IMG/VR virus record: IMGVR_UViG_3300042888_002422
Location: 1-53,543 of that record
Direction: 5' to 3' (one strand)
Length of the DNA: 53,543 nt
Source of the DNA: a virus
The notes below the pieces were generated by a model. The model was not told the origin of the DNA, did no database searches, and was given only the letters and a program-made list of their open reading frames with translations. Numbering within the stretch: position 1 is the stretch's first letter; every line of letters starts with the position of its first letter. A program made the position numbers and the translations under genes. Positions 1 through 53,543 of this stretch are shown here, piece by piece.

Positions 1-40
1 ACTCACGTTTTATCGTAGAGATTTTGCCTGTTTTACTCAT
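1..40 (-). CDS. Start of an unidentified late gene, cut by the window edge
   Basis: An ATG at 40 (minus strand) opens a frame reading MSKTGKISTIKRE to the edge without a stop. It lies just downstream of the HNH gene on the same strand, with the A/T-rich leader common in this genome. Only 13 codons are visible, so no function can be given. In crAss-like phages this position after the capsid gene normally holds further virion genes; that is context only. Confidence 0.45.
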   Translation of the reverse strand, partial: MSKTGKISTIKRE

Positions 41-60
41 TGTAATTTAATATTTAGTTA

Positions 61-507
61 TTATTGGTTTATTGTTTTATGCTTTCTTCTAGTGTCTGTC
101 ATTATCTTATGACAATTAGCACATCGAACATCACATTTATTTATTTCTTCTATTAATTTTTCAACAGACCAAGAATCTCTTACACCTACAGAAACACAAT
201 CTATTTTAGTTCCTCTAACGTGATCAAATTCTAAAACTCTTACATCTGCATTACCACAATCTACACAAGGATGTGTTTTAAAGTGATCTAAAACTACTTC
301 TCTATTTCTAGCTTTGCTTTTATTAACAGAACCAACTCTTATTTTTTTATACTCTTTGTCTTTTCTTTTAGCACTAAAATGTTCTAAATTTTTATCATGT
401 TTTAAATAATAATAGACTGAGCTTAAATTACAACTTAAAAGTTCAGCAATTTCTCTATATTTTTTACCTTCACTTCTAAGTTTGAGTACAGTTTCTTTTT
501 TACTCAT
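61..507 (-). CDS. HNH-type endonuclease with N-terminal helix-turn-helix
   Basis: A 148-residue protein. The first 35 residues look like a resolvase or sigma-type helix-turn-helix (KYREIAELLSCNLSSVYYYL). The C-terminal half has a zinc/HNH-like pattern: CVDCG near residue 81, then EFDHVRG, then CANCHKIM. The EFDH and CANCHK arrangement is typical of small freestanding phage HNH nucleases with a treble-clef fold. It stands alone between the tRNA and the next late gene, where homing genes often settle. It could instead be a DNA-binding regulator, but the paired Cys motifs and His favour a nuclease. Confidence 0.75.
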   Translation of the reverse strand: MSKKETVLKLRSEGKKYREIAELLSCNLSSVYYYLKHDKNLEHFSAKRKDKEYKKIRVGSVNKSKARNREVVLDHFKTHPCVDCGNADVRVLEFDHVRGTKIDCVSVGVRDSWSVEKLIEEINKCDVRCANCHKIMTDTRRKHKTINQ

Positions 508-542
508 ATGTAGTTTAATTTAAAAAAATTGGTTTATTTTAG

Positions 543-616
543 TTGCGTGGCTGGGACTCGAACCCAGGACCTCTAGGTTATGAGCCTAGCAAGCTAACCA
601 ACTGCTCTACCACACT
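543..616 (-). tRNA. tRNA with anticodon CAT (Met, or Ile if the C is modified)
   Basis: The minus strand folds into a cloverleaf. The D stem is GAGC/GCTT. The anticodon stem CTAGG/CCTAG encloses CTCATAA with anticodon CAT. The T arm is CTGGG-TTCGAGT-CCCAG. The acceptor stem AGTGTGG/CCACGCA has a mismatch at its first pair and a G-T wobble. No CCA is encoded. The anticodon stem lacks the three G-C pairs of an initiator, so this is an elongator Met tRNA or an Ile2 tRNA needing lysidine. It sits between the capsid and HNH genes. Confidence 0.9.
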
Positions 617-693
617 ATTTGTAGAGTGTTCCAATTGAATGGAATGCAATACTGGAATGAACCCAAATATTCATCACTCTGGTTTGAGAATCA

Positions 694-724
694 TCCCCTC
701 TAGGAGGGAGAGGAGGTGAGGGGA
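694..724 (-). other. GC-rich hairpin downstream of the capsid gene
   Basis: The 7-bp arms TCCCCTC and GAGGGGA enclose a purine/pyrimidine-rich loop between the capsid stop and the tRNA. No T run follows on the minus strand, so it is not a standard intrinsic terminator. It may protect or process the abundant capsid mRNA, or separate it from the tRNA. Its GC content stands out from the surroundings. Confidence 0.45.
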
Positions 725-745
725 CTTTTCTCGGAATTCTTATTA

Positions 746-2308
746 TTAGAATTGTGGGATTTCCTCGATCAACACAGTTCTTGATAAATCTTCAATAAAT
801 ACATCACATCTGTCTTTCATCCAGATTTCGTATCCTGGGAATTTGTTAGCACTTGACATACCTTGAGATTTAGCAAAACCTAAGTGATGACGAGTTCCAT
901 CAATATAACCCCATGTCATAGAAGGAGCACCTTTCATACGTACTTCTCTAATGTTATTTACCATTGATCCATCAGACATTGGAGAAACATCAAACACCAT
1001 AAATACTGGAGTAGATTTTTTGTTTTGTCCAAACTCTAAGTTAGTTTGTGGTAAATCTAATTCTTTTAAGTGAATTAATTCAATACGACCAGTTTCACGT
1101 GTAACCATTGCATCAAATGCAAAGTTGTAAGTGATATGTTGTCCTTCACCTTGCATGTATCTGTTTCCAGAATCAGCCATAAAAGTAAGACCAGAATTTA
1201 ATGCATCATTTTTTAAAGCTTGTTGGAATACATCAAATCCAGCCTCATTAGTGTACATTTTAACTGCTCTATCTTTTACATCCACTCTTCTGTAGAACAA
1301 ATCTCCAAATACTGAACGCAATAAGTTAGCAGAAAATTCTCCTCTGTTATATTGTACTAAGTTACCATTGTTACGCATTCTGTGGTAAACACCTGCAGAT
1401 GTACGTTTTACATTTTGTTGAGAACCTCCAGTTTTAACTGTACCTGGTTTAGCCCAAATCATACGTTTAACTTTCAATTCTAACATTGATTTACGCATCC
1501 AGAATTCAATAAATGGCTCCCATTTAACATCATTACGAGTTAAAGGTAATTGATTACGTCTTTGTGGTGCATATACTAAAATGTCTAATGGAGTTCCACT
1601 TGCATCTTTTAGCATTTTATCATCAGCCCATTCAGTGATTTTGTGCTCATAACCATATGCAGAACCTAAAGATTCAAACATTGTGATTTGCTCACCTAAT
1701 CTTGGAAGACCTAATAAGTCTTGATCAAACTCTCCTATAGCTGCATCAACTAATTCTAACTCAACTCCTACTTGTAAGAAAGTTCTAGTTACAAAATCTA
1801 CAGTTGGATTATCTGTAATTAATGTGAATGTGTATAAAAATCCTGCATTCCAAGGAGTTGGATCTTTGATTACATAAAATCTAGGACCATATTGACGAGT
1901 ACCTACAGAAACGATAGCATTTTTTGAAAATTCATTAGTATCTAATACTAAAGTAAATTCTTGTCCATCAATACCTGGTTTACCATTATCAAGTAAAGCT
2001 TGAGTAGTAGCAGTAATATCAATAATTTTAGGGAATTTATAAGGAACAGCAATTTGCCATTTCCAAGAATCACTATTATTATCTATGTAATAAGGTGTAG
2101 ACTTATTAATCATGTCTAAGAAATCATTGCTATACAATGAACTTTGTGTGTACAAGCTGATGATTTTTTTATCATAGTCAGCAGGTTCAGTAGAGTGAAA
2201 AGACTCTAAGTGATTGGAGTCAGTTAGTTTACCTACTGCACGCTTATCCATAGAAGCTACTCTAGCGTAAGTAAAACCAGTTAACCCTGGGATAGTTTGA
2301 ATACTCAT
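746..2308 (-). CDS. Major capsid protein (crAss-like HK97-fold candidate)
   Basis: A 520-residue protein starting MSIQTIPGLTGF. I assign it as the major capsid protein on position (terminase, portal, acidic scaffold, then this gene), on length, which matches the roughly 490-520 residues of crAss-like capsid proteins, and on its mixed alpha/beta composition without enzymatic motifs. It is not Lys-rich like the proteins at the other end of the late block. A hairpin and a tRNA follow directly. No motif proves the fold, so a structural comparison would be decisive. Confidence 0.8.
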   Translation of the reverse strand: MSIQTIPGLTGFTYARVASMDKRAVGKLTDSNHLESFHSTEPADYDKKIISLYTQSSLYSNDFLDMINKSTPYYIDNNSDSWKWQIAVPYKFPKIIDITATTQALLDNGKPGIDGQEFTLVLDTNEFSKNAIVSVGTRQYGPRFYVIKDPTPWNAGFLYTFTLITDNPTVDFVTRTFLQVGVELELVDAAIGEFDQDLLGLPRLGEQITMFESLGSAYGYEHKITEWADDKMLKDASGTPLDILVYAPQRRNQLPLTRNDVKWEPFIEFWMRKSMLELKVKRMIWAKPGTVKTGGSQQNVKRTSAGVYHRMRNNGNLVQYNRGEFSANLLRSVFGDLFYRRVDVKDRAVKMYTNEAGFDVFQQALKNDALNSGLTFMADSGNRYMQGEGQHITYNFAFDAMVTRETGRIELIHLKELDLPQTNLEFGQNKKSTPVFMVFDVSPMSDGSMVNNIREVRMKGAPSMTWGYIDGTRHHLGFAKSQGMSSANKFPGYEIWMKDRCDVFIEDLSRTVLIEEIPQF

Positions 2309-2348
2309 GTTATTATAATTTTTGTGTTAATTAATTGTTTATTGTTTT

Positions 2349-3587
2349 TTATTGAAACCAAGAACTTGGATTTGTTTTTGAAGTGGATGAAGATTTTTCT
2401 TTTGAAACTTGTCTTGCTACTTCTCCAAATAATGAATCTGTTTTTTTAGTTACACCAGTCTTTTGAATGGTTGATAATGTAGGATCTTTTTCTAATATTT
2501 TTAAAAGTAATCCCACTTTAACTTTCATGGCATGATTTTCAGGTCTTTTAAGATCTAATATAGTTCTATCAAAATCTGATAATGTTTCTCCTGTAGGAGT
2601 TTTCCATTTATCTACCAATAGAAAATCTTGTAACTCATTTACTAACTTAGGATTTAATGGAATACCATCAAACTCTTTTGCTTTCATTTTTTCTGTTAAA
2701 ATATTTTGTACATTATTAATGTATTGATTTTTAACACCTTGTTTTTGTTGTAACTCTTGTTCAGCTTTAGTTTCAATTTGAGCTAGTTTAGAAGCTTCTT
2801 TTTTAACTAATACTTTATGATGTTTAGTTGCAACAGTTTCAAGATCACCATAATTTTGTAGTCTTTCAATTTCTGAATCAATATCTTCATGATCAAAACC
2901 TTGATCTGCTAATGCTTGTTTCATTATTGTTTTTTGGTTTGCTTCTGTAGATAAATCCATTTCAGCAAAATTTACAACAGAATTATATGTATTAAAATAC
3001 TCTTTAGGATCTGCTCCTTTTACAAATATAGCCTCGAATGCATTTTGGTAATCTTCTCCAAATTGTCCTATAAAGTTTTCTACAATTTCTGATGCACCTT
3101 TTTTCTTTTCAGAATTAAACTTTTCTAAGAATTGTTCCGGTGTTGATATTGCTTCTTCATCATCGTCATCTTTATTAAAAACTCCAAGTTTATAAAGATC
3201 ATTTGCTAAAGCACTGAATTGTGTTCCTTCTGGAGCATCGGGTTCCTCTGTATTAGGTTCAGTAGGTTTTGCTTTAACAACTGGAGGGGTGTCAACATCA
3301 TCATCATCATCATTATCTCCTAAGAAATTAGATATTGCAGATTGAGATTTTGTATTATCATCATCTCCTTCTTCTATAGGTGTAATAGTTTTACCTTTAG
3401 GGACTGCTGGGGCTTCAGGAGCTGCAGCTGGAGTTGCTTCTTTAATGATAGGAGTTACATCTTCTGGATTAGAAGTAGATGTTTCTGGTTCAAACAAACC
3501 TTGAAGTAATTCTTGGTTTCCCATTCCCATATCCATTGTACCTTGAATGCTAAAAGCATCCATTGATATTTCTGTATTATCAGCCAT
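2349..3587 (-). CDS. Probable head scaffold / prohead core protein
   Basis: A 412-residue acidic protein between portal and capsid genes. The first 130 residues are low-complexity and rich in Asp, Glu, Pro and Thr, including runs of Asp near residue 90 (DNDDDDDVDTPP) and 138. The middle and C-terminal parts are charged and helical (residues 240-300 are Lys/Glu/Gln-rich coiled coil), ending SSWFQ. An acidic disordered segment followed by coiled coil, directly upstream of the capsid gene, is the usual form of a phage scaffold. The family name is not recognised. Confidence 0.65.
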   Translation of the reverse strand: MADNTEISMDAFSIQGTMDMGMGNQELLQGLFEPETSTSNPEDVTPIIKEATPAAAPEAPAVPKGKTITPIEEGDDDNTKSQSAISNFLGDNDDDDDVDTPPVVKAKPTEPNTEEPDAPEGTQFSALANDLYKLGVFNKDDDDEEAISTPEQFLEKFNSEKKKGASEIVENFIGQFGEDYQNAFEAIFVKGADPKEYFNTYNSVVNFAEMDLSTEANQKTIMKQALADQGFDHEDIDSEIERLQNYGDLETVATKHHKVLVKKEASKLAQIETKAEQELQQKQGVKNQYINNVQNILTEKMKAKEFDGIPLNPKLVNELQDFLLVDKWKTPTGETLSDFDRTILDLKRPENHAMKVKVGLLLKILEKDPTLSTIQKTGVTKKTDSLFGEVARQVSKEKSSSTSKTNPSSWFQ

Positions 3588-3654
3588 AATGTAGTTTGTA
3601 TTTAATAATTTGGTTTTATTTACGTGTAAAAATATAATGTATATATCTTATATC

Positions 3655-3718
3655 AAAGGAATATATAACTTTATCTAATATTTTTTGTTATAATATAGCA
3701 TTAAAGTTATATTCCTTT
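3655..3718. other. Long AT-rich inverted repeat between portal and scaffold genes
   Basis: The left arm (3655-3673) and right arm (3702-3718) are complementary over 17 bp, with two extra bases in the left arm: AAAGGAATATA(TA)ACTTTA against its complement. It fills most of the 143-bp gap after the portal stop. In RNA from either strand it gives a strong hairpin, which could end or attenuate transcription between the packaging genes and the highly expressed scaffold and capsid genes. Confidence 0.6.
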
Positions 3719-3730
3719 AATAAAGAATTA

Positions 3731-6316
3731 TTATTTAGCCTTGTTTCTCCCTTTAGCATTTTCTTTTGCTACAGCAAGATCATTAGCCATATTTTCTCTA
3801 GCTACTGCAATCTTCTCTTGTTCTACAGCCATTTTAGTATCAAACTGTTTATTTTTTGAAGATATATCAGCCATTTTAGATTGATAATCTTTTGCAGCTT
3901 TATCTTGTTCATGTGTTAATTTATTCATTTCCATTATATCAGGAACTGCATTTTCATTAACATCTTCTGATCCCACTTTACCAAATCCTGTAGCTTGTAT
4001 AATAGCAATTTCTTTTCTTGAAATTCTATCTAGATCTTTTTGATAATCATCATGAGCAATTTGTTCTTCATGTTGTTGTGCAGCTTGTTGAATCTGAGCT
4101 TGAGCTTGTTCTTTTTGTTGATCAAGAGCTTGTTGTTTTTGTTGCATTTCTTGTTGTTGAATTGCTTGTTGTTGGTCTCTAAGATCTTTAAATACTTTTT
4201 TCATCTCTCTCATAGACTTAGTACTGTATAATTCAATAACATCATATATACTTCCACCATTTTGCATAAGAGGTTGTGCAAGTGCTCTGATTTCATTAAA
4301 CATTTGTGTATCTTCTGGTCTATTTGTAGGAAACACTTTTAAGTCACGAAATTTAAGATCTGTACCATTTACTTGTATAAATGCAGATAAGCCCTCAGAT
4401 GTAATATATGATAGCGTACTTTGTGGTTTAGAACTTTCTATATATTGTGATGCGTCTATTATTGCTTGATACAATTGTCCTTGTACATATTCGTGCGCTA
4501 CAAATAAAGGTTCTGTTTGTGAATAAGATTGTTGCATTGCTGTATTAGTACCTGTAGCTGTTTCTGAGGAAGATACATTACCCATACGTTGTTTAGACAT
4601 ACCTACTAATTCCCAACATTCCATTTTAATTTGTTGTGCTAAAGTATATCTAGATTGTATCTCTTGTGTACGTGTTAGATCAAGAGCTGTAAATTGGTTA
4701 AATGAACTTGGGGCTTTTAAGTTTTCAGGGCTATCATCAATAAATACTACACCTCTATTACGAGCTTCCATTTCCCACATATCAAGAGCATCTTGTGCAT
4801 CTCCATCTTTAGGAACAGGTACGTGTCTTAATGACATAAGTTGTACTTTACCAACTTCTTTTTCAAGTAATTTGTATAATTGATTCATACAAACATTATA
4901 TATTACTTGAAAAGGTTTCATAAGATCTATCAAGCTTTTTGCTTCTGTATTCTTAACTTCATGTGTTGTACCTATAATAGGGCAATAGTTTAAAAGATTA
5001 AAAGGTTTAATATGGTAAATATCTGGGCCTATTTTAATTCCTTGATACCATTGGTTAATCCAACCCCATTCAAGAGATTGTTGTGATGGCATAGTACCTG
5101 ATTTATAATTTTCATCAACAAGTGTTGATTGCTCATTACCCATTTCATCTATATAAATAAGTTTACCTATTTTCTTTTTAGAAATCCAATAGCTTCTTAC
5201 AACAACATATTTATACCCAAATGAACTTACATTATTAGTAAGGCCTAAAAAGTCTTTAAGTCCATCATTATTTTCTTTCATTTCTGATTCAATCATCATT
5301 CTTGTTTGTAAAACAAGTGGATCAAATGTATCATACTGAACAGAGTCTTGACCTTCTGGTGCATTAGGGTTACCAAGGTTAGATTCTCTAACATTAATTA
5401 ATCCATAATCTTGAAGAGAAGAACGTAAATGATCTATTTCTTCTTTAGTAATATCTGGTATAGCTTCAATAATTTCAGATAGTTCCATAACTTGCACAGT
5501 TCCAGCAGCATAAGCTCCTTGAGCTCTACCAGTTGGATCTGATACCCATTTCCTATCAGGAGTAGTAAGGAACCAAGTATTTTTTGGGTTAGCCACTTCA
5601 ATGTTAAAACCAAGTTTTGAGTTGTCTTCATATATATGATAAAATTCACGAGCACTAATTAACATATCTCTAAATGCATCTTCACCTTTTTCTTTAATAT
5701 TAAATTCTGCTTTCATGCATGTAAGAATATGGTTAGCCCATTTTTCTGCTACAGAAGTATAACTATCAAGTTGATCTTTAACTTGTTCCATTGACATTTG
5801 TTCAAGTTCCTCATCTTCTGGAATCTCTTGCCCGGACATTGTTAATTTTTGTAATATCTTTTCTTTAGCTTGTGCTAATATATATTTTTGAAGAGTTTCT
5901 GTTTTAAATTGTAATTCTTCAGCTTGACTATCATCATCAAAAGCTTTCACTCTATATGTATCAGGTCTTTTAGAACACTCACCAATTAATTCATTAATAG
6001 GTGTAGTAACAATAGAATAATGTTTTACATATGCAGGAAGGCCTATGTTAGTTTCTAACATGTCTACAAAACTCTTAGTATCAGGTTCTTGGTAGAAATC
6101 TTCTGCTCTAAGAATACCTTTTACAAGATCATAATTAGGAACAAATGTATCTCTATTTTTAATATATTCAGCATAAGCTTTGTTAGCAAAATAATCCATT
6201 GAATTTTTTATCCAACTTTCATCTTGTTTTTCTTTATCAGTTTTAAACTGATCAGGAAATATATTCAGATAAGCGTATCTGATTGTAGCATCTTTTGTAT
6301 ACCTAATTATTGCCAT
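3731..6316 (-). CDS. Portal protein (crAss-like size)
   Basis: An 861-residue protein whose start overlaps the terminase stop by one base. Length, position next to TerL, and the long helical C-terminus (about residues 700-861, with Gln-rich stretches such as QQQAIQQQEMQQKQQ) fit the large portal proteins of crAss-like podoviruses. Portals form the dodecameric DNA channel at one capsid vertex, and the Gln-rich helical tail would correspond to barrel/crown regions. No catalytic motif is expected or seen. Confidence 0.85.
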   Translation of the reverse strand: MAIIRYTKDATIRYAYLNIFPDQFKTDKEKQDESWIKNSMDYFANKAYAEYIKNRDTFVPNYDLVKGILRAEDFYQEPDTKSFVDMLETNIGLPAYVKHYSIVTTPINELIGECSKRPDTYRVKAFDDDSQAEELQFKTETLQKYILAQAKEKILQKLTMSGQEIPEDEELEQMSMEQVKDQLDSYTSVAEKWANHILTCMKAEFNIKEKGEDAFRDMLISAREFYHIYEDNSKLGFNIEVANPKNTWFLTTPDRKWVSDPTGRAQGAYAAGTVQVMELSEIIEAIPDITKEEIDHLRSSLQDYGLINVRESNLGNPNAPEGQDSVQYDTFDPLVLQTRMMIESEMKENNDGLKDFLGLTNNVSSFGYKYVVVRSYWISKKKIGKLIYIDEMGNEQSTLVDENYKSGTMPSQQSLEWGWINQWYQGIKIGPDIYHIKPFNLLNYCPIIGTTHEVKNTEAKSLIDLMKPFQVIYNVCMNQLYKLLEKEVGKVQLMSLRHVPVPKDGDAQDALDMWEMEARNRGVVFIDDSPENLKAPSSFNQFTALDLTRTQEIQSRYTLAQQIKMECWELVGMSKQRMGNVSSSETATGTNTAMQQSYSQTEPLFVAHEYVQGQLYQAIIDASQYIESSKPQSTLSYITSEGLSAFIQVNGTDLKFRDLKVFPTNRPEDTQMFNEIRALAQPLMQNGGSIYDVIELYSTKSMREMKKVFKDLRDQQQAIQQQEMQQKQQALDQQKEQAQAQIQQAAQQHEEQIAHDDYQKDLDRISRKEIAIIQATGFGKVGSEDVNENAVPDIMEMNKLTHEQDKAAKDYQSKMADISSKNKQFDTKMAVEQEKIAVARENMANDLAVAKENAKGRNKAK

Positions 6317-8346
6317 TATGTAAATAATTTACGTTGTTTGTTATTAAAAATTCCTGAAGATTCAGAAAATAATCTATTTTTTTTCTTTTTTGCATATAAA
6401 GAATCAATCCTTATATCTTGTTTCTCTCCCACTCTTCCATATAATGGATCCATTTTCATAGCTAAAGCAATAGCAAGTTCTGCAGCAATAAGTCTATCTG
6501 TATTCAGGTCATCATTAAACTGAATGATTTCTTCAAGTAATACAGGGTCTAGTATTTTACTCACTCCTTGTATTTCTTTTATTGTATCCCCATCATCATT
6601 AGTTTCTTTATATATAGTTTCTTCCATATATTTTTTCAAGCAACCGTGAAGGAATGTTCTAATTTTTTCTGCTGATCTATGTATTCCATAATCTCTTCTA
6701 ACAGTAGTGTTTGGAACAATTTCTGTAAGCCATTGTGGTTGTCTTTCTAGATAATGAGCATCTCCTTTAGCTATCATATAATCTATAAAAGATATTTCAT
6801 CATTTTCACAAAGAGTTCTAGCATTATAATATTTAATTAAAAGTCTAGCTTGTTCTTCCCACACTTCTTTTTTGTCTGGTCTAGCACAATAACTAGCAAC
6901 AAACATATCTTGGTAATTTTCTCCTGATATAGCATTCATTCTTTTATAAATGTATACAGCTCCAAGAGAACTTGAGTATGCAGATTTACCTTGTCTATAT
7001 GGATCCACTCCTGCTACATACAAACCATATGGAGGATTTGCAATTGGAAACTCATATATAACAACAGGAGCATCTTTGCTATCCATTTGTTTTAATGGAA
7101 AATTAGAAATAGGCATTCTATCTGTAAACTCATGAGCAACAGTACCTTCATTATTATACAAAACAACAGGAGTTCCTGTTTTTTCTAAATGTAACAATCT
7201 CTGTTGTTGTCTTTTAGCTGACTCAACATCAAACATATTTTCTTGTGAAGAAAGAAAACATTCCTCTTCTGTTAAAGGAAAATACATTATTTGTTTTAAA
7301 TATAATGTTCTATCCGGGTTAGCTTTTTTAGCCTCTCTTTCTTTTGTAATAGTAGCTAAAGCTTTTTCTTTATTAGCTACATTAATAATTATATTAGCAA
7401 GATCATTATCTTTTGGTAGCTCTATACCTTTTTCTTTAATTAACCATTGATCTAGTGGCATTAGTTCTTTACAATCTTGTCTATATATACCAGATAAAAA
7501 TAACCCTGTTTTTTTATTTGTAATAGGGTCTTCAATTGCTAAGAAATTATTGGCATCCGGATTATAGAAAAAATTCTCAGCATCTTTACCATGGTCAAAT
7601 GAACCACCTGTTCCTACAAGAATAGGAACAGCTCTCCAGCCATTCTTACCTTTAAATGCAGGTTCTGCTGCAGCAAAAGCATTAGCAAATCCATATTTTC
7701 CCACCTCATCCATAATAAAAGATTTTGCTGTAGTACCAGCTGCCACCTCTGTTTTATTACCATCTTGTGCATTACGAATAACTATATAACTCCATATTTG
7801 ATCTTCACCATCAGGAGACTTATAGCCCAGTCTTACTTGGTTACTTCTCCAAGTTTTATCAAGGCGTGGAATTTTAATACCACCCCATAAATTATTAAGA
7901 CCAAAATCAACTTTATCTTTTAATAAAGACAAGTCATTATCGTTACCACAAACAATTACATTCTGTGTATTTTGAAACAATGTAGCATTCATACCAAAAT
8001 AGGATGCTTCCATTTCACTCTTTCCTCCTTGTCGCCCACCTATTTCAATATACCCTTTTCTTTCCTTCTTGCAATTTTCTAAATGTTCAGCTCTTATCCA
8101 TTCATTATCACGAAGCTCAGGGAGGCGTTTTACACGTATATCATTACCATATTGATCTACTTCATCAATACGTATCCACCAATGGTTTATATGCCAGTAT
8201 AGCCACCCTGAGATGTGTACACCATTTACATTAACACCACCTGTACATTTCTCAACTTCCCAATCTATTAATTGCTTAAACTCTTCGGACCCAGGAGGAG
8301 GAAGAGTTTTTATATTACTAAAGAATTCTGTAGATTTTATATCCAT
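6316..8346 (-). CDS. terL: Large terminase subunit (packaging ATPase-nuclease)
   Basis: A 676-residue protein. A Walker A-like loop GGRQGGKSE lies at about residues 103-111 and Walker B SFIMDE at about 209-214, the order of a TerL ATPase. A RNase H-like nuclease domain begins around GVDPYRQGKS (about 446-455), whose Asp is the expected first metal ligand; an acidic stretch CENDEISFIDYM follows. It overlaps the preceding small gene by one base and the portal by one base, so the three are translationally coupled. Confidence 0.93.
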   Translation of the reverse strand: MDIKSTEFFSNIKTLPPPGSEEFKQLIDWEVEKCTGGVNVNGVHISGWLYWHINHWWIRIDEVDQYGNDIRVKRLPELRDNEWIRAEHLENCKKERKGYIEIGGRQGGKSEMEASYFGMNATLFQNTQNVIVCGNDNDLSLLKDKVDFGLNNLWGGIKIPRLDKTWRSNQVRLGYKSPDGEDQIWSYIVIRNAQDGNKTEVAAGTTAKSFIMDEVGKYGFANAFAAAEPAFKGKNGWRAVPILVGTGGSFDHGKDAENFFYNPDANNFLAIEDPITNKKTGLFLSGIYRQDCKELMPLDQWLIKEKGIELPKDNDLANIIINVANKEKALATITKEREAKKANPDRTLYLKQIMYFPLTEEECFLSSQENMFDVESAKRQQQRLLHLEKTGTPVVLYNNEGTVAHEFTDRMPISNFPLKQMDSKDAPVVIYEFPIANPPYGLYVAGVDPYRQGKSAYSSSLGAVYIYKRMNAISGENYQDMFVASYCARPDKKEVWEEQARLLIKYYNARTLCENDEISFIDYMIAKGDAHYLERQPQWLTEIVPNTTVRRDYGIHRSAEKIRTFLHGCLKKYMEETIYKETNDDGDTIKEIQGVSKILDPVLLEEIIQFNDDLNTDRLIAAELAIALAMKMDPLYGRVGEKQDIRIDSLYAKKKKNRLFSESSGIFNNKQRKLFT

Positions 8347-8657
8347 TATTGCATTCTATGAGGAACATCAGCTGAGCCTCTTGCTTCTTTTTTAGTCACT
8401 TCTTTTTCTCTCATACTATCTACTGTTCTTAAAATCTCAGCATAATCTTTAAGAGCTTGTGTTAAGTCTTTTCTTTGAGACTCCTTATTGGCAACTAATG
8501 TAGGAATAAGGCCACCTTGTTTAGTTTCTTTATAAGCCATTCTATCAGCTAGTGTAGAATAGGGATTTGCCTCTATATATTCTTTTAGTTCTGAAAGTTG
8601 TCTTTCTAAAAACTCCAATTCATATTCTATAAGTAGTGCTTTTTTTACTATTGCCAT
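8346..8657 (-). CDS. Small coiled-coil protein, candidate small terminase subunit
   Basis: A 103-residue, charged, helical protein ending at the first base of the TerL start. Residues 10-30 (EYELEFLERQLSELKEYI) and 60-90 are likely coiled coils. Its place directly before TerL, its size and its helical make-up fit a small terminase or another packaging accessory protein. No DNA-binding motif is evident, so the assignment is positional. Confidence 0.5.
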   Translation of the reverse strand: MAIVKKALLIEYELEFLERQLSELKEYIEANPYSTLADRMAYKETKQGGLIPTLVANKESQRKDLTQALKDYAEILRTVDSMREKEVTKKEARGSADVPHRMQ

Positions 8658-8659
8658 TA

Positions 8660-8926
8660 TTATATATCGTTTAGATTATATCTTGTTTTAATTTTATCAT
8701 TTACAAGAGGTAATTCAATATGCCAATGATTCATTTTATCATCATATTCAGTTACATCTTCTTCTTGATTTAAAAAATCTTGCATACCTTCTATATGAGC
8801 TAATGTGTATTTTCCTACATTAACTATTTCTGAAAAAGGATTATGAACATCATCATAAGAATTTCCTAATAGATTTTTAACATAATCGTGTCTTATAACA
8901 TTAAGACTTATTTTTGGTACGTTCAT
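8660..8926 (-). CDS. Hypothetical protein, 88 residues
   Basis: Starts MNVPKISLNVIRHDYVKNLL and is not recognised. It lies three bases upstream of the candidate small terminase gene on the same strand. Acidic in the middle, with no membrane segment or Cys pairs. Tight packing in the packaging operon supports a real gene. Confidence 0.7.
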   Translation of the reverse strand: MNVPKISLNVIRHDYVKNLLGNSYDDVHNPFSEIVNVGKYTLAHIEGMQDFLNQEEDVTEYDDKMNHWHIELPLVNDKIKTRYNLNDI

Positions 8927-8949
8927 TATGTAGTTATTAAAATGTATTA

Positions 8950-9204
8950 CTATTCTTCGTTATCAAGAATGTGTTCTAAATCCATTCCCTCTTTTATTAT
9001 TTGTTCAATATCTTCTGAATGAGGTGTATCACTTTCTAGCTCGCTAAGATAATCATTTAATCTATTGAAAAACATTTTATCTGAAAGATTTTCTATAACG
9101 GATTCATCTAAGGCTCTAGATAAATGTTTTCCCAAAGATATTTCAGGAATTGTTTGTTTAAGTTTTCTTAGAATAGTTAAACTTCTATCATAATACGTTC
9201 TCAT
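8950..9204 (-). CDS. Hypothetical protein, 84 residues, helical and acidic
   Basis: Not recognised. The N-terminal third is basic (RSLTILRKLKQ) and the C-terminal half is acidic (SEDIEQIIKEGMDLEHILDNEE). Start and upstream stop overlap by four bases, typical of translational coupling. It lies in the late operon before terminase. Confidence 0.7.
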   Translation of the reverse strand: MRTYYDRSLTILRKLKQTIPEISLGKHLSRALDESVIENLSDKMFFNRLNDYLSELESDTPHSEDIEQIIKEGMDLEHILDNEE

Positions 9205-9446
9205 AATAATCTATTAATATCTTCTTCAGATAATATATTTTTTTCTGCTATCACTACTTTTTCTACATCACCATCTTCTGAAGTATTTTCAAAATGATAT
9301 TCCTTTTGTATAGAAATTTTAATAACATCCTGTTCACCTTCTTCGTCAATATAACCTTCTATATCTATAAAATCATACCCGCTTTCATAAACATCTAATA
9401 ATATTTCCATTAGTTGTTCAATAGGAATTTGTTTTAATTTATTCAT
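9201..9446 (-). CDS. Hypothetical acidic protein, 81 residues
   Basis: I choose the ATG at 9446 (MNKLKQIPIEQL) instead of a further-upstream start that would overlap the zinc-ribbon gene by almost 100 bases; the chosen start overlaps it by only 8. The sequence is strongly acidic (GYIDEEGEQD, SEEDINRLL). Function unknown. Confidence 0.7.
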   Translation of the reverse strand: MNKLKQIPIEQLMEILLDVYESGYDFIDIEGYIDEEGEQDVIKISIQKEYHFENTSEDGDVEKVVIAEKNILSEEDINRLL

Positions 9447-9705
9447 TTTTTTCTTTATTAAGGACTGCAGTCCATTTGTTTTCAGGACAAGAACATGATA
9501 AGCATTTTGTTTTAGCAGATAATGTACATCCACAACTTGTACAATGTTTATCAGGTCTTATAGACGTATGATTTTTTGAATGAAAAGGGCATGCTTTACA
9601 TATACTCATTCTATACTTTGACACCTCAAGAATTTGTGCATCTAAATATTGTCCAGGTGTAAGATTGTTAACCCACCCTTCAGCAATCTCTGTTAACTTA
9701 CTCAT
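9439..9705 (-). CDS. Small zinc-ribbon protein
   Basis: An 88-residue protein with eight Cys and one His in closely spaced pairs: CKACPFH, then CTSCGC, then CLSCSCPENKW. This spacing implies one or two zinc sites. Similar Cys-rich small proteins occur in Bacteroidota phages near the packaging genes; their role is unknown to me. It overlaps both neighbours slightly. Confidence 0.75.
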   Translation of the reverse strand: MSKLTEIAEGWVNNLTPGQYLDAQILEVSKYRMSICKACPFHSKNHTSIRPDKHCTSCGCTLSAKTKCLSCSCPENKWTAVLNKEKNE

Positions 9706-10057
9706 CTAATTTTGGTTTTAAAACTTTAATATTATCCAATGTTGTTTGTATTCTCATCTCTGTATTTCTTTTAACAGCTGGAGAAATTGTTTCATCCTCT
9801 AACATCTTTGTATACATAGCCATTTGACTATTATATTTATCCATTTGTTTATTGGCTCTTTTTATATTAAAAGAAAATTTACCAAACCCTGATATTTCAA
9901 TAGAATTACAATAAGCTGTAGCAGCATGAGCTGATTCAAATTGGTGACTAATAACAGCATCAATTGTTTTCTCGGAAACCATTTTAGAAACTAACCTATT
10001 AACAGCTATCTTCTTTATAATAAATTCCTTTATTGTCATACTAGCTGGCTTATTCAT
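9698..10057 (-). CDS. IHF/HU-like DNA-bending protein (candidate)
   Basis: A 119-residue protein; ATG at 10057 is preferred over a TTG two codons earlier. Residues about 45-60 (SIEISGFGKFSFNIKR) match the beta-arm region of the HU/IHF family (ISGFGKF), after an N-terminal helical half. The C-terminal 40 residues extend beyond a normal HU chain. crAss-like phages are known to carry IHF-like subunits in their virion gene block, which suits the position. It could bend DNA for packaging or transcription. Confidence 0.65.
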   Translation of the reverse strand: MNKPASMTIKEFIIKKIAVNRLVSKMVSEKTIDAVISHQFESAHAATAYCNSIEISGFGKFSFNIKRANKQMDKYNSQMAMYTKMLEDETISPAVKRNTEMRIQTTLDNIKVLKPKLDE

Positions 10058-10394
10058 GAACAATAGATATTGCTAATAATACATCCTTATTAAAATCAAG
10101 TGCAATTATTGGGTTTACCTTTATCTTCCCATCCTTCTTAATAAATATACCTATCTTCTTTAACTTAGATATAATATTATTAATCGTAGGAATTGTTGTA
10201 CTATGTTTAACACAAAATTCTTCCTTTAAATGTTTATAAGAAATATTACCATGTACAGCTGTATAAGAAACTAATTGTATCTCTCTTTCTGACATCCCAA
10301 GGGAGTTTATAATCGAGAGTATTGCATAGTATTTCTCTGCAAGGATAAAATTATCTTTAACAGTTTTTTTTAGTTTTTGAATTGTTGCTTCCAT
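10050..10394 (-). CDS. Winged helix-turn-helix protein, first gene of the late block
   Basis: A 114-residue protein. Residues 35-90 resemble a MarR-like winged helix: SEREIQLVSYTAVHG, then a recognition-type helix STTIPTINNIISKLKKIGIF, then a wing (KKDGKIKVNP). It is the first minus-strand gene next to the divergent control region and follows a promoter-like motif, so it may regulate the early/late switch. The target is unknown. Confidence 0.65.
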   Translation of the reverse strand: MEATIQKLKKTVKDNFILAEKYYAILSIINSLGMSEREIQLVSYTAVHGNISYKHLKEEFCVKHSTTIPTINNIISKLKKIGIFIKKDGKIKVNPIIALDFNKDVLLAISIVHE

Positions 10395-10416
10395 AATTTA
10401 GTTTTAAAACACAGGA

Positions 10417-10424
10417 CAAAGATA
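10417..10424 (-). promoter_or_regulatory. Bacteroidota-type -7 element for the late block
   Basis: On the minus strand this reads TATCTTTG, an exact match to the Bacteroidota -7 consensus TAnnTTTG, 23-30 bases before the ATG of the first late gene. The same motif, or one with a final A, recurs before other operons in the window. No clear -33 TTG is asserted. Confidence 0.6.
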
Positions 10425-10592
10425 TATAAAAAAAATTAATTAATTACAAATTTTTTTTTTGAAATTTTAATTTCGTTTGTATGAACGTGTGGAAGGATCA
10501 CTTCTATCTCAGACCCCCTGTACAATTTGGCGAGTTTGGGTATCCCCTCAGGCTTTGCTGTTAACAAATACTAATTCTTAAAAATAGAAAAA
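10425..10592. promoter_or_regulatory. Divergent control region between the late and early blocks
   Basis: About 170 bases without a gene. The left part is very AT-rich with a T10 run. The right part (10485-10560) is locally GC-richer and contains a small hairpin GAAG-GATCA-CTTC near 10492 and C/G runs. This would be the 5' leader of the first plus-strand gene. An imperfect -7-like TTCGTTTG lies at 10472-10479. The plus-strand promoter cannot be fixed by eye. Confidence 0.5.
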
Positions 10593-11093
10593 ATGTCAAA
10601 AGAAACTACAACAGCAACTGAAGTTGCTACAGAAATTACATTGGATAACAAAATTATCCTAAAAGGTTTAGAAGATTGCGCAAGAATCATTTGCATAAAC
10701 AATGATAATCCTTACAAGAGCGGTAAACGTAAAGAGGCAGGTAAAACATACTCTTTATTCAGATTGGGAACTATTGTTTTTAATGTTGCTAATGATAGCC
10801 CTTTTGTTGCAGACCATAAAGAAGGCATCTTAACTAAAGTTGAATTAAATAAAACTTTAGTTGATAAGAAATCAATTGATGATGAAGGTAATGAAATTGT
10901 TGAAAAAGTTTCAGGACTTGAACTTGATTATCATTTGACTAACAAGCAAACGAACTCTTTCAAAGACCAATCTATCATTGATGATGAATTTGAATTGAAA
11001 CTTGCAAGAATTGCATTCAAACGTGAAGCATTCAAAAACCTTTCTTCTCAACCAATCACAGACGAGTTCCTTGCTCAATTGCTTAATCAATAA
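10593..11093 (+). CDS. First early gene, unknown function (166 residues)
   Basis: Begins MSKETTTATEVATEIT and is not recognised. Mixed alpha/beta composition with no membrane segments or Cys clusters; the C-terminal third (KREAFKNLSSQ) is helical. It is the first gene of the plus-strand block, facing the late block across the control region, and is followed by repeats and a 460-base stretch with only mini-ORFs. The position suggests an immediate-early protein, possibly a host-takeover or regulatory factor; that is inference only. Confidence 0.85.
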   Translation: MSKETTTATEVATEITLDNKIILKGLEDCARIICINNDNPYKSGKRKEAGKTYSLFRLGTIVFNVANDSPFVADHKEGILTKVELNKTLVDKKSIDDEGNEIVEKVSGLELDYHLTNKQTNSFKDQSIIDDEFELKLARIAFKREAFKNLSSQPITDEFLAQLLNQ

Positions 11094-11102
11094 TACAATA
11101 CT

Positions 11103-11128
11103 CACGCCTTGTGTAATAACAGGGCGTG
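11103..11128. other. GC-rich hairpin after the first early gene
   Basis: CACGCCTTGT and ACAGGGCGTG pair over 10 bp (one G-T) with a 6-base loop, starting 10 bases after the stop codon. No T run follows, so termination would need another factor. The distal arm runs straight into the first copy of the direct repeat at 11125. Confidence 0.6.
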
Positions 11129-11159
11129 ATAATATTGTCACATAACGTGATAATATTGT
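11125..11159. repeat. Direct repeat CGTGATAATATTGT, two copies 21 bp apart
   Basis: Exact 14-base copies lie at 11125-11138 and 11146-11159. A period of 21 bp, two helical turns, puts both on the same DNA face. Such spacing is typical of iterons or of operators for a dimeric regulator. They lie just downstream of the first early gene. Confidence 0.75.
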
Positions 11160-11167
11160 ATATATAA

Positions 11168-11206
11168 GGGTGGGATATATTATGTCTTTGGGTGGGCTAT
11201 AATATG
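11168..11206. repeat. Direct repeat GGGTGGG-TATA type, two copies 22 bp apart
   Basis: GGGTGGGATATATTATG (11168-11184) and GGGTGGGCTATAATATG (11190-11206) differ at two positions. They directly follow the preceding repeat pair. The G-rich tract next to an AT-rich block could form an unwinding or protein-binding site. Confidence 0.7.
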
Positions 11207-11240
11207 AATTAATTTATACCTATATATATAAGGAGTAAAT

Positions 11241-11309
11241 ATGCATAGAAATAACAATATAGGGATAATTGTTGTTTCTGTGTATATCTATTTAGCACTA
11301 TATATATAA
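11241..11309 (+). CDS. Candidate 22-residue hydrophobic peptide
   Basis: ATG at 11241 encodes MHRNNNIGIIVVSVYIYLAL plus two residues, a short transmembrane-like peptide. It is preceded at 7-base spacing by AAGGAG, a near-perfect Shine-Dalgarno site, unlike most genes here. A second, similar SD plus mini-ORF follows. It may be a leader peptide. Too short for certainty. Confidence 0.35.
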   Translation: MHRNNNIGIIVVSVYIYLALYI

Positions 11310-11320
11310 TAAGGAGAATA

Positions 11321-11347
11321 ATGAATATTTATTCTTTCTTCTGGTAG
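11321..11347 (+). CDS. Candidate 8-residue leader peptide
   Basis: ATG AAT ATT TAT TCT TTC TTC TGG TAG (MNIYSFFW) follows AAGGAG with near-ideal spacing. The block TATATATA(AT)AAGGAG before it is shared with the preceding mini-ORF. An aromatic-rich 8-codon ORF with a strong SD could be an attenuation-type leader, or simply chance. Confidence 0.25.
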   Translation: MNIYSFFW

Positions 11348-11554
11348 GGGGTAAAAGTATAATAATTAATAATTATAACGACTAAGTGTATGTTATTATC
11401 GATGAAATACATTAGTTAGTGTAAAGTTAGTATACATTTATATAATTTGTTATGTAAATGTGTGAATGAAATAGTAGCAGTGGATACCTCAACTGCAAAC
11501 AAAAGGTATAAAAACAACGTAAAAAACAAAAAAACAACTAATACATATAGCATT

Positions 11555-11668
11555 ATGAAGAAATTTATCAGTCAAACACCAACAGATAGTAATGGTGATT
11601 ATACTATCACATACATTGATAACAATGATGTTCTTATTACTAGGAATATGAATCTATTTAATATATAA
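11555..11668 (+). CDS. Small hypothetical protein, 37 residues
   Basis: I use the ATG at 11555 (MKKFISQTPTDSNGDYTITY), because an upstream TTG frame would begin with an unlikely Asn/Lys-rich segment. The leader ACATATAGCATT is A/T-rich as in neighbours. No recognised family. Confidence 0.5.
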   Translation: MKKFISQTPTDSNGDYTITYIDNNDVLITRNMNLFNI

Positions 11669-11673
11669 CTATT

Positions 11674-11739
11674 ATGGATGAAGAATATGATTGGGAGAGT
11701 GATGAAGATATATTCATTCCCAATATAGGAGATAAATAA
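11674..11739 (+). CDS. Very small acidic peptide, 21 residues
   Basis: Encodes MDEEYDWESDEDIFIPNIGD and one more residue, with a start five bases after the previous stop. The strongly acidic composition recalls small phage inhibitors of host proteins, but nothing more can be said. Confidence 0.35.
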   Translation: MDEEYDWESDEDIFIPNIGDK

Positions 11740-11790
11740 TAAATTCTTTTAAATGTTACTTTATACTTTAGTAATTAAAGATAAATAAGA

Positions 11791-12100
11791 TACACCTAAA
11801 ATTGATACATTATTGCAATGTATGATACTAATAGGTCACTATACTTATTAAGCTTGTGAAAAAGTAAGTAATATATAATACAATTACTTGATAGCACTAG
11901 ATAGTAATGGTTGAATATATGTGCAAATGAGTAATCTCAGCTCATAATAATAAATGAGAATAATAAAAAACTTAACTTTTTCCAAAATGTTGAGGACACC
12001 AGTTTCTTTGATGAAAAACACTCTAACTAAATAAGCAATGCTTTGATGTTAGTTTGAATCCTAGGTCTAAAGGGTAACCTATATCAAAGTTTTAGGTGTA
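11791..12100 (+). ncRNA. Candidate structured non-coding RNA, about 310 nt
   Basis: No ORF of note lies between 11740 and 12139. The ends pair: TACACCTAAAA (11791-11801) with TTTTAGGTGTA (12090-12100), 11 bp perfect, extended by TTGATA/TATCAA after a small bulge. Inside are ATACATT-attgc-AATGTAT, CTCAT-AATAATAA-ATGAG, AACTAA/TTAGTT and TAGGT/ACCTA hairpins. A long-range closing helix around several local hairpins is what a multibranched functional RNA would show. It does not match the group I core seen elsewhere in this window. The next gene starts 40 bases after the closing helix. Confidence 0.55.
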
Positions 12101-12139
12101 AAACACAAACAAATTATTAACTGACTAAATAACAAAATT

Positions 12140-12430
12140 ATGAATGATGTTCAAAAAACAACAATGTTAAATTTTATTGAAGATAATTTAGATAATAATG
12201 CTAAAAGAGCATATTTAAAGTTATTACAATATGATGTTGATTCTCAAATAAGAGAAAATGCTATTAGGTTTCAATTTAACATACCTTCAATAATCATACA
12301 AGATGATGTAGTAAAATTGTTTGAGCAATTAAATGCTCAATATATTACTTGTAGTATTGAATTGAATTATGGTAATACAGGTGTAACAATGTTTTGTTAT
12401 AACTTTGGTGTAAAACACAAAATCAATTAA
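12140..12430 (+). CDS. Hypothetical protein, 96 residues
   Basis: Begins MNDVQKTTMLNFIEDNLDNN. Not recognised. Helical N-terminal half, with a possible beta-hairpin near the end (NYGNTGVTMFCYNFGV). First gene after the candidate RNA and close to the next gene (11-base gap). Confidence 0.75.
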   Translation: MNDVQKTTMLNFIEDNLDNNAKRAYLKLLQYDVDSQIRENAIRFQFNIPSIIIQDDVVKLFEQLNAQYITCSIELNYGNTGVTMFCYNFGVKHKIN

Positions 12431-12441
12431 AAATAAACAAT

Positions 12442-12735
12442 ATGAGACATATTAGAATCAATAAACTACTTAGATATGGTGATGACTTATCAGTAGAAAT
12501 AATTAGTGATTTATTAGGGCAACAAGTTAGTTCTAATGATAAATTAGTTCTTAGTAAAGATATTACAGATTATCTTACTATGCCTACAGAAGATTTATTA
12601 GATATGAAAGATTATATTCATAGAATATTAAATGAAAGACTTGCTAAGGCTAAAGAAGATTATCTATTATTAGATGAAAAGATAAATACTCCTGATTTAT
12701 TTAGATTAGAAAGTAAAGAACTAATAGGCTCTTAA
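12442..12735 (+). CDS. Hypothetical helical protein, 97 residues
   Basis: Begins MRHIRINKLLRYGDDLSVEI. Helical and charged in the second half (RILNERLAKAKEDYLLLDEK), likely coiled coil. The stop codon lies inside the loop of a terminator hairpin, so this gene ends its transcript. No family recognised. Confidence 0.75.
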   Translation: MRHIRINKLLRYGDDLSVEIISDLLGQQVSSNDKLVLSKDITDYLTMPTEDLLDMKDYIHRILNERLAKAKEDYLLLDEKINTPDLFRLESKELIGS

Positions 12736-12746
12736 TTGAGCCTTTT
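12726..12746 (+). terminator. Intrinsic terminator
   Basis: AGGCTC-TTAATT-GAGCCT followed by TTT; the TAA stop of the upstream gene forms part of the loop. Confidence 0.75.
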
Positions 12747-12762
12747 AAAAACATACAACATT

Positions 12763-12825
12763 ATGAAAATATTATTCTGGATATGTGTTATCCTTATTAT
12801 TATTAACGCTTTAATTACTGATTAA
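12763..12825 (+). CDS. 20-residue membrane peptide
   Basis: MKILFWICVILIIINALITD, a single predicted membrane helix. It sits between a terminator and the next gene, with a three-base gap to the following ATG and the usual ATT before its own ATG. Several such tiny membrane peptides occur in this region. Confidence 0.5.
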   Translation: MKILFWICVILIIINALITD

Positions 12826-12828
12826 ATT

Positions 12829-13116
12829 ATGAAACATATTTTAAATAATGCACCGCTGTATTATCCAAGTGCAAAAGAATGGATGTGGAATTATTGTATA
12901 TATCTTGGACCATTTACTAATAGTAGAGGAAACAATTATGACCTTGGTATTTATATCAATCATGATAGTATATTTGAATACAGTAATGCTACAGTATATG
13001 GTAATGAACCAGGACAATATTCATCAGGTGTAATATATCCAATGATTGATTTTGATAATGAAATATCACAAGAAGTATTACGTAGAGCAAAAGAATTAAA
13101 TTTAATTAAATTATGA
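12829..13116 (+). CDS. Hypothetical protein, 95 residues, aromatic-rich
   Basis: Begins MKHILNNAPLYYPSAKEWMW. Rich in Tyr, Trp, Asn and Gly (YLGPFTNSRGNNYDLGIYIN; ATVYGNEPGQYSSG), suggesting a compact beta-rich fold. Proteins with a similar NNYDLG...ATVYGNEPG pattern seem familiar from Bacteroidota phages, without known function. Overlaps the next start by four bases. Confidence 0.75.
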   Translation: MKHILNNAPLYYPSAKEWMWNYCIYLGPFTNSRGNNYDLGIYINHDSIFEYSNATVYGNEPGQYSSGVIYPMIDFDNEISQEVLRRAKELNLIKL

Positions 13117-13277
13117 TAACAGTTCTTTTAATAATAGTAATATATTGCTCTATAAATTATATAGAAGCATTAGTATTTGATGCAATTAATAAAGATAATG
13201 ATCACCAAGGACTCAGATTTACACTTTCTTTACTAGTTAGTGCGTTAATTGGTTTGATTTATTATTTAAACATTTAA
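13113..13277 (+). CDS. Small two-helix membrane protein, 54 residues
   Basis: Starts in an ATGA overlap with the preceding stop. Residues 2-22 and 36-52 are hydrophobic (VLLIIVIYCSINYIEALVF; LSLLVSALIGLIYYL), separated by a charged loop NKDNDHQGLR. A small inner-membrane protein; role unknown. Confidence 0.65.
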   Translation: MITVLLIIVIYCSINYIEALVFDAINKDNDHQGLRFTLSLLVSALIGLIYYLNI

Positions 13278-13448
13278 TATAGCATTAAACAGTCATCAGC
13301 CCTTTGTGAATAGGTAATATTCTTTTGGTTCCACGTAAATGATGTCTAAATTCAATGGTGGTGTAGAATTTTATTACAATTGCTTTTCACTAACTACGAA
13401 AGCACAACTTTAAGCATTTCTTCTTTAATTAGAAGGAATGCTTTTTAT
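13278..13448 (+). ncRNA. Non-coding stretch ending in a terminator, possible small RNA
   Basis: About 170 bases with no plausible ORF. Local pairs include GAATA-ggtaa-TATTC near 13307 and a longer CATC/GATG pairing. It ends with the strong hairpin and T run at 13412-13448. A non-coding segment with its own terminator between protein genes suggests either a small RNA or a 3' UTR. Weaker evidence than for the two larger candidates. Confidence 0.35.
13412..13448 (+). terminator. Intrinsic terminator with long stem
   Basis: AGCATT-T-CTTCT-TTAATT-AGAAG-G-AATGCT followed by five T. Two stacked stems with a single mismatch. It is followed 17 bases later by the recurrent leader motif at 13465. Confidence 0.85.
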
Positions 13449-13464
13449 ATTTAAACAATAACTA

Positions 13465-13479
13465 AAACATAGAACACAT
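13465..13479 (+). promoter_or_regulatory. Recurrent post-terminator leader, copy 1
   Basis: AAACATAGAACACAT. The same 15-mer occurs at 18954 and, with one change, at 30144, each time right after a terminator and before a new gene. Here its last two bases are the start of the ATG of the next gene. Confidence 0.6.
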
Positions 13480-13669
13480 GGTAAATACAGAAAACAATTT
13501 TAAAAGATTAGAAGAAATGGTGCTTGTTATGTATAACATATCACCTGAATTTGGAACAACAGAACAATTATCATTAGCTCTTGAAGCTATTATTGAAGAA
13601 GATGAGTATTTAATTAAATTAGATACAAAGAAAAGAACTATTAATTGGGATGATTTAATAACATTATGA
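13478..13669 (+). CDS. Hypothetical acidic protein, 63 residues
   Basis: Begins MVNTENNFKRLEEMVLVMYN. Helical, acidic middle (EEDEYLIKL). First gene after terminator plus recurrent leader; its ATG is the end of that leader. Overlaps the next gene's start by four bases. Confidence 0.7.
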   Translation: MVNTENNFKRLEEMVLVMYNISPEFGTTEQLSLALEAIIEEDEYLIKLDTKKRTINWDDLITL

Positions 13670-13824
13670 GAAATTTCTTAATTATATTATTAGTAATGCA
13701 AATATTATTAATAATTGTAGGTGTGTGGCAAATTACACAAGGTAAAATAGGTGTGGGATTATACAATATTATACTAAATTTTATGTTTGGTTTGTTTAAT
13801 TTAAAAACTATTAAAAAATCTTAA
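13666..13824 (+). CDS. Small membrane protein, 52 residues
   Basis: ATGA overlap with the preceding gene. Residues 3-20 (NFLIILLVMQILLIIVGV) form one membrane helix and residues 30-45 a second, weaker one; the basic tail LKTIKKS is likely cytoplasmic. Function unknown. Confidence 0.6.
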   Translation: MRNFLIILLVMQILLIIVGVWQITQGKIGVGLYNIILNFMFGLFNLKTIKKS

Positions 13825-13879
13825 TAGATGATAACATTATGTGTTATGCTCAATTTTAAGGGCACAAAAAAAGAATATT

Positions 13880-13907
13880 GCCAGGCATTATTAATATGCT
13901 TGGCTTT
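13880..13907 (+). terminator. Weak terminator-like hairpin
   Basis: GCCAGGCAT-tattaat-ATGCTTGGC with one G-T pair, followed by TTT. It lies in the 138-base gap before the next gene. Confidence 0.5.
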
Positions 13908-13962
13908 AGATATGTGTTATATAGTACCAATAATGTGTTAATTAATAAATAAATAAATAATT

Positions 13963-14820
13963 ATGAAAATAGATTATACAGTTAAAGGAACAAAGCTTCC
14001 TATTATACCTGAAGGTACAGAATACAGAGTTAGTATTTGGAACTATGACGATAAATCTAGTCAACTTTGTAAAACTAAAAATCATTTTATATCATTTGGT
14101 TGGAATCATTATAAAGGATATACATATATACTTTGTGAAAAACCAGAATTTGAAGGTAAAGACTATTACATGGTAAAACTATCAGACATTGAGAAACTAA
14201 CAGAAACAAAACAAGAAGAAACAATGAAAACAATTACATACATTGATGCTCAAAGAATAGTAGACATTGCTTGTTCTACATGGAAAGCTTTATTATTTAA
14301 TAGTTGGGGTAAAAATATTGTCTTAAAAAAAGACATTAATATACCTTCAGAAAACTATCAAAATATGAGAAAAGCTTGTACATCTGTACAACATAAACTT
14401 TTTGATGAGATATTTGGAGAAGATACACCTCAGTTTAAAATAGGTGATTGGGTGTATATTATTAAAGCTTCAAAGGGTGCATTAATTGCTGAATCTTCTG
14501 TAGGTCAAATAACTGAACAACCAAGTAGTAATGGTTTATTTAATTATGAAGATGGTATACACGTAAGCATTGATTTAAAAGTTTGGAATATAGGTTTAAA
14601 TTCAAAATTAAGACTAGCAACAGAAGAAGAAATTAAAGCTGCTAATGTATTTCCTGATGGAACACCTTGCTTAGTTAAAGATTACACTACTTCATCATGG
14701 TATCTTCAATATGCTGATGGTAAAGGAAGTTTTTATAGTAGCGGTAGAAAATATGGAGCTACTATAAATCGGATATACTCAATGAAACTAGATATTGATA
14801 ACTTACCTGTAAATGAATAA
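13963..14820 (+). CDS. Two-module beta-domain protein with R-AT-EEI motif
   Basis: A 285-residue protein starting MKIDYTVKGTKLPIIPEGTE. Residues about 162-235 hold a module beginning FKIGDWVYII and ending LRLATEEEIKAA. The same signature (GDWV...RxATxEEI) appears in the 648-residue protein at 15932. I know this module from many Bacteroidota phage proteins of unknown function; it looks like an SH3-like beta barrel plus a short helix. An N-terminal module (1-80) and a central helical linker (85-150) flank it. Confidence 0.75.
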   Translation: MKIDYTVKGTKLPIIPEGTEYRVSIWNYDDKSSQLCKTKNHFISFGWNHYKGYTYILCEKPEFEGKDYYMVKLSDIEKLTETKQEETMKTITYIDAQRIVDIACSTWKALLFNSWGKNIVLKKDINIPSENYQNMRKACTSVQHKLFDEIFGEDTPQFKIGDWVYIIKASKGALIAESSVGQITEQPSSNGLFNYEDGIHVSIDLKVWNIGLNSKLRLATEEEIKAANVFPDGTPCLVKDYTTSSWYLQYADGKGSFYSSGRKYGATINRIYSMKLDIDNLPVNE

Positions 14821-14824
14821 TATC

Positions 14825-14980
14825 ATGAAAGAACATATAAAACTGTTAGAGGAACAAAATCAAATTTTAAAAGATTTAAATGATGTAAATAATAAACTTA
14901 TGGACACATTAAAATCAAAATCATTAATACAAGAACAAATAATTGTATTATTAAAACAAAGATTAAAATTATGCATATAG
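14825..14980 (+). CDS. Small coiled-coil protein, 51 residues
   Basis: Begins MKEHIKLLEEQNQILKDLND. Almost entirely heptad-like with Leu/Ile at regular spacing. Starts four bases after the preceding stop and overlaps the next start by ten. Probably an oligomerising accessory protein. Confidence 0.6.
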   Translation: MKEHIKLLEEQNQILKDLNDVNNKLMDTLKSKSLIQEQIIVLLKQRLKLCI

Positions 14981-15201
14981 TAAATGGTAGATGGGTTGAT
15001 AATTATAGCAACCCAATAGATGAACGTAGTTGTTCACAATTAATAGAGCTTGGTAAAAAAGTACAATCTATATATGGTAAAAATATATCATATGATAGAA
15101 TAATATTAATAAATCAATTAAATGGTCTTGGAGAAACAGATGAACGTGTTATTTCAAAAATAATTGATGAAGGACATTTAAATAAACTTATTAGTCTTTA
15201 G
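14971..15201 (+). CDS. Hypothetical protein, 76 residues
   Basis: Begins MHIVNGRWVDNYSNPIDERS. Helical remainder; no known family. Followed by a 120-base gap holding a perfect inverted repeat. Confidence 0.7.
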   Translation: MHIVNGRWVDNYSNPIDERSCSQLIELGKKVQSIYGKNISYDRIILINQLNGLGETDERVISKIIDEGHLNKLISL

Positions 15202-15261
15202 CTCAAAGCTTGCTCAAAGCTCCTAAAAAATTAATTAACAATCAATAACAATTAACTAATT

Positions 15262-15309
15262 GCTTACAAATTATAACTAAATAACTAAAAATGGTTATAA
15301 TTTGTAAGC
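15262..15309. other. Perfect 16-bp inverted repeat
   Basis: GCTTACAAATTATAAC (15262-15277) and its exact complement (15294-15309), 16-base loop, followed by TTAAAC and no T run. Just upstream, GCTCAAAGCT occurs twice (15201-15222). It could be a factor-dependent terminator, an RNA processing hairpin or a protein site. Confidence 0.65.
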
Positions 15310-15324
15310 TTAAACTCAAAACTT

Positions 15325-15495
15325 ATGCTTTTATATTGCTTTATTACCTATTTAATATGTCTTGGTATTTTAATAGATGAACATGATCATTTAGATGAAT
15401 GGTCTTCTCATGATATTATATGTTTTATTCTTTCACCATTTATTGTTCCTATTATTACAGGAATGGCAATTAATAGTAGAAAAAATTATGAATGA
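15325..15495 (+). CDS. Small membrane protein, 56 residues
   Basis: MLLYCFITYLICLGILIDEH opens with a membrane helix; a second helix follows at about 30-48 (IICFILSPFIVPIITGMAI), separated by an acidic loop DEHDHLDEWSSHD. Overlaps the next gene's start by eight bases. Two-helix hairpin topology; function unknown. Confidence 0.6.
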   Translation: MLLYCFITYLICLGILIDEHDHLDEWSSHDIICFILSPFIVPIITGMAINSRKNYE

Positions 15496-15658
15496 TAAAA
15501 TTAAAAGACCAAGAATACCAGCTAGAATTGTAGTTGGACAAGTTGTAGCTTCAACAAATTATAAACAATATAGTTGTTGTAGAGCTCTTACAATATTACA
15601 GAGATATAATTCTCTTACATATGAAAGAATTGCTAGATATGTTAAACACGATAATTAA
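15488..15658 (+). CDS. Small basic protein, 56 residues
   Basis: The ATG at 15488 (MNDKIKRPRIPARIVVGQVV) is preferred to a start 93 bases upstream that would lie within the membrane-protein frame. Basic and Arg/Tyr-rich with a helical second half (CCRALTILQRYNSLTYERI), possibly a small DNA-binding protein. Not recognised. Confidence 0.6.
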   Translation: MNDKIKRPRIPARIVVGQVVASTNYKQYSCCRALTILQRYNSLTYERIARYVKHDN

Positions 15659-15662
15659 AATT

Positions 15663-15785
15663 ATGGAATATTTTATAATTTATGGAATTGGGTTTCTTTT
15701 AGGATGCCTTTGTACAGCAAGTGCTGAAATGATGATTGAAAAAGTTAAATTAACAAAAAAGAAAAAAAATGAAAAAACTTTTTAA
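15663..15785 (+). CDS. Small membrane-anchored basic peptide, 40 residues
   Basis: MEYFIIYGIGFLLGCLCTAS is one membrane helix, followed by a Lys-rich tail (VKLTKKKKNEKTF). Overlaps the next start by 17 bases. Function unknown. Confidence 0.5.
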   Translation: MEYFIIYGIGFLLGCLCTASAEMMIEKVKLTKKKKNEKTF

Positions 15786-15945
15786 AGGTATATTATTATA
15801 TATGTACTTATTATTATTATTATTATTATTGAATTCTTGTTCTTCTCAATGTAGTAGAACAAAAAGATATTGGGGTAATCATCGTTGTGTTGAGGTTGTA
15901 AAACCTCAGCATAACATAACAAATAAACAATATGAGAAAGTTTAG
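15769..15945 (+). CDS. Small predicted lipoprotein, 58 residues
   Basis: MKKLFKGILLYMYLLLLLLL leads into a lipobox LNSC, so Cys24 would be lipidated after signal peptidase II cleavage. A short mature part CSSQCSRTKRYWGN follows. Phage lipoproteins of this size are often superinfection-exclusion proteins or outer spanins; either is possible. The last 14 bases overlap the next gene. Confidence 0.65.
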   Translation: MKKLFKGILLYMYLLLLLLLLNSCSSQCSRTKRYWGNHRCVEVVKPQHNITNKQYEKV

Positions 15946-17878
15946 ATTTAAAACTGAACAAGAGTTTAGAGCTTGTGGAGAGTGGAAAAACAATTGTCCA
16001 GAATATTGGGGATTTGAAATGCTTAAATATTTAGGAAAAGATCTTCCGGATGAATTTACACAAAAATGTATTAATAAAGAAAAATTTTATTATGAATCAT
16101 GGAGTATTAGACCAGAAGAATATATTGAAACTATTGTAGAATCTAGATTAAATAAAAATTTATTAATTAGTGTTAAAGAAGAACAAGTTAAAGATGTTTT
16201 AGAAAAAATAAAATCTTTAGGTAATGAAATTGAATTAAATGCTTTTACCTATACATCAACGTGGTGTTATATTGGTTATGATACTAGAAATGAATATTGG
16301 TGTATAGTAAGAAAAAATAAAGATTTTTATGGTGATGGTGCAAGTAAAACATTTGATGAAATAACATTTACAGAATTTATGGGTAAAAGTGCATTATTAA
16401 AAGAATTTCCTAAAGAAGGATGTGTTACATTAAATGCATTTTATGATGTTGATAATAGAGTTAGTAAATATTTACAAAAAACTAGAGAATCTACAACAAA
16501 ATCATCAAAAGATGTTTTATTAGCATGGAATGATAATTCTTATTGGTATTGTCAGTCTTCTGGTAAACCTCATTATGCTTTTTGTGAAATAGAACATTTT
16601 CTTAAAGAGCCTGTTAAATCAATAGATTACCCAGAATATTATGAATTTATTGGTAATAATTCTGATTTTACAACAGGTAAAATTTACAAAATAATTAATC
16701 CAAAAAATTTAGAACAACCTGAAAATTTTATAGATGATACAGGTACAGAAAATGGATTTTCTGGTATAAATTGTGAAAAATTTAGAATTTCTACATTAGA
16801 AGCATGGGAAGATCAGGAAAATAATGTAAAATATGTTAAATGTATTAAAGGTGATAATAGTGAATTTCATAATAAAGTAGATAAAATTTATTTAGTTGAC
16901 TCATATGATAAGAAAAAAGAATTACTTACATTAGTAGGTTATTCTAACATTATACTATCTATTAATATAGATAAACCTACTCATTATAATGTTACTGATT
17001 ATACTCGTGCTACTAAAAAAGAGTTTGATATGCAAGAATTAGAAAAAAGTGTTGTTAAAGATATTACTACTATGTATGTTAAAGTGATAGATAAAGGTGA
17101 AGCTTACACAACATATCCAAATGCTAATACATTATTTAGTTTAACTAATTATGATAAAGGACAATCACCTGTAAACAATGCAGTGTATAAAGTTGTAAGA
17201 ACATGTAATATTAATGGTACAGATGGTTATATTATAGAAAAAAATGGTAAACAATATCTTATAGGTCAAAAAGGTTGTACACCTTCTAGTTCTGTAGGTT
17301 ATTATGTTGATATTGCAATAGAAGAAACAACTAAAAGACCATTTAAAAAAGGTGATTGGGTTATTATTACAACTAAAGGTGCCAGTAATGTTAATGCTGC
17401 TATGATAGAAATTGATGGAAAATGTGTAATTTTGCCAGAAAATGATGATAAATATTATACAATGCCTGGAATGACTAAAAGTTGTTCTTGGAATTCCGGA
17501 GCAAGGCATTATAGACATGCTACTGAAGATGAAATTAAAGAAGCAATTAAAGAAGCATCAAGTAAATTAAGAGTATATCCATCAATTGAAACATATATGC
17601 CTGAAATTCAAGTGGGAGATATTGTAGAAGGTACAAGTAAAGATATGTATGCAATTACATGTAAAGGATGGGTGGGTAAAGTGCTTTCTGTTCATAATAG
17701 TGTATTAATAGTAAAAGCATTAGAAGATAATGATAAAGAATATACAGTGGACCCTAAGTATTTTAAAAAAATAGGAATATATATTCCAGAAGAAAAATTA
17801 AGCACAGAATCTATTATAATTAAAAAAAAGGTAAAATTGCTTCCTTTAATAGCAGTTAAAAAAAGAACAATAATCTAA
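15932..17878 (+). CDS. Large multi-module beta-domain protein
   Basis: A 648-residue protein. After an N-terminal unit (1-215), at least four similar beta modules follow, each with a small-barrel look: about 225-290 (FIGNNSDFTTGKIYKI), 305-370 (KYVKCIKGDNSEFHNKVDKI), 385-470 (MYVKVIDKGEAYTT) and 475-545 (FKKGDWVIITTKG...HATEDEIKEA). A final barrel-like unit (555-620) begins IQVGDIVEGTSKD. The GDWV...ATEDEI module is shared with the protein at 13963. Repeated SH3-like units suggest binding to a polymer or protein partner. No catalytic motif. Strong A/T codon bias. Confidence 0.75.
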   Translation: MRKFRFKTEQEFRACGEWKNNCPEYWGFEMLKYLGKDLPDEFTQKCINKEKFYYESWSIRPEEYIETIVESRLNKNLLISVKEEQVKDVLEKIKSLGNEIELNAFTYTSTWCYIGYDTRNEYWCIVRKNKDFYGDGASKTFDEITFTEFMGKSALLKEFPKEGCVTLNAFYDVDNRVSKYLQKTRESTTKSSKDVLLAWNDNSYWYCQSSGKPHYAFCEIEHFLKEPVKSIDYPEYYEFIGNNSDFTTGKIYKIINPKNLEQPENFIDDTGTENGFSGINCEKFRISTLEAWEDQENNVKYVKCIKGDNSEFHNKVDKIYLVDSYDKKKELLTLVGYSNIILSINIDKPTHYNVTDYTRATKKEFDMQELEKSVVKDITTMYVKVIDKGEAYTTYPNANTLFSLTNYDKGQSPVNNAVYKVVRTCNINGTDGYIIEKNGKQYLIGQKGCTPSSSVGYYVDIAIEETTKRPFKKGDWVIITTKGASNVNAAMIEIDGKCVILPENDDKYYTMPGMTKSCSWNSGARHYRHATEDEIKEAIKEASSKLRVYPSIETYMPEIQVGDIVEGTSKDMYAITCKGWVGKVLSVHNSVLIVKALEDNDKEYTVDPKYFKKIGIYIPEEKLSTESIIIKKKVKLLPLIAVKKRTII

Positions 17879-17891
17879 AAAAATTAAAATT

Positions 17892-18359
17892 ATGTCAACA
17901 GTTAAATCAACAACAACAGGAGTTTCAAAAAGTGAATTTTCAATCGTTAGAGCAATCAGTGCTTTATTTAAATTAGGTAATGATGGTAAGTTAGATTCTT
18001 TTGTTAATAGAGTAGTTAAAACTCTTAATAAAGAAGTATTAACACACAAAAAGAATTTAGATACTATGAAATTTAATCATGAGCAAAAACTTGATAGTTT
18101 AGCAGATCAATTAGAAGATGCTAATGAAGCTTTAGCTGCATCTTATTTAAATATTGCAGTTGAACAAATTGATAATAATGAAAAACAAACAAGATTTGTA
18201 GATGTATATTTACAAAACATTGATGACCATTTAATGGCTGTTAAAACCATTGAAAAAAGAATTGAAGGAATTAAAAAAGATTATATCGGAGAAACTCAAG
18301 AAGTTCAAGATGATATTGATAGTCTTAACAAAAGAATTGCAATTATTGCAAAACAATAA
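17892..18359 (+). CDS. Coiled-coil protein, 155 residues
   Basis: Begins MSTVKSTTTGVSKSEFSIVR. From residue 45 to the end it is nearly continuous heptad-like helix (NKEVLTHKKNLDTMKFNHEQ; LADQLEDANEALAASY). No enzymatic motif. It may be a structural or oligomerising factor. The large candidate RNA begins right after its stop. Confidence 0.75.
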   Translation: MSTVKSTTTGVSKSEFSIVRAISALFKLGNDGKLDSFVNRVVKTLNKEVLTHKKNLDTMKFNHEQKLDSLADQLEDANEALAASYLNIAVEQIDNNEKQTRFVDVYLQNIDDHLMAVKTIEKRIEGIKKDYIGETQEVQDDIDSLNKRIAIIAKQ

Positions 18360-18360
18360 A

Positions 18361-18953
18361 TTAAATACTATTCCCTCATATAAGATTCTGTGCTAGAATT
18401 AGTGAGGGAATATATTTTAGTGGTCCTACATCCACACACATTAAACTTGTAGGATTGGTCTCTGATGTTAGGGAACACTTGTGAGTTGCAATGAATAAAC
18501 TTTCAAACAGGCATAAACATTGAAAGCCTTTGTAAATAGATTAATACATCAGTGAAACTCTGTATAAATGTTAAATATTTACATAAATGATACTAATTCT
18601 GAATTGACAGGATGTTGGGTGATACATTGTCCGCAGTGTATTGCCATAAATGGAGTAATCCTAGATGTATAGATTCATGTGAGATATGAATAACGAATTG
18701 ATTTAAGTTTAATCTCCTATATGGCGTACTTAACTATACAAATGAGTTCTCAGCAAGTAGTTTAGAGTAATTGGTGGTAAACAACTAATGAAAGTCCTTT
18801 TTAGTACAACTACGTGACCCTACTCTTATTAAGTATCAATTGAAACATTAGAAACTTTGATAGAATATAAGAAAGGGTGCTAATACACTAACAACAAGAT
18901 TTTGTTAGCTTATATTCCGCTAAATGATAAGTGCTCGTACATGCGAGATTTTT
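18361..18953 (+). ncRNA. Candidate giant structured non-coding RNA, about 590 nt
   Basis: Nearly 600 bases lack any credible ORF in a genome that packs genes end to end. Several long hairpins can be read directly: TATTCCCTCA/TGAGGGAATA (10 bp) with an inner ATTCT/AGAAT; CCTACA/TGTAGG; CTTTCAA/TTGAAAG; ATACATTG-tccg-CAGTGTAT; TATCAA/TTGATA; GAATATAAG/CTTATATTC (9 bp, 18861-18918) enclosing CTAACAA/TTGTTAG. It ends in CTCG-tacatg-CGAG followed by A and five T. Base composition is more even than in the flanking genes. Size, isolation and a phage setting recall the GOLLD and ROOL classes of large ornate RNAs, but I cannot match it to either. Confidence 0.7.
18932..18953 (+). terminator. Terminator at the end of the large RNA
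   Basis: CTCG-TACATG-CGAG then A and five T, ending just before the recurrent leader AAACATAGAACACAT. Confidence 0.7.
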
Positions 18954-18968
18954 AAACATAGAACACAT
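18954..18968 (+). promoter_or_regulatory. Recurrent post-terminator leader, copy 2
   Basis: AAACATAGAACACAT, identical to the copy at 13465. Here it lies 23 bases before the next ATG and directly after the RNA terminator. Confidence 0.6.
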
Positions 18969-18991
18969 AGAAACATTTAAAACACAGAAAT

Positions 18992-19138
18992 ATGAAAACA
19001 ATTAGCATGTCACCAACAACTTTTTATTTATTTAAACAAAAAGCAAATGAAATCAGACTATGGTTTGATTATAAAATAACCAAAGGTATTGTATTTGTAC
19101 AAGCCGATGAACAAGCATTAGAAGAATTAGGTTATTAA
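18992..19138 (+). CDS. Small hypothetical protein, 48 residues
   Basis: Encodes MKTISMSPTTFYLFKQKANE and 28 more residues. It stands alone between the large RNA's terminator and its own terminator, so it has its own short transcript and is probably well expressed. Family unknown. Confidence 0.65.
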   Translation: MKTISMSPTTFYLFKQKANEIRLWFDYKITKGIVFVQADEQALEELGY

Positions 19139-19148
19139 TTTCTGAATT

Positions 19149-19175
19149 AGCCCTAGAAATAGGGCTTTTTTATTT
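19149..19175 (+). terminator. Intrinsic terminator
   Basis: AGCCCTA-gaaa-TAGGGCT followed by six T; perfect 7-bp stem. Confidence 0.9.
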
Positions 19176-19188
19176 AAAATTTAAATAT

Positions 19189-19662
19189 ATGAGTACATAT
19201 GTATTTAGTGATCCACATTTTGGACATGAAAAAATGGCTATAAGAAGAGGATTTAGTTCAGCAGAAGAAATGGATGAACTTATTGTTAAAAACTGGAATA
19301 ATACTATATCTAAAAGAGATGCTGTATATATTATGGGTGATATAACAATGGAAAAAAATAATTATACTATTCTTGGTAGATTACAAGGACTTATTAATGT
19401 TGTTCTTGGTAATCATGATCAAAAACAACATGTAAGAGAAATGTTAAAATATATACATAGTGTGGCAGGTATGGTAGATTATAAAAAAACTGTTATATTT
19501 ACACATTGTCCTATACATTCTAGTCAATTAGAATTTAGATATAAATATAATATACATGGTCATGTTCATGAAAATAGTCTTGATGATAAGAGATATATAA
19601 ATGTATGTGCAGAAGTAATAGATTACAAACCAAAATTAATAACAAGTTTAATAACATTATGA
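19189..19662 (+). CDS. Calcineurin-like metallophosphoesterase
   Basis: A 157-residue protein with the full metallophosphoesterase motif series: SDPHFGH (7-13), GD (about 51-52), GNHD (about 76-79), THCPIH (about 105) and GHVH (about 121-124). These bind two metals and hydrolyse phosphoesters. The small size fits the MJ0936/YfcE-like branch, often active on phosphodiesters or nucleotides. Its start follows a terminator. Overlaps the next gene's start (ATGA). Confidence 0.9.
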   Translation: MSTYVFSDPHFGHEKMAIRRGFSSAEEMDELIVKNWNNTISKRDAVYIMGDITMEKNNYTILGRLQGLINVVLGNHDQKQHVREMLKYIHSVAGMVDYKKTVIFTHCPIHSSQLEFRYKYNIHGHVHENSLDDKRYINVCAEVIDYKPKLITSLITL

Positions 19663-19841
19663 GTTTATTACAACAAACAAGAAAAGTAGTATTTAAACAA
19701 GATATAGGTGTTGTATCTTTTGTAAATTCTGAAGGAGAATCAAAACACGTATTATATATTAATAAACCAAAAAGTATTAAAAGAGAAGATTTTAAAGAAA
19801 TAATGGAATCAATGGAAATAAAATTTAAAAAATCAAAATAA
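19659..19841 (+). CDS. Hypothetical basic protein, 60 residues
   Basis: The ATG at 19659 (MSLLQQTRKVVFKQDIGVVS), in an ATGA overlap with the phosphoesterase stop, is chosen over one 54 bases upstream. Lys-rich end KIKFKKSK region. Not recognised. Confidence 0.65.
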   Translation: MSLLQQTRKVVFKQDIGVVSFVNSEGESKHVLYINKPKSIKREDFKEIMESMEIKFKKSK

Positions 19842-20008
19842 TGAAAAGATATTTAATATTTTATTATGTAGAAAAAAAAGATGATTGTGTAGATAGTGAA
19901 ATTATTATTGAAGCAGATGATATAGAAGAAGCAATAAAGTTCTTTAAATCAAGAATAAGAGTGGTAAAACGTATAACAACAATAACAGAATTGCCTTATG
20001 GAGAATAA
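19841..20008 (+). CDS. Hypothetical protein, 55 residues
   Basis: Starts MKRYLIFYYVEKKDDCVDSE at the last base of the preceding stop and overlaps the next start by 11 bases. Beta-strand-like start, then an acidic helix (ADDIEEAIKFFKSRI). Function unknown. Confidence 0.6.
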   Translation: MKRYLIFYYVEKKDDCVDSEIIIEADDIEEAIKFFKSRIRVVKRITTITELPYGE

Positions 20009-20420
20009 AAAAAGAGTTTATGTTATGGAAGATGGTTACTTAGTTCCAAAACAAGAACCTAAACAAGAATGTAAAGACTGTAACACTTCCTTAGAAGATT
20101 GTACTTGTATAGAAGATACTATTGATATGAAAGAAGAAACACTTGAAGAAGCATTATCTGAACATATAAAAGATATAAAATATCCTACTCTAATACAATG
20201 TGCTGAATTTGGTGCTAAATGGCAAAAAGAGAACTCCAATATCAATGCTTTAGAATTTGAAATAAAAGCACTAAAATCACTTATACAAGATATGGATGCT
20301 ACTATAAAATCTAAATATAGTGAGGAAGAAGTTTTAGACTTATTACAAAATTTTGCTAATGACTTATCTGATAATGTAATTAATATTAAATTTTGGTTTG
20401 AAAAATTTAAAAACAAATAA
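19998..20420 (+). CDS. Flavobacterial-phage accessory protein (GAKWQ-YSEEEV family)
   Basis: A 140-residue protein. A Cys cluster CKDCNTSLEDCTC lies near residue 25, then ETLEEALSEHI, FGAKWQKEN, SEEEVLDLLQNF and a final WFEKFKNK. The FGAKWQ...YSEEEV...WFEKFK order is a family I recall as very common in Flavobacterium and related phages, always of unknown function. The following gene is a shorter relative. Confidence 0.75.
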   Translation: MENKKRVYVMEDGYLVPKQEPKQECKDCNTSLEDCTCIEDTIDMKEETLEEALSEHIKDIKYPTLIQCAEFGAKWQKENSNINALEFEIKALKSLIQDMDATIKSKYSEEEVLDLLQNFANDLSDNVINIKFWFEKFKNK

Positions 20421-20421
20421 G

Positions 20422-20685
20422 ATGAAAGAAACACTTGAAGAAGTTGCTAAAAGATTATATGGAGCATCTTATGAAGCCATAACTAGAGAACAAAGGATAA
20501 TGCGAACTTGTAAATTAGAAAGTTTTAGAGCTGGCGCTAAATGGCAACAAGAAAATAGTTATAGTGAGGAAGAAGTTTATGAATTATTTCAAAAATATAT
20601 TTCAACACAAATTCCTTTAGCAAGATTAAGAAAAATATTACATAGAGAATTTAAAGAATGGTTTGAAAAAAATAAAAAGAAATAA
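20422..20685 (+). CDS. Second member of the GAKWQ-YSEEEV family
   Basis: An 87-residue protein from the ATG at 20422 (MKETLEEVAKRLYGASYEAI); an upstream in-frame ATG would overlap the previous gene. Shares ETLEE, FRAGAKWQQENSYSEEEVYELF and a final WFEKNKKK with its upstream neighbour, so the pair is a tandem duplication of one family. Function unknown. Confidence 0.75.
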   Translation: MKETLEEVAKRLYGASYEAITREQRIMRTCKLESFRAGAKWQQENSYSEEEVYELFQKYISTQIPLARLRKILHREFKEWFEKNKKK

Positions 20686-20686
20686 A

Positions 20687-20887
20687 ATGAACATAGCAAA
20701 TGAAATACTATGGGATATGTTTCAAAGGAGTAACTGTACTCAAACAGAGTTCTGTGTAAAACTAGGTTATAGAACGCACACTCCTAATATGTCTCAATGG
20801 CTCTCAGGAAACACAGACTTATCTTTAAACCTATTAAAGAAGTTTTGTGATACATTAAACTTTACATTAAAAATAGAATTGGTATGA
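20687..20887 (+). CDS. XRE-type helix-turn-helix protein
   Basis: A 66-residue protein (start at 20687, MNIANEILWDMFQRSNCTQT). TQTEFCVKLGYRTHTPNMSQWL is a Cro/cI-like helix-turn-helix, followed by SLNLLKKFCDTLNFTLKIEL, the usual closing helix of that fold. It may be a small repressor of the accessory region. Overlaps the next start by four bases. Confidence 0.75.
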   Translation: MNIANEILWDMFQRSNCTQTEFCVKLGYRTHTPNMSQWLSGNTDLSLNLLKKFCDTLNFTLKIELV

Positions 20888-21153
20888 AATTAAAAGAAAA
20901 GTTTACAGAAATACTTTATAAACAATCACATGATGATTCTGAATGTTTAAGAATAAGATTTGAAAACATAGATAAAGTTGTTGATTCACAAAAAGATATA
21001 GCAGATGAATTTGCTACTGGTCTTTTAAAGTTTATTGAAGGAACTTATTCTTACAGTAATATATTTGACTATTGGTATTTGCACGCAGATACATCTAAGA
21101 CCTATACCAAAAAACAATTATTAGAAATTTATAAAAAACAAAAAGGATTATGA
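20884..21153 (+). CDS. Hypothetical protein, 89 residues
   Basis: Begins MKLKEKFTEILYKQSHDDSE. The middle, FATGLLKFIEGTYSYSN, resembles a helical pattern of small accessory proteins of flavobacterial phages; C-terminus YTKKQLLEIYKKQKGL. ATGA coupling on both sides. Function unknown. Confidence 0.7.
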   Translation: MKLKEKFTEILYKQSHDDSECLRIRFENIDKVVDSQKDIADEFATGLLKFIEGTYSYSNIFDYWYLHADTSKTYTKKQLLEIYKKQKGL

Positions 21154-21347
21154 AAATAAATTGGTGTAAAATATTAGGGCATAAATGGATTCCTGTTTAT
21201 ATAATTGGAACTTTTAGTAAAACAAAAGTAAAATTTATTGGAGCTGAATGCAAAAGATGTAAATTTGGTGATGATGATTTAACAAAAACTATATATTTAA
21301 TGGATAGAATCCATGTAAGTTCTTATTCAGAAAAACATTATAAATAA
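21150..21347 (+). CDS. Small putative zinc-binding protein, 65 residues
   Basis: CKILGHKW at residues 6-13 and CKRC at about 34-37 form a CxxxxH...CxxC metal site, a pattern common in tiny phage zinc proteins. Overlaps its neighbour by four bases. Confidence 0.65.
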   Translation: MKINWCKILGHKWIPVYIIGTFSKTKVKFIGAECKRCKFGDDDLTKTIYLMDRIHVSSYSEKHYK

Positions 21348-21353
21348 AAAATT

Positions 21354-21614
21354 ATGAAAAAAGTATTATTAGTATTAGGAGTATTTGTTATGTTATCATG
21401 TAGCAAATCAAAAGTAGATGAACCTATTGTAGATTGTAACTGTGATAAAGTGGTACAAAAAACAACATTTAATGTTGTTGGAACTGTACAAAATCCTGCA
21501 ATAACATTTCATACTGTTTACACTACAATAAATGAATGTACTAAAATTCAAAAAAGTAAAACGCACAATACAACAAACTCAAGTTTAATTCCTGCAATAG
21601 GACAATGTAGATAA
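21354..21614 (+). CDS. Predicted lipoprotein, 86 residues
   Basis: MKKVLLVLGVFVMLSC has a signal peptide and lipobox MLSC with Cys16 as the lipidation site. The mature part is Cys-containing (CNCDK, ECTK, GQCR) and polar. Together with the next gene it would place phage-made protein in the host envelope, for example to block superinfecting phages. Confidence 0.75.
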   Translation: MKKVLLVLGVFVMLSCSKSKVDEPIVDCNCDKVVQKTTFNVVGTVQNPAITFHTVYTTINECTKIQKSKTHNTTNSSLIPAIGQCR

Positions 21615-21618
21615 AATT

Positions 21619-21996
21619 ATGAAAAAAATATTAATATTTAGCTTATTACTATTTAGTGCATCAATGTTTTCACAAGAAACATTTGTTAAGAAATACACAT
21701 CTTTTATAACTAAAGACAAAGGTATATTAACACCATGGGAAAAGATAGATGTTACAGTGGTGTTTAACCCTAATCATGTAAGAGATGTTGTTTTTTATTA
21801 TATTAGTGGTAAAACAATGACTTTTCATCAAACTAGTAGTGTTAAAGAAGGTAAAACATCTAGTGGTGATGGTTATCAAGCTTTTGATTGTATTGATCAA
21901 GATGGTATATATGTAAGATTACAATTATTTGATGATAATACATGTCTTAGAATTCTTATTTCTGAAGGATATATGGTAGAATTTCATAATGATTAA
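21619..21996 (+). CDS. Secreted/periplasmic protein, 125 residues
   Basis: MKKILIFSLLLFSASMFSQE is a typical Bacteroidota signal peptide with cleavage likely after FSQ. The mature part is beta-rich (WEKIDVTVVFNPNHVRDVVF). Four bases after the lipoprotein gene. Likely exported to the periplasm; function unknown. Confidence 0.75.
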   Translation: MKKILIFSLLLFSASMFSQETFVKKYTSFITKDKGILTPWEKIDVTVVFNPNHVRDVVFYYISGKTMTFHQTSSVKEGKTSSGDGYQAFDCIDQDGIYVRLQLFDDNTCLRILISEGYMVEFHND

Positions 21997-21998
21997 TT

Positions 21999-22298
21999 AT
22001 GCTAGCAATAGGAGATAAAGTAATTTGTATTGATAGCTCAATGGCCCATCATATTGTAGCTGAATTAAAAAAAGATATGCCTAATTGGGTAGTAAAAGGT
22101 AAAGAATATATTATTAGAGATATTGTTGATTCTGATTTTGTTGTTGGAATTAGATTGGAGGAAATATCAAATCCTCCAAGATGGTTTCAATTAGTAAAAA
22201 AATATATGGAACCTTGTTTTATGATTTCACGTTTTAGAAAACTTGAAGAAACAAGTATAGAAATTAGTATTGAACAAAAAGAATTAATAACATTATGA
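21999..22298 (+). CDS. Conserved Bacteroidota-phage protein with small barrel fold
   Basis: A 99-residue protein with GDKVICIDSS, then PNWVVKGKEYIIRDI, RLEEISNPP and FMISRFRKLEE. This GDKV...W..KG..Y.IR...EE..NP...RFRKL pattern is a family I recall in many Bacteroidota phages and prophages without known function. SH3-like barrel probable. Confidence 0.75.
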   Translation: MLAIGDKVICIDSSMAHHIVAELKKDMPNWVVKGKEYIIRDIVDSDFVVGIRLEEISNPPRWFQLVKKYMEPCFMISRFRKLEETSIEISIEQKELITL

Positions 22299-22489
22299 CA
22301 ACAATTTATTTTCAACCATCAAATATTAATCCACAATATTGTGAAATTGGTATGATTTCAAAAACAGATCCAGAATACATTTGGTATTTAGATGAACCTT
22401 TTAAAATATTAATTAGTGAAGTTAAAATTATAAATAAAGAAAATGTAATTTATAATAAAAAAAGTAGATTATATATAGTAAAAAATTAA
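22295..22489 (+). CDS. Hypothetical protein, 64 residues
   Basis: Begins MTTIYFQPSNINPQYCEIGM; ATGA coupling to the preceding gene. Beta-rich, no motif. Unknown. Confidence 0.65.
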   Translation: MTTIYFQPSNINPQYCEIGMISKTDPEYIWYLDEPFKILISEVKIINKENVIYNKKSRLYIVKN

Positions 22490-22496
22490 TAATATT

Positions 22497-22718
22497 ATGA
22501 GCGAAAAAGCAAGTTTATTTAAAGCATCATTTGAGTTTACTCAAGATGGTAATACAGATGGTACAACAGATACATATGAAGATTTAACAATTGAATGTGA
22601 AAGTATAGATTCTACAGGTTGTTATTATGTTCTTAAAACTAATTCTGGATGGAGTATTAATGATATTGATGAATTAAAAGAATTAATAGATAAAGTTAAT
22701 AAAATTATAGAATTATGA
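22497..22718 (+). CDS. Hypothetical acidic protein, 73 residues
   Basis: Begins MSEKASLFKASFEFTQDGNT. Acidic, Thr-rich, ending in a short helix DELKELIDKVNKIIEL. Coupled (ATGA) to the next gene. Not recognised. Confidence 0.7.
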   Translation: MSEKASLFKASFEFTQDGNTDGTTDTYEDLTIECESIDSTGCYYVLKTNSGWSINDIDELKELIDKVNKIIEL

Positions 22719-22951
22719 GTAATCCAAAAGAAAAAGCTAAAGAATTAGTTGGAAAATATGTTAAGTTTAAATTAAATGGATTGTTTAAATTTTTTGGACT
22801 TGAACTATCTAAACAGTGTGCAATAATAGCAGTTGATGAAATTATAAAAGCATTAATGTATCCTCCACAATTAAATGAATATAGACAAGTAATTCATATT
22901 AAAGTTTTACAATATTGGAAAGAAGTTAAAAAAGAAATAGAACTATTATGA
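22715..22951 (+). CDS. Hypothetical helical protein, 78 residues
   Basis: Begins MSNPKEKAKELVGKYVKFKL. The pattern KAKELVGKY...CAIIAVDEIIKAL...YWKEVKKEIELL is a small family frequent in flavobacterial phages (KAKELVDKF...ALICVDEIIE...YWQEVKNEI). Function unknown. Confidence 0.75.
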   Translation: MSNPKEKAKELVGKYVKFKLNGLFKFFGLELSKQCAIIAVDEIIKALMYPPQLNEYRQVIHIKVLQYWKEVKKEIELL

Positions 22952-23217
22952 GTAAATTAAGCCCAAAACAAGAAGCACAAATTTGTCACACAATTGTTGT
23001 ATTAATATCTTTATTAGGAGACTATACAGATGAGTTAATACCAAATACACCTACAGCATTAAATATAAAAGAAAAGGCTTTAGAACTTATGCCATTGTGT
23101 GATGCTTTACTTTCTGCTGTATATGATGTTCCGGAAATAAAATCAGGAACATATTTGCATGAAATTTCAAACAAAATAGACACAATAATTAGAAAAAACT
23201 TTCAACAAATAATATAA
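22948..23217 (+). CDS. Hypothetical helical protein, 89 residues
   Basis: Begins MSKLSPKQEAQICHTIVVLI. All-helical, with one hydrophobic helix (ICHTIVVLISLLG) too short to call a membrane segment. ATGA overlap upstream; the stop touches the next ATG. Confidence 0.7.
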   Translation: MSKLSPKQEAQICHTIVVLISLLGDYTDELIPNTPTALNIKEKALELMPLCDALLSAVYDVPEIKSGTYLHEISNKIDTIIRKNFQQII

Positions 23218-23447
23218 TGGGAAAATTTAGAATAAAACAAACTGATGATTATAGATTTAAACCTCAGTATAAATCATCATTTTTTAGCAATTGGTATAGT
23301 ATAGATGTAAGTGATTACACATACTTATGGGCTACTGATAGTAGTTCTTCTACTGTTAACACTTTAGAAGGAGCTAAAATTGTTATTGAAAATTTTAAAG
23401 AATTAAAAAAAAGTAAAATTGTATATCCTATATATCACAAAATATGA
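23217..23447 (+). CDS. Hypothetical protein, 76 residues
   Basis: Begins MGKFRIKQTDDYRFKPQYKS. Tyr/Ser/Lys-rich; residues 25-55 (NWYSIDVSDYTYLWATDSSS) suggest beta strands, then a helix. Overlaps the next gene by four bases. Confidence 0.65.
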   Translation: MGKFRIKQTDDYRFKPQYKSSFFSNWYSIDVSDYTYLWATDSSSSTVNTLEGAKIVIENFKELKKSKIVYPIYHKI

Positions 23448-23572
23448 AAATAATATATATGCAAAGAACTATAAATATTCTTAGTGAAGAAAAGTGGTTA
23501 GAAATTAAAGATGCTGGACAAGTAAAACATTATAATGAAGAACCTTATTTAATTATAGAAAAAGATGTATAG
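23444..23572 (+). CDS. Small hypothetical protein, 42 residues
   Basis: ATG within the stop region of its neighbour; encodes MKIIYMQRTINILSEEKWLE and 22 more residues, stop TAG at 23570. Overlaps the next start by eight bases. Coupling supports expression. Confidence 0.5.
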   Translation: MKIIYMQRTINILSEEKWLEIKDAGQVKHYNEEPYLIIEKDV

Positions 23573-23984
23573 TTATGAAGCGGAATTAGTTTTAAGAAGT
23601 TATCTGCCAGAAGAATTAGAAAAAGGAATGCTATTCGCTAATCTTATAAATGGTGTTATAATTCTTTGGGAATTACAAAATATTCCTGAAAATAAAGATA
23701 AGTTCATGGTAGAGCATGGTGCTCCTATGGAATTATATATTATTGATCAAAATGGTAGTATAATAGCTGAACCTAATGAAATAGGTTGGTTTGATGAAGG
23801 AGAAGATTGTGATGAATTAAGAGATGTCTCTCTTGAAGATATTAATACAATTGTAAGAGATTATAATGGCTGGTTAGAAATAGAAATTTATGAAGATTTT
23901 TATGATGAAGATGGTTCAATAATACCAAATTTTGCAGGCCAAAAAGTTATAATTAAATTTTTAACAGAGGATGAAGAAGAGTAA
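23565..23984 (+). CDS. Hypothetical acidic protein, 139 residues
   Basis: Begins MYSYEAELVLRSYLPEELEK. Strongly acidic throughout (DEGEDCDELRDVSLEDI; DEEE end). Last gene of the accessory run before the polymerase promoter. A strongly acidic phage protein could be a DNA mimic, but no fold evidence is visible. Confidence 0.7.
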   Translation: MYSYEAELVLRSYLPEELEKGMLFANLINGVIILWELQNIPENKDKFMVEHGAPMELYIIDQNGSIIAEPNEIGWFDEGEDCDELRDVSLEDINTIVRDYNGWLEIEIYEDFYDEDGSIIPNFAGQKVIIKFLTEDEEE

Positions 23985-23996
23985 CAAAAAATATTA

Positions 23997-24004
23997 TATC
24001 TTTA
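23997..24004 (+). promoter_or_regulatory. -7-like element before the DNA polymerase gene
   Basis: TATCTTTA, one base from TAnnTTTG, 25 bases before the PolA start, in a 44-base gap after a long run of overlapping genes. The same octamer occurs before the P-loop ATPase gene at 36073. Confidence 0.5.
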
Positions 24005-24028
24005 ACACCCAAAATAATTAAATAAATT

Positions 24029-26047
24029 ATGAATTATATAGTATGTAAAGATAAAACACCATTTGAAGCTATTGGAGAATATAATTATTGTACACTAGAA
24101 GATATGATTCTTAAAGAAACAATAGCTTGTGACTCAGAAACCACTGGCCTTCAACCAAGACATTGTGATATGTTTTGTTTTCAAATAGGAACAGGAAAAA
24201 ATAATTATATAATTGTTATGTATAATGACAATTATGAGTTTGCTGATCTTGTTCCATATATAAAAGATAAAACAATGATATTTCATAATGCTTTGTTTGA
24301 TGTAGGATTTTGTTATAAGTATGGATTTTATCCTACAAAAATTAGAGATACAATGTTAGCTAGTAAAATATTGTATAATGGCCAAGTAGATGAAAGATAT
24401 CTACCTATAAGACATGATTTTGGTTCTGTAATGAAAAGAGAACTAAATGTTATATATGACAAAACAGATCAAAAAAATATTCATATAGTAAAACTAAGTC
24501 AAACAAGCACAATTGAATATTCATTTAATGATGTTGATAGACTTATTGAGCTACATGATGCTTTATTAGTTAAAATTAATAAAGGTGGTTATAGAGAAAC
24601 TTATGACCTACATTGTAGGTACATTAGAGCTCTTGCTTATATGGAAGCATGTGGTCTTCCTATTAGTTCTGAAAATTGGAAAGCTAAAATGATTATAGAT
24701 GTAGAAAATACAATTAAATGGAAAGAAATCATTGAAGAATACATTTATGATCATCTTAAACAATTTGCAAATAGACAAATTGATATGTTTGATACAAAGA
24801 AAAGAATACTTGTATCTATAGGTTCTCCTAAACAAATGATTAATGTGTTTAATGCACTTGGTATTGAAACAAAAGATAAAGATGGTAAAGATAGTATTGG
24901 TGAAAATATAATTAGCAAATCTAAACATGAGTTTGTTGAAAAATGGTTAAATTTTCAAAGTGCTAATCATAGAGTGAGTACATTTGGTGATAGTATATAT
25001 AAACAAATTGAAAATGAACGTATATATACTAATTTTAATCCAATGGTAGATACTGCCAGATTATCAACTAGAAAAGGAAATATAAATTTCTTAAACTTTC
25101 CTTCTGATAGTATTACTAGAAAGTGTTTTAAAGCTAATGAAGGTAATGTAATGATTGTTTGTGATTATAGTGGACAAGAAACTGTTGTTGCTGCAGATTT
25201 ATCAGGAGATGCAGCAATGACTGCTTCTGTAGTTAATGGAGATGATTTACATTGTGCTTTTGCTAGAATATTGTTTCCAGAGTTAAAAAATTTAGATGAT
25301 GAAACAATTATAAAAAATCATAAAGCTAAAAGACAAGCAGCAAAAAGTCCAAGATTTGCATTTCAATATGGTGGTTCTGCTTATACTATTCATCAAAATG
25401 AAGGAATACCTTTAGCTGAAGCATATAAAATAGAAGAAGCATTTAAGGAATTACATGAAGGATTGTATACTTGGGGTGATAAAATATTTACTCAATCTAT
25501 TAAACAAGGATTTATTGAATCAGCAGATGGTTGGAAGTTAGCTCTTCCTAAATTTGATAAATTCAAAGAATATAAAGAGAAAGTAGAATCTTTATCAAAA
25601 GAACAATGGACATTGTATAAACAAGGTAAACTAGATTATAAAAAGAAACTTGATCAAAAAGAAAAAAAAATAGAATATACTTACATTTATCCTAAAGCTG
25701 TAACTTTTTATAAATCAAAAAAAACAGAAGTCTCTCAATTCTTTAAACTTAAATCTGAATACCAACGTTTATGCTTAAACAACCCTGTTCAAGCTCGTTC
25801 AGCACACCAATTGAAGTTAGCTACTAGTATATTATTTGATTGGATTGTAGCAAATAATTATCTTGGTAAAATAAAGATAGTTAATACAGTGCATGATGAA
25901 ATAGTAGTAGAATGTATTGAAGAATTAAAAGACATTACTAAACAAGCTGTAGAAGATTCTATGCTTGAAGGAGGAAATTATTATTTAACTAATTTAAAAA
26001 TTAAAGCTGATGCTAACTATGGAAATAGTTGGGGAGAAGCTAAATAA
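24029..26047 (+). CDS. DNA polymerase, family A (exonuclease plus polymerase)
   Basis: A 672-residue protein. The 3'-5' exonuclease domain starts ACDSETTGL (35 onward, catalytic DxE), then FHNALFDVGF (about 90). The polymerase domain has TARLSTRKGNINFLNFP (about 350), motif A DYSGQE (about 378-383), motif B RQAAKSPRFAFQYGG (about 435-449) and motif C VHDEIVVE (about 621). In motif B the usual Phe-Gly-Tyr-Gly is FQYGG, as in many phage PolA enzymes. No 5'-3' exonuclease domain is fused; that activity is encoded at 43985. This is the replicative polymerase candidate. Confidence 0.95.
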   Translation: MNYIVCKDKTPFEAIGEYNYCTLEDMILKETIACDSETTGLQPRHCDMFCFQIGTGKNNYIIVMYNDNYEFADLVPYIKDKTMIFHNALFDVGFCYKYGFYPTKIRDTMLASKILYNGQVDERYLPIRHDFGSVMKRELNVIYDKTDQKNIHIVKLSQTSTIEYSFNDVDRLIELHDALLVKINKGGYRETYDLHCRYIRALAYMEACGLPISSENWKAKMIIDVENTIKWKEIIEEYIYDHLKQFANRQIDMFDTKKRILVSIGSPKQMINVFNALGIETKDKDGKDSIGENIISKSKHEFVEKWLNFQSANHRVSTFGDSIYKQIENERIYTNFNPMVDTARLSTRKGNINFLNFPSDSITRKCFKANEGNVMIVCDYSGQETVVAADLSGDAAMTASVVNGDDLHCAFARILFPELKNLDDETIIKNHKAKRQAAKSPRFAFQYGGSAYTIHQNEGIPLAEAYKIEEAFKELHEGLYTWGDKIFTQSIKQGFIESADGWKLALPKFDKFKEYKEKVESLSKEQWTLYKQGKLDYKKKLDQKEKKIEYTYIYPKAVTFYKSKKTEVSQFFKLKSEYQRLCLNNPVQARSAHQLKLATSILFDWIVANNYLGKIKIVNTVHDEIVVECIEELKDITKQAVEDSMLEGGNYYLTNLKIKADANYGNSWGEAK

Positions 26048-26051
26048 AATT

Positions 26052-26306
26052 ATGGAAAAACTAACAAGAGAAAACTTAGCAAGTCACCTTGTTGACTATG
26101 AACTTAATATGGTTGGTAAAACTAGATTAGAAGCTATAGATGATGATAGATGGTATTTTAATTTTACTATGACTAGAGAACAAGCTGATGCTTTTAAACT
26201 TTATGCTGTAAAATTAATTAGAAAAATTTATAAATGTAATAAACTTAGAGGTGAAAAATGGTATGATGAATTTGATATGATATATGGATTAAGAGTTAAA
26301 GGATGA
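26052..26306 (+). CDS. Hypothetical protein, 84 residues
   Basis: The ATG at 26052 (MEKLTRENLASHLVDYELNM) is preferred to an in-frame ATG inside the polymerase gene. ASHLVDYELNMVGKTR...FTMTREQADAFKLYAVKLIRKIY matches a small family I recall in Bacteroidota phages. Unknown function, co-transcribed with PolA. Confidence 0.75.
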   Translation: MEKLTRENLASHLVDYELNMVGKTRLEAIDDDRWYFNFTMTREQADAFKLYAVKLIRKIYKCNKLRGEKWYDEFDMIYGLRVKG

Positions 26307-26521
26307 ATTTACAAACATCTATTTATCAGCATGTAATACATCCTAAATACATTAGAGTTTATTTACTTATAGAGGAACTTTCAAAAGTTTCTAGGCCTGC
26401 TACAAATTTAGCACACAGAAAAGACATTGTTAATTTACTTGCTGATATAATAGCAATAAAAGACAAATATAGTATTGAACATAAAGAAGATTTTAAATTA
26501 TTAACTAAATACACAGTATAA
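26303..26521 (+). CDS. Hypothetical protein, 72 residues
   Basis: Begins MNLQTSIYQHVIHPKYIRVY. Helical; ATGA overlap upstream, and the stop touches the next ATG. Not recognised. Confidence 0.65.
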   Translation: MNLQTSIYQHVIHPKYIRVYLLIEELSKVSRPATNLAHRKDIVNLLADIIAIKDKYSIEHKEDFKLLTKYTV

Positions 26522-26772
26522 TGGCAGATATAAGTATGTGTAAGGATATAGATTGTCCTTCAAAAACAATTTGTTATAGATTTACAGCCCCAACTACATC
26601 TAATTATCAATCTTATGGTGGAATGCATAGAGATGAAGATGCTGTTAATTGTGATATGTTTTGGCCTAATGGTCTTGGGTCACAAAAATGTAAAAAAAAT
26701 GGTGTTAAACGTGAAGGAGAAGGCTGTAATTTAGGGAATTGTTCATATCCTAATTGTATAGAAAATGAATGA
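26521..26772 (+). CDS. Cys-rich small protein, 83 residues
   Basis: Eight Cys residues in CKDIDCPSKTICYRF, VNCDMF, QKCKKNG and GCNLGNCSYPNCIENE, plus FTAPTTSNYQSYG. The CxxxxCP...CYR pattern recurs in small phage proteins and suggests a zinc or Fe-S site. Function unknown. Confidence 0.7.
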   Translation: MADISMCKDIDCPSKTICYRFTAPTTSNYQSYGGMHRDEDAVNCDMFWPNGLGSQKCKKNGVKREGEGCNLGNCSYPNCIENE

Positions 26773-26998
26773 TAATATAAATTTTGATTGGGAATATGAA
26801 GCAAAAAGAGATTATATCTTTATACTTGAAAGAGAAAAAGATATGGAAGAATCTTATCAAAAATGGGTAGAAAAAAACAATAGAAAACCAGCTAAAATTA
26901 TATTTAATGAAAATCATATTAGAAAATCATCATTTCGTAGAACTTTTAAAAAGATCTTACAGTTTAGATCACATTTATCTACTAAAACTAGTTCATGA
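26765..26998 (+). CDS. Hypothetical basic protein, 77 residues
   Basis: Begins MNDNINFDWEYEAKRDYIFI. Charged, ending basic (RRTFKKILQFRSHLSTKTSS). It overlaps the next gene by 92 bases, unusually long for this genome; one of the two starts may be misplaced, and its own C-terminal third is uncertain. Confidence 0.5.
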   Translation: MNDNINFDWEYEAKRDYIFILEREKDMEESYQKWVEKNNRKPAKIIFNENHIRKSSFRRTFKKILQFRSHLSTKTSS

Positions 26999-27527
26999 AG
27001 GGTATGATATAGAAGAAATGAGTATTGAAAGTATGAAAATTGCTGGATTACAACAAGGACTAATAAGAAAAGGGCTCATTACTGAAAAAGGTATTACTTC
27101 TATTGGTACTGAACTTTTATTATTTCTTGAAACTAAAGGAGATAAGAAAATACCAAAGAAAAAAGTTAATACAACTGAATTTGATTTATGGTATAAAACA
27201 TTCCCAGGAACAGATACTTTTACTCATAAAGGTGTTTCCTTTACAGGAAGTAGAACTCTACGTAACAGTAGAGATGATTGTAGGCTTAAATTTGATAAAA
27301 TTCTCCTTGAAGGTGAATATACATCAGAACAATTAATTGAAGCTTTAAACTTCGATGTATTACAAAAGAAAGAAGCGTCATTTAAAGAAAAAACTAATAA
27401 ACTTAAATATATGCAAAATTCTTTGACATATTTAAACCAAAGAAGTTATGAGCCTTTTATAGAATTAATACAAGAAGGTGTAAAAATTATAGAAACTAAA
27501 TTAGTAGTTAATGGAACCGATATATAA
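26907..27527 (+). CDS. Hypothetical protein, 206 residues
   Basis: Begins MKIILENHHFVELLKRSYSL. The N-terminal 90 residues look like a winged-helix unit (YDIEEMSIESMKIAGLQQGL; KGLITEKGITSIGTELL). The C-terminal part FDLWYKTFPGTDTF...RTLRNSRDDCRLKFDKIL resembles small replication/regulatory proteins of Bacteroidota phages. Possibly a replisome accessory factor; not certain. Confidence 0.65.
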   Translation: MKIILENHHFVELLKRSYSLDHIYLLKLVHEGYDIEEMSIESMKIAGLQQGLIRKGLITEKGITSIGTELLLFLETKGDKKIPKKKVNTTEFDLWYKTFPGTDTFTHKGVSFTGSRTLRNSRDDCRLKFDKILLEGEYTSEQLIEALNFDVLQKKEASFKEKTNKLKYMQNSLTYLNQRSYEPFIELIQEGVKIIETKLVVNGTDI

Positions 27528-27744
27528 ATTTAATAATGCTATGGGAGCCATGCTTTGTAATGGCTGTAGAACAATAATATCTACAGGCAAAAAAACTAAA
27601 GAATTATTTTGTAATAAATGTAAAAAAGAATGTGAAACTGAACTTTGTACAGCTTGTCAAATTTATGCAGCTCAAAAAGGTTCAAGGCATTGTTCTTCTT
27701 GTGGACCACTAATTAAACACTTTATTAAAAGTATGGTATTATAA
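27511..27744 (+). CDS. Double zinc-finger protein, 77 residues
   Basis: Four CxxC pairs: CNGC, CNKC, CTAC and CSSC, with a KKTKELFCNKCKKEC core. Two treble-clef-like sites are likely. A decayed second copy of its middle part lies directly after its stop (27741-27809). Overlaps the preceding gene by 17 bases. Confidence 0.7.
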   Translation: MEPIYKFNNAMGAMLCNGCRTIISTGKKTKELFCNKCKKECETELCTACQIYAAQKGSRHCSSCGPLIKHFIKSMVL

Positions 27745-27809
27745 TAACAACAGGAAAAAAAACAAAAGAAATATTGTGTAACAAATGTAAAGAAGAAAAA
27801 AATGAAACA
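27741..27809 (+). repeat. Decayed partial duplication of the zinc-finger gene
   Basis: Read in one frame this encodes ITTGKKTKEILCNKCKEEKN, close to ISTGKKTKELFCNKCKKEC of the gene just upstream (27574-27639). It has no start codon and runs into the start of the ATPase gene at 27802. An internal duplication remnant. Confidence 0.75.
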
Positions 27810-28590
27810 AATCAGAAAAGTATTAGAAAAAATTTATGAAAATGAAGAGCTTAGGCAAACATGTATTCCATTGTTTTTAAGTTCACCAGGAATGGGAAAA
27901 ACTGCAATAATTAAGCAATTTGCTCGAGAAAAAGGCGTAAATTGCGTAGATATTATTGCTAGTCAATTAATGCCTCATGAAATTAGTGGTATGGCTATGC
28001 CTGACAAAGTGAATAAACAAATGGAATATTTTGATTACAATATGTTCTATAATTTAAAAGATGGAGATATTGTATTCTTTGATGAATTATTAAATGCAAA
28101 TCCAATGGTGTTAAACGCTTGTTTAACTATATTAGAAAACAGAACTTTAATTAGTGGTAGAGTGCTACCAAAAGTGATGTTTGTTGCTGCAGCTAATCCT
28201 CAAGGAGCTACAATTCTTACACCACAAATTAAAGAAAGATTTATTTGGTATAATTTATCTTTTGATAAAATTTCTTGGAAAGAATACATGGCTAAATATC
28301 AAATTACTGATAGTATGTTTGAACCATTATTTAAATTAGTGAGTAATGAATCTTTTTTAAGTTCAGATAAAAATTATTGTACACCAAGAAGTATTGATAA
28401 AGCAATCAATATGATAATTAATGATGTACCAACACCCTATGACTCTAAATTAAAAGATGTATTAAATACATTAATACCTAATAGTTCAGGTCATGATATT
28501 CCAATTGGAGAGTATATATTTAAAGCAGACGAAACAATATCTTGGATTAAATTACAAAAAATTATGAAAAATGCAACAACTAAAGAGTGA
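27802..28590 (+). CDS. MoxR-type AAA+ ATPase
   Basis: A 262-residue protein: Walker A SPGMGKT (28-34), Walker B DIVFFDE (about 89-95), sensor-1-like FVAAANPQG (about 130-138) and the MoxR helix region LNACLTILENRTLISGR. MoxR ATPases work as chaperone-like remodellers together with a VWA partner that supplies substrate binding. The next gene, overlapping by 20 bases, is such a VWA protein. Confidence 0.9.
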   Translation: MKQIRKVLEKIYENEELRQTCIPLFLSSPGMGKTAIIKQFAREKGVNCVDIIASQLMPHEISGMAMPDKVNKQMEYFDYNMFYNLKDGDIVFFDELLNANPMVLNACLTILENRTLISGRVLPKVMFVAAANPQGATILTPQIKERFIWYNLSFDKISWKEYMAKYQITDSMFEPLFKLVSNESFLSSDKNYCTPRSIDKAINMIINDVPTPYDSKLKDVLNTLIPNSSGHDIPIGEYIFKADETISWIKLQKIMKNATTKE

Positions 28591-29560
28591 GAAATTGATT
28601 ATTCCTTTAATCTATTTGATTGAAGATGAAAAAGAATTAAGAGAAATTCCAATGGGTATTCCTTTCATTAGAGGAAACAAAGAAGATTATGCTAAATATG
28701 TAAAATTATTAGAATTTCAAATTCTATTAAAATCAGCACAAGCATCCGGTCTTCCATTTTTATGGGAAAAAGTATTACAAGACAATGGTTATGGAAATGA
28801 TTACATTAAAGCTTTTGCACAAAGTTCATTTGTATTAACTGAAAAAGGAGAAAGTCTTGGAGAATATGCACAAAGTTCTGTAGTTGATTATTTAGTTGAT
28901 ATTTCTTATCAAGTAGATATAGAAGTATTAAAAGAACTTAGTATAATTCCTACGTGGTTTAGTGATATTGAAACTGCTATTAAAGAAAACATTCTTAATA
29001 GTATTACGTACAATCCTAATTTATATAATAAAAAATTAGATTTAGTAGCAGGAGGAATAGATTTATCTACACCTGATAAAAATCTAATTATAATTGATAT
29101 TTCAGGGTCAATACCAAAATCTATATCTGAGGCTATTCTTTTACTTAGTAAAACTATGGCTACTCAATTTTATGCTGATTTACTTATTACAGGGTCTAAA
29201 AGTACATTGTATGATTATACAGAAATGGACAAAATAGATGTTAAAAAAGTTTATCAAGAAAATGGTACAGATAATGATCAAACTCATTTTAAAAAATTAT
29301 TAATAGAGCACAATAAGTATAACACTGTTATTTCTTTTGGAGATAATCATAGTCCTTGTATGGCTTGGAGTAATGGTTATAATCATAAAAATGATCATAT
29401 AACCAAAGAGGAAGGTAAAAAATTGAATAAATGGGAAGTAAAAAGTATATATTCATTTCATACTACATCAGAAAGTATTCTTACAGGATATTGTGATTGG
29501 TTTGATGTTCCCGAAGACAAAATTACATATATGAAAAACTGGGTAAAGTACCTAGACTAA
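28571..29560 (+). CDS. VWA-domain partner of the MoxR ATPase
   Basis: A 329-residue protein. A metal-ion-dependent adhesion site DISGS lies at about residue 176, after the strand KNLIII, with a later GTDNDQTHF that could supply the Thr ligand and VISFGD as a further strand-Asp. The N-terminal 160 residues are helical, as in ViaA/CoxE-like partners. Translationally coupled to the MoxR gene. Target unknown. Confidence 0.8.
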   Translation: MQQLKSEKLIIPLIYLIEDEKELREIPMGIPFIRGNKEDYAKYVKLLEFQILLKSAQASGLPFLWEKVLQDNGYGNDYIKAFAQSSFVLTEKGESLGEYAQSSVVDYLVDISYQVDIEVLKELSIIPTWFSDIETAIKENILNSITYNPNLYNKKLDLVAGGIDLSTPDKNLIIIDISGSIPKSISEAILLLSKTMATQFYADLLITGSKSTLYDYTEMDKIDVKKVYQENGTDNDQTHFKKLLIEHNKYNTVISFGDNHSPCMAWSNGYNHKNDHITKEEGKKLNKWEVKSIYSFHTTSESILTGYCDWFDVPEDKITYMKNWVKYLD

Positions 29561-29599
29561 TTAACAACAACAATAATAATAATTAAAAACAAAAACAAA

Positions 29600-30088
29600 A
29601 TGAAATTTTTAAAAAACAATGAATTAGCAGTAGTAAATGGTGGTTATTTAGTAGCAAAAGGTACAGATACTCCTGTATTTCACCAAGAATTTGTAAACTT
29701 ACAAAAAGAAGCTCATTATTTAGTTAGTTTAGCTGATACAGTAAGAGCTACAGATTTTGAAGTAAAAGAAGCAATTACATTTGACCAAGTTGTTAGACAA
29801 GTAACAGTAAAATTAAATGATGAAAAAAGAATTTATGTAGATGCTGCTAAACCTGTTGCTACACCTACATTAGATAAATTACAAAAAGAAGCATTAGCTT
29901 GGTTAGGTAATAAAGCAGATGAAGGTAAAACAGAAAAATTAAACAGAATTTTACAAAAATTCAATGTTATAGCTGAATTTGAAGAATTTGGTTTATATTT
30001 TGGAGAAGGAATTGTTAAATTGCAAACTTTATATTCTTTAGAAGATATTGTTAATGCTGTTACAACTCTTGAACCTCATTTAGACTAG
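29600..30088 (+). CDS. Hypothetical protein, 162 residues
   Basis: Begins MKFLKNNELAVVNGGYLVAK. Mixed alpha/beta, Lys/Glu-rich. The leader is CA/AT-rich (AACAACAACAATAATAATAA) like that of recA, suggesting strong expression. A terminator follows. It may act with the MoxR/VWA pair as last gene of that unit; function unknown. Confidence 0.75.
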   Translation: MKFLKNNELAVVNGGYLVAKGTDTPVFHQEFVNLQKEAHYLVSLADTVRATDFEVKEAITFDQVVRQVTVKLNDEKRIYVDAAKPVATPTLDKLQKEALAWLGNKADEGKTEKLNRILQKFNVIAEFEEFGLYFGEGIVKLQTLYSLEDIVNAVTTLEPHLD

Positions 30089-30112
30089 TATAATTAACAA
30101 ATATTACAATAG

Positions 30113-30143
30113 GACAGCTATTAACTTAGCTGTCTTTTTTATT
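30113..30143 (+). terminator. Intrinsic terminator
   Basis: GACAGCTA-ttaact-TAGCTGTC followed by six T; perfect 8-bp stem. Confidence 0.9.
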
Positions 30144-30158
30144 AAACTTAGAACACAT
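30144..30158 (+). promoter_or_regulatory. Recurrent post-terminator leader, copy 3
   Basis: AAACTTAGAACACAT, one base different from copies at 13465 and 18954, starting right after the terminator T run and five bases before the next ATG. Confidence 0.6.
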
Positions 30159-30163
30159 AAAAA

Positions 30164-30919
30164 ATGAAAACACAAATTGAGAATGCAATTACATATTTAA
30201 AAACTTTAGAAATTAACGGATGTTTAACTGGTAGTGCTTTATTAGACTATTTTCCAGATAGCAACCAAGATATTGACATTTTCACTTATGATGAAGCTGC
30301 CTTTACAAAATTAATATTTACTCTTTATCACAATTCTATGTTCTTATTAATTGAACCAATGGAACAATGGAAGTTTAAAGATTGGACAGAAAATCCTTAT
30401 AAAGGAAGTCTTAAAAAACTAGGCCTCATCTCTATTAAATTCAAATATAATATGTCTGTTGACGTTAATATTATATTTAAAGAAAGAAATCATACAATAT
30501 TTGATGTTCTTTCTACATTTGATTTAGATATAATTGCTGTTGGTTATGATTTAAAAACTAAAAAAACTTTAGATTTATCAGAACATAATGGTAAAATAGC
30601 TACATGGAATAAATGGAATAAATCTTTTTACACGCCAAATATTTGGGCTGTAAGTAGAATATTAAGACAATTTCAGCGAGTAATAAAATATCATGACAGA
30701 GGCTATAATACAGATAGTGTCACTATTAAATATATAGAGATATTACAAAGTATGTTAGATTATGAAAATATTTTCTCTTCTGAAAAAGTAGATGAAAAAG
30801 TAGAATCAGTTAAAACCAATAGTAAAATTTTAATTAAGATTTTAAACAAATGGTTAGAAACTCACATAATGACAGAAATAGAATTAGAACTTATTAATAA
30901 AACAATTAAACAATTATAA
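30164..30919 (+). CDS. Nucleotidyltransferase-fold protein
   Basis: A 251-residue protein. LTGSALLDYFPDSNQDIDIF (21-40) is the nucleotidyltransferase signature GS...DxD, with a third acidic strand SVDVNIIF (about 103) and FDLDIIAVGYDL. These would bind NTP and metal. Such phage proteins may modify RNA or nucleotides; the acceptor is unknown. It starts a new transcript after a terminator. Confidence 0.75.
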   Translation: MKTQIENAITYLKTLEINGCLTGSALLDYFPDSNQDIDIFTYDEAAFTKLIFTLYHNSMFLLIEPMEQWKFKDWTENPYKGSLKKLGLISIKFKYNMSVDVNIIFKERNHTIFDVLSTFDLDIIAVGYDLKTKKTLDLSEHNGKIATWNKWNKSFYTPNIWAVSRILRQFQRVIKYHDRGYNTDSVTIKYIEILQSMLDYENIFSSEKVDEKVESVKTNSKILIKILNKWLETHIMTEIELELINKTIKQL

Positions 30920-30921
30920 AA

Positions 30922-31131
30922 ATGGCTACAATAGAAGACTTATTAAAATCAATGCTTACATTACCAAAAAAAGGAGAAGCAGGTACATCAAATAAATTAG
31001 ATAACAGTAAAGATACTTGGGAAAGAATTGGAAATGGTGATAGTTTTGCAGAATTAAACTTTAGTTCTGATACTGAAAAAAATGAATTTTTACAAGATTG
31101 GATTCAAAATAATCCTTATACTAACATTTAA
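30922..31131 (+). CDS. Hypothetical protein, 69 residues
   Basis: Begins MATIEDLLKSMLTLPKKGEA. Short amphipathic N-terminus, then Asp/Ser/Asn-rich. Three bases after the nucleotidyltransferase stop. Not recognised. Confidence 0.65.
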   Translation: MATIEDLLKSMLTLPKKGEAGTSNKLDNSKDTWERIGNGDSFAELNFSSDTEKNEFLQDWIQNNPYTNI

Positions 31132-31142
31132 TAAATAAAAAC

Positions 31143-31412
31143 ATGCAAGATATTAAAACATTTTTAAAAGAAAACAATATTAATTTTAAAGGAGATGGAA
31201 GTGGTTTAAATTCTGATTGTGTAGTGCTATCAGGGTTTGCTTTATATAAAGATATACAAGATGTATCAGAACTGTATTCTGCAGTAGAAGAATTACCAGA
31301 TTTTAATAAAGATTATCAATCAGAATTAAATAGAGTGTTTGAATATGCTCAAGATAATAATTACGGTGATTATTGGAACCATGCAGAAGCTGCAGCTAGT
31401 TATAAATATTAA
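31143..31412 (+). CDS. Hypothetical acidic protein, 89 residues
   Basis: Begins MQDIKTFLKENNINFKGDGS. Acidic, alpha/beta, ending YWNHAEAAASYKY. Stop touches the Prim-Pol-like gene start. Function unknown, in the primase-helicase run. Confidence 0.65.
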   Translation: MQDIKTFLKENNINFKGDGSGLNSDCVVLSGFALYKDIQDVSELYSAVEELPDFNKDYQSELNRVFEYAQDNNYGDYWNHAEAAASYKY

Positions 31413-31837
31413 TGAAAAGTTTTTTATTAAAGGATAAATCCCCCATTTTAAAATGGGGGCAAATCCCAAATGAATATTATTTTGAAGGGGAAATTCCTGA
31501 AGGATATTCATTAGGTATCAGTCCTAGTGCACCATATATAATTTTAGATGTAGATATGCATGGTAGTATATCAGGATTTGAGAATATACCAATGGCTATA
31601 CAAGCTCAACTTGATTTTCATTTTAGTTATCCAACTAAAAATAATGGTAGACATTACTGGCTTAAATATACAGGAACAGAACATTTAATGAATAAAACAT
31701 CTGGACTTGGTATAGATCTTAGAACCAATAGAGGATATGTACGTTGGTATATGCCTGGAGATATAAGAGATTATATTGAAGAAATTAAACCAACTGACTT
31801 TTTATTAAATGAATGGTTAGAAAAATTATTTAAATAA
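31412..31837 (+). CDS. Prim-Pol-like protein (bifunctional primase-polymerase N-domain)
   Basis: A 141-residue protein with the archaeo-eukaryotic primase pattern: IILDVDMHG (about 43-51) with the metal-binding DxD, NNGRHYWLKY (about 78-86) with the conserved His, and GIDLRTNRGYVRWYMPG (about 99-115). Full-length Prim-Pol domains run about 160-200 residues, so this is a compact form. It lies just upstream of the DnaB gene, like primase-helicase pairs. A separate Toprim primase is encoded at 38011. Confidence 0.75.
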   Translation: MKSFLLKDKSPILKWGQIPNEYYFEGEIPEGYSLGISPSAPYIILDVDMHGSISGFENIPMAIQAQLDFHFSYPTKNNGRHYWLKYTGTEHLMNKTSGLGIDLRTNRGYVRWYMPGDIRDYIEEIKPTDFLLNEWLEKLFK

Positions 31838-31844
31838 ATAAATT

Positions 31845-32018
31845 ATGAGTAAAGAAAATGAAAAAATTGTTGATGGTATTATAAAACTTCCTAAAGTAAC
31901 AAGACTAGAAGTAATAGACCAAACAGGTAGGGCATATGTAATACATAATGCTGAAGTAGAATTATGCTATCAAGATCAAGCAAGAACATTAAAAATATTT
32001 GTAAAACCTAAAGAATGA
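31845..32018 (+). CDS. Small hypothetical protein, 57 residues
   Basis: Encodes MSKENEKIVDGIIKLPKVTR and 37 more residues, overlapping the helicase start by four bases. Beta-rich, no motif. Its coupling to the helicase gene supports expression. Confidence 0.6.
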   Translation: MSKENEKIVDGIIKLPKVTRLEVIDQTGRAYVIHNAEVELCYQDQARTLKIFVKPKE

Positions 32019-32701
32019 GTTTTGATAAACTAAAAGATGAAGTTGATAAAGGAATGAGTGGAAACAATGATGGTATTCCAATGGGATTTGATAGATTGAA
32101 TAGATACATTGGTATTAGACAATCTATGTTTTTCCTTATTGGTGGTAACACCGGAAGTGGTAAAACTTCTTTTATTGATGATTGTTTCGTTCTTAATCCT
32201 TTTGATTGGTATATATCTAAACATAATAAAACAGATGTTAAACTAAGAATATGGTATAGGTCTATGGAAAGAAGTTCTACATATAAATATGCAAAATGGA
32301 TATGTAGAAAAATCTTTCTTGACCATGGTATTAGTATATCTGTTAATAAATTATTAGGTTGGACAGAAAAAATGAGTGAAGATGAGCATGCTTTGTTTCT
32401 TACATATAAAGATTATATGGAAGAAATGAAAGAAGTTATTACACTTATTGAAGGTCCTGAAAATCCTGTTGGTATAGCTAAAGATCTTAGAAAATTTGCG
32501 CTTAAACATGGTAAAATTATTCAAAAAGATCCAGATGATGAATATAGTAAAGTTTATGTACCAAATGAACCTAATACAATTACTATTGTTATTATAGATC
32601 ATATTGGATTATTAAAGACTACTAAAGATCAACCTACTAAAAAAGAAGCTATTGATAAAATGTCAAATGAGCTTCAATATGCTAAACAAAAAATAAATTA
32701 G
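32015..32701 (+). CDS. DnaB-like replicative helicase, 5' exon
   Basis: The frame opens MSFDKLKDEVDKGMSGNNDG and carries a DnaB-type Walker A GGNTGSGKT (43-51), IWYRSMERS (about 76) and Walker B TIVIIDHIGLL (about 195-205). It then stops at TAG 32699 in the middle of the RecA-like core; the rest of the domain resumes in frame at about 33992. Between them lies a group I intron with an endonuclease gene. The true exon end is upstream of the TAG; one in-frame option is after T32683. Spliced product about 355-365 residues. Confidence 0.85.
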   Translation: MSFDKLKDEVDKGMSGNNDGIPMGFDRLNRYIGIRQSMFFLIGGNTGSGKTSFIDDCFVLNPFDWYISKHNKTDVKLRIWYRSMERSSTYKYAKWICRKIFLDHGISISVNKLLGWTEKMSEDEHALFLTYKDYMEEMKEVITLIEGPENPVGIAKDLRKFALKHGKIIQKDPDDEYSKVYVPNEPNTITIVIIDHIGLLKTTKDQPTKKEAIDKMSNELQYAKQKIN

Positions 32702-33991
32702 GATTATTTAATTATATTATCTATTTTTGTTGTTATAAATTTAAAACAAATAGATAAAATGATTGGAATTTACAAAATTACTACTAAACATAATAGTAAA
32801 ATTTACATTGGAAGTTCAGATGATATAGAAAAAAGACTTAAATGTCATTTGTCAAGATTAAAAAGAAATGTTCATCATTCTGCATATTTACAAGCAGTAT
32901 ATAATAAACATGGAAAAGAAAATCTTGATTTTTCTATAATAGAAGTTCTTTTAGATAATAATGATAAAATAATAAAAGAACAGTTTTGGATGGATCATTT
33001 TCAAAGTTATAATAAAAACTTCGGATATAATATGTCAAAAACTGCATCTTGTAACACTACAGGGGAAATAAAAATTTATCAATATACCGTAGAAGGATAT
33101 TATATAAAAGAATGGGAAAGTATTGAAAAAGCAAAAAAAGCTTTAAAGTTAGTTTCTATTTCTGCGGCATTATCTGAAAAAACTACACATAAACTATCTG
33201 GTGGATTTCAATGGAAATATTACAAAAAAGAAAAAATTGAAAGTGTATTAAAGTTATATTGTTGTTATGACTTAAAAGGAATATTTGTTAAAAGTTTTCA
33301 TAAAGTTGAAGAAATTAAAGAATTTTTTAAAGTGAAAACTATGTCAAATATCTCAAACTGTAGTAAATTTAATACTACAAGTTGTAATCATTTTTGGAGA
33401 ATTGTAAATACTTATAATTTTAATAAAATTATAAATGTAAAAGAAAAAAATACAAGAGCTAAAAAAATTGTACAATTAGACAAAAACAATAATGTAATAA
33501 ATACTTTTAAAAGTTTAACAGAAGCTTCTAAATTTATAGAAGTTAATCCTTCAAACTTACATAGAGTAGTAAATAGTAATAATCCCAAGTATAGAACTTG
33601 TAAAGGTTTTATATGGAAATATTTATAAGGCTCCTTATACAGTGATGTATAAAGGATAATTGGGTGAATTGCTGGAAAATCTGGAAGCAGACAATCAGCA
33701 GCCAAGCTTGTAGTGTAAAAACTACTTGAAGGTTCAACGACTAGGAAAGTGAAACTATATTATTAAGTCCTGCAACAGGTGTAGCAGTCAAAAACAAGTC
33801 AGGAAAATTATTGAAATCCTGATTAAACTAAAGTTCGAGTCTTTAGTTAGTAATATAGAATATAATCATTCCCACGAGCGCCCAACAACTTTTCTCTGAT
33901 TGAGTAAAAAGTTGATGATATAGTCTGGACTGCATATATAACAAAAGAAAATGCAGAAGTTGGGATAAAGAACCCAGCGATAACACAATCG
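32684..33991 (+). other. Group I intron interrupting the helicase gene
   Basis: The 3' half holds a readable group I core: P2-like hairpin TCCTTATAC/GTATAAAGGA (33632-33656); P3 TTGGGTG (33660-33666) with CGCCCAA (33879-33885); P4 TGCTG with CAGCA in CAATCAGCAGCCAAGC (33692-33707); P7 GACTA (33739-33743) with TAGTC (33921-33925) in GATATAGTC; P8 CAACTTTT/AAAAGTTG (33886-33914); P9-like CTGCAT/ATGCAG. These elements are typical of IA-type phage introns. The endonuclease gene sits upstream of P2. Exact ends are not fixed: joins T32683 to A33992, or T32699 to C33978, both keep the helicase frame. Confidence 0.85.
32759..33628 (+). CDS. GIY-YIG homing endonuclease encoded in the intron
   Basis: A 289-residue protein. 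MIGIYKITTKHNSKIYIGSS is the GIY-YIG motif (GIYK...YIGSS), followed by KRLKCHLSRLK with the catalytic-type Arg, and EQFWMD with the conserved Glu. The C-terminal 170 residues hold repeated NUMOD/intron-encoded DNA-binding units: IYQYTVEGYYIKEW, LYCCYDLKGIFVKSF and IVQLDKNNNVINTFKSLTEA, each followed by a helix and GFxWKY-type ends. It would copy the intron into intronless helicase genes. Confidence 0.95.
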   Translation: MIGIYKITTKHNSKIYIGSSDDIEKRLKCHLSRLKRNVHHSAYLQAVYNKHGKENLDFSIIEVLLDNNDKIIKEQFWMDHFQSYNKNFGYNMSKTASCNTTGEIKIYQYTVEGYYIKEWESIEKAKKALKLVSISAALSEKTTHKLSGGFQWKYYKKEKIESVLKLYCCYDLKGIFVKSFHKVEEIKEFFKVKTMSNISNCSKFNTTSCNHFWRIVNTYNFNKIINVKEKNTRAKKIVQLDKNNNVINTFKSLTEASKFIEVNPSNLHRVVNSNNPKYRTCKGFIWKYL

Positions 33992-34393
33992 AGAGATTTT
34001 TTTGGATTCACTCCTGTAGTAGTTAGTCAGTTTAATAGAAGTATTTCTAATCCTATGAGACTAAAGGCTGGTGACGTAGAACCACAGCTCGAAGATTTTT
34101 CAGATTCATCTAGTACACAAAATGATGCTGATGTTGTTCTTGCTTTATTTGACCCTGTTAGATATAAAGTGGAAGATACTTCTGGGTATGATTTAGGAAA
34201 ACTTAAAGATGAGTATGGTGGTAAATATTTCAGAAGTCTTAGACTACTTAAAAATAGCTATGGTGAAGATGATATTAGAATTGGTCTTGCTTTTCTTGGT
34301 TCTCTTGGTATATTTAAAGAACTTCCTAGAAAAAGAGATATAACTGATTCTGATTATGATGCAGTAATTAATAAAACATATTTTTTAAAATGA
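33992..34393 (+). CDS. DnaB-like replicative helicase, 3' exon
   Basis: In frame from AGA at 33992: RDFFGFTPVVVSQFNRS, where QFNR is the DnaB motif H3 region, then LKAGDVEPQLEDFSDSSSTQ (motif 4-like) and DADVVLALFDP. The end LKNSYGEDDIRIGLAFLGSL is the core C-terminal strand set. There is no start codon at the exon border; an internal ATG at 34055 is unlikely to be used. It completes the core begun at 32015. Confidence 0.85.
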   Translation, partial: RDFFGFTPVVVSQFNRSISNPMRLKAGDVEPQLEDFSDSSSTQNDADVVLALFDPVRYKVEDTSGYDLGKLKDEYGGKYFRSLRLLKNSYGEDDIRIGLAFLGSLGIFKELPRKRDITDSDYDAVINKTYFLK

Positions 34394-34602
34394 AATTAGA
34401 AAAATTATTAGAAATTAAATTAGAAACTGACAGGTTTGTTAGAAGATTAGATGAAGCTATTATGTTAGCTAAAGATACTCCTGGTTATATTGGTTATAAG
34501 GAAGATACTTATGGTTATCAAGACATAAGTAATACAAGAACATGTGGAGCATTAAAACGTTCTGCAATGGATTTAAAATATGAATTAACAAAAGTATTAT
34601 GA
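34390..34602 (+). CDS. Hypothetical protein, 70 residues
   Basis: Begins MKLEKLLEIKLETDRFVRRL. Helical with a Gly/Tyr-rich middle (TPGYIGYKEDTYGYQD). The GALKRSAMDLKYELTK ending is a pattern I recall in flavobacterial phages. ATGA overlaps on both sides. Confidence 0.7.
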   Translation: MKLEKLLEIKLETDRFVRRLDEAIMLAKDTPGYIGYKEDTYGYQDISNTRTCGALKRSAMDLKYELTKVL

Positions 34603-34817
34603 CAGCTGTAGAATGGTTATTATTTGAAATGTCAAAATCTGGATTATTACCAGATGGTATTCCAAAAGAAATGGAATACCAAGCTAAAACATTAGAAAAA
34701 ATTAATATTGATAACAAAGTAATTCATTTTGCTGAATGGTTGACTAATAAGCATACAACAGTGCTAATAGTTTTATATGAGCAATTTGAAGAACAATTTT
34801 ATAACAAAGAATTATGA
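34599..34817 (+). CDS. Hypothetical protein, 72 residues (MTAVEWL family)
   Basis: Starts MTAVEWLLFEMSKSGLLPDG, a very frequent opening of small flavobacterial phage proteins, and ends EQFEEQFYNKEL. Helical. Function unknown. Coupled to neighbours by ATGA overlaps. Confidence 0.75.
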   Translation: MTAVEWLLFEMSKSGLLPDGIPKEMEYQAKTLEKINIDNKVIHFAEWLTNKHTTVLIVLYEQFEEQFYNKEL

Positions 34818-34984
34818 CACCACAAGAAAAAGTAGAAGAATTAGTAGAAAGTTTAGGAGTTTTTAATGCTTTATACTTAGCAGAACATGTATTAATAGTC
34901 TTAGAAGATTATACAGAGGTTGAAAACAACATTTCTGAATGGGATGAAATAAAAAAATTGCTTGAAATAAGATCAAATATATGA
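34814..34984 (+). CDS. Small helical protein, 56 residues
   Basis: MTPQEKVEELVESLGVFNAL followed by an acidic helix. Start in an ATGA overlap; stop overlaps the SF2 helicase ATG by four bases. Same type of small helical protein as its neighbour. Confidence 0.65.
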   Translation: MTPQEKVEELVESLGVFNALYLAEHVLIVLEDYTEVENNISEWDEIKKLLEIRSNI

Positions 34985-36057
34985 CATTAAGAGATATTAG
35001 ACAACAAGAATTTGCACAAATGTGGTTAGATAGTGATAGGAAAAAAATTTTAAATTTGTGCCCACGCTTTGGAAAAATTAGAACTACCATCAATATTCTT
35101 GAAAAACTAAAAAATCCAACAATATTAATTGCTTATCCAGATAACAAAATCAAAGATTCTTGGCAAAGTGACTTTGAAGAAAGAAAATATGATGATAGTA
35201 ATGTAACTTACACCACTCATCTTTCTTTAAAAAAACATATTAAACAAGAGTATGATATTGTTATTATTGATGAATGTCATTTATTAAGTGAGGCCCAACT
35301 TGATGTGTGTAAAGAATTATTTAAAATTAACTCACAAATATTAGGACTTACTGGTACACTTTCTAAAAATACAGAAGATGATTTAAATAGAGAATTAGGA
35401 CTTTATGTTTTAGCTCACTATCCTATTAAAACTGCTATTGATGAAGGTGTAATTGTAGACTATGAAATTACAGTGATTAGTGTTCCTTTAGATAATAAAA
35501 CAATGTTAGATTATAAAGGAAAATTAAGAACTGAAAAGAAACAGTTTGACAATCTAACTTGGGTGGTTAATAAAATGACTAGAAGTGGTAATGACTCTAT
35601 GTTTATGCGTTTAGCAAGAATGAGAGTAATACAATCATCCTTAGCCAAAACTAATGCTACAAAAGCACTTTTGGCTAAGTATAAAAATGAAAGAGTGTTA
35701 GTATTTTGTGGTACCACTAAAGTTGCTGACAGTTTAGGGATACCTTCTTATCATAGTAAATCAAGTGAAAAATTAATGTTTGCTGATTTTGCTGAAGGTA
35801 GAGGAAATCATATGGCTGTAGTAAAAATTGGTAACACAGGCGTTACTTACAAACCACTTAACAGAGTGATAATAAACTATTTTGATAGTAATGGAGAAAA
35901 TTTGGCACAAAAAATAAACAGATGTATGGCATTTGAATATAATACGCCGGATAAAAAAGCTTATATTTATATCATTAGTACAAATGAAACTGTTGAGCTT
36001 AAATGGTTGACCAAAGCTCTTGAATTTTTTGACAAAAAGAAGATAAAGTATGTATAA
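34981..36057 (+). CDS. SF2 DNA helicase/translocase
   Basis: A 358-residue protein. Motif I CPRFGKIRTTI (about 27-37) keeps Gly-Lys but has Ile instead of Thr/Ser directly after Lys. Motif Ia TILIAYPDNKIKDSW; motif II IVIIDECHLL (DECH, about 94-103); motif III GLTGTLS (about 121-127). The second RecA domain includes VLVFCGTTKVAD, HSKSSEKLMFADFAEGRG, and motif VI-like AQKINRCMAFE. It is short for SF2 and resembles SNF2/UvsW-like phage helicases that remodel forks; crAss-like phages carry one near DnaB. Confidence 0.85.
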   Translation: MTLRDIRQQEFAQMWLDSDRKKILNLCPRFGKIRTTINILEKLKNPTILIAYPDNKIKDSWQSDFEERKYDDSNVTYTTHLSLKKHIKQEYDIVIIDECHLLSEAQLDVCKELFKINSQILGLTGTLSKNTEDDLNRELGLYVLAHYPIKTAIDEGVIVDYEITVISVPLDNKTMLDYKGKLRTEKKQFDNLTWVVNKMTRSGNDSMFMRLARMRVIQSSLAKTNATKALLAKYKNERVLVFCGTTKVADSLGIPSYHSKSSEKLMFADFAEGRGNHMAVVKIGNTGVTYKPLNRVIINYFDSNGENLAQKINRCMAFEYNTPDKKAYIYIISTNETVELKWLTKALEFFDKKKIKYV

Positions 36058-36072
36058 TCAAAAAAATTATAG

Positions 36073-36080
36073 TATCTTTA
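36073..36080 (+). promoter_or_regulatory. -7-like element before the P-loop ATPase gene
   Basis: TATCTTTA, same octamer as before the polymerase gene, 34 bases before the next ATG in one of the few true gaps of this block. Confidence 0.5.
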
Positions 36081-36114
36081 TATTCCTAAAAATAAATAAT
36101 TAAATAAATTAAAA

Positions 36115-36786
36115 ATGAGTAGTAAACTAATTGGAATTGTAGGACAAACAGGAACTGGAAAATCAACAAGTATTAAAAACTTAGATCCAAAAGAAACTTA
36201 CATTATAAATGTAGCAAAAAAAGAACTTCCATTTAAAGGGAGTGAGAAGTTGTATAACAACGAAAATAAAAATTATAAAGAAGTAGATGATGCAATTGAA
36301 ATTGCAAAATTATTAAAAACTATTTCTGATAAAGCACCTCATATTAAACAAATAATTATAGAAGATTCTAATTATATTATGGGTTTTAATATGGTGGCTA
36401 AAGCTACAGAAACTGGTTTTACTAAGTTTAGTCTTATGGCTAAAGATATGGTAGATCTTGTTAGAACAGCTAGAACATTGAGAGATGATCTTATTGTATT
36501 CTATTTTACACACCCAGAAACTATTGAAGATGGTGGTGAAATTATAGGATATAAAATTAAAACAGCCGGTAAATTAATTGATAATCAAATTAATCTTGAA
36601 GGTTTATTTACAGTAGTATTATATACTAATGTAGAAGAAAAGAAAGATGGTGTAGTTGATTATAATTTTGTAACAAATCGTTATAAAAAATTCCCAGCTA
36701 AATCTCCTGCTGGAATGTTTATAGATGTTAAAATGCCAAATAATCTACAAATTGTTGTAGATAAAATTAAAGAATATTATAATTAA
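36115..36786 (+). CDS. Phage P-loop ATPase (AAA_24 / Sak4-like)
   Basis: A 223-residue protein: Walker A GQTGTGKST (10-18), Walker B-like QIIIEDSNYIMG (about 79-90) and a strand DDLIVFYFTHPE (about 122-133) ending in a sensor-like His. ATP-binding proteins of this form are recombination/SSB-associated ATPases in many phages, and the next-but-one gene is a candidate SSB. Likely role in recombination-dependent replication. Confidence 0.8.
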   Translation: MSSKLIGIVGQTGTGKSTSIKNLDPKETYIINVAKKELPFKGSEKLYNNENKNYKEVDDAIEIAKLLKTISDKAPHIKQIIIEDSNYIMGFNMVAKATETGFTKFSLMAKDMVDLVRTARTLRDDLIVFYFTHPETIEDGGEIIGYKIKTAGKLIDNQINLEGLFTVVLYTNVEEKKDGVVDYNFVTNRYKKFPAKSPAGMFIDVKMPNNLQIVVDKIKEYYN

Positions 36787-36797
36787 ATTAAATTAAA

Positions 36798-37067
36798 ATG
36801 AGAGAAGAACAATTAGAAGTACCAACAAGAATGGTAGAAGAATGTGTTGCAAAATCAGGTGTGTACACAAGATCAAGAATGGAGCAACTTAGAGATTATA
36901 GTATTAATATTGAATTTTTATCAATAGGATGTATTATTAGAGTGGGATGTAGATCTATTCCTTTTTCAACAGTGAAACAAGGAATGACAGCATTAAATGA
37001 ATATGTTAATGATCCAGTTTTATTAACAAAATTATGGAATGAAAGATTTAACACAGAAGAAGAATAA
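36798..37067 (+). CDS. Hypothetical protein, 89 residues
   Basis: Begins MREEQLEVPTRMVEECVAKS. Contains IEFLSIGCIIRVGCRSIPFS, a beta hairpin with Cys, followed by helix VKQGMTALNEYVN. I recall this kind of protein near recombination genes of Bacteroidota phages; role unknown. Confidence 0.7.
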   Translation: MREEQLEVPTRMVEECVAKSGVYTRSRMEQLRDYSINIEFLSIGCIIRVGCRSIPFSTVKQGMTALNEYVNDPVLLTKLWNERFNTEEE

Positions 37068-37089
37068 TAACTAAATTAAAATTAAAATT

Positions 37090-37956
37090 ATGAGTACAGG
37101 AATTGGTGGAACTAAAAGAGAAAGCACAAACGAAGGATTTGCAAAACAAGTTGGATTATTTGAAGCTAAAATAATAGCTATTAACCCTACTATCGAACAA
37201 TATAAAGACATTCTAGGAATGGAATTAAAAGAAGATAGTAAAGCAGCTGAATATCTAAGTGAAAGAGATGGAAATACTGTTCTTAGAGTAGACTTTTGGT
37301 TAGAAGATGTAAAAACAGGTAATAAATTTAAAACTAACTTTTTCTTAGAAAATAAAGAAAGAGAAAATAAAGATGCTACTAAACAACAATATATTAATAA
37401 TGTTGGTTCTTGTTCTTGGGCTACTGATACAGATGATCTTCCTGAATGGTTTGCAGCTAGAGAATATAGACAAGCATATGTTGGAGAAGAGGATTTTTAT
37501 AGTTTTATTAAAACATGGTTAGGAGAATTAGATTATAGAAATGAAGAAACTACATTACAAATTGATTGGAAAAAATTAATGAAAGGTAATGTAAAAGATC
37601 TTAAAGATCAGATTGATGGTGAATGGGCTTGTACTATAGGTGCATTAGCTACTGTAATTACAAAAGAAAAAGAAGGTGAAGTTAAAGAGTATCAAGGTAT
37701 TTATAATAGAGCTTTCTTACCTGCTTATACACTTAAAAACTTTAAATTAGTTGATTACTCTAATTCTAAAGTGATTACTGGTTTAGCTGCTAAAAAATCA
37801 AAAGAATTAAAACCTCATGAAAGATTTGTTCTAAGTGTTGTAGGTGAATATGGTTGTAAAGATTATTATACATTTAAAGACATTACAGAGTATAATGCAG
37901 ATGATAATATTGCATCTTCAGATGATACACATACTGAAGAAGATGAAGATTATTAA
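37090..37956 (+). CDS. Candidate single-stranded-DNA-binding protein
   Basis: A 288-residue protein starting MSTGIGGTKRESTNEGFAKQ. Beta-rich middle (VLRVDFWLEDVKTGNKFKTN; WACTIGALATVITKEKEGEV) and an acidic tail DDNIASSDDTHTEEDEDY. An acidic disordered C-terminus on an OB-like body is the classical SSB arrangement, and it lies between a Sak4-like ATPase and the primase. A terminator follows, fitting an abundant product. No specific SSB motif is proven. Confidence 0.65.
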   Translation: MSTGIGGTKRESTNEGFAKQVGLFEAKIIAINPTIEQYKDILGMELKEDSKAAEYLSERDGNTVLRVDFWLEDVKTGNKFKTNFFLENKERENKDATKQQYINNVGSCSWATDTDDLPEWFAAREYRQAYVGEEDFYSFIKTWLGELDYRNEETTLQIDWKKLMKGNVKDLKDQIDGEWACTIGALATVITKEKEGEVKEYQGIYNRAFLPAYTLKNFKLVDYSNSKVITGLAAKKSKELKPHERFVLSVVGEYGCKDYYTFKDITEYNADDNIASSDDTHTEEDEDY

Positions 37957-37976
37957 TATTTATTAATCATTAATAG

Positions 37977-38008
37977 GCCTCATCATTAATTTGGTGAGGC
38001 TTTTTTTA
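37977..38008 (+). terminator. Intrinsic terminator
   Basis: GCCTCA-TCATTAATTTGG-TGAGGC followed by seven T, two bases before the primase ATG. Confidence 0.9.
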
Positions 38009-38010
38009 TT

Positions 38011-39006
38011 ATGAGTATACAAGGAGAACATAGAAAAAGATTAACTAAAGAAGCTATACTTGAAAAGATTTCTCAATTTGATATTTACAAAATGTATTTT
38101 GGTAATTTTGAATTAAACAAAGTTACACGTAACAAATTCAGAGGTGAAGGTGATCCTTCTTTTATCATTGGTACTAAATTTGGGGAAATAACTCATAAAG
38201 ATTTTAGTGATGATAAATGGAAAGGCAATTGTTTTAGTCTTGTACAACAAATTTATAATTGTAATTATTTTGATGCATTAAGAATTATTGACAAAGATTT
38301 TAGTCTTGGTATTTCTTCAGAAATTACTAAAGATTATAAAAAAATAATCAGTGAATATGTACAACCTATAATATCAGAAATTTCTCCACCATTAATTCAA
38401 GTGATAACAAGAAAGTTTAAACAAGAAGAACTTGACTATTGGAACAAATACAATCTTGATATAGAAGATTTAAAGAAAAACAATGTTTATTCAATTAGCA
38501 AATTATACTTAAATAGACAATTATTTTCATTAAAAGAAACTGAATTAAGATTTGGGTATAAATATGGTGAATATTGGAAGATATATAGACCTTTTGAGGT
38601 TTCTAAATTAAAATGGATGCCTAACAATGTACCTTTAACTACTTTAGATAGTAAAGAAGCTATAATTGATTGTACAACAGCTTGGATAACTAAAAGCAGA
38701 AAAGATAGAATGGTGTTAAGTAAATTATATCCTAATGTTTTATCTACACAAAATGAAAGTATAGCTTGCTTTTCAGAAGAAAATCTTAAATTTATAAAAG
38801 ATAATTCTAAAAAACAAGTAATATTTTATGATTCAGACCCTGCAGGAGTAAAAGCTTCAAAACAAATAACTAAAGAATTTGATATGGATTATTGTAATAT
38901 ACCTAGAAGTTATCTTAGTGATGGTGTAGTAGATCCTGCAGATCTTGTTAAAGAATATGGAATAAATAAACTAGAACAAATTTTAATTAAAAAAAAATTA
39001 TTATGA
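38011..39006 (+). CDS. DnaG-type DNA primase (Toprim)
   Basis: A 331-residue protein. The C-terminal Toprim-like domain has WITKSRKDRMVL (about 224-235) and IFYDSDPAGVKASKQ (about 271-285), with the metal-binding DxD at 274/276. The N-terminus GEGDPSFIIGTKFGE...GNCFSLVQQIYNC resembles the nucleotide-binding part after a DnaG zinc domain, but no complete CHC2 zinc finger is seen. The TKSxKDxMVL variant of Toprim is typical of phage primases. Starts two bases after a terminator. Confidence 0.85.
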   Translation: MSIQGEHRKRLTKEAILEKISQFDIYKMYFGNFELNKVTRNKFRGEGDPSFIIGTKFGEITHKDFSDDKWKGNCFSLVQQIYNCNYFDALRIIDKDFSLGISSEITKDYKKIISEYVQPIISEISPPLIQVITRKFKQEELDYWNKYNLDIEDLKKNNVYSISKLYLNRQLFSLKETELRFGYKYGEYWKIYRPFEVSKLKWMPNNVPLTTLDSKEAIIDCTTAWITKSRKDRMVLSKLYPNVLSTQNESIACFSEENLKFIKDNSKKQVIFYDSDPAGVKASKQITKEFDMDYCNIPRSYLSDGVVDPADLVKEYGINKLEQILIKKKLL

Positions 39007-39191
39007 AAACAACAGAAGAAAGAATAGAAGAAGATGAACAATTTGAAATGTTAGAAGAACAAATTAAAGAAGAAGTAGAATGGTTACAATTAACTAATAG
39101 AAAAGATGAATTAGAATGTATTAGTATAGAAAATTTAGAATCTATACTTAGTAAATTTTTTGGAAGAAAATTATATTTAAAACAAAAATAA
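39003..39191 (+). CDS. Hypothetical acidic helical protein, 62 residues
   Basis: MKTTEERIEEDEQFEMLEEQ followed by more Glu-rich helix and a basic end FFGRKLYLKQK. Coiled coil likely. ATGA overlap with the primase stop. Confidence 0.65.
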   Translation: MKTTEERIEEDEQFEMLEEQIKEEVEWLQLTNRKDELECISIENLESILSKFFGRKLYLKQK

Positions 39192-39192
39192 T

Positions 39193-39372
39193 ATGGGAAA
39201 TCAATTTGCAGTAATGGTAGAAGGAAAACAAGGTCCTTCAAAATTGCATTATAGTTTAGAAGAGGCTACAACAGAAGCTTTAAGACTTGCTAGAGCAACT
39301 AGACAAGATGTTTATATATTAAAAGTAGTAGCTAAAGCAGAAATATCAGATGTTAAAATAATAAATTACTAA
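39193..39372 (+). CDS. Small hypothetical protein, 59 residues
   Basis: MGNQFAVMVEGKQGPSKLHY followed by EEATTEALRLARATRQDVYI; strand-helix-strand layout that recalls small single-domain phage proteins. Two bases after the preceding stop. Confidence 0.65.
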   Translation: MGNQFAVMVEGKQGPSKLHYSLEEATTEALRLARATRQDVYILKVVAKAEISDVKIINY

Positions 39373-39375
39373 AAC

Positions 39376-40146
39376 ATGGAAACATATAACACAACAAAAG
39401 ACATATTAACACACACAGCTGTTCCTATGGCCACAAGGACTTACAAACCAGTAAGTCATACACAATTAATGGATCTTACATTAGAAAGTATTCATAGTGC
39501 AGGATTTACACTTGATAAAGAAATGTATACAAGTGCTAGAGATGGTAAAGTTGCTAATGGTAAATTTACTATTCAAAATGTAGCTGACAAAGAAATGCAA
39601 TTACAAATAGGATGGCAAAATAGTTATGATAAATCTTTATCATTAAAATTTGCTATTGGTACTAAAATATTTATTTGTAGTAATGGATGTGTAAGTGGGG
39701 ATTATGGTGCTTTCAAAAAGAAACATCAAGGAGAAATACAAACATTTACACCTACAGCTATAACAGATTATATTAAAGATGCTGGAGAAGCTTTTAGAAG
39801 AATGCAAGATGAAAGAGAATTTATGAAAACTATTGAATTAGATAGAAAAACTCAAGCACAATTAATAGGTAGAATGATTGTTGAAAAACAATTTATTGAA
39901 AGTACACAGCTTAATCTTATAAGAGCTGAATTAGATAAACCAACGCATTCTTATGGTGCTCCTAACAGTTTATGGGAATTATATCAATTTACTACATTTA
40001 GTATGAAAGAAGTACATCCAAGTTTATGGATGAATAATCATATTGATGCACATAGTTTCTTTGTGGAAGAATCAGGGCTTCATACATTACCTACATTTGT
40101 TGAAGATACTTCTTATGTTGATGAATTAGCATTATTTGAAGTGTAA
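39376..40146 (+). CDS. DUF932-like protein
   Basis: A 256-residue protein. GFTLDKEMYTSARDG...LQIGWQNSYDKSLSLKFAIG and FICSNGCVSGDYGAFKKKHQ match the DUF932 phage/plasmid family, whose hallmark is the NSYDKS and ICSNG strands. Molecular function is not established. It lies between primase and UDG-like genes; the stop touches the next ATG. Confidence 0.8.
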   Translation: METYNTTKDILTHTAVPMATRTYKPVSHTQLMDLTLESIHSAGFTLDKEMYTSARDGKVANGKFTIQNVADKEMQLQIGWQNSYDKSLSLKFAIGTKIFICSNGCVSGDYGAFKKKHQGEIQTFTPTAITDYIKDAGEAFRRMQDEREFMKTIELDRKTQAQLIGRMIVEKQFIESTQLNLIRAELDKPTHSYGAPNSLWELYQFTTFSMKEVHPSLWMNNHIDAHSFFVEESGLHTLPTFVEDTSYVDELALFEV

Positions 40147-40844
40147 TGGATTGGAGTAAGTTTAAAACAAAATTTCATACTAGTTGGCATTCTAAAATAC
40201 AAAAATTTATAGAAAGCCCAGAATGTGATGAGATATTTGCTTTTCTTAATTCTAAAAAAAATGAAGGGGCTAAAATAGCTCCTTCATCTTTTTGTTTATT
40301 TAGGGCATTTAAAGATACAAGTCTTGATGAATTAAAACTTGTTATAATTGGGGAAAATCCTTATAATATATTTGTAGAGGATGCTCCTATTGATACAGGA
40401 ATATTATTTGGAGCTAATAATAGAATACAGCCAAATTTACAAGAATTTTATGCAGGAATTGAAAATGAACTATACAATGGATTAGATCTTAGTATTATTT
40501 ATGATTATGATCTTACGTATTTAACTTCTCAGGGTGTTCTTATGATACCAAGTAGTTTTACTATTGAAAGAGATGCTGAAAAAGGTCATAATAAAATATG
40601 GAAACCTTTTATGGAATATATATTAAAAGAAATAATAGCAGACACTGGTGTACCAATATTATTTTTAGGAAGAAGTAAACAATATATGCCAGCAATGGAA
40701 CAATCAAATTATTGTTATTCTCTTCCTATGCCAGTATTCGGTAATATATGGAATACAGAAGGAACTATTAAAGCTATCAATTATGATATTTGGAGTACAA
40801 ATGAAGAAGTCATTTATTGGAGAGAAATAGAATTACCATTTTAA
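40146..40844 (+). CDS. Uracil-DNA-glycosylase-fold protein with altered catalytic motifs
   Basis: A 232-residue protein aligning by eye to family 1 UDG: LKLVIIGENPYN (about 64-74) against GQDPYH; PNLQEFYAGIENEL against PSLxNxYKELE; YLTSQGVLMIPSSFTIE against QGVLLLNxxLTV; VPILFLGRSKQYMP against VVFLLWGxxAQ. The catalytic Asp of GQDPYH is Asn here, the substrate-binding Asn of LLLN is Pro, and HPSPL is replaced by YSLPMPVFG. It is probably not a normal glycosylase. It may serve as a replication accessory, as the poxvirus D4 UDG does for its polymerase. Confidence 0.75.
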   Translation: MDWSKFKTKFHTSWHSKIQKFIESPECDEIFAFLNSKKNEGAKIAPSSFCLFRAFKDTSLDELKLVIIGENPYNIFVEDAPIDTGILFGANNRIQPNLQEFYAGIENELYNGLDLSIIYDYDLTYLTSQGVLMIPSSFTIERDAEKGHNKIWKPFMEYILKEIIADTGVPILFLGRSKQYMPAMEQSNYCYSLPMPVFGNIWNTEGTIKAINYDIWSTNEEVIYWREIELPF

Positions 40845-40855
40845 TAAAAACAAAT

Positions 40856-41908
40856 ATGAAAACAATATATAAAAAAGACAGTAAAGGAAATACTAGATAT
40901 TTAACTATTTCTACTGAAGACAATTTAATAATACAAGAATCAGGTATAGTAGGGACTATTAACCCTATATATAATAAAAGTGCTTGTGAGGCCAAAAATG
41001 TTGGAAGAGCTAATAGCACTACACCAGAAGAACAAGCTGTTTTAGAGGCTAATTCTAAAATTACAGAAAAGATGAGATTGGGGTATTTTACTTCTATTGA
41101 AGAAGCTCAAGAAAAAGGAGGCAAAGATTTTTTGTTACCTATGTTAGCTAAAGACTATAAAAAAGAATTTAAAAAAGTAACTTATCCATGTTATGTTCAA
41201 CCTAAATTAGATGGTATGAGATCATTAGCTACTGAAGAAGATGGTTTTATGTCAAGAACAGGAAAAGCTATTGATACTATTAATCATATAGTATTAAATG
41301 ATCTTGAAAATTCTGTTTTAGATGGTGAATTATATGCTCATGGAATTTCATTCCAAGAAAATATGAAACTTCTTAAAAAGTATAGAAAAGAAGAAACAGA
41401 ACAAGTTAAGTATCATGTTTATGATGTTGTTATGGATGCTCCTTTTTCTGAAAGACATAATTATTTATTTTCTTTAGCTATAGAAAATCAAAATATTAAA
41501 TTAGTACCTACGTATTTAGTCAATAATGAAGAAGAAATGAAAGAGTATCATGCTCAATTTGTATCTCAAGGGTATGAGGGCACTATGATAAGACACTCTG
41601 ATGAAGGGTATTCTGTAAACAAGAGAAGTTCTCAATTACTTAAATACAAAGACTTTATTGATGAAGTTTATACAGTTAATGAAATATGGCCTTCTGAAGC
41701 TAGACCTGATCAAGGTATAGTTGAATGTGTAACTTCTGAAGGTATTACTTTTACTTGTGGTATGAAATTTAGTCATGCTGATAGAGAAGAAATTTTAATT
41801 AATAAAGAAAACTATATTGGTAAAATGGCAGAAATTAGATTTTTTGAATATACAGATGGAGGATTGCCGAGATTTCCCATTTGTCATGGTTTCCGTTTAG
41901 ATGCCTAA
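40856..41908 (+). CDS. ATP-dependent DNA ligase
   Basis: A 350-residue protein from ATG 40856 (MKTIYKKDSKGNTRYLTIST); an upstream in-frame ATG overlaps the UDG-like gene. Adenylation motif I KLDGMRS with active Lys at about 117; motif III-like SVLDGELYAHG; motif IV GYEGTMIR; motif V LLKYKDF. The C-terminal OB domain ends FPICHGFRLDA. An N-terminal WGR-like stretch (residues 1-70) precedes it. A second, diverged copy of the last ten codons lies after the LAGLIDADG gene downstream. Confidence 0.93.
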   Translation: MKTIYKKDSKGNTRYLTISTEDNLIIQESGIVGTINPIYNKSACEAKNVGRANSTTPEEQAVLEANSKITEKMRLGYFTSIEEAQEKGGKDFLLPMLAKDYKKEFKKVTYPCYVQPKLDGMRSLATEEDGFMSRTGKAIDTINHIVLNDLENSVLDGELYAHGISFQENMKLLKKYRKEETEQVKYHVYDVVMDAPFSERHNYLFSLAIENQNIKLVPTYLVNNEEEMKEYHAQFVSQGYEGTMIRHSDEGYSVNKRSSQLLKYKDFIDEVYTVNEIWPSEARPDQGIVECVTSEGITFTCGMKFSHADREEILINKENYIGKMAEIRFFEYTDGGLPRFPICHGFRLDA

Positions 41909-41956
41909 ACTAAAAATTTTATTTACTGAAAGGTTTGGTATATTAAAAATTCCTAC

Positions 41957-41964
41957 TATCTTTG
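41957..41964 (+). promoter_or_regulatory. -7 element before the LAGLIDADG gene
   Basis: TATCTTTG, exact TAnnTTTG match, 17 bases before the ATG and directly after the ligase gene. It suggests that the homing endonuclease carries its own promoter. Confidence 0.6.
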
Positions 41965-41980
41965 TATTAAAATTAATATT

Positions 41981-42721
41981 ATGATACAATATTTAGCAGG
42001 AATTTTTGATTCAGAGGGGTATGTAAGAATAAGAAAAGTAAATAATTTTTACACTGTAGAAGCTAAAATCTACATTACTTCATTAGAAGTAATAAGTAAA
42101 TTTGCAGAGATTTATGGAGTAGAAATAAAATCTGAAGATAGGGGTAAACATAAAAAATTAGCTTATTATGTTGCTTTTGGTAAAGGACAATTACTGGGTA
42201 CTTCTTTTATTGAAGATATTTTACCTTTTCTTAATGAAAAAAGACTCCAATTACAAGAAGTTAAAAATCTTCTTTCAGGACAAGATAAAGAAGAATGTTA
42301 TCAAAGATACCTTTTAACTAAAAAAGAGTTTACTCATCCTATACAGAATGAATTATCTTTTGAGTATTTAGCAGGTATTATTGATGGAGATGGTTGGGTA
42401 AGTATGCACAATGCAGGAAAAGGAAAGTCTTTTTACAATAAATACTCAGTAGGATTACAACAAAGATATAAACCTTTAATTGACTATATGAATAGATTTA
42501 AAGGAAGCCAAACCCACACTTGTAAAGTATATGACTACCAATCTCATGTACAAACCTATTCTTGGCAAAATACTACAGCATCTATATTACCTTTTTTAAA
42601 AAGTATAGAGCCTTTTTTAATAGAGAAAAAAGAAAAGTGTGAAACATTAATTAAATACATTGAAAAGTATGAAGAATTTAGGCAGTACTCAAAAGAAGTA
42701 CTTACTTGGTGGAAAGAGTAA
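41981..42721 (+). CDS. LAGLIDADG homing endonuclease (two-motif monomer)
   Basis: A 246-residue protein with two LAGLIDADG helices, LAGIFDSEGYV (5-15) and LAGIIDGDGWV (about 130-140); the penultimate acidic residues (Glu13, Asp138) are the metal ligands. Two motifs in one chain make a pseudo-symmetric monomer that cuts a 20-22 bp site. It lies between the complete ligase gene and a remnant of the ligase 3' end, with its own promoter-like motif. No group I core is seen around it. Confidence 0.95.
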   Translation: MIQYLAGIFDSEGYVRIRKVNNFYTVEAKIYITSLEVISKFAEIYGVEIKSEDRGKHKKLAYYVAFGKGQLLGTSFIEDILPFLNEKRLQLQEVKNLLSGQDKEECYQRYLLTKKEFTHPIQNELSFEYLAGIIDGDGWVSMHNAGKGKSFYNKYSVGLQQRYKPLIDYMNRFKGSQTHTCKVYDYQSHVQTYSWQNTTASILPFLKSIEPFLIEKKEKCETLIKYIEKYEEFRQYSKEVLTWWKE

Positions 42722-42755
42722 TCCTGTATGTGTAGGATTTAGACTTGATAAATAA
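42720..42755 (+). pseudogene. Remnant of the DNA ligase 3' end
   Basis: Read in frame: NPVCVGFRLDK then TAA. It matches the true ligase end FPICHGFRLDA. It starts in the stop codon of the LAGLIDADG gene. The simplest reading is that the endonuclease unit inserted near the ligase 3' end and supplied a replacement C-terminus, leaving the original end downstream. Confidence 0.75.
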
Positions 42756-42784
42756 AGTTTTAAAATTATTATAATTAAATTTCT

Positions 42785-42792
42785 TATATTTG
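42785..42792 (+). promoter_or_regulatory. -7 element before the HNH gene
   Basis: TATATTTG, exact TAnnTTTG match, 18 bases before the ATG at 42811. It overlaps an upstream TTG that might otherwise be taken as a start. Confidence 0.6.
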
Positions 42793-42810
42793 GGGCTAAT
42801 TAATAATATT

Positions 42811-43200
42811 ATGGCAAAAAGAGTATTAGTCCCAAAAATAAGAAATGCAGGAACATTAAGTGAAAGTGCATTCTGGTCTTTTATTAGAAGTTCTTTAAGA
42901 AGAAGAACAATGGTGTGGTTACCTATAAGGCAATGTAAGTTAAATGCTAAAAGACCTTATAAAGGAATTAACAAACGTCAAAAGTTTGAATACAAATGCA
43001 ATATTTGTAAATTGTATTTTCCTGAAAAAGAAGTTAGTGTAGATCATATAAAACCTGTAGGAACATTAACATGTGCGGCAGATTTACCTTTATTTGTAGA
43101 AAATCTTTTTTGCGAAGAACACAATTTACAATGTATTTGTAGTAAATGCCATGATGCAAAAACATTAAAAGAAAAACAAACTAAAAAGAAAACATTATGA
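42811..43200 (+). CDS. HNH endonuclease
   Basis: A 129-residue protein starting MAKRVLVPKIRNAGTLSESA. CNICKLYFPEKEVSVDHIKP holds the first CxxC and the DH of the HNH motif; CEEHNLQCICSKCHDAKTLK completes it with CxxC, N and H. Basic N-terminal half for DNA contact. It has its own promoter-like motif. It may be a freestanding homing nuclease or serve phage recombination. Confidence 0.88.
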   Translation: MAKRVLVPKIRNAGTLSESAFWSFIRSSLRRRTMVWLPIRQCKLNAKRPYKGINKRQKFEYKCNICKLYFPEKEVSVDHIKPVGTLTCAADLPLFVENLFCEEHNLQCICSKCHDAKTLKEKQTKKKTL

Positions 43201-43355
43201 TAAAAAATATTATAAGTAGAATTACAATGGTAAAAACATCTCAAGAAGGATTTTGGGATAGTATATCAAATAAAAAAATATATTATTGGCAAGATTGTTA
43301 TTTTAATATATACATGGCATGTTCAAGATGGGAATATAGAATTAAACTTAAATAA
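43197..43355 (+). CDS. Small hypothetical protein, 52 residues
   Basis: MIKNIISRITMVKTSQEGFW followed by a Tyr/Trp-rich segment (IYYWQDCYFNIYMACSRWEY). ATGA overlap with the HNH stop. Basic and aromatic; possibly nucleic-acid binding. Confidence 0.55.
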   Translation: MIKNIISRITMVKTSQEGFWDSISNKKIYYWQDCYFNIYMACSRWEYRIKLK

Positions 43356-43363
43356 ATTAAAAA

Positions 43364-43594
43364 GTGCAAAACTTAATAACGATTAATAAAGAACCTTCAT
43401 TTACTGAAATTTGGAGAGAAGGAGCAATTACACATGATGGAATAGAACATAAATTTTGGCTTATACATCCACAAGGTGTAGATCCTAATGGTTATGAATA
43501 TGAAGTTGATGTAAGATGGTTTTTTCAAAGAGTACCAAAAGAAGTAAGAGCTATGGCTCCACAAATTATAGAAGCATTTAAACAAACATTATGA
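43364..43594 (+). CDS. Hypothetical protein, 76 residues, GTG start
   Basis: GTG at 43364 opens MQNLITINKEPSFTEIWREG; no closer ATG precedes the conserved-looking part. It contains HDGIEHKFWLIHPQGVDPNG and VRWFFQRVPKEVRAMAPQII. I recall this as a small family of Bacteroidota phages without known function. Overlaps the next start by four bases. Confidence 0.65.
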   Translation: MQNLITINKEPSFTEIWREGAITHDGIEHKFWLIHPQGVDPNGYEYEVDVRWFFQRVPKEVRAMAPQIIEAFKQTL

Positions 43595-43758
43595 AAACAT
43601 GGATATGGGAAAATGAACAACTCTTTAGTATAAACAGAGAGTTGCAAAGACTAATAGATGATAAGATAGTTAAAACTGTTGTATCAATGTCATTAGTAGC
43701 TACAGAAGATCCAAGAGGATCATTGTCATTATATAGTGCAATATTAATTTATAAGTAA
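43591..43758 (+). CDS. Small hypothetical protein, 55 residues
   Basis: MKTWIWENEQLFSINRELQR and 35 more residues, strand-helix-strand layout; ends SLYSAILIYK. ATGA overlap upstream, one-base gap downstream. Confidence 0.6.
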   Translation: MKTWIWENEQLFSINRELQRLIDDKIVKTVVSMSLVATEDPRGSLSLYSAILIYK

Positions 43759-43759
43759 T

Positions 43760-43981
43760 ATGAAAACAATAATTCACGTAAATCAACATGTGATAAAAGC
43801 CAATAGAAAAAATGGTGTAAAAAATCCTGTTCTTACAGTTAAAAATTACAAAGAAAATAAATATGCTCATGAAGTTGATATAAAAGGTCCTAGTAAGGTG
43901 GTATATAGTCCAGACAAACCATTAAGTTGTGGAGCACATGTTTGGATTGAGACATACGACGGAGTAACAATAATTAAATAA
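43760..43981 (+). CDS. Hypothetical protein, 73 residues
   Basis: MKTIIHVNQHVIKANRKNGV... with VLTVKNYKENKYAHEVDIKG and YSPDKPLSCGAHVWIET. The pattern INQHVIRxNxKxG...P.LTVK...YxHEV.I.GPS.VVY.P.KPL.CGA.VWIET is a family I have seen across many phages, often near the exonuclease. Function unknown. Confidence 0.75.
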   Translation: MKTIIHVNQHVIKANRKNGVKNPVLTVKNYKENKYAHEVDIKGPSKVVYSPDKPLSCGAHVWIETYDGVTIIK

Positions 43982-43984
43982 ATT

Positions 43985-44815
43985 ATGATAACAGGTGTAA
44001 AAAAAGAATTACCAATTGATGATATAAGAGTTGTTAAGAATGCTCCAAAAAAATATGATGATACAGAAAGAGTATTATTAATAGATGCTGATAGTATAAT
44101 GTATACAGCAACATATTTTCCAGAAGATTCATTAATTGATTTTCCTACAGAAGAGGAACAAATAGAAGAAGCTAAATACAGAACTAGAACCAAACTACAA
44201 GAAATACAAAATAATGTAGAAGAATGGTTCAATATTGTTCAGACCTATATATTTATAGGTGGAAAAAATAATTTTAGATATAAAATATTTCCAGAGTATA
44301 AAGCTAATAGAGCTACAGCTATTAAAAGTCCATATTTACCAATTGTAAGACAATATATGATAGATGAACTATTAGCTATTGAATCTCATGGAGGAGAAGC
44401 TGATGATTATATTATAGATGGTATACAAATAAGTGAAGGAAATTGCATTGTGAGCTCTATAGATAAAGATGTTTTATATCATGCAGCAAATGTACCTTTG
44501 TATGATTATAGAGGGCATACAAACACTCTAGGAGAGTTTAAATATATATCTACTAAAGAAAGTAGACTTGCCAGAGCTACACAAGTTGTAACAGGGGATT
44601 CTACTGATGGTATTCCAGGAGCAAAAGGTGTTGGAAAAGCTTGGTGTGATAAAAATATGCATATTGATATGACAGATTATCAATTTATAAAAGCAATTTA
44701 TCAAGCTTATTTAAAAGCTACAAAAAATGATGTTATAGAAGCCAAAAGACAAATAAGACTTTATTATAAAGTTTTAAAATTACACACACTAGAGGAGATG
44801 AAAAAATTAATATAA
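43985..44815 (+). CDS. 5'-3' exonuclease / flap endonuclease
   Basis: A 276-residue protein of the PIN-like FEN fold: LLIDADSIMYTA (about 32-43) with the first Asp ligands, FRYKIFPEYKANR (about 99-111), HGGEADDYIIDG with the acidic cluster (about 138), SSIDKDVLYH (about 158) and the helix-hairpin-helix region GDSTDGIPGAKGVGKA (about 206-221). It supplies the nuclease missing from PolA, removing RNA primers and flaps. Confidence 0.93.
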   Translation: MITGVKKELPIDDIRVVKNAPKKYDDTERVLLIDADSIMYTATYFPEDSLIDFPTEEEQIEEAKYRTRTKLQEIQNNVEEWFNIVQTYIFIGGKNNFRYKIFPEYKANRATAIKSPYLPIVRQYMIDELLAIESHGGEADDYIIDGIQISEGNCIVSSIDKDVLYHAANVPLYDYRGHTNTLGEFKYISTKESRLARATQVVTGDSTDGIPGAKGVGKAWCDKNMHIDMTDYQFIKAIYQAYLKATKNDVIEAKRQIRLYYKVLKLHTLEEMKKLI

Positions 44816-44816
44816 T

Positions 44817-45368
44817 ATGGAAATAAAAAAAACTATAACAAGTATTTTTATGGTTCCTACATTACAAATACCTAAAAATTGTTTAAAAGATAATGGATTT
44901 ATTAATGCTTATAGCAATGATAGCACTAAAGAAGAACAATATAAAGATTGTATTTATATTCTTTTTAAACCACCTAATTTAGATAAATTTAGAGAATTTT
45001 TAGAATCTGAGTATGAAAGAACTACAAATATAATAGAAGATTATGACTATGAAAAAGGTTATGTAGTAGTAGTTTATAAATTAAATGAAAAGTTTAAAAA
45101 AGATTTTGAATTAATTAAACGAGGTAAATACTCTAAAACATCTATTGAATATCAAAATATATTTCCTAAAGTTGTTAAAATTTTAAATAATGGTTTACAT
45201 AAAGATGAACTATCTCTTCAAATTAGAATATTTAAAAAGACAACAGATCTTGTAGAATTCTGGGAAGATAAATTAGGTGTAAGTTTTGATGAAGAACAAG
45301 AAGTTTGGGAAGGATTTGAGCCTGATAAAGAAATATTAATTTTAGAAAAAATAAAAGAATATGAATAA
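44817..45368 (+). CDS. Conserved phage protein of unknown function, 183 residues
   Basis: Begins MEIKKTITSIFMVPTLQIPK. VPTLQIPKNCLKDNGFINAY followed by DCIYILFKPPNLDKFREFLE is a pattern I recall in many phages of diverse hosts, always unnamed. It follows the exonuclease by one base. Alpha/beta, acidic. It may be a replisome accessory. Confidence 0.75.
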   Translation: MEIKKTITSIFMVPTLQIPKNCLKDNGFINAYSNDSTKEEQYKDCIYILFKPPNLDKFREFLESEYERTTNIIEDYDYEKGYVVVVYKLNEKFKKDFELIKRGKYSKTSIEYQNIFPKVVKILNNGLHKDELSLQIRIFKKTTDLVEFWEDKLGVSFDEEQEVWEGFEPDKEILILEKIKEYE

Positions 45369-45579
45369 TCAAGAAATATTAAATAACTTAATAAAACAAT
45401 TTGGCCTAAGCCAAAATATGGTTCAATTTTGTAAAATAGCTTTTACAATGTATGATATAAAATATACAGCAGCTAAAACAGAAAGTACAAAAAATGAATA
45501 TGAATATGATCGTAACTGGTGGCTTGATGCTGCGCAACAATTAACAAATAACAATGAAATCAATAGACTTATTAAATAA
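45361..45579 (+). CDS. Hypothetical protein, 72 residues
   Basis: Begins MNNQEILNNLIKQFGLSQNM. Helical, ends RNWWLDAAQQLTNNNEINRL. Overlaps neighbours by 8 and 26 bases. Unknown. Confidence 0.65.
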   Translation: MNNQEILNNLIKQFGLSQNMVQFCKIAFTMYDIKYTAAKTESTKNEYEYDRNWWLDAAQQLTNNNEINRLIK

Positions 45580-45952
45580 ATACTCTTTAGCAACAAAAGT
45601 TATTAAAGACTGGTATATGAAAGAAATGTTAAAATCTTTAAAAGACAATGACATTCCAGAAGATTTTAAACAATCTTTGTTAAAAGAAGGTGTAAGTAAT
45701 GAAAGACTTGCAGAAGTAATAGATATTCAACCTAGAAATCTGTTTGATATATTTGATGAATGTAATTTATCTATAAATATTATAAGAACTCCTAATAGCA
45801 AAGAAGAATGGGAATGGGAGATAATGCAAGCATCTGCTGAAAATTTTGTTTGTAAATCTAGAAAAGAAGCAGAAACACATGCTGTAGAAGCTGCATTTGA
45901 AATTTTAGAGAGTAAATTAACACCAATTGATTTACCAAAATTAGAAGAATAA
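45554..45952 (+). CDS. Bacteroidota-phage conserved protein, 132 residues
   Basis: Begins MKSIDLLNKYSLATKVIKDW. Contains IQPRNLFDIFDECNLSINII, then WEWEIMQASAENFVCKSRKE and AETHAVEAAFEILE. The NPRxLFDxFD...RKEAExxAxExAFExLE order is a family I recall in Bacteroidota phages; the C-terminal half resembles a small alpha-beta-beta-alpha unit. Function unknown. Confidence 0.7.
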   Translation: MKSIDLLNKYSLATKVIKDWYMKEMLKSLKDNDIPEDFKQSLLKEGVSNERLAEVIDIQPRNLFDIFDECNLSINIIRTPNSKEEWEWEIMQASAENFVCKSRKEAETHAVEAAFEILESKLTPIDLPKLEE

Positions 45953-45976
45953 TTAGGAATAATCAGGGAAATAAAT

Positions 45977-45984
45977 TATATTTG
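45977..45984 (+). promoter_or_regulatory. -7 element upstream of 46011
   Basis: TATATTTG, exact TAnnTTTG match, 27 bases before the next ATG, in a 58-base gap. Confidence 0.6.
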
Positions 45985-46010
45985 TTTCCCTAAATTTAAA
46001 AAATATAAAA

Positions 46011-46349
46011 ATGACAACAACAAAAGAATTTAATACAGAATATGCAAATTATATAGAAACAGGTTTTGATGGGATGGAAATTGGTGTGCCTTCAGTGATA
46101 CATTATATAAATACAGTGTTTAAAGACCTTGTTAAAATTCCAGGATTTAAATATTCACAAATTAAAACTAAATTTGGTTTACCTAGAGTTTATACTAATT
46201 TAGATGAATTACTTCCATTTGTAGGAAGAATTATTAATAATGAGTTAGAAGAAAAAATTAGTCTTTTATTAAAAGTAGAATTTGAAGTGGAACAAAGATT
46301 ATTAAGTTTAAATATAGACAAAAATGGAAAACCTCTTCAATCTCTTTAA
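46011..46349 (+). CDS. Bacteroidota-phage conserved protein, 112 residues
   Basis: Begins MTTTKEFNTEYANYIETGFD. ETGFDGMEIGVPSVIHYINT is close to a widespread small family in Bacteroidota phages (GFxGLxIxxPxVxxYLDxxF). The C-terminal helix is coiled-coil-like. First gene after a promoter motif. Function unknown. Confidence 0.75.
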   Translation: MTTTKEFNTEYANYIETGFDGMEIGVPSVIHYINTVFKDLVKIPGFKYSQIKTKFGLPRVYTNLDELLPFVGRIINNELEEKISLLLKVEFEVEQRLLSLNIDKNGKPLQSL

Positions 46350-46554
46350 AGGATTATTAATAACATTTCCTACTTATAAAGGAATAGTGTGTGGGTATGA
46401 TGAAAGTAGATTTATTCTTGCTGTAGAAACTAAAGATGATAAAAAGTTTTTTAGAAAATTACAATATGATGTTATACTTCCTGAATATAAAGATTCTAAG
46501 TATAGATATATATTTATCAATGAAAGTGATATATTAAAACAACATTCACTATGA
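46324..46554 (+). CDS. Hypothetical protein, 76 residues
   Basis: Begins MENLFNLFKGLLITFPTYKG. Beta-rich (GIVCGYDESRFILAVETKDD), resembling a small barrel. Overlaps the upstream gene by 26 bases and the next by four. Confidence 0.65.
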   Translation: MENLFNLFKGLLITFPTYKGIVCGYDESRFILAVETKDDKKFFRKLQYDVILPEYKDSKYRYIFINESDILKQHSL

Positions 46555-46844
46555 CATTAAAAGAAATATCTATTAAATATAATATACAAACTGATACATT
46601 AATAAGAAGAGCAGGTAGATTAAAATTTATACGTGTAAATGGAAAATACACAGAAGAACAAGTTAAATTAATTAGTCATCCGGTTAATCTATCTTTAAAG
46701 ACTATATTACTGATATATGAATTTAAAGAAAGGTATCCATCACTATCTCCAGTAATGATAGCAGATATGTTTAATATAAATCAATTAAAAGTTGTAGATC
46801 TTTTTTTAAAAGATTTTATAATAGTACCATCTAAAATGAATTAA
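46551..46844 (+). CDS. Helix-turn-helix-like protein, 97 residues
   Basis: MTLKEISIKYNIQTDTLIRR looks like a helix-turn-helix (EISIKYNIQTDTLIRRAGRL), and a second candidate lies at SPVMIADMFNINQLKVVDLF. Possibly a small regulator with two DNA-binding units. Overlaps the upstream stop by four bases. Confidence 0.6.
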   Translation: MTLKEISIKYNIQTDTLIRRAGRLKFIRVNGKYTEEQVKLISHPVNLSLKTILLIYEFKERYPSLSPVMIADMFNINQLKVVDLFLKDFIIVPSKMN

Positions 46845-46862
46845 TTTTTGTACATTAGCATT

Positions 46863-47048
46863 ATGAAATTTACTAATATTATGAGTAACAAAGACTATAT
46901 AGAGCATGTAGATTACTATTTAGAAGATGGTAGAGTCTATTTTACGGAAAAATATCTCAAAGAAAGAGAAGGTTGTTGTGGACTAGAACATTGTAGACAT
47001 TGTCCATATACAAAAAAAATAAAAGATAATACAGAATTAAAAAAATAA
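46863..47048 (+). CDS. DUF5522-like Cys-rich protein
   Basis: A 61-residue protein from ATG 46863 (MKFTNIMSNKDYIEHVDYYL); an upstream TTG is less likely. The sequence YYLEDGRVYFTEKYLKEREG followed by CCGLEHCRHCPY is the DUF5522 signature of small bacterial proteins with a CCGxxCRHCPY metal-binding motif. Role unknown. An imperfect -7-like TAATTTTTG lies just upstream. Confidence 0.8.
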   Translation: MKFTNIMSNKDYIEHVDYYLEDGRVYFTEKYLKEREGCCGLEHCRHCPYTKKIKDNTELKK

Positions 47049-47081
47049 TTATTGTTTTTCTATTTTTAAATTGTGAATATG

Positions 47082-47115
47082 CCCTAAGAACTCACCCAAG
47101 TTCTTGGGGTTTTTC
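47082..47115 (+). terminator. Intrinsic terminator before recA
   Basis: CCCTAAGAACT-CACCCA-AGTTCTTGGGG (one G-T pair) followed by five T. Confidence 0.85.
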
Positions 47116-47164
47116 ATCTGTAAGAATTAAAAACATTTAACAACAACAATTAAAACAATTAACA

Positions 47165-48193
47165 ATGGCAAAAGTAAAAGTAGTAAAAGAAGGAATGGAT
47201 CTAGTACTTGAAGGACTAGAAAAGAAGTATGGTTTAGGTAGACTTGTACCAGAAGATTTAACAATCGTTAGTACAGGGAGTTTACAATTAAATCAAGCAA
47301 TGGGTGTTGGAGGAACAGCTGTAGGAAAGTTTATAGAACTTTTTGGAGGTGAATCAAGTGGTAAAACTACACTAACTTTACATCAAATGGCAGAATATCA
47401 AAAAGCTTTTCCTAATAAAAAAGTAGCTTTATTTGATTATGAGCATGCCTTTGATAAAAAGTATGCGAATGCATTAGGTGTTGATGTAAAAAATTTATTA
47501 ATATATCAACCAGAAACTCAAGAAGAAGGTTATGATATGATTTTAGCTTTAATAGAAAATGATATTATTTCATGCTGTGTAATTGATAGTCAATCTGCAG
47601 CAATGCCTAAAGCTATTTTACAAGGAGAAATGGGAGATGCAACTATTGGTTTACAAGCTAGAATCAATAGTAAGTTTTGTATGAAAGTAAAAGGTTTATT
47701 AGCTAATCATAATTGTACATTATTTGTAATCTCTCAAATGAGAGATGCAATTGGTTCTATGGGTGAACCTACTACAACTACAGGAGGAAAAGCTATTAAA
47801 TTTTACGCTGATGTAAGATGGAAAGTTTGGAAAATGAATGATAAAATTAATGAGCTTAATAAAACTACTGTAGATGTAATTAAAAATAAATTAGCATCAC
47901 CATTTGGCCAAGCTAAATTTGCTATACAATGGGGACATGGTATTGATAAACTTACAGAAATTATTGATTATGCTGTAGAATTTGATTTAATCAAAAAAGG
48001 AGGAGCTGGTTGGTTTACATTAGAAGATGGTAGTAAACTACAAGGTATGGATAAAATGAAAGATTATTTAGAAGAAAACTTTGAAATACTATTAGATATT
48101 GAAAAACAAGTATTAAGTAAATTAAATAACGAAGAATCTGATGTTGAAGAAGATACTATTCTAGTTATTGAAACAGACCTTTCTGAATTATGA
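47165..48193 (+). CDS. recA: RecA-family recombinase
   Basis: A 342-residue protein: Walker A GGESSGKTT (about 61-69), LFDYEHAFD (catalytic-region Glu, about 93-101), Walker B CCVIDSQSA (about 136-144), loop L1 EMGDATIGLQARINSKF and L2-region FVISQMRDAIGSMGEPTTTTGG. It promotes strand exchange for recombination-dependent replication and repair. The start follows a terminator and an AC-rich leader (ACAACAACAATTAAAAC). The acidic C-terminus resembles that of bacterial RecA. Overlaps the kinase gene by four bases. Confidence 0.93.
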   Translation: MAKVKVVKEGMDLVLEGLEKKYGLGRLVPEDLTIVSTGSLQLNQAMGVGGTAVGKFIELFGGESSGKTTLTLHQMAEYQKAFPNKKVALFDYEHAFDKKYANALGVDVKNLLIYQPETQEEGYDMILALIENDIISCCVIDSQSAAMPKAILQGEMGDATIGLQARINSKFCMKVKGLLANHNCTLFVISQMRDAIGSMGEPTTTTGGKAIKFYADVRWKVWKMNDKINELNKTTVDVIKNKLASPFGQAKFAIQWGHGIDKLTEIIDYAVEFDLIKKGGAGWFTLEDGSKLQGMDKMKDYLEENFEILLDIEKQVLSKLNNEESDVEEDTILVIETDLSEL

Positions 48194-48906
48194 GTATTAT
48201 AAGTATTAATGGAAAGATTTCTTCAGGAAAAGATACTATAGGTAAGATTATTCAACATCTTACCTCTGATTGGGCAGATGAAGAATTTGAAGATACAGAC
48301 ATGTTAGATATTAGAAGTGATTGGAAAATCAAGAAGTTTGCAGGAAAGTTAAAAACTATTGCATCATTACTTACTGGTGTTCCTGTAGAAATGTTTGAAG
48401 ATCAAGAGTTTAAGAAACAATATATGTCTAATGAATGGAATACTGATTTTACAGAAGTAGAAGACAAGTATGAAGGTAGAATGACATATAGAGAGTTTCT
48501 TCAAAAGCTTGGTACAGAAGCAATGCGTGATGGATTACATACTAATGTATGGTGCAATGCCTTATTTTCAGATTATCATCCTACTCCTAATAAAAGTATG
48601 GAGGAGTCTTTCAAAGAACAGTTTGTAACTGGTAGGTCAGAAATACATTATAAACTTCCTAACTGGATTATCACAGATATGAGATTTCCTAATGAGATGG
48701 AAGCTGTAAAATCAAGAGATGGTATTACCATTAGAGTGACAAGACCTGTACATGCATTATCTCAAGAAAACCATTGTGGATTATTGCACCCCAGTGAAAC
48801 AAGTCTTGATGATGTAACATTTGATTATGAAATTATTAATGATGGAAGTCTTGAAGATCTTGTAGAAAAAGTTAGAGAAATATTAATAACAGAAAAAATA
48901 ATATGA
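48190..48906 (+). CDS. Deoxynucleoside monophosphate kinase
   Basis: A 238-residue protein: P-loop NGKISSGKDT (7-16), FAGKLKTIASLLTGVPVEMF, TYREFLQKLGTEAMRDGLHT and WIITDMRFPNEMEAVKSRDG (the DxRFxNE motif) fit the phage dNMP kinase family of T4 gp1 type, which phosphorylates dNMPs from degraded host DNA. ATGA overlaps with recA and the HAD gene. Confidence 0.9.
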   Translation: MSIISINGKISSGKDTIGKIIQHLTSDWADEEFEDTDMLDIRSDWKIKKFAGKLKTIASLLTGVPVEMFEDQEFKKQYMSNEWNTDFTEVEDKYEGRMTYREFLQKLGTEAMRDGLHTNVWCNALFSDYHPTPNKSMEESFKEQFVTGRSEIHYKLPNWIITDMRFPNEMEAVKSRDGITIRVTRPVHALSQENHCGLLHPSETSLDDVTFDYEIINDGSLEDLVEKVREILITEKII

Positions 48907-49328
48907 CAATAAATGTGGATTTTGATGGTACCTGTGTAACACATAGTTTTCCAAACATTGGGCAAAGTATTGGTGCTGCACCAGTATTAAAGAAGTTAGT
49001 ACATGCTGGACATAAATTGATTCTTTTTACTATGAGAAGTAATAGAATTACTTTTAAAAATGTAGGAGAACATATTACACCAGATACAAAAGGCACATTC
49101 TTGAATGATGCTATACAATGGTTTATAGATAACGATATTCCTTTATATGGAGTGCAATCTAATCCTGACCAACATAATTGGACAGAGAGTCCAAAAAGCT
49201 ATGCTGAGTTAATGATAGATGATTCTGCTTTAGGATGTCCATTAAAATATGATAGTACTTTATCACATAGACCATTTGTAGATTGGGAAAAAGTAGAACA
49301 ATTATTAATAGAACAAAAAATAATATGA
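48903..49328 (+). CDS. HAD-like phosphatase (nucleotidase-type)
   Basis: A 141-residue protein with the HAD motif I VDFDGTCV (5-12), motif II LILFTMRSN (about 38-46) and an acidic motif IV MIDDSALG (about 107-114). The small size and location next to the dNMP kinase suggest a 5'-nucleotidase-type or general phosphatase role in nucleotide metabolism. ATGA overlaps on both sides. Confidence 0.82.
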   Translation: MTINVDFDGTCVTHSFPNIGQSIGAAPVLKKLVHAGHKLILFTMRSNRITFKNVGEHITPDTKGTFLNDAIQWFIDNDIPLYGVQSNPDQHNWTESPKSYAELMIDDSALGCPLKYDSTLSHRPFVDWEKVEQLLIEQKII

Positions 49329-49585
49329 TAAACTTTGATTTTCCTCAATTATGTACAAAATGCCAAGGGTATAAAACTATGCCTTATACCTGGAGTAGCA
49401 CTGTAACAGCAAAGATGTGTACATGTATAAGTCCTACAACATTAGCATGGGAATGCCCTAGATGCCATAAAGTAAATGCTCCTTTTAAAAATAGTTGTAA
49501 TTGTCTTCCATTTAATCCTATGGGTGGGCAACCAAGTAAATATTTAGGAGATGAGATTGGACAATTTAATATTACACATAAATAA
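49325..49585 (+). CDS. Zinc-binding protein, 86 residues
   Basis: ATG at 49325 (MINFDFPQLCTKCQGYKTMP), in an ATGA overlap with the HAD stop, chosen over one 42 bases upstream. Three Cys pairs: CTKC, MCTC and CPRC, plus NSCNC. The WECPRCHKVNAPFKNSCNC part is a familiar small ribbon in phage proteins. Function unknown. Confidence 0.72.
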   Translation: MINFDFPQLCTKCQGYKTMPYTWSSTVTAKMCTCISPTTLAWECPRCHKVNAPFKNSCNCLPFNPMGGQPSKYLGDEIGQFNITHK

Positions 49586-49614
49586 TATTAAAATAACGTT
49601 TTTAAGAAAAAAAA

Positions 49615-50082
49615 ATGAACTGTAAAAAATGTGGTGCCAAAGCATTATCAGAACTTTGTTTTAAATGTAAACCTAAAAAACCCTTATCTTCTGGTAAGGG
49701 TTTAAATAGGAAAATGTCTGCTATTTCTAACAAAAAGCCTAATATTGTAGAGAATAACAAACATTTGTATATAAGTAAATCTGTAATAGAATTATTTAAA
49801 AGAGAAGCAAAAAGAGAATTATTAGAAGATTTTTTTAAATTATGCTGGAAAAATAAACCACATTATAGTGAAGTTAGTGGAAAATTTTTATCAAATACAT
49901 GTTCATCTTTATACCAACATCATATATTAGCTAAAAGTAAATATCCAGAGGCTTGTTTTGATGAAGAAAATATTGTATTTTTGACAGCTGATGAACATGC
50001 TAGTGTTGAATTAGATATGTATAAATATGAATACATTAATAAAAAAAGAGAACAATTAAAAATTAAATATAAATTATTATGA
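49615..50082 (+). CDS. NinG/HNH-like endonuclease
   Basis: A 155-residue protein. The N-terminal ribbon CKKCGAK...CFKCKPKKPL is followed by a basic linker. The C-terminal half has HYSEVSGKFLSN, YQHHILAKSKYPEACFDEEN and FLTADEHASVEL, in the order of NinG/HNH nucleases (H-H, N, H). NinG-type nucleases process recombination intermediates, fitting the recA neighbourhood. Overlaps the next gene by four bases. Confidence 0.78.
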   Translation: MNCKKCGAKALSELCFKCKPKKPLSSGKGLNRKMSAISNKKPNIVENNKHLYISKSVIELFKREAKRELLEDFFKLCWKNKPHYSEVSGKFLSNTCSSLYQHHILAKSKYPEACFDEENIVFLTADEHASVELDMYKYEYINKKREQLKIKYKLL

Positions 50083-50357
50083 AAAACCAATTTTTGTACA
50101 CAGCTACTATAGCTGACAAGAAGTTTCCTGCTTCTTTTAACCTGTCTAAAGTGATTAGATCACTTACTAATGAAGATGGAAGTCTTATTGTCATTTTAGA
50201 TGACTTTAATGAAAGAGTAACACAACAACCAGATGTAGATATTAAAACAAACAAGTTTAAAGGCTACAAAAGTGTAAGAGAAACAGTACAATCTGAAATT
50301 GTATTATCACCAGAAGATGGAGCAAGATTTTTTCAATCAACAGAATATAAATCATAA
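50079..50357 (+). CDS. Hypothetical protein, 92 residues
   Basis: Begins MKNQFLYTATIADKKFPASF. Mixed alpha/beta, with VIRSLTNEDGSLIVILDDFN and ESxIxLSPEDGARF-like end. Recalls small Bacteroidota-phage proteins; no function known. Confidence 0.7.
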   Translation: MKNQFLYTATIADKKFPASFNLSKVIRSLTNEDGSLIVILDDFNERVTQQPDVDIKTNKFKGYKSVRETVQSEIVLSPEDGARFFQSTEYKS

Positions 50358-50359
50358 TT

Positions 50360-50674
50360 ATGAAAGAGTTTAAACAACTAAGAGGCACTAGAATTTATTT
50401 AGAAATGCCGGAAGAACCAAAAAGTTTATTGCATTTAGATGATGAGTCAAAATTAGCTATTGAAGCTGAAAAAATGAAAAAATGGGGAAGATTAACAGTG
50501 TATGCTGTTGGTAATTCTGTTAATGCAGGTGTAGATGAAGAATTTCATATTAAAGAAGGAGATGTTGTAATGATTGATCCTACTGCTGCAAGTAAAATTG
50601 TAAAAATTCCTTTATCTGAAGATGTAGAAGTATTAATGCTTTCTAGTTTTGATATTGCACATATCTGGAAATAA
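50360..50674 (+). CDS. GroES-like (Cpn10-fold) protein
   Basis: A 104-residue protein: GTRIYLEMPEEPKS at the N-terminus, WGRLTVYAVGNSVNAGVDEE and IKEGDVVMIDPTAASKIVKI. The order VxAVGxxV...VKxGDxVxxxP...L matches Cpn10/GroES beta barrels, with an insertion replacing part of the mobile loop (LLHLDDESKLAIEAEKM). Phage co-chaperonins such as T4 gp31 help fold capsid protein with host GroEL; a similar role is plausible. Confidence 0.75.
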   Translation: MKEFKQLRGTRIYLEMPEEPKSLLHLDDESKLAIEAEKMKKWGRLTVYAVGNSVNAGVDEEFHIKEGDVVMIDPTAASKIVKIPLSEDVEVLMLSSFDIAHIWK

Positions 50675-51352
50675 ATGATTTCAGTTTTAACTTTAACTTA
50701 TAAAAGAGAACATTTGCTTGAAGAAGCGATTGAATCTTTCCTAAGACAAGATTTAGATATAGATTGTGAAATGGTAATTATAAATGATAACCCTGATGTA
50801 GATTATGTATATAACTATTCTAAAATTAGGGTTATTAATTGTAAAGAAAGATTTCCTTCTATATCAGCTAAACTTGAATGGGGATATAAACAATGTAAAG
50901 GAGAATATATTTATAGACTTGATGATGATGATTTGTTAGCACCAAATGCTTTAATAAATGTTGAATCTGATATAAACAATTTTCCTGGTTATGAAATTTA
51001 TAGAAGTAAAGGAATGTATTATTATTTAAATAATGAATTTCAAGCTTTAACTTCTAGTGTTAATAATGGTAATGTATATACAAAAACATATTTAAATAGA
51101 ATTACTTGGCCTGATACATCAGGAGATGAAGATAGTAAAATTACATTTGATCATAATGCAAAAATATATACATCAACATTAAACCCTACAATGATATACA
51201 GATGGGGTATGAATACTTTACATATATCAGGATTAGGGAAAGTGAGTAACGAAACTATACTTAATCAAGCTGATAAAGTACTTAATAATACAAAAGGAGT
51301 AATTGAACTACATCCTAAATTTTTAAATAGTTATTATTCTCAAATAACTTAA
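50675..51352 (+). CDS. Family 2 glycosyltransferase
   Basis: A 225-residue protein: ISVLTLTYKREHLLEEAIES (2-21) is the GT-A nucleotide-binding start, EMVIINDNPD the second strand, and YIYRLDDDDLLAPNAL (about 83-98) includes the metal-binding Asp triad. It would transfer a sugar from an NDP-sugar, perhaps to phage DNA, capsid or host surface. Last gene of the plus block; it begins directly after the GroES-like stop. Confidence 0.85.
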   Translation: MISVLTLTYKREHLLEEAIESFLRQDLDIDCEMVIINDNPDVDYVYNYSKIRVINCKERFPSISAKLEWGYKQCKGEYIYRLDDDDLLAPNALINVESDINNFPGYEIYRSKGMYYYLNNEFQALTSSVNNGNVYTKTYLNRITWPDTSGDEDSKITFDHNAKIYTSTLNPTMIYRWGMNTLHISGLGKVSNETILNQADKVLNNTKGVIELHPKFLNSYYSQIT

Positions 51353-51353
51353 A

Positions 51354-51389
51354 ATCAAAAAGCTCTATATCACTATAGAGCTTTTTTTT
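51354..51389. terminator. Bidirectional terminator between convergent blocks
   Basis: AGCTCTATA-TCAC-TATAGAGCT with A-rich left flank and a run of eight T on the right. It works for the plus block and, through the A run, for the minus block. Confidence 0.92.
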
Positions 51390-51417
51390 AAACAAAACAT
51401 ATAAAAAAAGAAAAGAA

Positions 51418-51579
51418 TTATTTACTTAACCTCTTTTGTTTAAGAGGCTGCATTGGAGCTGTTCTTATAGCTTTATCATCCATAGATTTATTTTTTGAAA
51501 ATGGTTTATCCTTTTTAGGAATTCCCACTTTTGGAGCCATTCTAGGCTTACCACTTTTCTTAGCTTTACCTGATGTCAT
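51418..51579 (-). CDS. Lys-rich small protein, 53 residues
   Basis: Encodes MTSGKAKKSGKPRMAPKVGI and a tail ending QPLKQKRLSK. Its ATG at 51579 shares a base with the preceding stop (TAATG). About a quarter of the residues are Lys or Arg. Last gene of the minus-strand cassette. Confidence 0.65.
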   Translation of the reverse strand: MTSGKAKKSGKPRMAPKVGIPKKDKPFSKNKSMDDKAIRTAPMQPLKQKRLSK

Positions 51580-51899
51580 TATTTACAACCAGTTTTACAT
51601 TTAGCGACTTTCATACCTGTTTTAGCTTTAGGTTTAATTACCCCCTTACCAACAAGAATGTCTGCTTTAGTAACTTTTCCATCTTTATTAAGATCAGGAA
51701 ATTTACCACCAGATTTAGCTTTTTTCATTTTTCCTCCACTTTTTAACATTTTGTAATTAGGTCCTCTATTAGTACCTTCTCCACCCATGGTTCCTTTTTT
51801 ACCAGTAGATTTATCTACCATATTTTTATAATCATTAGCACCATTGCCATCATCTTTTTTAGTAGTTTTTTTAACTACAGGTTTTTTAGGTTGTAACAT
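51579..51899 (-). CDS. Lys-rich protein with an EF-hand-like motif, 106 residues
   Basis: A very Lys/Gly-rich N-terminal part (VVKKTTKKDDGNGANDYKNM; RGPNYKMLKSGGKMKKAKSG) leads to PDLNKDGKVTKADILVGKGV, a clear EF-hand/dockerin-like calcium loop DxNxDGxVTxAD, then AKTGMKVAKCKTGCK. DLNKDGKVTKAD loops are common in virion-associated proteins of crAss-like and other phages. Possible calcium-stabilised structural protein. Confidence 0.75.
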   Translation of the reverse strand: MLQPKKPVVKKTTKKDDGNGANDYKNMVDKSTGKKGTMGGEGTNRGPNYKMLKSGGKMKKAKSGGKFPDLNKDGKVTKADILVGKGVIKPKAKTGMKVAKCKTGCK

Positions 51900-51917
51900 A
51901 ATATTATTTTTTAATTA

Positions 51918-52196
51918 TTAGCAATTCCACTTGCGAAGTGATTTATTAATTCTTGAATTAGGATCTTTTGCTGTTTTAGCACTTGTATTAACTTTCTTCA
52001 TCCCTGACATTCGGGCACAGAATGATTTTCTTCTGTTAGCTGCTTTACTTCCAGGTTTAAGTTTAGAAGGTTTTGTAGTTACAGCCATTTTTAATTTACT
52101 ACCAGGATTAGCTTTTCTGTAAGATGCTACACCTTTAGCATTTAATCCACCAGAAGGATTCTTTCCTTCTTTCTTTTGCCATGCTGCACTTGCCAT
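51918..52196 (-). CDS. DUF6321-like Lys/Ser-rich protein, 92 residues
   Basis: MASAAWQKKEGKNPSGGLNA followed by KGVASYRKANPGSKLK, KAANRRKSFCARMSGMKK and SRINKSLRKWNC matches a family (as I recall, DUF6321) found in marine phages and large viruses, with the KEGKNPxGGLNxKGxxSYxR and RRKSFCARMxGM blocks. Function unknown; very basic, so DNA contact inside the capsid is conceivable. Its stop and start abut neighbours. Confidence 0.75.
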   Translation of the reverse strand: MASAAWQKKEGKNPSGGLNAKGVASYRKANPGSKLKMAVTTKPSKLKPGSKAANRRKSFCARMSGMKKVNTSAKTAKDPNSRINKSLRKWNC

Positions 52197-52489
52197 TATT
52201 TCTTAGTTTTAGCTTTAATTTTCTTTTCTTGTACTAACATCTGTTTAGTAGGTTTTTTCCCACTTCCTTTATTCTTACGGATATTATCCCAAAGACCAGG
52301 TTTAGAAAATGAACCATCAGCTCTTTTAATCATACCACCAGCTTTTAATGTACTTCCTTTAAATGGGCCTTTCTTTTTAATAAGAGGACCATTAGGAACT
52401 TTTGTTATTTTATTACCGGATTTAGCTTTAATAGGTAAAGCACCTCTCATCATAGGTGCAGATTGAATAATGTTTTTTAATGAAGCCAT
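52196..52489 (-). CDS. Lys-rich protein, 97 residues
   Basis: Begins MASLKNIIQSAPMMRGALPI. More than a quarter Lys, with Gly/Pro linkers (KSGNKITKVPNGPLIKKKGP) and tail VQEKKIKAKTKK. Its stop shares a base with the next ATG. No family recognised; probably disordered. Confidence 0.7.
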   Translation of the reverse strand: MASLKNIIQSAPMMRGALPIKAKSGNKITKVPNGPLIKKKGPFKGSTLKAGGMIKRADGSFSKPGLWDNIRKNKGSGKKPTKQMLVQEKKIKAKTKK

Positions 52490-52650
52490 TATTTCTTTTT
52501 ATTAGATTTAGCAATCTTTTTAAATGTTTTAGCAAGAACTTTAGCTTTACCAGTACAACCAGGTTTAGTGATGGGTGTACATTTACCAGCAGTACCACGC
52601 TCCTTAATAGAAGCTGCAGCTTTCTGCATCCATTTTTTATCACCAGCCAT
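52489..52650 (-). CDS. Small Lys-rich protein of the CTPxTKPGC family, 53 residues
   Basis: Encodes MAGDKKWMQKAAASIKERGT followed by AGKCTPITKPGCTGKAKVLA and a Lys-rich end. The CTPxTKPGCTGxAKALAxTFKK pattern is known to me from many marine phage proteins of unknown role. Another frame over the same bases gives a Leu-rich product that I regard as spurious. Confidence 0.75.
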   Translation of the reverse strand: MAGDKKWMQKAAASIKERGTAGKCTPITKPGCTGKAKVLAKTFKKIAKSNKKK

Positions 52651-52652
52651 AA

Positions 52653-53282
52653 CTATTTCTTTTTAGACATTTTAGCACCACATTTAGCCATCTTTGTAGC
52701 ACCAAGTGGTTTATCTTTTGTAAGAGAGGCTTTTCCTTTAGCACTAGCTAATGTTTTCTTTTGAACAGCTGTAAATGCTCCTTTAGGATCTACAGGACCA
52801 ACTCTTTTGTTGGAGGCTTTAAGTCCAGTTAGACTTCCACCATTTTTCATTTTTTTAACAGCACCACCAGTTTTCATTCCTCTAAATATAGCATCTGCTC
52901 TTCCTTTAGCATCCAAAGGACTTTTTCCTTGTGTCTTTTCTAATCTTTTTCTTCTAGCATCCATTATTTCTCCTTTTTGTTTTGATTTAGGATCTTTACT
53001 TGAAAGTAAAGGATCTGGAGAATTAACTTTTTTAACTACTTCTTTATTTTGTTTATCTTGTGCTGAACGTAATGTTGCTACATTAGGAGATTTACCAGTT
53101 TTTTCTCTTAATTTTGCATAAGTATATGGTAATTCTTTGTTAGATTCTGTAACAGAATCTTTTTTTGTTTGAGCATAAATAGTATTATACTTGTTATCTA
53201 ATTTAGCTTTTTGAATTGTAGTATTAGAATCTACTTTTTTACCTGTTTGAGCTTTAGGAGCTACCTTTTTCATTGTTGCCAT
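52653..53282 (-). CDS. Lys-rich virion-type protein, 209 residues
   Basis: Begins MATMKKVAPKAQTGKKVDSN. Extremely Lys/Ser/Ala-rich. The C-terminal third (MKTGGAVKKMKNGGSLTGLK; VGPVDPKGAFTAVQKKT; KMAKCGAKMSKKK) has the MKxGGxVKKMKxGG repeats seen in phage virion-associated disordered proteins. The stop lies two bases from the downstream gene start. Confidence 0.7.
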   Translation of the reverse strand: MATMKKVAPKAQTGKKVDSNTTIQKAKLDNKYNTIYAQTKKDSVTESNKELPYTYAKLREKTGKSPNVATLRSAQDKQNKEVVKKVNSPDPLLSSKDPKSKQKGEIMDARRKRLEKTQGKSPLDAKGRADAIFRGMKTGGAVKKMKNGGSLTGLKASNKRVGPVDPKGAFTAVQKKTLASAKGKASLTKDKPLGATKMAKCGAKMSKKK

Positions 53283-53472
53283 AGCGTTTAAATGTTATAT
53301 TGGGTTTTACAATAAGATCACGATGGGTATATTGCCATAGTTCTCCAGTTTGATTAATTATTATTGTATAGATGGTATCTGTTTCATAACCATAATCGGT
53401 AATAAACATGATTGAGCCATCTCCCTTTGGCGTTATAACATCTATTCTATTCTTTGGTTCGTATATTCTCAT
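53254..53472 (-). CDS. Hypothetical protein, 72 residues
   Basis: Begins MRIYEPKNRIDVITPKGDGS. Unlike the rest of the cassette it is a balanced beta-rich sequence (GSIMFITDYGYETDTIYTII; GELWQYTHRDLIVK), perhaps a small barrel. Its last 29 bases overlap the next gene. First complete gene of the cassette seen from the right. Confidence 0.65.
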   Translation of the reverse strand: MRIYEPKNRIDVITPKGDGSIMFITDYGYETDTIYTIIINQTGELWQYTHRDLIVKPNITFKRYGNNEKGSS

Positions 53473-53543
53473 AGAGAAGAGCTTTTGTTTGAAAACAGCT
53501 GTTATTCGTCTCCCAACAGCTATGTTGTTATACTATTTCCATT
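53473..53543. other. Right-edge gap with a short palindrome
   Basis: No gene is supported in these 71 bases. AACAGCTGTT (53494-53503) is a 10-bp palindrome and AACAGCT recurs at 53515-53521. They could be a small operator ahead of the gene at 53472, but the window ends too soon to judge. Confidence 0.35.

Follow-up and report, generated by a model that had tools for sequence, protein, structure and literature searches.

GOLLD forms a 14-mer RNA cage and ROOL forms an octameric RNA cage. To our knowledge, the function of these two RNAs is known to nobody, though both are abundant and cage-forming. ROOL and GOLLD were reported in phages near tRNA islands, and a ribosome pull-down was reported for GOLLD (PMC12286853). 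In our study, nucleotides 18361–18953 of a crAss-like phage contig (the window, i.e., the whole stretch of DNA analysed, 53,543 nucleotides) were found almost certainly to encode a member of a family of structured non-coding RNAs. The RNA resembles GOLLD as a large phage-borne structured RNA with a conserved and a variable part, and ROOL as a large phage RNA with a likely pseudoknot. GOLLD and ROOL often lie in or near tRNA islands (PMC12286853), as the new RNA does at some of its loci. It differs from GOLLD in that GOLLD is ~800 nt long whereas the core of the new RNA is 254–514 nt, and in that prophage copies of the new RNA were not found. The tmRNA is likewise a multi-pseudoknot RNA and is the adjacent gene in many relatives. 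The likeness to GOLLD and ROOL drawn in the initial annotation holds for the setting, as all are found in phages and often in tRNA/tmRNA islands, but it does not extend to size, structure or sequence.

The Rfam 15 covariance models gave nothing over the RNA (18300–19200, E ≤ 5) apart from weak sub-threshold matches to the downstream terminator region, and in 20 homologous loci (E ≤ 1) they gave only matches of tRNA/tmRNA type. The initial annotation could name no known class, and the models agree, excluding GOLLD, ROOL, OLE, HEARO and the group I/II introns. The GOLLD model (RF02032; threshold 150 bits) had no match in the window or at the RNA sites of the fetched loci scanned, and the ROOL model (RF03087; threshold 99.1 bits) had none in the window. 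Among 50 RNA-bearing records, no ROOL was found at E ≤ 1 in a scan that contained no positive control match, and GOLLD was found as one true copy, at a site separate from the new RNA. This full GOLLD (321.8 bits) lies at 52949–53355 on the minus strand of G005, the record of locus L011, so that this phage has both RNAs. The new RNA matched no part of the tmRNA model (RF00023) and gave no ARAGORN match to a tmRNA with its tRNA-like domain, and the tmRNA of relatives is a separate downstream gene. Searches of the open-access literature gave papers on GOLLD and ROOL but nothing on this RNA. The family is thus absent from Rfam 15 and undescribed; it is a new RNA of a recognised kind, that of the large phage RNAs of tRNA islands, set apart by its link to tmRNA.

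The locus in its phage contig

The portal, TerL and MCP proteins of the window match crAss-type PHROGs, and the portal family also matches Cellulophaga phage phi14:2, a named member of the Crassvirales. No ORF of at least 60 aa was found over 18361–18953 on either strand, and the stretch lies between two genes, both as first described. An Rfam 15 scan of the window returned one tRNA and no other match; this sole tRNA lies ~18 kb from the RNA, and no tmRNA was found in the window. No relatives were found through the upstream 155-aa protein. Folding of the plus strand was better than that of dinucleotide shuffles (z −2.8, with 1 of 100 shuffles as good), and the excess on the minus strand was smaller (z −1.5). 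The features of the locus are as follows.

542–616, minus strand: tRNA-Met, near the left end of the window
ending at 18359: 155-aa ORF, upstream neighbour of the RNA
18369–18418, plus strand: probable terminator of the upstream gene, hairpin TATTCCCTCA/TGAGGGAATA with a TATTTT tail (sequence; fold −18.3 kcal/mol)
18419–18509, plus strand: variable 5′ module (GTGGTCCTACATCC...CTTTCAAACAG), ~90 nt, preceding P1
18510–18883, plus strand: conserved RNA core, from P1 to the 3′ motif GGGTGCTAA (alignment of 70 homologues, pair counts)
18888–18908, plus strand: 3′ hairpin CTAACAA/TTGTTAG (sequence and fold; not conserved in the family)
18934–18953, plus strand: terminator-like hairpin CTCG-TACATG-CGAG followed by ATTTTT, with a 5-bp stem
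starting at 18992: 48-aa ORF, downstream neighbour, followed by a phosphoesterase at 19189

The initial annotation had proposed an RNA of about 590 nt with two long stems and an intrinsic terminator at its end. The size was too large, since the conserved core contains 374 nt and the gene ~535 nt with its 5′ module and terminator. Both inverted repeats are present in the sequence. The first, TATTCCCTCA/TGAGGGAATA (arms 18369–18378/18403–18412), is missing from the homologues, and G051, a relative by TerL, has a terminator hairpin at the same place in its syntenic gap. This stem and the TATTTT behind it probably terminate the upstream 155-aa gene and lie outside the conserved RNA. The second repeat, GAATATAAG/CTTATATTC (arms 18863–18871/18909–18917), is incompatible with the conserved helix P7, which is preferred in the MFE fold as well as in the family alignment. 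A terminator-like site does close the stretch at 18934–18953, but it is weak (−5.4 kcal/mol); 0.1 such sites were expected in shuffles, and it is likely to mark the predicted 3′ end of the transcript. The segment 18419–18509 has a near-identical copy before the RNA in locus L078, and is therefore probably a swappable 5′ module; a related copy is present in L025/L067. The module would probably form the RNA's 5′ domain.

The RNA family and its conserved core

A blastn search against 50,697 phage records led to phi14:2, which matched in five short blocks of conserved order. Exact 16–17-mers from two of the phi14:2 blocks were scanned over IMG/VR, and three core motifs were found in order in 143 of the 176 loci fetched by motif, as well as in phi14:2. 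The family core ranged between 254 and 514 nt, from GGYUAAACAUUGAA to GGGUGCUAA. A long exact motif was found in no viral contig. Two exact-motif scans of 84,980 bacterial and archaeal species genomes returned no copy; by these exact-pattern searches, the RNA is therefore found only in phages and not in prophage DNA. The short BLAST matches in the Prevotella Lak phages and Pseudoalteromonas phage HM1 were rejected, being apparently coding sequence with noise-level scores.

The family belongs mainly to crAss-like phages and is also present in other large phages. A crAss-type portal was found in 34 of the 50 large RNA-bearing records; the remaining records, some of which may be fragments, suggest that the RNA probably crosses phage groups. 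When TerL relatives were fetched regardless of the RNA, 3 of 35 matched the covariance model; some divergent copies, for example the one in G053, escape this model. One copy per genome is the rule, with tandem copies in some genomes. The Cellulophaga phages phi4:1 (L179, record 131496–131570) and phi17:2 (L180, 131974–132048) keep the P7 hairpin alone, either because the copy has eroded or because the domain occurs by itself. In phi14:2 (L002), the RNA is unannotated and is predicted at ~2905–3370; three small ORFs annotated on the minus strand at 3106–3431 (gp007–gp009) overlap it or lie immediately 3′ to it, and they are unlikely to be true genes.

The window contains the core helices P1–P7 and the motifs UUCUCAGCAAG, GUGACCC and GGGUGCUAA in order. 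The parts of the core, placed by alignment unless otherwise given, are listed below.

18510–18528, plus strand: P1 hairpin GGC/GCC with the conserved loop AUAAACAUUGAAA (alignment, pair counts)
18531–18583, plus strand: P2, TGTAAATA (18531–18538) paired with TATTTACA (18576–18583)
18593–18664, plus strand: P3, CTA (18593–18595) paired with TAG (18662–18664)
18652–18661, plus strand: part of P3, GG-AGTAAT-CC, with the hexaloop AGUAAU
18667–18739, plus strand: P4, GTATAG (18667–18672) paired with CTATAC (18734–18739)
18674–18690, plus strand: P5 hairpin TTCAT/ATGAA with the loop GUGAGAU
18680–18752, plus strand: loop-5 pseudoknot, UGAGA (18680–18684) paired with UCUCA (18748–18752)
18757–18813, plus strand: P6, GTAGTT (18757–18762) paired with AACTAC (18808–18813), enclosing a swappable loop module
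18817–18878, plus strand: P7, ACCC/GGGT (18817–18820/18875–18878) and CTTAT/ATAAG (18825–18829/18867–18871), also in the MFE fold

The alignment (A2) contained 70 homologous sequences, with P1–P7 and the loop-5 pseudoknot as the structure. Paired cells made up 94.4% against 84.2 ± 0.3% in shuffled alignments and 35–47% when the partners were slid by 1–3 columns. Changes on both sides were found in 20 pairs, and 193 cells were changed on both sides against 42 in the control. The covariation score was 0.251 against 0.081 ± 0.005 after shuffling, in favour of a structured RNA. In the arm-swap test, the fit of a sequence's own arms was compared with that of arms taken from other sequences; swapping weakened P2, P3, P4, P5, P5b and P7 (z 7–11), with the shuffling and arm-swap controls correcting for relatedness only in part. 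The homologues were collected by exact motifs, and the invariance of those motifs is therefore partly due to selection of the loci; P2–P5 are free of this bias, except for the short loop-5 partner.

Both sides were changed in 5 of 7 pairs in P2 (arm-swap z 9.9), in all 4 counted pairs in P3 (z 9.0), in 5 of 6 pairs in P4 (z 7.1) and in all 4 pairs in P5 (z 8.7), and the z value of P5b was 6.9. The 5′ strand of P3 carries an optional inserted side domain (CTGAATTGACAGG). P4 of the window, GUAUAG/CUAUAC, differs from the family consensus GUGUUG/CAACAC by two compensatory differences, and its P5 has UUCAU/AUGAA against UUCC/GGAA with the pseudoknot partners retained. The highest value was that of P7 (z 11.3), where homologues contain the alternative arms AGTTTAT/ATAAACT and ATCATTA/TAATGAT. 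P6 was paired in 93.4% of cells with mostly one-sided changes (z 2.9). The loop-5 pseudoknot was paired in 95.7% of cells in the 70 sequences, and its support is weaker because its variation is one-sided only. A held-out covariance model covered P3–P5 with the motif that follows them, and its 44 training sequences included neither the window nor phi14:2. It found the window at 18650–18764 with 71.6 bits (E 1.7e-11), where no other hit in the window exceeded 16 bits, and it found phi14:2 with 93 bits. With compensatory variation in 70 homologues, the match of the held-out model and no coding or intron explanation, the original reading of a structured non-coding RNA is borne out.

Module exchange and the tRNA/tmRNA neighbourhood

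The RNA has a fixed core (P1–P7, a likely pseudoknot and invariant single-stranded motifs), and its outer arms are exchanged as modules between phages. In 49 sequence pairs, involving 40 of the 70 sequences, one arm was at least 90% identical and another less than 60%. L126 shares its P6 arm with the window and differs in its other arms. A variant RNA in G075 (L264/L270) is devoid of P6, with UUCUCAGCAA leading directly into P7. Upstream of the core, the motif TAAGCTGTGTAAAG was found ~50 nt before P1 in L128, L026 and other loci as another 5′ module, and GCTGTGT was found before the RNA in 12 loci where 0 were expected.

A tRNA or tmRNA was found by ARAGORN within 1.5–2 kb of the RNA in 45 of 134 loci, the window not being among them; the link to such islands is therefore common but not general. 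Of 50 large RNA-bearing records, 20 contain a tmRNA scoring 30 bits or more, and in 15 of these 20 the tmRNA starts within 1 kb downstream of the RNA (110–821 nt behind the modelled core) on the same strand, where random placement gives 0.09. The tmRNAs lie as near as 5–13 nt behind the RNA (ARAGORN). In phi14:2, an unannotated tmRNA is present at 4031–4502. The relative G051, with a TerL 75% identical to that of the window, has the two upstream genes in common with it (650 and 145 aa), although the match of the 145-aa gene is one of position, with loose sequence similarity. Behind these genes come a terminator hairpin and, at the site of the RNA of the window, a tRNA-Leu. In this region (L269; G051:C1:88000-97000, reverse strand, ~5360–5640), the tRNA is tRNA-Leu(CAA) and seems to contain an insert of 14 nt. 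No conserved protein neighbour was found across the loci. A Bacteroidota-type promoter was seen upstream in 8 of 81 loci, where chance would give 0.9, and thus no general promoter was found.

Possible functions of the RNA

The reading that we favour, to which our analysis gives about an even chance, is a trans-acting scaffold tied to translation, similar to GOLLD and ROOL in action but unrelated to them. It is favoured because the RNA is a free-standing gene with a fixed pseudoknotted core, swappable arms and a frequent tRNA/tmRNA neighbourhood. The RNA would be transcribed in infected cells, along with tRNAs and tmRNA in many phages, would be released by terminators and tRNA-type processing nucleases, and would fold into a stable scaffold acting in trans on the translation apparatus, i.e., on ribosomes, tRNAs or ribosome rescue. 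The complementarity of the conserved motifs to E. coli rRNA was not beyond chance. A more specific proposal, which we hold only tentatively and consider rather unlikely as a whole, is that of a new RNA class co-transcribed with phage tmRNA and tRNAs. Made of RNA alone, with a fixed core and exchanged arms, it would serve as a scaffold or cofactor that redirects ribosome rescue or translation in Bacteroidota hosts.

The RNA might instead be a dedicated partner of the phage tmRNA, helping trans-translation or processing or protecting the tmRNA, and persisting in some phages that lack the tmRNA. In its favour are the tmRNA directly downstream in the 15 of 20 tmRNA-bearing records given above and the presence of a tmRNA in about 20 of the 50 RNA-bearing records against 5 of the 35 TerL relatives fetched regardless of the RNA, two record sets that are unmatched by phylogeny. 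However, most RNA-bearing loci, including the window, show no nearby tmRNA, and other loci contain tRNAs instead, which leaves this partnership with a small probability.

An equally small probability is given to a decoy or inhibitor directed against host defences that attack RNA or translation, such as tRNA nucleases. Such a role would account for the fast exchange of the outer arms, and the modular shuffling (49 pairs among 40 sequences) and the patchy distribution, restricted to phages, are in keeping with it. The core, however, is under tighter constraint than the arms, the resemblance to tRNA arms (T-arm-like hairpins in the variable arms) was within chance (2 of 72), and no link to defence was seen.

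A cis-acting leader that regulates the downstream gene is improbable. The downstream start codon follows the RNA by 13–36 nt in some loci, but the downstream genes are unrelated from locus to locus, a tmRNA or tRNA is often next, and in the window a terminator lies between the RNA and the next gene. A mobile or self-splicing, intron-like ribozyme is slightly less probable still. Its conserved core and swappable arms, modular evolution, patchy presence, tandem copies in some genomes and HNH-endonuclease-like ORFs beside a few copies (L037, L005; read by eye) recall the group I/II introns, whereas the Rfam group I/II models were unmatched, the RNA is usually present in a single copy per genome, and in 65 loci no ORF ran into the RNA, the downstream genes had their own starts and no tRNA was split. 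A protein gene in decay, or hairpins formed by chance, are refuted by the compensatory changes and the held-out model match and can practically be dismissed; the absence of an ORF, which speaks for them, carries little information.

As for the favoured translation-linked scaffold, the clear genetic link to phage tmRNA points toward ribosome rescue or translation, and from large phage RNAs we know of no earlier pointer to a defined process. The RNA is unrelated to GOLLD and ROOL yet occupies a similar niche, and its core is constrained over more than 140 contigs. A full copy is present in phi14:2, a cultured crAss-like phage of Cellulophaga baltica, so that the expression, structure and deletion of the RNA can be tested.
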